DNA of 28,000 nt from Gemmatimonadota bacterium (lineage in GTDB: Bacteria > Latescibacterota > UBA2968 > UBA8231). The DNA is taken from the NCBI GenBank assembly GCA_002712305.1, contig PATE01000001.1, positions 1 through 28,000 of the forward strand, read 5' to 3'. The stretch's first letter is position 1. Every line of letters starts with the position of its first letter. The notes under the pieces were generated by a model. That model saw only the letters and a program-made list of their open reading frames with translations, was not told the origin of the DNA and did not search any database. Positions 1-28,000 of the stretch are shown here, piece after piece. The position numbers and the translations under genes were made by a program.

Positions 1-371
1 GCAGGCGTTTACCTACACACTTCTCTTTCGCCTCCGACAGGTCGTCGCAGTCAGCAACAGGTACGACGACCATGTTTGTCGGATCAGCGTAGGTTCGCGT
101 ATGACGGTCACTCTGGGCCGACGGAAAGATGGCCACGTCAATGCCGGCGACTCGGAAGACGCCCTCGTCATCGGGAAGGGGATTTGAAAGTCGATCTCGA
201 AAGCGGAGGCGCCCGCTCCACCCCGGAATACGACCTGGCAGTTGGCTGAGGACTCGGCGATGACGCGATAGCCGGTCAGTTGCAGTCGGCGCGTGAGCAG
301 CTCGGCAGTGTCTGGTGCAGGAAACGATCAAAACTCGCCTTGTGCCACGGCGAGGTCGGAAAACGCTTCAT
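1..371 (-). pseudogene. Unknown protein downstream of ECF sigma factor, partial at left edge, two frameshifts
   Basis: The gene starts at ATG 371-369, overlapping the sigma factor stop (ATGA), so it is translationally coupled to it. The first frame reads MKRFPTSPWHKASFDRFLHQ and then stops after 31 residues. A one-base shift near 304-308 continues as AELLTRRLQLTGYRVIAESS. A second shift at the G run 178-181 continues as DDEGVFRVAGIDVAIFPSAQ and later VVVPVADCDDLSEAKEKC, open to the window edge. Each shift is repaired by adding one base (G and C on the coding strand), which gives a continuous, protein-like sequence of about 123 residues. I do not recognise the family. Its position would suit an anti-sigma factor or a sigma-controlled target, but no membrane segment or zinc-binding anti-sigma motif is visible in the part present. 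It may be an intact gene broken by sequencing error, or a true pseudogene. Confidence 0.55.
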
Positions 372-988
372 TCAAAGTCCTCCCAATCGATGTCCATCTC
401 CTTCCAGGAGCGGGCGATCTGTTGACGGGCCTGAAACTGACGCGACTTGACGGTGCCCACGGGAATTCCCAGTTCGTCGGCAACCTGCCGGGTCTCCATG
501 TGAGCCTCATAGACCATGCGCATCACCACTTGCTTGTCGTGGGGCAATCCACCCACGATGCTCTGCAGCATTCGGCGGTGCTCGCTGCGCGATAGGGCTT
601 CGTCGGGTGCGGCCGTAGAGACATCGATCATCCACGCAGGAACTTCGACTTTCTGACCCTCCTCTTCGTGGCCTTCACGCGCCGGCTGCATCGGCTGCTC
701 TCGCCGGCGTCGGATCGTGCGTAGATGGTTCAGGGCCAGATTCGTGCCGATCCGACGGAGCCAGGATTCGAGAGGCGCCTCCCGTTTCCATTGAGTTGCT
801 CGATGCCACAGTCGGAGGAACACCTCCTGCGTCAGATCGTCCGCCGTCGCGGTGCCACGGACGATCCCGACCACATGAGTGTGGACCGTGGCTCGATATC
901 GCTCGAACAGGAGGGAGAAACCATCCTGTTCTGCGTGATCGACCCGGTCTACGAGTTCCTCGTCAGTTTGCTCCAAGCAGCCCTCCAC
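368..988 (-). CDS. ECF-family RNA polymerase sigma factor
   Basis: A 206-residue sigma-70 family protein of ECF size that would direct RNA polymerase to a dedicated promoter set. Region 2 spans roughly residues 25-95, with the core DDLTQEVFLRLWHRA and a region 2.4-like stretch ending NHLRTIRRRRE. A charged linker follows. Region 4 (about residues 135-200) has a helix-turn-helix, RQVADELGIPVGTVKSRQ. There are no extra N- or C-terminal domains. The GTG at 988 is the first start after an in-frame stop. A TTG at 976 is a serious alternative because a GGAGGG ribosome site (986-981) lies just before it, and a candidate ECF-type promoter ends only about 14 bases upstream of 988. The stop overlaps the start of the broken unknown gene at 371. 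The targets cannot be read from this window. Confidence 0.9.
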   Translation of the reverse strand: MEGCLEQTDEELVDRVDHAEQDGFSLLFERYRATVHTHVVGIVRGTATADDLTQEVFLRLWHRATQWKREAPLESWLRRIGTNLALNHLRTIRRRREQPMQPAREGHEEEGQKVEVPAWMIDVSTAAPDEALSRSEHRRMLQSIVGGLPHDKQVVMRMVYEAHMETRQVADELGIPVGTVKSRQFQARQQIARSWKEMDIDWEDFE

Positions 989-1001
989 CTTCCACGCCTA
1001 T

Positions 1002-1026
1002 GACACCGCCCGCGACGGCGCGGTTC
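1002..1026 (-). promoter_or_regulatory. Candidate autoregulatory ECF-type promoter for the sigma gene
   Basis: On the minus strand GAACC (1026-1022) is followed after exactly 17 bases by GTC (1004-1002). This resembles the general ECF promoter pattern of a GAAC-type -35 and a GTC-type -10. It lies directly upstream of the sigma gene at 988, as expected for autoregulation. The predicted transcript would start near 993-996, leaving a very short leader for the GTG start and a better one for TTG 976. The motif is short and could be chance. Confidence 0.35.
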
Positions 1027-1070
1027 ATCTCATGGGTCTGATTTTCTCAGCCTACTGGCCGAGATGGCAT

Positions 1071-2753
1071 TCAGGAATGCGGATGTCGGTAGAAGGGCAG
1101 GTTCGCAGGGGCGAGGGGGGTGTTTCCGAGGATCTGATCGGCACACTTCTCGGCGAGCATCATGGTCGGGGCGTAGATGTTGCCGTTGGTCACACGCGGC
1201 ATGGCGGAAGCGTCCACCACGCGCAGGCCCTCCAAGCCGTGCACACGAAGGCTGTCCGGGTGCAGCACGGCGTTGTCTCCGAGACCCATAGGACAGCTGC
1301 AGGAGGGGTGATAGGCCGTCTCCGCCTCCCGTGCGACCCAATCGAGGATGTCCTGATCGCTCCTTACCGAGGGACCGGGTGAGATCTCCCCATCACTGAG
1401 GGCCTGCAGAGACGGCTGGCCCAGAATGGAGCGGGCGCAATGAATCGCCTCGATCCATTCACGCCGATCCTGATCCGTCGATAGATAGTTGAAGCGAATC
1501 TCCGGTTTGTCGAAGGGGTCGGCAGAGCGCAACCGAACCGAACCCCGAGCATCGGAGGACATGGGACCGATATGCAGTTGGAAGCCGTGCCCCTGAGCCG
1601 GCGAACTGCCATCGTAACGAATTGACAGAGGCAGGAAATGGATCATCAGATTCGGGTAGGTGACGGATTCGTTGCTGCGCACAAAACCGCCGGCTTCGAA
1701 GTGATTCGTCGATGCAGGCCCACTGCGCATCAGCAGCCAGCGAAGTCCGATCCAGGGTTGGTTCCACCAGTTGAGGGCCGGCTGCATCGAGATCGGCTCG
1801 GCGCAGGCGTGCTGTACGTACACCTCCAGATGGTCCTGCAGATTCTGACCGACACCGGGCAGCGGGTGAACGACCTCGATGCGGTGTTTCTGCAGATGAG
1901 CCGGATCGCCCACGCCCGACAATTGCAGCAGTTGCGGGGAGTTGATGGCACCCCCACAGCAGAGGATCTCTCTCCCGTGAGCTCGCTGAATCTTCCCTCC
2001 CCGCTGAAACTCGACACCTACCGCCCGCGTGCCCTCGAAGAGAATCCGGTGGGTGTGCGCCTCGCAGCGAATGTGGAGGTTCGGCCTCGACTTGACGGGG
2101 TGCAGGTAGGCGCGCGCCGCACTGAGTCGACGTCCTCGGTGGATGTTGCGATCAAACGGCCCAAAACCCTCCTGGCGGGCGCCATTCACGTCATCAAGAC
2201 GAGAATACCCCGCAGCTTCAGCAGCTTCGAAGAAAGCCTGGAAGAGGGGGCTCTGTGCGGGGCCGCGCTCCAGGACGAGAGGTCCGTCTGTGCCTCGGAA
2301 CCCACTGTCGCCTGAACCACTGTCGCCTGAGCCGCCCAACCCCAGACACGTTTCGAGACGTTTGAAGTAGGGGAGACAGTGCGCGTAGTCCCACCCCTCC
2401 ATCCCGGGATCGCGTGCCCAACCTTCGAAGTCGAGGGGATTGCCGCGCTGGAAGATCATGCCATTGATGCTGCTGGAGCCGCCCAGCAGCTTGCCCCGGC
2501 CGTGGGCGATGCGTCGGTTCGCCAGGTGAGGCTCCGGCTCCGACTCGTACATCCAATCGTAACGGGGATTGCCAATCGGAACGGTCAGACCCGCAGGCAT
2601 GTGGATGAAGATATCCCACGCCGAGTCGTGACGCCCCGCCTCAAGCACGAGCACCCTTGCTGACGGATCTTCGCTCAGTCGATGAGCCAGCACACAACCC
2701 GCCGACCCGCCTCCGACGATGAGGAAGTCGTAGTCGGCGTCCTTCTGCGACAT
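1071..2753 (-). CDS. GMC-family FAD-dependent oxidoreductase (choline dehydrogenase-like)
   Basis: A 560-residue glucose-methanol-choline oxidoreductase of normal family length, oxidising an alcohol group with FAD. The N-terminus carries the dinucleotide-binding fold FLIVGGGSAGCVLAHRLSE (residues about 10-28). It is followed by the GMC signature GRGKLLGGSSSINGM and the second signature around GAINSPQLLQLSGVG. The catalytic His is H482 in AYHPSCSCPMG, and the partner Asn lies in TNGN (523-526). No signal peptide is seen, so it is probably cytosolic. ATG 2753 lies 6 bases after the stop of the short-chain dehydrogenase, which implies one transcript and possibly successive oxidation of the same alcohol/aldehyde. 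A Gly/Ser/Asp-rich insertion (GSGDSGSGDSGF) is encoded by a 15-base tandem duplication. The substrate cannot be decided from sequence; choline dehydrogenase is only the nearest well-known relative. Confidence 0.93.
   Translation of the reverse strand: MSQKDADYDFLIVGGGSAGCVLAHRLSEDPSARVLVLEAGRHDSAWDIFIHMPAGLTVPIGNPRYDWMYESEPEPHLANRRIAHGRGKLLGGSSSINGMIFQRGNPLDFEGWARDPGMEGWDYAHCLPYFKRLETCLGLGGSGDSGSGDSGFRGTDGPLVLERGPAQSPLFQAFFEAAEAAGYSRLDDVNGARQEGFGPFDRNIHRGRRLSAARAYLHPVKSRPNLHIRCEAHTHRILFEGTRAVGVEFQRGGKIQRAHGREILCCGGAINSPQLLQLSGVGDPAHLQKHRIEVVHPLPGVGQNLQDHLEVYVQHACAEPISMQPALNWWNQPWIGLRWLLMRSGPASTNHFEAGGFVRSNESVTYPNLMIHFLPLSIRYDGSSPAQGHGFQLHIGPMSSDARGSVRLRSADPFDKPEIRFNYLSTDQDRREWIEAIHCARSILGQPSLQALSDGEISPGPSVRSDQDILDWVAREAETAYHPSCSCPMGLGDNAVLHPDSLRVHGLEGLRVVDASAMPRVTNGNIYAPTMMLAEKCADQILGNTPLAPANLPFYRHPHS
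2302..2331. repeat. 15-bp tandem duplication inside the GMC oxidoreductase gene
   Basis: CCACTGTCGCCTGAA (2302-2316) is followed immediately by CCACTGTCGCCTGAG (2317-2331). The frame is preserved, so the protein gains a repeated five-residue Gly/Asp/Ser unit in a surface-loop-like segment. It looks like a recent slippage duplication. Confidence 0.8.
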
Positions 2754-2759
2754 GGGCCG

Positions 2760-3521
2760 CTACATCCTGCCAGCCAACATGCCCCCATCGACGGCAAGGG
2801 TTGTGCCGGTGATGTAGGAGGCCTCATCGGAGGCCAGGAACAGCACAGCCGAGGCTATATCCTCGGGGCCACCAAGGCGCTTGGCCGGTACCGAATCAGC
2901 GAAGGCCTGCCGGTCGGCCTTGCTGACTCCCTTCCAGAGGGGGGTCAGGATCGCACCCGGCAGGATCGAATTGACGCGGATGTCAGGCCCATAGTCGATG
3001 GCCAGTGTGCGTGTGATGCCCAAGACGCCCGCCTTGGCAGCATCGTAGGCCGTGTGTTGGGCAAACGAGACGATGGCGTGCACGGATGAGGTGTTGATGA
3101 TGGAGCCGCCATCCTTCGTCTTGCGCATGGCGGGAATGCCATACTTCGCCCCTAAAAAGACCGACTTGAGACCCACGGCCAGCGTCTTGTCCCAGTCGGC
3201 CTCGTCCATCTTGGTCGCCGTCGCAAGATTCAGCGTGATGGCGTTGTTGAGAAGGATGTCGAGCCTGCCGAATTCCTTCACCGTTCGCTCGACCATGCGT
3301 CGCACTCCAGCGGATTTGCTGACGTCGGCCTTGATGAAGATGGCTTGTCCGCCATGGGAGTTGATGCGTCGGGCGACGTCCCTCCCTCCTTCTGCATTCA
3401 CGTCCACTACTGCGACGGCGGCGCCCTCGTGAGCCAGCAGCTCGGCGGTCCCCTCGCCAATCCCGGAGGCGCCGCCTGTGATGATGGCGACCTTGCCGGC
3501 TACTCTATCTGTCGTGGTCAT
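2760..3521 (-). CDS. SDR-family NAD(P)-dependent oxidoreductase
   Basis: A 253-residue classical short-chain dehydrogenase/reductase. The cofactor motif TGGASGIGEG is at residues 15-24. The NNA motif is at 92-94, read here as NNAI rather than the usual NNAG. The catalytic Ser146, Tyr159 and Lys163 lie in NTSSVHAI and YDAAK. The C-terminus has the typical TGTTLAVDGGM. Asp40 at the end of the second strand (VVDVN) favours NAD over NADP. It starts at ATG 3521 with an AGGT-type ribosome site. It lies 34 bases downstream of the hydrolase and 6 bases upstream of the GMC oxidoreductase, so the minus-strand genes probably form one operon. The two oxidoreductases may act on the same pathway; the substrate is unknown. 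Confidence 0.93.
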   Translation of the reverse strand: MTTTDRVAGKVAIITGGASGIGEGTAELLAHEGAAVAVVDVNAEGGRDVARRINSHGGQAIFIKADVSKSAGVRRMVERTVKEFGRLDILLNNAITLNLATATKMDEADWDKTLAVGLKSVFLGAKYGIPAMRKTKDGGSIINTSSVHAIVSFAQHTAYDAAKAGVLGITRTLAIDYGPDIRVNSILPGAILTPLWKGVSKADRQAFADSVPAKRLGGPEDIASAVLFLASDEASYITGTTLAVDGGMLAGRM

Positions 3522-3555
3522 GTTCTTCTACCTCATCTTTCTATGCGGTTGCCGA

Positions 3556-4242
3556 CTATGAGATCTGTGTCGTCCACTGTACGAGGACCCGCGCCAACTC
3601 GGCGTAGACATCCTCATCACTCTTTCGAGTCCGCTTCAGAATCTTGAACCCATGATCCGCAGTCTCGATCAGGTGCAGTGTGGCCTTGGGGTGTTTCTCG
3701 ACGACCGGTTCGAGTAGATCCAGGTGGCCGAGGTCGTCGCGCGTGCCAGAGAGAAACAACATGGGTACGGTGACCTCGTCCAGATGGTCGGCCCGCTCGA
3801 TGCCGGGTTTGCCTGCCGGATGCAGAGGGAAGGAGAAGAAAACGATGCCCTGCACGTTCGGCAGGGGGGCCTCTGCAGCCGCATTCGAGGTCATGCGTCC
3901 AGAGAAGGAATGTCCGCCCGCCAACAGGTTCAGTGTGGGGGCGGCGTTGTGGGCCGCCACACAAGCGGCCCGTACCGTCGCGAGGGTGATGGTCCGCGCA
4001 TCACGCCCACCGCCGCGCTCCATGTAGGGGTGATTGTAGCGAAAGGTGGCGATGCCGGCGTCGGCCAGATTCTCTGCGATGGCCTGCAGATTTCGATGGC
4101 GCATATTGGTGCTTGCGCCATGGCCGAGCACGACGAGCCAGTCGGCGCCCTCAGGCTGCAGCAACAAGGACGAGACCTCGCCCTTGTCGGGGTGAGCGAG
4201 GAATCTCCCTTCGGTTTCTTCGTAACTCACTTGAGAGCTCAC
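3556..4242 (-). CDS. Alpha/beta hydrolase, KANL3/Tex30-like family
   Basis: A 228-residue alpha/beta hydrolase if translation starts at GTG 4242, which overlaps the stop of the NADH dehydrogenase by four bases (GTGA). An in-frame GTG at 4230 is the alternative. The open frame continues upstream, but that part lies inside the dehydrogenase gene and is not protein-like. The oxyanion-side motif VVLGHGAS is near residues 37-44. The nucleophile elbow is GGHSFSGRM, with Ser112 as the probable nucleophile. The acid is in SGTRDDL and the catalytic His is in TADHGF. This arrangement matches the small KANL3/Tex30-like hydrolases, which also resemble dienelactone hydrolases. No signal peptide is present. 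The substrate is unknown. Confidence 0.85.
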   Translation of the reverse strand: MSSQVSYEETEGRFLAHPDKGEVSSLLLQPEGADWLVVLGHGASTNMRHRNLQAIAENLADAGIATFRYNHPYMERGGGRDARTITLATVRAACVAAHNAAPTLNLLAGGHSFSGRMTSNAAAEAPLPNVQGIVFFSFPLHPAGKPGIERADHLDEVTVPMLFLSGTRDDLGHLDLLEPVVEKHPKATLHLIETADHGFKILKRTRKSDEDVYAELARVLVQWTTQIS

Positions 4243-5544
4243 TGGGCAGAATCTCCGGAGGAGTTCGTGATGAGTCGAGCGCCTTTCTTGCGAGTGAGGT
4301 AATTCCACCCCCACTCGGCGAGAACTCTCAGCTTGTTGTCGTATTCGATCAAGTAGGCAATGTGCACAAGCAGCCAGGTGAGCCACGCCAGGTAGCCACC
4401 GAAGCGCACCGGGCCTGTCTCACAGACGGCCGCATGCCGTCCGATTACTTCCATCTGTCCCTTGTCCACGTACTTGAACGACTGAGGCGACTTGCCGCTT
4501 TGGCGTCGGAGAATCGCACGGGCCACAAACCGTCCGCCCTGCATGGCGACGGGGGCAATCCCCGGCAGTGGGTTTCCCTCCTGCTCTCGATGGGCAATAT
4601 CGCCGATCACATGGATCTCGGGATAGCCGGGCACGGTGAGTTGCTCATCCACCACGATCCGTCCCTGGCGGTCCTGATCGGCCCCCGTGGCCGTTGCGAG
4701 CCGATCACAAAGCGGCGTCACCTTCATCCCCGCAGCCCATAGCACGGTATGGGTTTCGATGGTCTCGGGCCCTGTCTCTGTCTCGATGACCACCTTGTGG
4801 TCATCGATCTCCCGGATCATGGCCGACATACGCACATGGACACCGAGTTTTTCCAACGAGCGCCGGGCCTTCTGCGACAGATCTGATGGATACGGTGGCA
4901 GGACCCGATCGGATCCTTCGAGGAGGATGATTTCCGCCTGATTGGACTCGAAGGTGCGAAACTCTCCACGCAACGTGGAATGGGTCAATTCAGCGATCGC
5001 CCCCGCCAGTTCCACACCGGTGGGTCCGGCGCCGATGATGACAAAACGCAACCACGCATCGCGTTCTGACGAAGGGGCGGTCTCAGCTTTTTCGAAGGCA
5101 CCGAAGATGCGGCTGCGGATGTCGAGGGCGTCTTCCACCGTCTTCAGGCTGCCCGTTACCCGCTGCCAGTCTATCGCTCCCGAAGTAGTGGTACTGCATG
5201 CCTGTGGCGACGATCAGGTCGTCGTAGGCGACGACGTCTCCGCTTTCCAGCAGCACGTGGCGCTGATCCACGTCGATCGAATCGACATGGGTGGCCAAGA
5301 CACGCGTCCTCCGATGTCGCTTCACGATAGCTCGCAAGGGGGCGGCTACATCGCCGGGCGACAGGCCCCCTGTGGCCACCTGGTACAGCAAGGACTGAAA
5401 CAGATGGAAATTCCGGTTGTCGATCAGCGTGACTCGTATGTCGGCCTTGCCCAGGACCTTGGCCGCGTAGAGTCCGCCAAAACCCCCACCGATAATCACG
5501 ACATGGTGGTCGGCTGCCTCTGCGGGCGGATCGATTGAATTCAT
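4239..5544 (-). CDS. ndh: Type II NADH dehydrogenase (NDH-2), interrupted by one frameshift
   Basis: Single-subunit FAD enzyme passing electrons from NADH to quinone at the inner membrane face. Fragment 1 (ATG 5544 down to 5173, 124 residues) has the FAD motif VVIIGGGFGGLYAAK and runs to ATGMQYHYFGSD. Fragment 2 (5171 to 4239, 310 residues) resumes with DWQRVTGSLKTVEDALDIRS, then the NAD motif FVIIGAGPTGVELAG, then VIGDIAH, and ends with the family's membrane-associating tail (GGYLAWLTWLLVHIAYLI, then WNYLTRKKGARLIT). The joined product of about 434 residues is normal length. The break is a single extra base at 5172: removing it gives FGSDDW, which fits the usual FGxDxW segment. The flanking sequence is otherwise well preserved, so an assembly error or a very recent mutation is likely. 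The gene diverges from the enolase-superfamily gene and overlaps the hydrolase by 4 bases. Confidence 0.85.
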
Positions 5545-5630
5545 CGTCGGAGCTTGCACCTTGGCTGTCGGGTCGGGGCGGTGGCAATCAGGGTCGCCAG
5601 GAACATCGCTTTCCTCTTTCATATAGACAC

Positions 5631-5674
5631 GGCGCCCGGCGCCGCAAACGGCACGGCGCATAGGCGCCGCAAAC
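5631..5674. promoter_or_regulatory. Palindrome plus direct repeat in the divergent ndh / dehydratase intergenic region
   Basis: GGCGCC-C-GGCGCC (5631-5643) is a perfect inverted repeat. GGCGCCGCAAAC occurs at 5638-5649 and again at 5663-5674, 25 bases apart and on the same face for both divergent genes. The second copy ends just before the GGAG ribosome site of the dehydratase gene. It could be an operator for a catabolic regulator, or simply GC-rich sequence. No convincing -35/-10 pair was found for either gene. Confidence 0.35.
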
Positions 5675-5688
5675 CGGAGCGAATGAAA

Positions 5689-6846
5689 ATGAAGATCACC
5701 GATGTCGACGTCATCCCCTTTCAGGTTCCACGAAGGCCATTCCGCCACGGTGAGATTCTGCCGGAGACGATGATCACGCAGACTCTCACCGTCATCCGGA
5801 CCGACGAGGGTGTGGAGGGATACTACCTCGGGGGTGCGGGACACGGCGATCAGGATGGCCTCGAACCGCAGGATCGAGCCGCACTCCGGGGTGGGATGAA
5901 GGCCAAGATCCTCGGTCAGGACCCCTTCGATCGAGAGCGAATCTGGCACTGGATGTGGGTGAGCAACACGCAGGAGAATCTGCTCAGCGTCATCGACATG
6001 GCTTTGTGGGATCTCCAGGCAAGACACTTCGGCGTGCCCGTCCACAAACTGCTTGGGGGGTGTCGTGATCGGGTGAAGGCGTACGCCAGCACCTATCCCA
6101 ACATGGGTGGACCAGAGGTCTACGCAGATCACGCGGCGGCCTGTAAGAAACGCGGTTATCTGCACTACAAGATCCATCCCTACTACTTCTGGGACCCGGC
6201 CACAGGCGAGCCGGACCCGGGTCGACCCTCCCATATCAACTGGGACATCGAGTGCTGCAGAGCCGTGCGCGCCGCCGTGGGTGACGACATGGTCCTGAGT
6301 TTCGATCCGTGGGGGACCTATCGCACCTACGAAGAAGCGGTGAAGGTCGGTCGTGAACTGGAGAAACTCGACTTCTATTGGTATGAGCACCCCATGAACG
6401 AGTACCGAGTCAGTGCTTACGAGAAGTTATGTGCCGAGTTGGACATCCCGATTCTGTCGCCGGAGATCGCCGCCGGGTCGATCTACACCCGCGCCGACTG
6501 GATCCGACGCGGCGCATCGGACATGAGTCGTATCGATGTGCTGCGGGGCGGCATCACCGGCGTCAGCAAGATGGCAGGCATCTGCGAAGCCTTCGGTGTG
6601 AAGTGCGAAATCCACATGAGTGGGCATGCGAATCTGCAGATCCTTGGCGCCACCAGTGAGGATGTGTGTGAATACTATGAACGGGGCTTGCTGGCGCCGG
6701 GTGTCGATGAAGAGACGCCCTTGCCCTACCTGGAAGCTGTGTGTGATCCACTTGATGACGATGGCTACGTCACCGTGCCGACGGAGCCGGGCATGGGGTA
6801 TCGATTGATCTGGGACTACATCGACCAACATCGGGTCAAGGAATGA
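5689..6846 (+). CDS. Enolase-superfamily (mandelate racemase / sugar-acid dehydratase type) enzyme
   Basis: A 385-residue member of the mandelate racemase/muconate lactonising group. Such enzymes abstract a proton alpha to a carboxylate and usually dehydrate or epimerise sugar acids. Visible active-site pieces are K161 in HYKIHPYY; the metal ligands D206 (LSFDPWG), the Glu of WYEHPMNE and the Glu of LSPEIAAG; and H313 in MSGHANLQ. The first Lys of the usual KxK motif is replaced by His, as in galactonate- and mannonate-dehydratase-like members. I chose ATG 5689 because GGAG ends 9 bases before it. ATG 5683 is close behind, and the open frame further upstream (from 5554) is not protein-like. 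It heads the plus-strand catabolic series with an aldolase-family and a sugar-oxidoreductase-family gene, supporting a sugar-acid pathway. The exact substrate is undetermined. Confidence 0.92.
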   Translation: MKITDVDVIPFQVPRRPFRHGEILPETMITQTLTVIRTDEGVEGYYLGGAGHGDQDGLEPQDRAALRGGMKAKILGQDPFDRERIWHWMWVSNTQENLLSVIDMALWDLQARHFGVPVHKLLGGCRDRVKAYASTYPNMGGPEVYADHAAACKKRGYLHYKIHPYYFWDPATGEPDPGRPSHINWDIECCRAVRAAVGDDMVLSFDPWGTYRTYEEAVKVGRELEKLDFYWYEHPMNEYRVSAYEKLCAELDIPILSPEIAAGSIYTRADWIRRGASDMSRIDVLRGGITGVSKMAGICEAFGVKCEIHMSGHANLQILGATSEDVCEYYERGLLAPGVDEETPLPYLEAVCDPLDDDGYVTVPTEPGMGYRLIWDYIDQHRVKE

Positions 6847-7024
6847 ACCAGTGAGCCCTCTGTGTCTGTTGCCAACCTGAGCCATATCGAGTGCAAAGGG
6901 TGACATCGTCTGCTGGAGGCTGTCTCGTCTGCCTCTGAAAGCGCCGCTGGTTTCGAGTTTGCGGGTAGATCTGTTCAGGTTGCTGTTTTCACTGTGCAGA
7001 ACTACAATTCGTCAGGAGCATCAG

Positions 7025-7336
7025 ATGGCAGATACCGCCGACAAAACACAGGCTGAAGACGAGGGCCGACAAGACATGCGTTGGGGGCTCAATTACCTGC
7101 GTCAGGACCTGCACGAACACCGGGAAGCAACGGCGCGGGAGTTTGAGTCTATTCGCAGCCGTTTCGACCGGATGGACGACCGCTTCGATCGGATGGATGG
7201 ACGTTTGGACCGGAGCGAATCGAGGTTTGACGACCTTCAGCGAGCGATTCGGGAACAAGGTGATCGTCTCACCGGACGGATAATGATGCTTTTCGGCTTG
7301 AGCACGACCATCATACTGGCAGCGATCAAGTTGTAA
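7025..7336 (+). CDS. Small coiled-coil protein with C-terminal membrane anchor
   Basis: A 103-residue protein from ATG 7025, preceded by AGGAG at 7014-7018 with a 6-base spacer. The N-terminal 25 residues are acidic and polar. Residues about 30-85 are a long amphipathic helix with near-exact seven-residue units (SRFDRMDDRFDRMDGRLDRS), typical of a coiled coil. The last 18 residues (IMMLFGLSTTIILAAIKL) form one hydrophobic membrane segment at the very C-terminus, so the protein is probably tail-anchored with the coiled coil in the cytoplasm. Similar small proteins of unknown function are widespread in bacteria. It sits between catabolic genes with 178- and 82-base gaps and may be unrelated to them. 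Confidence 0.8.
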   Translation: MADTADKTQAEDEGRQDMRWGLNYLRQDLHEHREATAREFESIRSRFDRMDDRFDRMDGRLDRSESRFDDLQRAIREQGDRLTGRIMMLFGLSTTIILAAIKL

Positions 7337-7418
7337 CTCAAGGTTCCACGGCAATCCTCAGGGCTGCGTCCAAATCATGGATAGCGGCCTCTTTCATTCA
7401 TGCAGGAGAACGAGTGCG

Positions 7419-8315
7419 ATGGGACCGCACGAACCCTTTCGTGGTGTGTTTCCGGTACTGCTGACACCGATCGGTGACGATGGCGAGGTCATCGAGGAGG
7501 ACCTCGCACGTCAGGTCGAATTCAGTGTCGAGGCAGGTGCCCACGGTCTGGTGTATCCGGTCCTAGGGTCAGAATTCCAGTTTCTCACCGATACCGAACG
7601 GCGGCGCGGGATGGAGATCGCCGTCAAGACCGTCGCCGGTCGCATACCCGTCGTTGGCGGTGTCGCTGCTCCGAGTCGCCAGGTGGCCGTCGAATGTGCC
7701 AAGGCTGCTGCTGATACCGGCGTCGATGCGGTCATCGCCCTGCCTCCCTATATCAGTTTCGGCAACCGCGACGAGAACCGAGCCTACTACGAAGACGTCG
7801 CCGCCGCAGCGGGTCGGCCGATGTTCATCCAACATACCTCAGCGGGCATGGACGCCCGTTTCCTGCAGGAACTGCTGCGCGAGGTCGAGCATATCCGCTA
7901 TCTGAAAGAGGAAATGCAGCCGAGTGCACATCAGATCAGCGCCGTTCTTGCGGGCATCGGGGATGACTGTGACGGCGTATTTGGCGGTGGGCACGGACGC
8001 TGGATGCTGTCGGAACTCCATCGCGGCGCCCATGGGTTTATGCCTGCCACTGAGGCGGTGGATGTGCATGTGCAGGTCTGGGAGGCCTGGCAGCGTGGGG
8101 ATGAAGCAGAGGCCCGGCGCATCTACCGGCACCTGCTGCAACTGATCAATCTCATTCTGTCGATGGGATTACCTGTCTGCAAGACGCTGCTGGTGCGACG
8201 GGGTATCTTCACGAGTGCCGCCATGAGGACCCCGGGCACAGGCGCACTCGATGCAGGCGATGAACGCGAACTCGATATGATCCTGGAGGACCTGCGACCC
8301 CTGTTCCGGGTCTAA
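7419..8315 (+). CDS. DapA-family (dihydrodipicolinate synthase / N-acetylneuraminate lyase fold) aldolase
   Basis: A 298-residue class I aldolase-type TIM barrel. The Schiff-base Lys is K163 in IRYLKEEMQ, and PPYIS occupies the place of the family's active-site Tyr strand. The paired Thr of true dihydrodipicolinate synthase (GTTGE) is replaced by GSEFQ. This argues against lysine synthesis and for a catabolic lyase or dehydratase acting on a 2-keto sugar acid or related compound. ATG 7419 has AGGAG at 7404-7408; the open frame reaches back to 7377, but those 14 residues are not family-like. It follows the dehydratase gene and precedes an aminotransferase and a sugar-type oxidoreductase, consistent with steps after dehydration of a sugar acid. 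The substrate is an inference. Confidence 0.88.
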   Translation: MGPHEPFRGVFPVLLTPIGDDGEVIEEDLARQVEFSVEAGAHGLVYPVLGSEFQFLTDTERRRGMEIAVKTVAGRIPVVGGVAAPSRQVAVECAKAAADTGVDAVIALPPYISFGNRDENRAYYEDVAAAAGRPMFIQHTSAGMDARFLQELLREVEHIRYLKEEMQPSAHQISAVLAGIGDDCDGVFGGGHGRWMLSELHRGAHGFMPATEAVDVHVQVWEAWQRGDEAEARRIYRHLLQLINLILSMGLPVCKTLLVRRGIFTSAAMRTPGTGALDAGDERELDMILEDLRPLFRV

Positions 8316-8365
8316 GCACGCCGGTTGGTTTTCGACCTTCGACTTTCAATAGAGAGCATGTGTGT

Positions 8366-9292
8366 ATGTCCGACGAATCTCTGGTCTATCTGCGCGGTGA
8401 GGTCGTGCCAGCATCGGCGGCGAATATCGCGATCTACGATGCCGCCGTCGTGCTGGGGGCCACCGTCACCGATCTGATCCGCACCTTCGACGGCAAACCC
8501 TTCCGTCTGGCCGATCACCTGGCGCGGTTCGGTCGTTCCTGCCGCTATGCGCGCATCGAACCGCCCATCGACCTCGACCAGATGGCCGACGTGTGCCAGC
8601 AACTCATCGACCACAATCTGCCGTTGCAGCCCGCAGGCACCGAATTGGCCGTGGTGTTATTCATGTCACCGGGTGAGTTGTCAATCTATGCCGGTGCCGC
8701 CGGGGGTGGGGCACAGATGACACCCACGTTCTGTATCCACACGTTTCCGTTACCCTTCGAACTGTGGAGCCACTACTACGATGAAGGGGGCCACGTGGTT
8801 ACCCCGTCGACCCGGCAGATACCCTCGGTCTGTATCGATCCAAAGATCAAGTGTCGCAGCCGCATGCACTGGTGGCTCGCAGATCAGGAGAGCCATCAGG
8901 TCGACCCACGTGCGGTCTCTCTCTGTCTCGATCTGAATGGGAATGTGACCGAAACAGGGGGGTCGAACTTCCTCATCGTTTCGGATGGGACCGTCGTAAG
9001 CCCGGCGTCGCACCACATTCTGCCAGGCATCAGCATCGCCACGGTGCGGGACTTGTGTGCCGAGCTTGGGATCGACTATCGTGAGAGTGATTTTCAGGTG
9101 TACGATGTCATCAACGCGGACGAAGCGATGTTGGCAAGCACACCGTACTGCCTGGCGCCGATCACGCGAATCAACGGGGTCCCCATTGGCTCGGGTCGAC
9201 GGGGTCCCGTCTTCGAGCGACTCATGGCGGGTTGGAGTCAGATGATCGGGTTCGATGTGCTCGGGCAACTTGAGGGAGCGAAGCCGAACTGA
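8366..9292 (+). CDS. Class IV (branched-chain / D-amino acid type) PLP aminotransferase
   Basis: A 308-residue fold-type IV PLP enzyme. The N-terminal SLVYLRGEVVPASAANIAIY is typical of the family, as is the following DLIRTFDGKPFRLADHLARF. The probable PLP Lys is K162 in IDPKIKCRSRMH, and VTETGGSNFLIV contains the conserved Glu that contacts the pyridine nitrogen. The C-terminal DEAMLASTPYCLAPITRING matches the usual region near the phosphate site. The start is ATG 8366 with AGAGAG upstream; a GTG two codons earlier is possible. The stop overlaps the next start by one base (TGATG), so it is co-translated with the Gfo/Idh/MocA gene. Branched-chain, D-amino acid and aminodeoxychorismate-lyase activities share this fold and cannot be separated here. 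Confidence 0.88.
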   Translation: MSDESLVYLRGEVVPASAANIAIYDAAVVLGATVTDLIRTFDGKPFRLADHLARFGRSCRYARIEPPIDLDQMADVCQQLIDHNLPLQPAGTELAVVLFMSPGELSIYAGAAGGGAQMTPTFCIHTFPLPFELWSHYYDEGGHVVTPSTRQIPSVCIDPKIKCRSRMHWWLADQESHQVDPRAVSLCLDLNGNVTETGGSNFLIVSDGTVVSPASHHILPGISIATVRDLCAELGIDYRESDFQVYDVINADEAMLASTPYCLAPITRINGVPIGSGRRGPVFERLMAGWSQMIGFDVLGQLEGAKPN

Positions 9293-10287
9293 TGCAACGG
9301 GTTGGGGTCATTGGACTGGGGCCGATTGGGAATCTCCATGCTCGCGTCTATCGAGAGTTACCGGGTGTCCAACTGGCCGCCGTCTGCGACATTGACGCCG
9401 ATCGCGCCGATACGGCGGCAAAGGCGTTCGGAGTTCCGGCTTTTTACAGTGTGGAAGCCATGCTCGACGGGGCCGATCTGACGATGACGAGTGTTGCTAC
9501 CGGTGGGCACGAGTATGGCTCAGACCACCATGAACCCACGATGCAGTCTATGCAGGCGGGGCACGCCGTGCTGTGCGAGAAGCCGATCAGCAATGAGATC
9601 GGACCTGCCCAGGAGATGGTCGATCTGGCACGAGAGAAGGGGCTCTGTCTCGGTGTCGACCTAAACCACCGTTTCACGCCCGCCGCGCGTTTGGCGAAGA
9701 AGTGGGTCGATGAGGGCCGCATTGGCACACAGCTGTTCATGAACATGTCCATGTGGATTCAGAATCCGCGCGAGTCGTCCGAGTGGTTTCAGATCAAGGC
9801 TCTCCATCCTCACACGGTCGATGTGATGCGCTACTTCGGTGGCGATATCGAAGCGGTACACTGTTTCGCACTAAAGGCGCCGGGACGCTCAATCTACTCG
9901 ACTGCGCAGTTCAATATGCGTTTCGCCTCCGGTTGTCTTGGTCATCTGACAGGCAGTTACGACATCGAGCGGGGTCACCCGATGGAGCGCTGCGAACTGG
10001 CGGGGACGAAGGGCCGTTTCGTCCTCGACGATATGTTCAGAGAGGTCACCTTGTTCCCGGCGGGCGATCTGGAGAAGACGGTCTTCAGCAATCCGATCTT
10101 CGGTGGCATGCGCGACTTCGAAGACACCTTTCGCAATCGTCTAGGCGCTTTCGTCGACCAGTTGAACGGCGGGGTCTCACCCGATCAGATTGATGGCTCT
10201 GGCGAAGACGGTCTGAGGGCGCAAAAGGTTCTGGCGGCGGCCATCGAATCGGTGACGACGGGCGACACGATCCAGGTGGCCAGATGA
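9292..10287 (+). CDS. Gfo/Idh/MocA-family NAD(P)-dependent oxidoreductase
   Basis: A 331-residue oxidoreductase with an N-terminal Rossmann domain (VGVIGLGPIGNLHARVY, residues 4-20), the signature CEKPIS with catalytic Lys97, and a C-terminal alpha/beta domain. HPHTVDVMRYFGG supplies the usual histidine near the active site. Family members oxidise or reduce hydroxyls of sugars, inositols and sugar acids. The ATG overlaps the aminotransferase stop by one base, and the stop overlaps the next gene start by four (ATGA), so all three are one translational unit. With the dehydratase and the aldolase upstream it suggests a sugar-acid or amino-sugar route, but the substrate cannot be read from sequence. 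Confidence 0.92.
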   Translation: MQRVGVIGLGPIGNLHARVYRELPGVQLAAVCDIDADRADTAAKAFGVPAFYSVEAMLDGADLTMTSVATGGHEYGSDHHEPTMQSMQAGHAVLCEKPISNEIGPAQEMVDLAREKGLCLGVDLNHRFTPAARLAKKWVDEGRIGTQLFMNMSMWIQNPRESSEWFQIKALHPHTVDVMRYFGGDIEAVHCFALKAPGRSIYSTAQFNMRFASGCLGHLTGSYDIERGHPMERCELAGTKGRFVLDDMFREVTLFPAGDLEKTVFSNPIFGGMRDFEDTFRNRLGAFVDQLNGGVSPDQIDGSGEDGLRAQKVLAAAIESVTTGDTIQVAR

Positions 10288-10931
10288 AGGCAGGGGCGCG
10301 ACCAGGTGACGCGGAGTCGAGACACATGACGGGGGACCGAGAAAACACCATCGATCGACTCGTGGCGGCACGCCGTGAGCGGGTCCCACCCGGTCAGAAA
10401 CTGACCGAGAACTTCCCCGTGCTGGATCTAGGGGTGAAACCGAAGTTCCACGAGAAGCACTGGCGTTTCGTCGTGGAAGGGGAAGTCGCCCAGCCCCTCG
10501 ATGTGGGCTGGGAAGAGTTTCAGCAATTGGCGTCCAAGGTCGAGCAGACCTCCGACTTCCACTGTGTCACCACCTGGTCCAAGCTCGACGTGGCCTGGGC
10601 GGGGCTTCGCTTCGCAGATTTGGCAAGCGTGGTTCAGCCGACTGAGTCGGCGAAGTTTGCCATCATGCACTGTGGGGACGGATATACGACCAATCTGCCA
10701 CTCGATGATCTGCTGGCCGAAGATGTCCTGCTCGCCTACGGGCTGGACGGCGCCGCTCTGCCCATCGAACACGGTGGCCCCCTGCGGCTGGTCGTGCCCA
10801 AACTCTATGCGTGGAAGTCCGCCAAATTCCTGAGGAAACTGGTCTTCCAGTCGGAGGACTCTCCGGGGTATTGGGAAGAACGGGGATATCACCACCGTGG
10901 AGATCCATGGCAGGAAGAGCGGTACAGTTAG
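10284..10931 (+). CDS. Sulfite oxidase-fold molybdopterin-dependent oxidoreductase, cytosolic
   Basis: A 215-residue protein with the Moco-binding sulfite oxidase / MsrP (YedY) core. It has WRFVVEGEVAQPLDVGWEEF at the domain start, the Moco-ligating Cys94 in SDFHCVTTWSKLDVAWAG, and the closing motif HGGPLRLVVPKLYAWKSAK. There is no Tat or Sec signal peptide and no dimerisation domain, so unlike MsrP it should stay in the cytoplasm. The same short form is common in diverse bacteria, without known substrate. ATG 10284 overlaps the preceding stop (ATGA); an internal ATG at 10326 would give a shorter product. It is the last gene of the plus-strand series and converges with the metallohydrolase gene 27 bases later; no clear terminator hairpin lies between. 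Confidence 0.88.
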   Translation: MKAGARPGDAESRHMTGDRENTIDRLVAARRERVPPGQKLTENFPVLDLGVKPKFHEKHWRFVVEGEVAQPLDVGWEEFQQLASKVEQTSDFHCVTTWSKLDVAWAGLRFADLASVVQPTESAKFAIMHCGDGYTTNLPLDDLLAEDVLLAYGLDGAALPIEHGGPLRLVVPKLYAWKSAKFLRKLVFQSEDSPGYWEERGYHHRGDPWQEERYS

Positions 10932-10958
10932 TACGTGTGACTGGTACGGGTGACCGGT

Positions 10959-11789
10959 TCAGGAACTGAGGCGGATCTCGTCGCCCTGAGCGGCAGCGCT
11001 CACAGGAACACGTCGATCGGCATAGGAGGCGACGATGGCATCGATTTCATCGTCGCTGCGATCGGGGTGGTGGTGGAACAACATGACCCGGCCCACGCCT
11101 GCCATTTCACCGATGCGGACCGCATCGGCATCTGAGGAGTGCCCATCGCTCAGATCTTCATCCGCCGTGTGGTGAGCGTCGTGGATCAATAGGTCGGCAC
11201 CTTCCGCCAGATCGAGGGCCGCATCCTGATGTTCTGTGGCGGTATAGTCGATGTCGGGCAAGTAGGCGAGGGTTCCACCGTCGTTCTCGATCCGGTAGCC
11301 CAGACACATATCCGTATCACCGTGGTGGATCTGCCGGGTGCGCACATGCACACCCCCAATCGAGATGGACTCGGTCTCCAACTCGTGCACCGTCAACAGA
11401 GCGCCGATGCTGTCGTCGAAGAAATTGGGGACCGGGCAGTAGGCTCGCTCCATCTGGCACAGCAGCGAGTCGCGCAATCCCCGGCCATTGCCTGTGCGAC
11501 CGTAGATGCGGATGTGGTTGCCTTCGATGAGGAGCGGTGTGAAGAAGGGGATGCCCTGGATGTGATCCCAGTGGAGGTGGCTCAAGAGCACGTGCGCCTC
11601 GCCGCCGGAAGCGAATCCTTCACCCATCAGACGCTGGCCCAGCCAATGGAGGCCAATACCGGCGTCGAGGATGATGACCTCACCCGCGGTGCCCCGAACC
11701 TCGACACAGGGTGTGTTCCCACCGTATTGGCTGGTGGTGGTACTCGGATTGGCTACGGAGCCACGTGTGCCCCACAACTTGACGCGCAA
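10959..11789 (-). CDS. Metallo-beta-lactamase-fold hydrolase, copy 1
   Basis: A 276-residue MBL-fold protein. The zinc motif HLHWDHIQG places H71, H73, D75 and H76 as ligands. Later ligands are likely the His of QIHHGDTD, the Asp of YLPDIDYT, and FHHHPDRSDDEID near the C-terminus. The opening (WGTRGSVANPS, then YGGNTPCVEV) is typical of the group related to phosphonate-cleaving and cyclic-nucleotide phosphodiesterases and RNase Z-like enzymes. The start is TTG 11789, with AAGGA seven bases upstream. It is clearly paralogous to the next gene and lies 77 bases downstream of it. A hydrolytic or phosphodiesterase role is inferred from the fold; the substrate is unknown. Confidence 0.87.
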   Translation of the reverse strand: MRVKLWGTRGSVANPSTTTSQYGGNTPCVEVRGTAGEVIILDAGIGLHWLGQRLMGEGFASGGEAHVLLSHLHWDHIQGIPFFTPLLIEGNHIRIYGRTGNGRGLRDSLLCQMERAYCPVPNFFDDSIGALLTVHELETESISIGGVHVRTRQIHHGDTDMCLGYRIENDGGTLAYLPDIDYTATEHQDAALDLAEGADLLIHDAHHTADEDLSDGHSSDADAVRIGEMAGVGRVMLFHHHPDRSDDEIDAIVASYADRRVPVSAAAQGDEIRLSS

Positions 11790-11866
11790 ATCAGCGTCCT
11801 TCGCGGCGAGTGATGGCGGGACTCGCTCCGCGCCGTTTGGATGAGCCTGACCGACAACGCGGTCGC

Positions 11867-12736
11867 TCAGAGTGAGATTTCGACGCCCTCGCGTGCTGCA
11901 TGCAACTGAATACCCTCAGAAACAGCGGCAGGCCGATAACGTTCGACAATCCCATCCATGTCGCTGTCCGCCCGTCCTGGGCGATGATGGAAGAGCCAGA
12001 CGCCAGAAGCATCCACCTCCGCAGCGAGACGGAGGAACTCATCCGGACAGCTGTGTCCCCAGAGGGGTTCGTACTCCTCAGGCAAGAAAAACGTATCACA
12101 AACCAGTAAATCTGCACTGTGACCCAGGTCACGTGCGTTCTGTCGCAGTTTCTGCAGCCACTTGGTCTCGTTTGCATCCTCCCCAAGTCCGTCGGCATGC
12201 AAGACGGCACCATCCAGGTCGGTATCACAGATGTAGGCGAGCACGTGATCTCCAGAATCCACGCGATACCCGGCGGCGACTCCAGGGTGATTCAGCCGCC
12301 GACAGGTCACCTGGGCGGCGCCGATCTCAAAACAATCGCCGTCCTCGTGTTCGACGAACTCGAGATGAGCGCGAACATCCTTCAACGATCTCGACGAGAA
12401 GGGCGGCTGCTGCTGGCCGGCGAAGATCTCGTTCAATGTCTGGTTTGGATGGCGCAGGCTGTGAACCCGGACACTGACCCCTTCCTGATCCAACTGAGGC
12501 AGGTAGGGGAACCCCTGGATATGATCCCAGTGAGCATGGCTCAGCAGTAGATCGACTTGCTCAACCCCGCGATCGGCCAACGCCTGTCCGGCACCACGGA
12601 TTCCAGTGCCCGCATCGATCAGAATCGTGCGACCAGCGACTTCAACTTCGAGACAGGGTGTATTGCCACCATAGCCAACTGCGTGCCCTTCGGCGACAGG
12701 AAACGAACCCCGTACTCCCCAGAAAAGGATCTTCAT
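11867..12736 (-). CDS. Metallo-beta-lactamase-fold hydrolase, copy 2
   Basis: A 289-residue MBL-fold protein from ATG 12736. It opens with MKILFWGVRGSFPVAEG and YGGNTPCLEV, matching copy 1 position by position. The zinc motif HAHWDHIQG gives H67, H69, D71 and H72, and later ligands are probable in LNHPGVAAGYR, YICDTDLD and FHHRPGRADSDMD. The frame is open back to 12835, but the extra residues do not resemble copy 1. The two genes share their ends but diverge in the middle (NQTLNEIFAGQQQPPFSSRS has no close match in copy 1), so the duplication is old or the substrates differ. It diverges from the lepB-proteasome operon. Confidence 0.87.
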   Translation of the reverse strand: MKILFWGVRGSFPVAEGHAVGYGGNTPCLEVEVAGRTILIDAGTGIRGAGQALADRGVEQVDLLLSHAHWDHIQGFPYLPQLDQEGVSVRVHSLRHPNQTLNEIFAGQQQPPFSSRSLKDVRAHLEFVEHEDGDCFEIGAAQVTCRRLNHPGVAAGYRVDSGDHVLAYICDTDLDGAVLHADGLGEDANETKWLQKLRQNARDLGHSADLLVCDTFFLPEEYEPLWGHSCPDEFLRLAAEVDASGVWLFHHRPGRADSDMDGIVERYRPAAVSEGIQLHAAREGVEISL

Positions 12737-12804
12737 GGACGGCGCGGCGTCTGGTAAGTGGTGATCGGCAGGTATGACCATTCGACTCTGTGAGCGGCCG
12801 CCAA

Positions 12805-12831
12805 TGTATACAGGATCTCTTGATTTCACAA
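12805..12831 (-). promoter_or_regulatory. Weak candidate promoter for the two MBL genes
   Basis: On the minus strand TTGTGA (12831-12826) and TATACA (12810-12805) are separated by 15 bases, shorter than the usual 17. They lie 69 bases upstream of ATG 12736 in a 221-base divergent intergenic region. This is a weak match, listed because no better one was seen. Confidence 0.22.
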
Positions 12832-12888
12832 GCACTTGGGGCCGTTCCGGCGAAGACGAGAGCTGTTCATCCGGCCCATGCGACCACG

Positions 12889-12926
12889 TTTACGAAGGGT
12901 TGTGCCTTTCGTATACTCGATTCGAG
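12889..12926 (+). promoter_or_regulatory. Candidate sigma70-type promoter with overlapping palindrome, upstream of lepB-proteasome operon
   Basis: TTTACG (12889-12894) and TATACT (12912-12917) are separated by exactly 17 bases. The expected transcription start is near 12924, giving a leader of about 34 bases that contains AAGGGA (12943-12948), 9 bases before ATG 12958. CTCGA-T-TCGAG (12916-12926) is a perfect 11-base inverted repeat overlapping the end of the -10 and the start site, where a repressor would block initiation. The promoter call is moderate and the operator call speculative. Confidence 0.45.
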
Positions 12927-12957
12927 ATTACAACCTCTACGTAAGGGATGTTCAAGC

Positions 12958-13716
12958 ATGGCCTCCAGCGCCGACGACACGCAAGCCGCCTCTGAGGTGG
13001 CACCCGCCACAGCACCTGCAAACAGGGCGGGTGGATTCCAGGAGTACAGCACCTCCATTCTCGTCGCCGTTGGGTTGGCCCTGCTGATCCGCAGCACCAT
13101 CGTGCAGGCGTTCTACATTCCATCCGGTTCGATGGAGGACACGCTCTACATCGGTGACTATCTGCTGGCCAACAAGTTCGTCTACGGTGCACCCATCGAA
13201 GTGCCCCTCGTCGATGCCCCGCTCATGCGATTGCCGGCGTTACGCGATCCACAGCCAGGCGACATCGTCATCTTTCGATCGTTGGAGGAGGTAGGTCGTG
13301 ACCTGATCAAGCGCTGCGTCGCGGTGGGCGGCCAGACGGTCCAGATTCGCGACAAGAAGCTCTATGTCGATGGCGTGGCCATCGATGATGCACCGGATGG
13401 AAAATATGTAGATCCCGTGATCTATCCGGCACGGTCCCGTGTGCGTGACAATTATGGTCCCCTCACGATACCAGAAGGTCACTTCTTCATGATGGGGGAC
13501 AATCGCGACAGAAGTCGCGATAGTCGGTATTTCGGCCCTGTGCCTCGCGAGAAGATCAAGGGGAAGGCCATGATCATCTACTGGTCCTCTACTCTCGTGT
13601 CAGGGCCCCTGCATCGACTACCTCAGATGCTGGCCGATGCCGGCAATTTCGCCTGGAACCTACCCTCACTGCCTTTTCGTACTCGCTATTCCCGCCTGGG
13701 GACGGTGATTCACTGA
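12958..13716 (+). CDS. lepB: Signal peptidase I
   Basis: A 252-residue membrane-anchored serine protease that removes signal peptides from exported proteins. After a polar N-terminus, one membrane segment spans roughly residues 31-50 (STSILVAVGLALLIRSTIVQ). The catalytic Ser58 is in YIPSGSMEDTL and the general-base Lys118 in DLIKRCVAVGGQ. The late signature MMGDNRDRSRDSRYFGPV is intact. ATG 12958 is supported by AAGGGA nine bases upstream; the frame is open back to 12790, but that part does not look coding. Only 6 bases separate its stop from the proteasome ATPase start, and no terminator lies between, so it is probably the first gene of the proteasome operon. That linkage is not the usual actinobacterial one. 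Confidence 0.95.
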   Translation: MASSADDTQAASEVAPATAPANRAGGFQEYSTSILVAVGLALLIRSTIVQAFYIPSGSMEDTLYIGDYLLANKFVYGAPIEVPLVDAPLMRLPALRDPQPGDIVIFRSLEEVGRDLIKRCVAVGGQTVQIRDKKLYVDGVAIDDAPDGKYVDPVIYPARSRVRDNYGPLTIPEGHFFMMGDNRDRSRDSRYFGPVPREKIKGKAMIIYWSSTLVSGPLHRLPQMLADAGNFAWNLPSLPFRTRYSRLGTVIH

Positions 13717-13722
13717 CAGCCG

Positions 13723-15474
13723 ATGAGTGATCGAGAGTTTTTCGAGTCCGGTGACGCCGAGCAGCGACGGCGCGACGCCGAAGATCCCGGGCGCGCCGGG
13801 ATGGGCTACGATTCCGATCCCGGTCAGGTCGATGACGAACCTCTTGCTCTGGTAGACCAGATCCTGATGACGGTACCCGAGCGGGATCCGTCACGTCCGC
13901 TGCTGTATCAATTGCGGCGACTGCTTCTCGAGCGTGAAATCACATTCCAGGAGGCGCGGCGTGCTCTGGTCGAACTCGAGGGTGCTCTGGAGAAAGTGAC
14001 AGCCCCTGCCAATCGCGTGGGCATCTTCCTCGGATCGCCAAAAGACGGAATTGCCAACGTGTGGGTGGGCGGTTCGGAATACTACGCCAACATCGACTCC
14101 CGTCTGGATCCGAGCGATCTCGATGTGGGGGCTCGCATTCTGATCAACGAAGCCTATGCGGTGGTCGGAACGCTGGGTTATCCCCCGGGAGGCCCCGTTG
14201 TTCGCATCGCGGATCTGCTCGACGAAGGCCGTCTGCGCATCGGCCAGGAACATGGATCCAGCGATACGGTGCTTGAGCGGTCGGCGTCGCTGGAGGATGT
14301 AGATCTCAAGGTGGGCGACGAGGTGCGCGCAGATCCGGCGATGAAGGTGGCCATCGAGCGACTGACCTCCAGCGAAAGCAAGGAGTACTTCCTCGAAGAC
14401 ATTCCGCCCCTGCCCTGGACAAAAATCGGCGGCCAGGAAGAGGCGATTCAGGCCATTCGCGACACGATTGAGTTGCCGGCCCTGCATCCGGAACTCTTCG
14501 AGAAATTCCAGTACTCCACACCCAAGGGATTTCTGCTCTACGGACCGCCGGGGTGTGGCAAGACCCTGATCGGCAAGGCGACAGCGTTCAGCCTCGTGCA
14601 GCACCTGCGTGAAGAAGAAGGCCTCGAGGTGAAGGAATACTTCATGCATATCAAGGGGCCGGAGATCCTCAACATGTGGCTTGGTGAGACCGAGCGTATG
14701 GTCCGCGAGATCTTCAGTCAGGCGCGCCGCAAACGCAGCGAAGGGTATCTCCCCTTTATCTTTATCGACGAAGCCGAGTCGATCCTCGGTACGCGCCGCT
14801 CGATGCGCTCCCATCACATCGCCAACACTGTGGTCCCCATGTTCTGCACGGAGATGGATGGCATTGAATCTCTCCAGGATGTGGTGATCATTCTCGCCTC
14901 GAATCGTCACGACCTGATCGATCCGGCGATCCTGCGACCGGGTCGAATCGATCGCAAGATCAAGGTCTCCCGTCCTGACATGGACTCGGCCAAGCAGATC
15001 CTGGGTATCTATCTCACCGATGATCTGCCCATCGAAGCAGAGGCGATCACCGAACATGGCAGTGAGGCTGCCGCACGCGATGTCTTCATTGAGCAGACGA
15101 CAGTTGCCCTCTTCGCACGAACGGAAGAGACCAAATTCCTTGAAGTCTCTCTGCGCAGTGGTCGAACCGAGAGCCTTCACTTTGGCGATCTGGCCAGCGG
15201 TGCGCTCATCGACAACATCGTGCAGCGCGCCAAAGAGGCAGCGATCAAACGCGCCATTGCCGATGGGCAGGTCGAGGCGGCGGGGCTGTGTCTGGAAGAC
15301 CTTCTCGGCGCTGTTCGCAGTGAGTACCGCGAGAACGAGGTCTTTCCGCCTTCCGACAGTGTCGCCGACTGGCTCACGCTGCTCGACTATGACCCCGAGA
15401 ACGTCGTGCGTGTCGCTCCCGTGACCGCCTCCGACGAACGGGAGCCGCCGGTCAGCACCGGGACCGTCATTTGA
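13723..15474 (+). CDS. mpa: Proteasome-activating AAA ATPase (Mpa/ARC)
   Basis: A 583-residue hexameric ring ATPase that recognises Pup-tagged proteins, unfolds them and feeds them to the 20S proteasome. Order: a disordered acidic N-terminus (1-40), a coiled coil (about 56-92, LYQLRRLLLEREITFQEARR) that in Mycobacterium binds Pup, tandem OB domains (about 93-235), and an AAA domain. The AAA domain has Walker A GPPGCGKT (274-281), pore loop NMWLGETER and Walker B FIFIDEAES (345-353, D349 and E350). The sensor/arginine-finger region reads ILRPGRIDRK. Odd point: the C-terminus ends STGTVI, without the GQYL tail (an HbYX equivalent) that docks actinobacterial Mpa on the proteasome. The start is ATG 13723, 6 bases after lepB, with no clear ribosome site. 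The stop overlaps dop. Confidence 0.96.
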   Translation: MSDREFFESGDAEQRRRDAEDPGRAGMGYDSDPGQVDDEPLALVDQILMTVPERDPSRPLLYQLRRLLLEREITFQEARRALVELEGALEKVTAPANRVGIFLGSPKDGIANVWVGGSEYYANIDSRLDPSDLDVGARILINEAYAVVGTLGYPPGGPVVRIADLLDEGRLRIGQEHGSSDTVLERSASLEDVDLKVGDEVRADPAMKVAIERLTSSESKEYFLEDIPPLPWTKIGGQEEAIQAIRDTIELPALHPELFEKFQYSTPKGFLLYGPPGCGKTLIGKATAFSLVQHLREEEGLEVKEYFMHIKGPEILNMWLGETERMVREIFSQARRKRSEGYLPFIFIDEAESILGTRRSMRSHHIANTVVPMFCTEMDGIESLQDVVIILASNRHDLIDPAILRPGRIDRKIKVSRPDMDSAKQILGIYLTDDLPIEAEAITEHGSEAAARDVFIEQTTVALFARTEETKFLEVSLRSGRTESLHFGDLASGALIDNIVQRAKEAAIKRAIADGQVEAAGLCLEDLLGAVRSEYRENEVFPPSDSVADWLTLLDYDPENVVRVAPVTASDEREPPVSTGTVI

Positions 15475-17057
15475 GCCCTGATACGCCGGCCGAGAAGGTC
15501 AGGACATCGACGGGACAGGTCTCGCGGGTGTTCGGTCTGGAGACCGAGTTTGGTATTCAGGTAGACGATTCCACCTCTTCCCTCGACGTGGTGGTGGAGT
15601 CGATGGAGTTGATCCGCTGCTTTCTGCAGCGCGACTTCGTGGCTCGTTGGGACTATCGCCTCGAGAATGCGCGACGCGACATGCGTGGCTTCGAGGTGGA
15701 CGAACTTCTCAACGACACCGACGAGACGGTCCATCTCCAGAAGGATCGCGCACGCAAAATTCCGCTCAGTGAGCTGAAGAGTGATCTCATCATTCCCAAT
15801 GGTGCGCGCCTCTATAACGACCATACCCATCCCGAATACTCCACCCCCGAGTGTCTGAGTCTGCGCGATCTGGTTGCATCTGATCGGGCCGGTGAACGCA
15901 TCCTGCTGCATTGCGCACAGAAGCGGACCGAGCAGCGGTCGGATGGCACCGTGCGCCTCTACAAGAACAACACGGACTTCGATGGCCATTCGTATGGCTG
16001 CCATGAGAACTACCTGTTGCCGCGTCAGATGCCCTTCGACGACGTGATCCAGGCGCTACTGCCCTTCGTCGTGACCCGTCAGATCTTCGCCGGGGCGGGC
16101 AAGGTCGGCGTCGAAGCGGATCGTAAAGCAGACCAGGCGGTCTTCCAACTCGCCCAGCGTTCCGACTTCTTCGAGGTCATCGCCAGCGTCGACACAATGA
16201 CCCGGCGTCCGCTGGTCAATACACGCGACGAGCCCCACGCCGATCCGACGTTGTATCGACGGCTGCATATCATCATTGGCGACGCCAACATGTGTGAATG
16301 GGCGACGGCACTGAAGGTGGGGACCATGCGACTCATCCTTCAGATGCTTGAAGCCGGGCAACTCCCATCCATGCCATTGGCCGATCCCATCGGAGCCGTC
16401 AAGTCGATCTCACGCGATTCTTCTCGACGCTGGGAATGCGAATTGGAGGATGGCACTCCGTCGACAGCCCTTGAGATTCAGCAGCGCTACCTCGACCACG
16501 CCCGATCGTTGGCCGCCGGTCGCGACGAGGAGACGGACTGGGTCCTTACACAGTGGCAGGTCGCCCTCGAGGCTCTGGCGACAGACGCAGAGCAACTGGT
16601 TGGACGCTGTGACTGGGTCACGAAGAAGTGGCTCCTCGATGCCTTCGCCGAGGCAGAGGATCTCGACTGGGCCAAGGAAGAGGACCGTGCCTGGCTGCAG
16701 AGCCAGGATCTGGAGTATCACAACATCGACCCCCACGAGGGACTCTTCCTGCTGCTGGAAGCGTCCGGCGACACGGTGGAACGGATCACCGACGACGCCC
16801 ATGTGGAGAGATCGATGGTTCAGCCGCCCGCTGATACGAGAGCCTGGTTTCGTGGAGAGGCGTTGGCTCGGTTCTCTGATCAGATTCGCTCGCTGAACTG
16901 GGATTCCATCGAATTCGAAACCGCAGATGGCCGAGTGGCTGTCATCGATCTGAAAGGTTGTGTCGATGGAGATACGGCGGCTATCTTCAACGTACAGTTG
17001 GACCGTGCCAATTCCGTCGAGGAATTGATCGCCTCCTGCGCCGCGGCGCGGGTGTGA
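15471..17057 (+). CDS. dop: Depupylase Dop (Pup deamidase homologue)
   Basis: A 528-residue glutamine-synthetase-fold enzyme of the Pup ligase/depupylase family. I assign Dop rather than PafA for three reasons. It has the Dop-specific insertion after the first strands (RWDYRLENARRDMRGFEVDE and the following loop). It ends with a Dop-like RGEALARFSDQIRSLNWDSI. It also holds the position between mpa and pup, as dop does in actinobacteria. The metal-binding Glu are in GLETEFG (E24, E26), and the catalytic Asp117 is in LYNDHTHPEYST. Further conserved blocks are LYKNNTDFDGHSYGCHENYL, INTRDEP-like VNTRDEPHAD, and HIIIGDANM. The start is TTG 15471, overlapping the mpa stop by four bases. Since Pup here ends in Glu, its role should be isopeptide cleavage (Pup removal and recycling), not Gln deamidation. 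Confidence 0.93.
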   Translation: MSPDTPAEKVRTSTGQVSRVFGLETEFGIQVDDSTSSLDVVVESMELIRCFLQRDFVARWDYRLENARRDMRGFEVDELLNDTDETVHLQKDRARKIPLSELKSDLIIPNGARLYNDHTHPEYSTPECLSLRDLVASDRAGERILLHCAQKRTEQRSDGTVRLYKNNTDFDGHSYGCHENYLLPRQMPFDDVIQALLPFVVTRQIFAGAGKVGVEADRKADQAVFQLAQRSDFFEVIASVDTMTRRPLVNTRDEPHADPTLYRRLHIIIGDANMCEWATALKVGTMRLILQMLEAGQLPSMPLADPIGAVKSISRDSSRRWECELEDGTPSTALEIQQRYLDHARSLAAGRDEETDWVLTQWQVALEALATDAEQLVGRCDWVTKKWLLDAFAEAEDLDWAKEEDRAWLQSQDLEYHNIDPHEGLFLLLEASGDTVERITDDAHVERSMVQPPADTRAWFRGEALARFSDQIRSLNWDSIEFETADGRVAVIDLKGCVDGDTAAIFNVQLDRANSVEELIASCAAARV

Positions 17058-17081
17058 GAGCAGACGCGAAAGGAGACGCAC

Positions 17082-17276
17082 ATGGGCCCTGAAACGAGTA
17101 TGAGAGATCGCGCGCCCCGTCCGACGAAGCCATTGGGCGACGGAGATGGCGGCGGCGACGAAGAGGGACCGCGACGACCAAAGGTCGAGCGGCCCAACAC
17201 CGACGATGTGTTGCGGCGCATGCGCAAGGTCGATCCCAATCAGGCACGCCGATATCGTCAGCGGACCGGCGAGTGA
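17082..17276 (+). CDS. pup: Prokaryotic ubiquitin-like protein Pup (UBact-type)
   Basis: A 64-residue small modifier that PafA attaches to substrate lysines as a degradation tag. The N-terminal half is disordered, rich in Gly, Asp, Pro and Arg (PLGDGDGGGDEEGPRRP). The C-terminal half (NTDDVLRRMRKVDPNQARRY) is helix-forming and strikingly basic, whereas the Mycobacterium Pup helix is acidic. It ends RQRTGE: the penultimate Gly is conserved and the last residue is already Glu, the form needed for ligation. Actinobacterial Pup commonly ends in Gln. ATG 17082 has AGGAG (17071-17075) at a 6-base spacing, the best ribosome site in the operon, which suits a protein needed in excess. It lies between dop and prcB (24- and 3-base gaps). 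Identity rests on size, C-terminus and position, since overall similarity is low. Confidence 0.94.
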   Translation: MGPETSMRDRAPRPTKPLGDGDGGGDEEGPRRPKVERPNTDDVLRRMRKVDPNQARRYRQRTGE

Positions 17277-17279
17277 GCC

Positions 17280-18113
17280 TTGAGCAGCGGAGGTGACTGG
17301 CGGACTACACCCGCTGCGGCATTGACCGATGGCAGTGACTTTCTCCATCTGCTGAAGGAGAATGGCCACAGTGCGCCGTCGACGACGTCCCAACACGCGG
17401 GCACGATCGATACCCCCACAGAGGGGACGACGATTCTTGCGATCCGATACCGTGAGGGTGTGCTGGTCGCCGGAGATCGACGAGCGACAGCCGGCAATGT
17501 CATCGTCTACGATCGAGCCGCGAAGGTGCTGTCCGTCGACGACCGCTCCGTAATGGCTCTGTCCGGATCCCCCGCCAGTGCGTACGAGATTGCCCGGCTC
17601 CTCGAGATCTCCTTCCAGCATTATCGACGCACGCAACTTCAGGAGTTAAGTCTGGATGGGCGTCTGCGCACGCTCTCCAGACTGCTGCGTGACAATCTGC
17701 CCATGGCTATGCAAGGCATTGGCGCCGTCGTGCCGATCTATGCCACGTACGAGGACGGCAACCCTCGCGAGGGTACCGAGGCAGGTGGGAAGATCTTCTT
17801 CTACGACGTTCTCGGGGCGACCTTCGAGTCCGTCGATTTCTGCACCACCGGATCAGGATCTCCCATCATTCGAGGCGCCCTCTACTACCAGAATCGTTGG
17901 GAGCAGCCCTTCGTCGAACGCGACGAGGCTCAGGCCCTGCTGCTGGTCCTGAAAATGCTCGAGACGGCGGCCGAGTTCGATACGGCCACCGGCGGTTTCA
18001 GTGCCACAGCGGCGATCTATCCGCAAGTGATGCGAGTGACGCGCGACGGCATTTCGGACATCGATGACGAGACGTTGGCGCAGACCTATCGTGCGGCCAA
18101 CGTCTCAGGATAG
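17280..18113 (+). CDS. prcB: 20S proteasome beta subunit PrcB
   Basis: A 277-residue catalytic subunit with a 49-residue propeptide. The cleavage site is TEG|TTILAIRY, making Thr50 the mature N-terminal nucleophile (Thr1). Asp66 in AGDRRATAGN and Lys82 in DRAAKVL fall at mature positions 17 and 33, exactly the catalytic Asp17 and Lys33 of beta subunits. The TGSGSPIIRG segment carries the active-site Ser region. The propeptide contains GSDFLHLL, comparable to the TDFLRR element of the mycobacterial propeptide. The start is TTG 17280, three bases after the pup stop and without its own ribosome site. A strong site-like GGAGGTGA (17289-17296) lies inside the coding region with no start at a usable distance. 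TTG 17322 is a later alternative. It would form the inner beta rings of the alpha7-beta7-beta7-alpha7 core. Confidence 0.95.
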   Translation: MSSGGDWRTTPAAALTDGSDFLHLLKENGHSAPSTTSQHAGTIDTPTEGTTILAIRYREGVLVAGDRRATAGNVIVYDRAAKVLSVDDRSVMALSGSPASAYEIARLLEISFQHYRRTQLQELSLDGRLRTLSRLLRDNLPMAMQGIGAVVPIYATYEDGNPREGTEAGGKIFFYDVLGATFESVDFCTTGSGSPIIRGALYYQNRWEQPFVERDEAQALLLVLKMLETAAEFDTATGGFSATAAIYPQVMRVTRDGISDIDDETLAQTYRAANVSG

Positions 18114-18121
18114 GTTGCTCG

Positions 18122-18904
18122 ATGCTTGAAGAACCCTATCGCTGGGTCGAGGCGATTCGAAATCGTCGTGAATACCTCGAAGACCAACTCGCCGGCGCCA
18201 GTCCCGTCATCGCCTGCCGCTACGCCGATGGGTTGCTGCTGCTGACGACCACACCTGGGCCACGCAAGATCTTCGAGGCTTACAATCAGATCGCCTTCGC
18301 AGGCGTCGGTCATCCGGCCGACATCGAGAAACTGCGCAAGTCCGTCATCGATATTGCGCACCTCGAGGCGTTCAATCTTTCCGCCCGTGATGTCTCGCTG
18401 CAGCGACTCGTGAACTTCGGCGTCGGTCCCCTGATGAAGGCAGCGTTCGACGAGATCTTCCGTTCTCCCTTCATCGCTCGGGTGATGGTGGCCGAACTCG
18501 ATCCGACACAGGAAAGGGAAACCTTCTACACAGTCGATGCGGATGGAAGCTTCACAGGCGCCGATTCAGTGGCGGTGATCGCCGGTACACCGGAGGTGGC
18601 AGACGCCATTCGCGCCCATCTGTCTCAGGACACAGCAGACCAGCCCCTCAAACAGGCCCTTCGTTCCTGTGTCAGCGCCTGGGGCGTCGGGCGTCTGCGC
18701 GGCGAGGCGGCCGCCGAAGAACTGGATGAACCGACCTCTGCTCAGATCGCGGAGGCGATCACCAGCGCCCTGGAATCGGTTCACCTGGAGGCGGCCGTCC
18801 TGGACCGTACCCTGCCCACGAAGACGAAGTTCCGTCTTCTCGACGAGCCGACTCTGGCAGCAGCGGCAGATGCGGCGACAGACGTCTCAGGCAGTGGCTC
18901 ATGA
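18122..18904 (+). CDS. prcA: 20S proteasome alpha subunit PrcA
   Basis: A 260-residue non-catalytic subunit forming the outer, gating rings of the 20S core. The N-terminus LEEPYRWVEAIRNRREYLED matches the H0 helix region of bacterial alpha subunits, followed by SPVIACRYADGLLLLTTTPG and KIFEAYNQIAFAGVGHPADI, the usual first sandwich strands. The N-terminal Thr nucleophile and the catalytic Lys are absent, as expected for alpha. The C-terminus is Ala/Ser/Asp-rich and probably disordered. ATG 18122 lies 8 bases after prcB with AGGA 11 bases upstream. Alpha-ring pockets receive the ATPase C-terminal tail in actinobacteria, which makes the missing GQYL on the partner ATPase relevant. A 59-base gap separates it from pafA. 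Confidence 0.94.
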   Translation: MLEEPYRWVEAIRNRREYLEDQLAGASPVIACRYADGLLLLTTTPGPRKIFEAYNQIAFAGVGHPADIEKLRKSVIDIAHLEAFNLSARDVSLQRLVNFGVGPLMKAAFDEIFRSPFIARVMVAELDPTQERETFYTVDADGSFTGADSVAVIAGTPEVADAIRAHLSQDTADQPLKQALRSCVSAWGVGRLRGEAAAEELDEPTSAQIAEAITSALESVHLEAAVLDRTLPTKTKFRLLDEPTLAAAADAATDVSGSGS

Positions 18905-18963
18905 GACGTGCCACACCTCCCTCCGTCGCTACGACACCGGGGCGTTAGTCCCGCAGCATACCT

Positions 18964-20427
18964 ATGCGCAACCGTATCTACGGTCTCGAGGTCGAGTTTG
19001 GCTGCATGCCGCCGGACACCGATCCCTTCCTGAGCCCAGACTTTATCTCTGCCAAGACGAAGGATTGCGTCTTCTATCGCGAGGGCTTGGGTATCGTGGA
19101 CATCCACTATCGTGGACGCGATGAACCACCGGGCAATGGCGGGTTCCTCTTCAATGGCGGCCGATTCTACATCGACATGGGCCACGTCGAATACGCCACT
19201 CCCGAGTGCCGAGGCCTTTTCGATCTGGTCGCCTCTGACAGAGCGGGGGAAGTGATCGTGCAACGTGCCCTAGACCAACTGGGACTGGCGTCGGAGGGCG
19301 GGTTCTTCAAGAACAACATCGATCACTACACGGGTGCCACCTTCGGTTGTCATGAGAACTATCTGGTACGCCGCGATGTGCCGTTCTCACAGGTTCTGCT
19401 GCCGGCCATCCTGCCCTTCTTCGTCTCCCGCCAGATCTACGCCGGTGCCGGTCGCGTGGGTTGTCATACGGACATCTTCGAATACGGAGGGACCGAAGAA
19501 GGAGAGGTGACCTACCAGATCTCGCAGCGGGCAGATCACATTGTCACCGAGATCTATCAGTGGATCCAGTTCTCCCGGGCCATCATCAACACGCGCGATG
19601 AACCCCTGGCCGACTGGGGGTTGTACCGGCGGCTTCACCTGCTGGTGGGTGACTCTAACATGTCCGAGTACGCCACGGCCCTGAAAGTGGGCACCACAGC
19701 GCTCATGCTTGAGTTGCTGGAAGAGCGGATCATTCCAGAGGTGAAACTCCTCGACCCCGTGCAGGCGATTCGCGATATCTCTCGAGATCTCGACTACAAG
19801 TGGGTCGTGCAGCTGGAAGACGGATCCTTCACCACGGCTCTGGAAATCCAGCGTCAGTATCTACAACTGGCCGAGCAGTACTTACGTGGCAAGGACGAAG
19901 AAGGCGACTGGGTTCTGGACGAGTGGCGCTTCGTACTCGATGGGCTGACGCACGATCCCATGTCCCTGATGGATCGTCTCGACTGGGTCACCAAGAAGTG
20001 GCTTCTAGAGGCCTTCATCGCCGATGAGGGTTTGGAGTGGAACGATCCATGGCTGCAGTCTCTGGATCTGGAGTATCATAACATGAATCCAGAGAAGGGC
20101 CTGTATTTCGATCTGCGAGACCGCGGTCTGCTTCGACGTCTTGTCGACGACGAACAGGTGAATTCGGCGATCGTCAATCCGCCCCAGGATACTCGCGCTA
20201 AGGCACGATCAGAGGTGATGCGATCCCTGACAGGGCAAAAGGCACGGTATGTCATCGACTGGGATTCGATCTACGTCGAGGACGAGAAATACCTGAATCT
20301 GGACGATCCCTTCCTCACCTACGAAGGCGAGGCGAAAGCCTTTATCGAAGAGGTCGAGAGGCCCGACGATGTCGGCACATTCGGGGCCGAAAAAGAGCCG
20401 AAAGATGGACCCGAAAAATCTTCTTGA
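18964..20427 (+). CDS. pafA: Pup-protein ligase PafA
   Basis: A 487-residue ATP-dependent ligase that phosphorylates the C-terminal Glu of Pup and joins it to a substrate lysine. It shares the glutamine-synthetase-like fold with Dop but lacks the Dop loop. It opens MRNRIYGLEVEFG, aligning with PafA and keeping Glu9. The catalytic base Asp71 is in FYIDMGHVEYATPEC. Other conserved blocks are FFKNNIDHYTGATFGCHENY, INTRDEPLADWGLYRRLHLL and VGDSNMSEYATALKVGT. The C-terminal domain ends YVIDWDSIYVED and LDDPFLTYEGEAKAFIEEVE, as in PafA, then a charged tail. It is about 35 residues longer than mycobacterial PafA. ATG 18964 lacks a clear ribosome site. This is the last recognisable Pup-proteasome gene. 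Confidence 0.94.
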   Translation: MRNRIYGLEVEFGCMPPDTDPFLSPDFISAKTKDCVFYREGLGIVDIHYRGRDEPPGNGGFLFNGGRFYIDMGHVEYATPECRGLFDLVASDRAGEVIVQRALDQLGLASEGGFFKNNIDHYTGATFGCHENYLVRRDVPFSQVLLPAILPFFVSRQIYAGAGRVGCHTDIFEYGGTEEGEVTYQISQRADHIVTEIYQWIQFSRAIINTRDEPLADWGLYRRLHLLVGDSNMSEYATALKVGTTALMLELLEERIIPEVKLLDPVQAIRDISRDLDYKWVVQLEDGSFTTALEIQRQYLQLAEQYLRGKDEEGDWVLDEWRFVLDGLTHDPMSLMDRLDWVTKKWLLEAFIADEGLEWNDPWLQSLDLEYHNMNPEKGLYFDLRDRGLLRRLVDDEQVNSAIVNPPQDTRAKARSEVMRSLTGQKARYVIDWDSIYVEDEKYLNLDDPFLTYEGEAKAFIEEVERPDDVGTFGAEKEPKDGPEKSS

Positions 20428-20465
20428 ACCGGGAGGGCCGACTCCGTACCTTACCGAGTAGAGGA

Positions 20466-20484
20466 TTAGGGCGTTGTTCCCTAA
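20466..20484 (+). promoter_or_regulatory. Small hairpin between pafA and the unknown gene
   Basis: TTAGGG-CGTTGTT-CCCTAA is a perfect 6-base stem with a 7-base loop in the 78-base gap after pafA. No T-tract follows, so it is not a standard intrinsic terminator. It could be a weak attenuator, a processing site separating the proteasome transcript from downstream genes, or an operator. Confidence 0.3.
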
Positions 20485-20505
20485 GGTTAACGGCCAGAGT
20501 AGGAT

Positions 20506-21192
20506 ATGGAGATCCAAGCCACCGGGAGGGTGATCGACGGCAGCGCGCTGGCGCGCGGTAAGGACCGTCCACTCGATCGAGTCTCTGAAGACGCGGTCGC
20601 TCCCGATCCAGATCGCGCCATCGAAACGGCGCGGCGTACGGTCATCAACCGTGCCGCTGCACGCAGTCAGGCGAACCGTGTCAAAGACGGCCAGAGTCTG
20701 AGTGCGCTGAAGGCTACCGGTGGGCCTCCTGCCGGGGCTCTGTCCACCAGCAGTTTGACGGCAACCTCCGATAACGATCGCTCTCGTACCTCGCTCTTTG
20801 ACCTGCCCAGTTCGGGTGGTGCCGTGATCGATCGCATGCGGGGTCAGGTTCGCCCTTCCAGTCCTCTGAATGGGCTTTTGGGTGGCAGCAGTGACGGTCT
20901 CTCGTCATCCAGCGCGCTGAACCGCGGATCGACGGGTGGGCTGCTTGGCGACGATGACGGGCCCGGTCTGCTAAGTGGCTTCGTCGGTGTAGACAACAGC
21001 AATCCCCTCGGAGGTCTGAGTCGAGGGCCCATGTCCCTGTCTTCCGCCCAGGAGCTGACGAGTGGTCTTCGCTCGAATCTCAGCCGCATCAGCAACAGCA
21101 GTCGTTCTCTGCTCCAGGTCAGCAATCCACTGCGCACGAGTGGTGGGTTCGGCCTGCAGCTACCTACCTCGAGCCTCAACCTCCTCGGCTGA
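20506..21192 (+). CDS. Unknown Ser/Gly/Leu-rich low-complexity protein
   Basis: A 228-residue protein I do not recognise. Residues 1-70 are charged, with a basic helix-prone stretch (AIETARRTVINRAAARSQAN). Residues 70-228 are low complexity, dominated by Ser, Gly, Leu and Asn with repeated short themes such as LNGLLGGSSDGLSSSS, STGGLLGDDDG and SNPLGGLSRG. There is no signal peptide, membrane segment or Cys, and only about three Lys. Third codon positions are mostly G or C, which supports real coding. ATG 20506 follows AGAGTAGG at close spacing. It starts 78 bases after pafA and ends 11 bases before the M6 protease start, so it may be cotranscribed with either. It is probably largely disordered. 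Confidence 0.7.
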   Translation: MEIQATGRVIDGSALARGKDRPLDRVSEDAVAPDPDRAIETARRTVINRAAARSQANRVKDGQSLSALKATGGPPAGALSTSSLTATSDNDRSRTSLFDLPSSGGAVIDRMRGQVRPSSPLNGLLGGSSDGLSSSSALNRGSTGGLLGDDDGPGLLSGFVGVDNSNPLGGLSRGPMSLSSAQELTSGLRSNLSRISNSSRSLLQVSNPLRTSGGFGLQLPTSSLNLLG

Positions 21193-21203
21193 TCCTTTCC
21201 GTC

Positions 21204-24200
21204 TTGCGTGCCCATCTCGGCTTCGGCACGCTCTGTCTCCTGTTGTGTCTATCCGTCACCCCGTCGTTGGCGTCGGATGTTTTTGTTTGTGCCACGCCGC
21301 AGTTTCCGGCTCAGCTCCAGCGGTCACAGATCGGGCGCAGCAAGGTGGCCCAACAGGTCGGTACCAGCGCGAGGGGCACCTTCAGCGCGATGGTCGTGTT
21401 CGCCCGGTTCGCCGACGAAGCGACAGCGGACAACACGAAACCTGTGTGGGCGGACGATCTGTTCGACCCAACCCTGCAAGGTTCCTTCACCCACTTCTAC
21501 GACGAGATGTCCCGCGGCCAGCTGAGTGTGGCGGGTGAGGTCCTGCCGAAGCGCTATGTGTCGTTGTCGCCCCGTCAGGACTATCTGGCCACCGAAACGG
21601 GTGGTTTCGGTGATTTCGGCCGATTCAATCTCGAGATCCTCGAACAGGCTGATCGAGATGTCGACATGGGCCGGTTTGACAACGACGGACCCGACGGAAT
21701 CCCCAACTCGGGGGATGATGACGGCTACGTCGACGTTCTGTTCATCAACCTACTCACCGTACCTCGCGGATTCTTCATCGGTGGCGCCACGGGCCTGGCC
21801 TCGCTTGGCCTGCTGACAGACTTCCTCAGCGATGATCCCGCCGCAAACGGGGGCGTGATCCGAGTACGCAGTCAATTCTCCGGGTTCGGCGGTACGACGC
21901 AGCGAGGTCACGTCTTTTCGGTGACGGCGTCGACCATGTGCCACGAATTTGCCCATGTGCTGGGTCTTCCCGATCTGTTCGATCAATCGACGGTGACCGC
22001 CACGGGCAAGATCGATCCGAAAGTCGATTCGGCAGGGATCGGCAAATGGGGGTTGATGGGCCTGGGCACTCTCGGCTGGGGCGTGGAGGATGGCCCGAAT
22101 GCCTTCAGCGCCTGGTCCCTGGCTAAACTGGGCTGGCTCGGTGTCAATAACACCCGTTTTGTGGAGGTGACCGAGTCGCTGCCGTCGCAGCAGCTGCACT
22201 CCATCGACGACGATGGTGAGGTCCTTAAGATCTCCCTGTCAGAGGATGAGTATTTCCTCATCGAGAATCGACAGTCCGAAGACAGCTACTACAATCGAAA
22301 CATCCCCGGTGAGGGTTTGTTGCTCTGGCACGTCGACGAGCGTGCCGACAACGACGAGGAGCGGCACAAGCAGGTCGATCTGGTCTGCGCAGATGGCCTG
22401 TTCTCAGATCGGGGTTTTCCAGGCCTCGCAGCCGATCCCGTCGCGGGCGGTGACAACCTTGATTTCTGGGCGCGTGACGCCACCTACGCGGCAGCACACA
22501 ATGGGAACGAGGGGGACGGTACCGATCCCTTCGACGGGCGCGTGTTTACACGTTTCGATGCGACAGCCAATCCGGGTGCACGTGCACACAGCGGATTCCG
22601 GCGCGGTGTTCCCGTCGGCCTCGTCCTCGACAATATCCGTGCTCTCAGCGACGGGGCGATGGAGCTGGACGTGTTGCTGCGACAGCCGGTGACGGGAAAT
22701 ATCAATGAAGATACGCGCTGGAGTGGGGCCATCGATGTGGACGGCGACATCGTCGTCGAAGCAGGCGTGACTCTCACGTTGGGCCCTGGTGTAGACCTCC
22801 GTTTCGCGGCCTCCGATGTGAGGGCGAGTGGTTTCGACACAACCAAGGCCGAGCTCCTGGTCTACGGCGAACTCGTGATCGAGGCGACGACGGATGCCCC
22901 CGCGCGACTGCGATCACCTGCAGGAGGGTGGCTTGGGCTACTCGTGCTGGGTGGAACGAGCCCATCACTCGAGCAGGATCTGACCTCAGGTCGCCTGCTT
23001 CTGGAGGATGCCGAACTGGGCCTCGCACGAGCGCGATTGCCTTTCGGCACCACGCGCTGGAGTGGGACGCGACGTGTGCCATGGGATCTGACGATTCCTG
23101 CCGGTGCGCGCCTCGTCGTGGAAGGGGGCACACAGATCGCCTTCGCCCCAGAGGACCTCGCAGGCACCGGTCGTCATGCGGAACTCACGGAGTGGATCGT
23201 CGAAGGAGAGCTGGTGATCGACGGGCTCGGCTCGGAAGTGTCGCTCGATGTCGACTCGCGTCAGTCGGAGGATCTGTGGTACGGGATTCGGCTGGAGCCG
23301 GACGGTTACCTCGAACTGGTCGGCGCTTCGATAGGTGCCGCTGGTTTTGGTGTTCAGGGCACCGTGACTCCCGAAGGGCAGGTCCGCATCGCCGATTCAC
23401 GATTTGCCGGACTCGTCAACGGGCTGAATCTGACCCTTTTTGGCAGTGCGCAGGTGGACGGATCCACGTTCACATCGATCTCAGGCCCCGCGATCAAGGC
23501 CAGCGGCTCTGCGACGCTGAATCTGCGTAACACCACCATCGAAGACGGCGGTCAGGAGGGCATCTGGATGAGCAATGCCAACCTGGAGGCGATCCATGCG
23601 ACGGTTACCCGCAACGGTCTGCTCGATGCCGAGGATCCACGGTCGGGCATCTTTGCTGAAGGAGGGGCGGGACAGCGACTCGAGATATGGGACAGCGCCA
23701 TCGAGTCGAATCGGGCGCTCGGGATCGAAGCCACCAACTGGGGTGGGATCATCGAACTTCATCGCACGTCCGTCAGTTCCAATCGTGCCGATGGTGTTCG
23801 CAGCCGTCGTGCCGAACGAGTGATCTTCGAAGACATCGAGCTGTCTCGAAACTTCGGCCGTGGTGCTGAGTTGTCGTCGACGACGGTGGAGATGTGGACG
23901 ACGACGGCGACCGACAACGTGGCAGGGGGGGCCTGGATGGGTGATGGAGCACGTGTCGCCGTCGACATGAGTCATTTCACCGGCAATGGGCTGGTGCTCA
24001 GCGAAACCGCCCTGGCCACAGTACGCAATAGTGAATTCAGGTCGACGGGGGTCGCGCTCAGTGTGATCAGCGCGGCGCCACAGATCGTGGGCAATCTCTT
24101 TCAGGCCAACACGACGGCGATTCGCGTGGACGGCAGCGCGGTGCCATCTTCGATTCTGGACAACACGTTCACCCGCAATGCCACGGCGATCGAAAATCGG

Positions 24201-24635
24201 ACGGACCAGACGCTGTCGGCCAGGGGCAATTACTGGGGAACGGTGGATAGTGCAGCCATTGCAGATCTGATGTCGGGCCCCGTCGATTTCAGCGGGTTCC
24301 TCGCTGGTGAGCCGGTGGCAACCGCGAGCGAAGAGGGCTTAGAGTCACCCGTGCGAACGGCTCTTCTGGGGAACGGACCCAATCCATTCAATGGGAGTAC
24401 CCTCATCCGCTTTGTCCTGGCGACGGAGGAATCGGTCGAGTTGTCGATCTACGACATCACTGGACAACGGATTCTCCATCGTTTGGCTGGGGTGTATCTG
24501 AAGAGCGGACTCCACGAGATTGCGTGGAATGGAACCGATGAGACAGGTCTGAATGTGGCCAACGGTGTCTATCTCTACCACCTCACCACGCCCGCCGGGC
24601 GGATCGGCGTGGGGCGGATGGTGCTGCTGCGCTGA
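21204..24635 (+). CDS. Secreted M6-family metalloprotease with beta-helix region and FlgD-like C-terminal domain
   Basis: A 1143-residue exported protein. A signal peptide occupies about residues 1-23 (LGFGTLCLLLCLSVTPSLAS). The M6 (immune-inhibitor-A-like) protease domain spans roughly 55-430, with zinc motif HEFAHVLGLPD (His247, Glu248, His251) and the following WGLMGLGTLGWG. From about residue 495 to 1040 there is a repetitive right-handed parallel beta-helix, with units such as DSAIESNRALGIEATNWGG and a closing GNYWGTVDS. The last 85 residues form a FlgD/type IX-sorting-like Ig domain (GNGPNPFNGSTLIRF, LSIYDITGQRI, NGVYLYHL). Such tails direct surface attachment or secretion in Fibrobacterota-Bacteroidota-related lineages. 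The start is TTG 21204, 11 bases after the previous stop; no better start precedes the signal peptide. It probably degrades extracellular or surface proteins, with the beta-helix perhaps binding polysaccharide. Confidence 0.9.
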   Translation: MRAHLGFGTLCLLLCLSVTPSLASDVFVCATPQFPAQLQRSQIGRSKVAQQVGTSARGTFSAMVVFARFADEATADNTKPVWADDLFDPTLQGSFTHFYDEMSRGQLSVAGEVLPKRYVSLSPRQDYLATETGGFGDFGRFNLEILEQADRDVDMGRFDNDGPDGIPNSGDDDGYVDVLFINLLTVPRGFFIGGATGLASLGLLTDFLSDDPAANGGVIRVRSQFSGFGGTTQRGHVFSVTASTMCHEFAHVLGLPDLFDQSTVTATGKIDPKVDSAGIGKWGLMGLGTLGWGVEDGPNAFSAWSLAKLGWLGVNNTRFVEVTESLPSQQLHSIDDDGEVLKISLSEDEYFLIENRQSEDSYYNRNIPGEGLLLWHVDERADNDEERHKQVDLVCADGLFSDRGFPGLAADPVAGGDNLDFWARDATYAAAHNGNEGDGTDPFDGRVFTRFDATANPGARAHSGFRRGVPVGLVLDNIRALSDGAMELDVLLRQPVTGNINEDTRWSGAIDVDGDIVVEAGVTLTLGPGVDLRFAASDVRASGFDTTKAELLVYGELVIEATTDAPARLRSPAGGWLGLLVLGGTSPSLEQDLTSGRLLLEDAELGLARARLPFGTTRWSGTRRVPWDLTIPAGARLVVEGGTQIAFAPEDLAGTGRHAELTEWIVEGELVIDGLGSEVSLDVDSRQSEDLWYGIRLEPDGYLELVGASIGAAGFGVQGTVTPEGQVRIADSRFAGLVNGLNLTLFGSAQVDGSTFTSISGPAIKASGSATLNLRNTTIEDGGQEGIWMSNANLEAIHATVTRNGLLDAEDPRSGIFAEGGAGQRLEIWDSAIESNRALGIEATNWGGIIELHRTSVSSNRADGVRSRRAERVIFEDIELSRNFGRGAELSSTTVEMWTTTATDNVAGGAWMGDGARVAVDMSHFTGNGLVLSETALATVRNSEFRSTGVALSVISAAPQIVGNLFQANTTAIRVDGSAVPSSILDNTFTRNATAIENRTDQTLSARGNYWGTVDSAAIADLMSGPVDFSGFLAGEPVATASEEGLESPVRTALLGNGPNPFNGSTLIRFVLATEESVELSIYDITGQRILHRLAGVYLKSGLHEIAWNGTDETGLNVANGVYLYHLTTPAGRIGVGRMVLLR

Positions 24636-24642
24636 CCCTCAT

Positions 24643-24674
24643 CCACACGACATGACAAACCACACTACATGACA
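24643..24674. repeat. 17-bp tandem direct repeat upstream of the second SDR gene
   Basis: CCACACGACATGACA (24643-24657) and CCACACTACATGACA (24660-24674) match at 14 of 15 positions with a 17-base period, in a 56-base intergenic region just upstream of ATG 24692. This could be a pair of regulator sites or a slippage duplication. No clear -35/-10 pair accompanies it. Confidence 0.5.
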
Positions 24675-24691
24675 GTAGAGAAGAGGACGGG

Positions 24692-25570
24692 ATGAGACTC
24701 AAAGACAAGGTGGCCATCGTCACCGGGGGCGGCCAGGGATTGGGGAGAGGGATCAGCCTGCAGTTTGTACGCGAAGGTGCCAAGGTGGCCATCGCTCAAC
24801 GCACGCAGGAGAAGTTGGCGCAGACGAAGGCTGACATCGAGGAACTGGGCGGTGAAGTCCTGTCCATGGAGGTGGACGTGGGCCAACCGGATCAGGTCAA
24901 GGCATTGGTGGACGCCACAGTCGACCGCTTTGGCGGACTCGACATTCTCGTGAATAATGCCGGCGTGGGGCATTGGATCCCCGTCGACGAAGTGGCCGAA
25001 ACGGACTACGACCGCCTCATGGATACCAATCTGAAGGGGCTGTGGATGGGTTGCCACCACGCGGTGCCCCATCTGAAGGCACGAGGTGGCGGGGCCATCA
25101 TCAACATCTCTTCCGTCCATGGAATACAGGGGGGTGAGGCGAACACGGTCTATGCCGCGACCAAGGGCGGCATCATCGGGGTGACCAAGGCGTTGTCGGC
25201 TGAGCTGTCCACGTTCAATATCCGCACAAACACGATCAGCCCCGGGGCGATCGACGTGAGCGGCGCGCTGCAGAATTGCCTCGATCGGATCAAGCCGGAG
25301 CACCACGACGAGTTCCTGCAGTTGTTTGCAGACAAGTACAATCCAGGGAGCAAGTATTTCCAGCCTCTGGAGACCATCGGTCAGCCTCAGGACATCGCCT
25401 GGTGTGCTGTCTATCTGGCCTCGGGCGAGGCTCGTTTCGTGACGGGCCAGAACATCGCTGTCGATGGGGGGGTCACGACCTATCTCAGCAATGGACCGCT
25501 GGAGGGGGCACGGCACGACAAGAGAGAAGCCCTCAAGGAAGAACTCGAAGCCTGGATCGCCGCGCACTGA
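24692..25570 (+). CDS. SDR-family NAD(P)-dependent oxidoreductase
   Basis: A 292-residue classical short-chain dehydrogenase. The cofactor motif TGGGQGLGRG is at residues 11-20, NNAG at 88-91, and the catalytic Ser141 (ISSVHG), Tyr154 and Lys158 (YAATK) are all present. TGQNIAVDGGVTTY closes the core, and a charged tail of about 35 residues makes it longer than usual. AQRT at the end of the second strand, with no Asp there, favours NADP, unlike the other SDR in this window. ATG 24692 follows a GAGGAC ribosome site. It precedes the amidohydrolase and SelA-like genes on the same strand with a 66-base gap. The substrate is unknown. Confidence 0.93.
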   Translation: MRLKDKVAIVTGGGQGLGRGISLQFVREGAKVAIAQRTQEKLAQTKADIEELGGEVLSMEVDVGQPDQVKALVDATVDRFGGLDILVNNAGVGHWIPVDEVAETDYDRLMDTNLKGLWMGCHHAVPHLKARGGGAIINISSVHGIQGGEANTVYAATKGGIIGVTKALSAELSTFNIRTNTISPGAIDVSGALQNCLDRIKPEHHDEFLQLFADKYNPGSKYFQPLETIGQPQDIAWCAVYLASGEARFVTGQNIAVDGGVTTYLSNGPLEGARHDKREALKEELEAWIAAH

Positions 25571-25636
25571 ACCAGTCGTATCCCGCCAGAGAATTGTGCC
25601 TGCAACTCCTTACCTTAATCGGAACGAGACCAGCTC

Positions 25637-26863
25637 ATGAACTACGACCTACTCCTGAAGGGCGGCCATGTCATTGACCCGAAGAATTCGATCGACGAGA
25701 CGCGGGATGTAGCGATCTCGAAGGGTAAGATCGCCGCCGTCGATTCGTCGATTCCAGTTGATCAAGCGGCGAAAGTGATCGACATGACGGGGCTCTACGT
25801 CATGCCCGGTCTGGTCGACATCCATACGCACATGTTCGCCTCGTCGGGTTTCCGCAATGCGTGGGCCGGTGATCGATCAGTTCTGCCCGATGGGTTCAGT
25901 TTTCGCAGTGGCGTGACGACGATGGTCGATACGGGGTCTGCAGGTTGGCGTTTCTTCGAAGATTTTCGATACCGAGTCATCGATCGTTTCGACACACGAA
26001 AGTTCGCTTTCCTCAACATCGTCGGTTGCGGCATGGTGTCGAACGACATGGAGCAGAATCAAGCCGACATGGATGTGGGCCGTGCCGTGGCCATGGGCAA
26101 GGAGCACGACGATGTGATCGTGGGCATGAAGACAGCCCACTACTGCGGCACGGAATGGATCTCCGTTGACCGCATGCTCGAGGCAGGTCGCAAGCTCGGA
26201 AAACCATCGATGGTTGATTTCGGTCTATTCCCGAAGGAACGCCCCTACTACGAACTGGTGACCGAACGCATGAGTGCGGGAGATATCACGACCCACATGT
26301 ATCTGGGCGATGTTCCATGGGTCGACGCCGATGGGAAACTGCTGAGGTATCTGTACAAGGCGCGCGAGCGGGGCATCATCTTTGATGTAGGCCACGGTGG
26401 AGGCAGCTTCTGCTGGCGCAATGCCATTCCCAGCATCGAACAGGGTTTTTATCCGGATTCGATCTCCACAGATCTGCACACCAGCTGCATGAATGACGAG
26501 ATGCAGGACATGACCAATGTCATGTCGAAGTTCCTCGCCATCGGATTGCCCCTGCAGGAAATCGTGAAGGAGTCGACGATCAATCCTGCCAACGAAATCG
26601 GCCATCCTGAACTCGGCCATCTGTCGGTCGGCGCTGTCGCCGACGTGACGGCGCTGAGCATCTACGAGGGTGATTTCGCCTTCCTCGATGTGCACGGGGG
26701 GCGCCTGCCCGCCAAGCAGCGTTTGCGCTGCGAGTTGACGCTGCTCGATGGAAAAATCATGTGGGACTGGAATGGTCGCACCGGTGTCGACTGGCAGGAG
26801 CTGCCAAAGCTCTATGGTGTGAGGAATCCCGACGGACTCATCATGCCGCCAGAGAGTCTCTGA
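25637..26863 (+). CDS. Amidohydrolase/deacetylase-family metallohydrolase
   Basis: A 408-residue member of the dihydroorotase-like amidohydrolase group with a likely two-metal centre. Visible ligands are H63 and H65 (VDIHTHMF), a probable carboxylated Lys165 (VGMKTAHY), His in DITTHMYLG, His in FDVGHGGGSF, and catalytic Asp279 (ISTDLHTS). The N-terminal beta-sandwich motif LLLKGGHVIDPKNSIDETRD and the C-terminal LRCELTLLDGKIMWD frame the barrel. The ATG starts about 14 bases after a weak GGAACGAGA. The next gene begins two bases after its stop. Amidohydrolases of this subgroup are often adjacent to SelA-like PLP enzymes in deacetylation or amino-sugar-acid catabolism, which fits here. The actual substrate is not known. 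Confidence 0.9.
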   Translation: MNYDLLLKGGHVIDPKNSIDETRDVAISKGKIAAVDSSIPVDQAAKVIDMTGLYVMPGLVDIHTHMFASSGFRNAWAGDRSVLPDGFSFRSGVTTMVDTGSAGWRFFEDFRYRVIDRFDTRKFAFLNIVGCGMVSNDMEQNQADMDVGRAVAMGKEHDDVIVGMKTAHYCGTEWISVDRMLEAGRKLGKPSMVDFGLFPKERPYYELVTERMSAGDITTHMYLGDVPWVDADGKLLRYLYKARERGIIFDVGHGGGSFCWRNAIPSIEQGFYPDSISTDLHTSCMNDEMQDMTNVMSKFLAIGLPLQEIVKESTINPANEIGHPELGHLSVGAVADVTALSIYEGDFAFLDVHGGRLPAKQRLRCELTLLDGKIMWDWNGRTGVDWQELPKLYGVRNPDGLIMPPESL

Positions 26864-26864
26864 G

Positions 26865-28000
26865 ATGGGCAGGGGGAGCGTCTACGACGAGATCGGTGTA
26901 CGACGCGTCATCAACGCATCGGGCAGCATGACCTATCTGGGGGGATCTCTCATCGCCCCCGAGGTGCTGGCCAAGATGGATGAGGCAGCGGGCGCCTTCG
27001 TCTTCATCGAAGAGCTTCTGGCCTGGGCGAGTGGGGAGATCGCCTCTCTGACAAAGACCGATGCAGGACTGGTGACCACCGGCTCCGCTGCAGGAATCCT
27101 CCTGTCCACTGCCGCCTGTTTGACCGGCAACGACCGCGAGCGAATGCGTGCCTTGCCGCAGACGGAGAGTTGGAAGAACGAAATCGTCATGCAGAAGCAG
27201 CATCGAATCGGCTTCGACCACGCCGTCGGCGTGGCCGGTGGGCGCATCGTCGAAGTCGGTGATGCAGCAGGGACGTCGATTGACCAGGTCAAGGAGGCTC
27301 TCTCCGACAAGACCGCCGCCATCCTGCACGTGGTCCTCGATCCGACGCCCACCGCTTCGCTGGAAGAGGTGGCCGACGTCGCCCATGGGCACGGCATTCC
27401 CGTGATCGTCGACGCCGCTGCCGAACTGCCGCCCGTGCGCAATCTGAGCGCCTTCGCCGAGGACGGGGGAGACCTGGTGATCTTTTCCGGCGGAAAGCAG
27501 GTCTCGGGACCCAATGATTCTGGGATTCTGTGTGGACGCGGCGATCTCGTGGCGGCGGCAACGGCACAGGCCTTCCCCAATGGCGGTATTGGTCGACCCC
27601 TGAAGGTGAGCAAGGAACAGATCGTCGGTCTCGTGTTTGCCCTCAAGCGATTTGCCAGCCTCGATTGGGATGCACAGGTCGAGCGCTGGCGGCAGATGGC
27701 CCAGCGTATGGCCGAGATTCTCAGCGCCGCCGCGGGCGTCGTTGAAACGGATGTCGGTTTTCCGCAAGGTGGAGGACGACCGCGGATCATCCCACGCACA
27801 CGGGTCAAGATCGATGAAGCTATGGTCGGTCACACGGTCATGGAACTGGACGAGATCCTGGAGCAGGGGACCCCCGCTATCGCCGTCGGCGCACAGGCAT
27901 CGCAACAGACGATCTGGCTGAATCCACAGCATCTCGAAGACGGCGAGGACGAGATCGCTGCACGGCATCTGGCGGACGTACTCGGACGTGGAGCGAGCAG
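26865..28000 (+). CDS. SelA-like PLP-dependent enzyme (D-glucosaminate-6-P ammonia-lyase-type), partial at right edge
   Basis: An open frame of 378 codons from ATG 26865, still open at the window end. It resembles the SelA / DgaE-like branch of fold-type I PLP enzymes, opening YDEIGVRRVINASGSMTYLG. It has the cofactor loop VTTGSAAGILLSTAACLTG, then IPVIVDAAAELPPV with the pyridine-nitrogen Asp. The PLP Lys211 is in FSGGKQVSGPNDSGILCG. SelA-related enzymes outside selenocysteine synthesis catalyse ammonia elimination or transamination on amino-sugar acids. Direct coupling to the amidohydrolase (start two bases after its stop) supports a deacetylase-then-lyase sequence, inferred from family context. 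A G-rich stretch (AGGGGGAG) lies just inside the start. Most of the protein is present; typical relatives run near 370-400 residues, so little is missing. Confidence 0.87.
   Translation, partial: MGRGSVYDEIGVRRVINASGSMTYLGGSLIAPEVLAKMDEAAGAFVFIEELLAWASGEIASLTKTDAGLVTTGSAAGILLSTAACLTGNDRERMRALPQTESWKNEIVMQKQHRIGFDHAVGVAGGRIVEVGDAAGTSIDQVKEALSDKTAAILHVVLDPTPTASLEEVADVAHGHGIPVIVDAAAELPPVRNLSAFAEDGGDLVIFSGGKQVSGPNDSGILCGRGDLVAAATAQAFPNGGIGRPLKVSKEQIVGLVFALKRFASLDWDAQVERWRQMAQRMAEILSAAAGVVETDVGFPQGGGRPRIIPRTRVKIDEAMVGHTVMELDEILEQGTPAIAVGAQASQQTIWLNPQHLEDGEDEIAARHLADVLGRGAS

Follow-up and report, generated by a model that had tools for sequence, protein, structure and literature searches.

A complete UBact-type modification and proteasome operon, very probably native to a class of Latescibacterota

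In reviews, the proteasome of bacteria is still treated as an essentially actinobacterial trait that was gained by transfer, and an operon of proteasome genes in a genome that appears not to be actinobacterial raises two questions, namely which system it encodes and how it came to be there. Such an operon lies in the window analysed here, the whole stretch of 28,000 nucleotides at the start of contig PATE01000001.1. It very probably represents a UBact-type (Pup-like) system, complete with modification enzymes and proteasome, that is native to this Latescibacterota class. This reading is based on the genes observed, their family assignments and catalytic residues, conservation across the class, C-terminal motifs and positions in trees.

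The genes mpa, dop, the modifier gene, prcB, prcA and pafA are located on one strand (+) at 13723-20427 of the window, with lepB just upstream. In agreement with the preliminary description, seven reading frames occupy 12958-20427, all running in the + direction and separated from lepB to pafA by gaps of 6, -4, 24, 3, 8 and 59 bases. Each of the seven proteins is named by Pfam or NCBIfam models, as signal peptidase I, a proteasome ATPase, two Pup_ligase-family enzymes, UBact and two proteasome subunits:

12958..13716, + strand, lepB, signal peptidase I (TIGR02227 152.7 bits, cut-off 47)
13723..15474, + strand, mpa/ARC proteasomal AAA ATPase with C-terminus -TVI (TIGR03689 461 bits, cut-off 504.75; PF17758, PF16450 and PF00004; Mtb Mpa 7px9, E 7e-101)
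15471..17057, + strand, dop, deconjugase/deamidase with a TTG start (PF03136 523 bits; TIGR03688 441, cut-off 492.3; PDB 5lrt/4b0r, E 1e-119; Dop clade in trees)
17082..17276, + strand, ubact, 64-residue modifier ending -RTGE (NF033388 79.5 bits, cut-off 35; PF20513 75.8, cut-off 27.8)
17280..18113, + strand, prcB, proteasome beta subunit with a 49-residue propeptide (PF00227 80.1; TIGR03690 169.9, cut-off 191.9; Rhodococcus beta subunit, E 2e-35)
18122..18904, + strand, prcA, proteasome alpha subunit (PF00227 30.9, cut-off 22.4; TIGR03691 75.5, cut-off 139; Mtb PrcA, E 3e-13)
18964..20427, + strand, pafA, ligase without the Dop loop (PF03136 464.6 bits; PafA clade in paralogue trees)

Mpa, Dop, PafA, PrcB and PrcA score below the NCBIfam equivalog cut-offs, indicating homologues distant from the sequences used to set those models. 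Comparison of the neighbourhood with relatives showed that lepB adjoins mpa in the window's own family only, and the core system therefore consists of six genes. Thus lepB, previously counted as part of the operon, does sit just upstream of mpa but falls outside the conserved system; it is a lineage-specific neighbour that is probably co-transcribed with mpa. The operon as a whole is presumably co-transcribed. Downstream of pafA, an open reading frame and an M6-like secreted protein are kept in most members of the window's family; in the window, the segment at 20506-21192 between pafA and the M6-like protein encodes a low-complexity protein of 228 residues, for which no family was named.

The catalytic residues are intact, as had been proposed. 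PrcB retains Thr50 (equivalent to Thr1), Asp66 (Asp17) and Lys82 (Lys33) behind its 49-residue propeptide, and this triad is present in 57/57 aligned rows. Likewise retained are Glu9, Glu11 and Asp71 of PafA, Glu24, Glu26 and Asp117 of Dop, and the Walker A (GPPGCGKT at 274) and Walker B (FIDEAES at 347) motifs of Mpa, each checked residue of the four proteins being invariant in 46-87 aligned homologues. The last gene was not cleanly separated by the NCBIfam models, with 364.1 bits for PafA versus 362.5 bits for Dop, both below cut-off, and PDB Dop chains score slightly above PafA chains with its product. In a joint tree of PafA and Dop, in which the two paralogues root each other, the product of 18964-20427 groups with PafA and that of 15471-17057 with Dop. 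Moreover, the Glu-x-Glu motif and the catalytic Asp are spaced further apart in the window Dop by a stretch (the Dop-loop region) that has no counterpart in PafA. Judged by the paralogue tree and the missing Dop-loop stretch, 18964-20427 is assigned to PafA.

The modifier matches both curated UBact models far above cut-off, and the Pup model PF05639 has no match in the whole genome, with a Corynebacterium control genome positive. By these matches it is classified as UBact, a kind already known, which is the type that the preliminary description had suggested. Its predicted structure is of low confidence in the first half and has two C-terminal helices, at residues 40-50 and 52-62, rather than a beta-grasp fold; Pup likewise possesses helices instead of a beta-grasp fold. 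By contrast, the two modifiers differ in charge: UBact is basic, with a positive net charge in every sequence examined and +4 in the window, whereas Pup is acidic, at -13 in the Nonomuraea Pup that served as the actinobacterial comparison. No opposite-charge switch columns were found in the PafA and Dop alignments; among the UBact type, PafA and Dop lean towards more acidic sequences, a tendency confounded by overall composition, and the charge of the Mpa coiled coil showed no clear difference.

The last residue of UBact is Glu in the window's genus, and the other sampled members of its family have Gln. At least six changes between Glu and Gln are required on the PafA tree, and it is therefore probable that the requirement for deamidation has shifted repeatedly among UBact relatives; the window UBact, ending in -RTGE, would need no deamidation. 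Two additional UBact genes were encountered in relatives. One, at L045:4335-4523 (genome G042, contig 146), ends in TGE and is followed after about 40 bases by a sigma-70-family factor gene; it has no ligase or proteasome genes nearby and occurs in one genome only, on a contig that could be a contaminant. The other, at L040:6901-7086 (genome G025), is a tandem second copy with one extra G near its end, which converts QRTGE-stop into QRDGGVN-stop; it probably reflects either decay of the duplicate or an error in sequencing.

In an RpoB tree, the window's genome falls within the operon-bearing class and together with the Latescibacterota classes that have no operon. NCBI taxonomy assigns Latescibacterota to the FCB group, which fits the type IX secretion (T9SS)-type tail encoded downstream (TIGR04183, 27 bits, cut-off 23). 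The host is thus supported as Candidatus Latescibacterota and non-actinobacterial, in line with the Gram-negative candidate phylum and the type IX-like tail of the preliminary description. Within the window's class, Pup_ligase was found in 47/47 genomes and UBact in 45/47, compared to 0/17 for either in the other Latescibacterota classes; 75 of the 84 Poribacteria genomes have UBact. The idea that the system is unusual for its lineage is contradicted by this distribution, the system being present across the entire class and in most Poribacteria. The order mpa-dop-ubact-prcB-prcA-pafA is common to the whole class, Poribacteria, some Verrucomicrobiota and Nitrospinota/Nitrospirota records; in other Verrucomicrobiota, pafA is separate or precedes ubact-prcB-prcA. 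Nonomuraea shares the six-gene order, with insertions, bearing out the resemblance to actinobacteria noted earlier. Our literature search found no paper on the UBact system in Latescibacterota or Poribacteria.

One Verrucomicrobiota row in the first RpoB tree, and hence in its two clade tests, was wrongly framed (branch length 10); for the in-class comparison the tree was built anew with that row left out. For 13 class members, the RpoB tree and a five-gene tree of the system have 8 of 10 internal branches in common, the conflicting branches having 55-91% support, which suggests that inheritance within the class has been essentially vertical. A search for PafA in plasmid and phage collections gave no link to mobile elements, yielding two actinobacterial matches in the plasmid set, one of them evidently chromosomal, and in the phage set a single actinobacterial contig that had been misfiled. 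The Nonomuraea record NZ_LT559118.1 (11.85 Mb), deposited as a plasmid, is evidently the chromosome; MT835496.1, filed as a phage, carries actinobacterial-type mpa, dop and pafA among housekeeping genes and looks like a bacterial contig.

The strongest alternative, which we rate a little below an even chance, concerns the base of the class: the operon may have entered the class ancestor from another UBact phylum, such as Poribacteria, instead of being inherited from the ancestor of the phylum. The other Latescibacterota classes are without the operon, yet loss in their often small, incomplete genomes would also explain this absence. Poribacteria are nearest to the class in PafA (92/78), whereas Dop weakly prefers Verrucomicrobiota neighbours (74/85). 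On the RpoB tree that includes the misframed row, a clade of the class and Poribacteria excluding other Latescibacterota is rejected (p 3e-35), but one of Latescibacterota plus Poribacteria is not (p 0.236). Of the choice between transfer and retention posed by the preliminary description, the trees favour vertical retention within the class, with transfer between phyla at its base a possible earlier step.

The papers searched contained no UBact biochemistry, and we infer every biochemical step of the window's system. Using ATP, PafA would activate the C-terminal Glu of UBact and join it to substrate lysines; the window UBact is already Glu-ended, and in relatives Dop would deamidate the Gln form. 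Hexamers of Mpa would then bind UBact and thread the protein that carries it, once unfolded, into a PrcA7-PrcB7-PrcB7-PrcA7 core, on which Mpa would dock through two aliphatic C-terminal residues in place of GQYL, and Dop would take UBact off for reuse.

In mycobacterial Mpa, a C-terminal GQYL is needed for opening of the core particle, in place of the archaeal and eukaryotic hydrophobic-Tyr-X motif (PMC8142254). The window Mpa ends in -TVI and has no GQYL, which is present at the end of Nonomuraea and Tsukamurella Mpa. Among UBact-type Mpa sequences, 46/47 end in two V/I residues (28 VI, 7 VV, 6 II and 5 IV), and none of the 47 has Tyr second from the end. The missing motif might indicate conjugation without degradation, with tags regulating the proteins that bear them and the core particle working alone or with a different ATPase. 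We consider this improbable, given that five phyla retain the aliphatic pair, preceded by a variable linker, that mpa remains in the same operon, and that the pocket lysine of PrcA, Lys49 (Mtb Lys52), is invariant in 56/56 aligned rows. PrcA is divergent in sequence, and its AlphaFold model matches the Mtb proteasome with moderate confidence (pLDDT 69, TM about 0.4-0.5). New in this analysis are the two-aliphatic terminus of UBact-type Mpa versus GQYL, with the PrcA pocket lysine invariant, and the basic UBact versus the acidic Pup. How ATPases open bacterial proteasomes could be tested directly and cheaply on the conserved V-I terminus.

According to a proposal in an earlier study, the pathway originated in Actinobacteria and was then transferred to Nitrospirae and others (PMC7947786). 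In our trees, with small actinobacterial sampling and long branches (3 PafA, 4 Dop, 3 PrcB and 2 PrcA), UBact-type PafA forms one clade (100/100) and UBact-type Dop another (100/97), both apart from their actinobacterial counterparts. The PrcB clade (98/100) agrees with them, and the PrcA tree gives no resolved placement. Grouping of actinobacterial with Nitrospirota/Nitrospinota sequences was rejected for both PafA (p 6e-6) and Dop (p 0.006). The branch separating PafA from Dop has a support of 97/88, or 96/93 without the longest rows, which favours a PafA/Dop duplication before the UBact/actinobacterial split, though not significantly, as a tree with all actinobacterial rows together is not rejected (p 0.195). 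The published scenario is thus not supported here, and an origin on the actinobacterial stem is possible with the 2-4 actinobacterial sequences per gene; the scenario is testable with wider sampling.

A fairly recent transfer of the operon from an actinobacterium into the window's genome, for which the shared gene order and the published origin could speak, is not supported and appears very unlikely: the operon is universal in the class, with near-congruence to the RpoB tree, the UBact-type clades stand apart, and the genome has no Pup-model match. Consistently, none of the gene trees proposed in the preliminary description and run here (PafA, Dop and PrcB) nests the operon in a recent actinobacterial clade. 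Contamination is next to negligible, since, although the window is contig 22 of a fragmented 4.77-Mb assembly (146 contigs, 2.36% contamination), the operon, lepB and mostly the same downstream genes recur in genomes of the same genus and family, single-contig ones included.

The near-universal presence of a native UBact system in this class and in Poribacteria, with trees placing it outside actinobacteria, points to an old and stable Gram-negative branch. We regard as evenly balanced the broader proposal that the UBact type is an ancient sister branch of Pup, kept vertically in whole Gram-negative classes, with modifier recognition of opposite charge and an ATPase that docks by a C-terminal aliphatic pair instead of HbYX/GQYL. 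What makes the locus valuable is how strongly it is retained across the class, how it stands apart from actinobacteria, and an ATPase terminus still to be explained.

The same genome also encodes an Anbu-type peptidase (contig 5, 10384-10902; relatives PDB 5nyw and 5lox), which shares the proteasome fold and whose gene sits outside the UBact operon. Compared to the actinobacterial Pup system, the window has homologous PafA, Dop, Mpa, PrcB and PrcA in the same order and a small modifier ending in Gly-(Glu/Gln). It differs in a modifier unmatched by PF05639 and of opposite net charge, in an Mpa that ends in -VI instead of GQYL, and in genes that fall in separate clades from the few actinobacteria sampled. 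By contrast, nothing defining distinguishes it from the UBact conjugation-proteasome system (NF033388/PF20513), which has been described in Nitrospirota and several candidate phyla. Both have the modifier family, the six-gene order, PafA, Dop, Mpa and PrcBA, and the C-terminal -TGE/-TGQ, and in the window the curated modifier match is accompanied by linked pafA, dop, mpa, prcB and prcA with intact catalytic residues in PafA, Dop, PrcB and Mpa. Altogether, the window holds a Latescibacterota member with a Glu terminus, where most of its own family has Gln, and is an ordinary, complete representative of a known but hardly studied kind.
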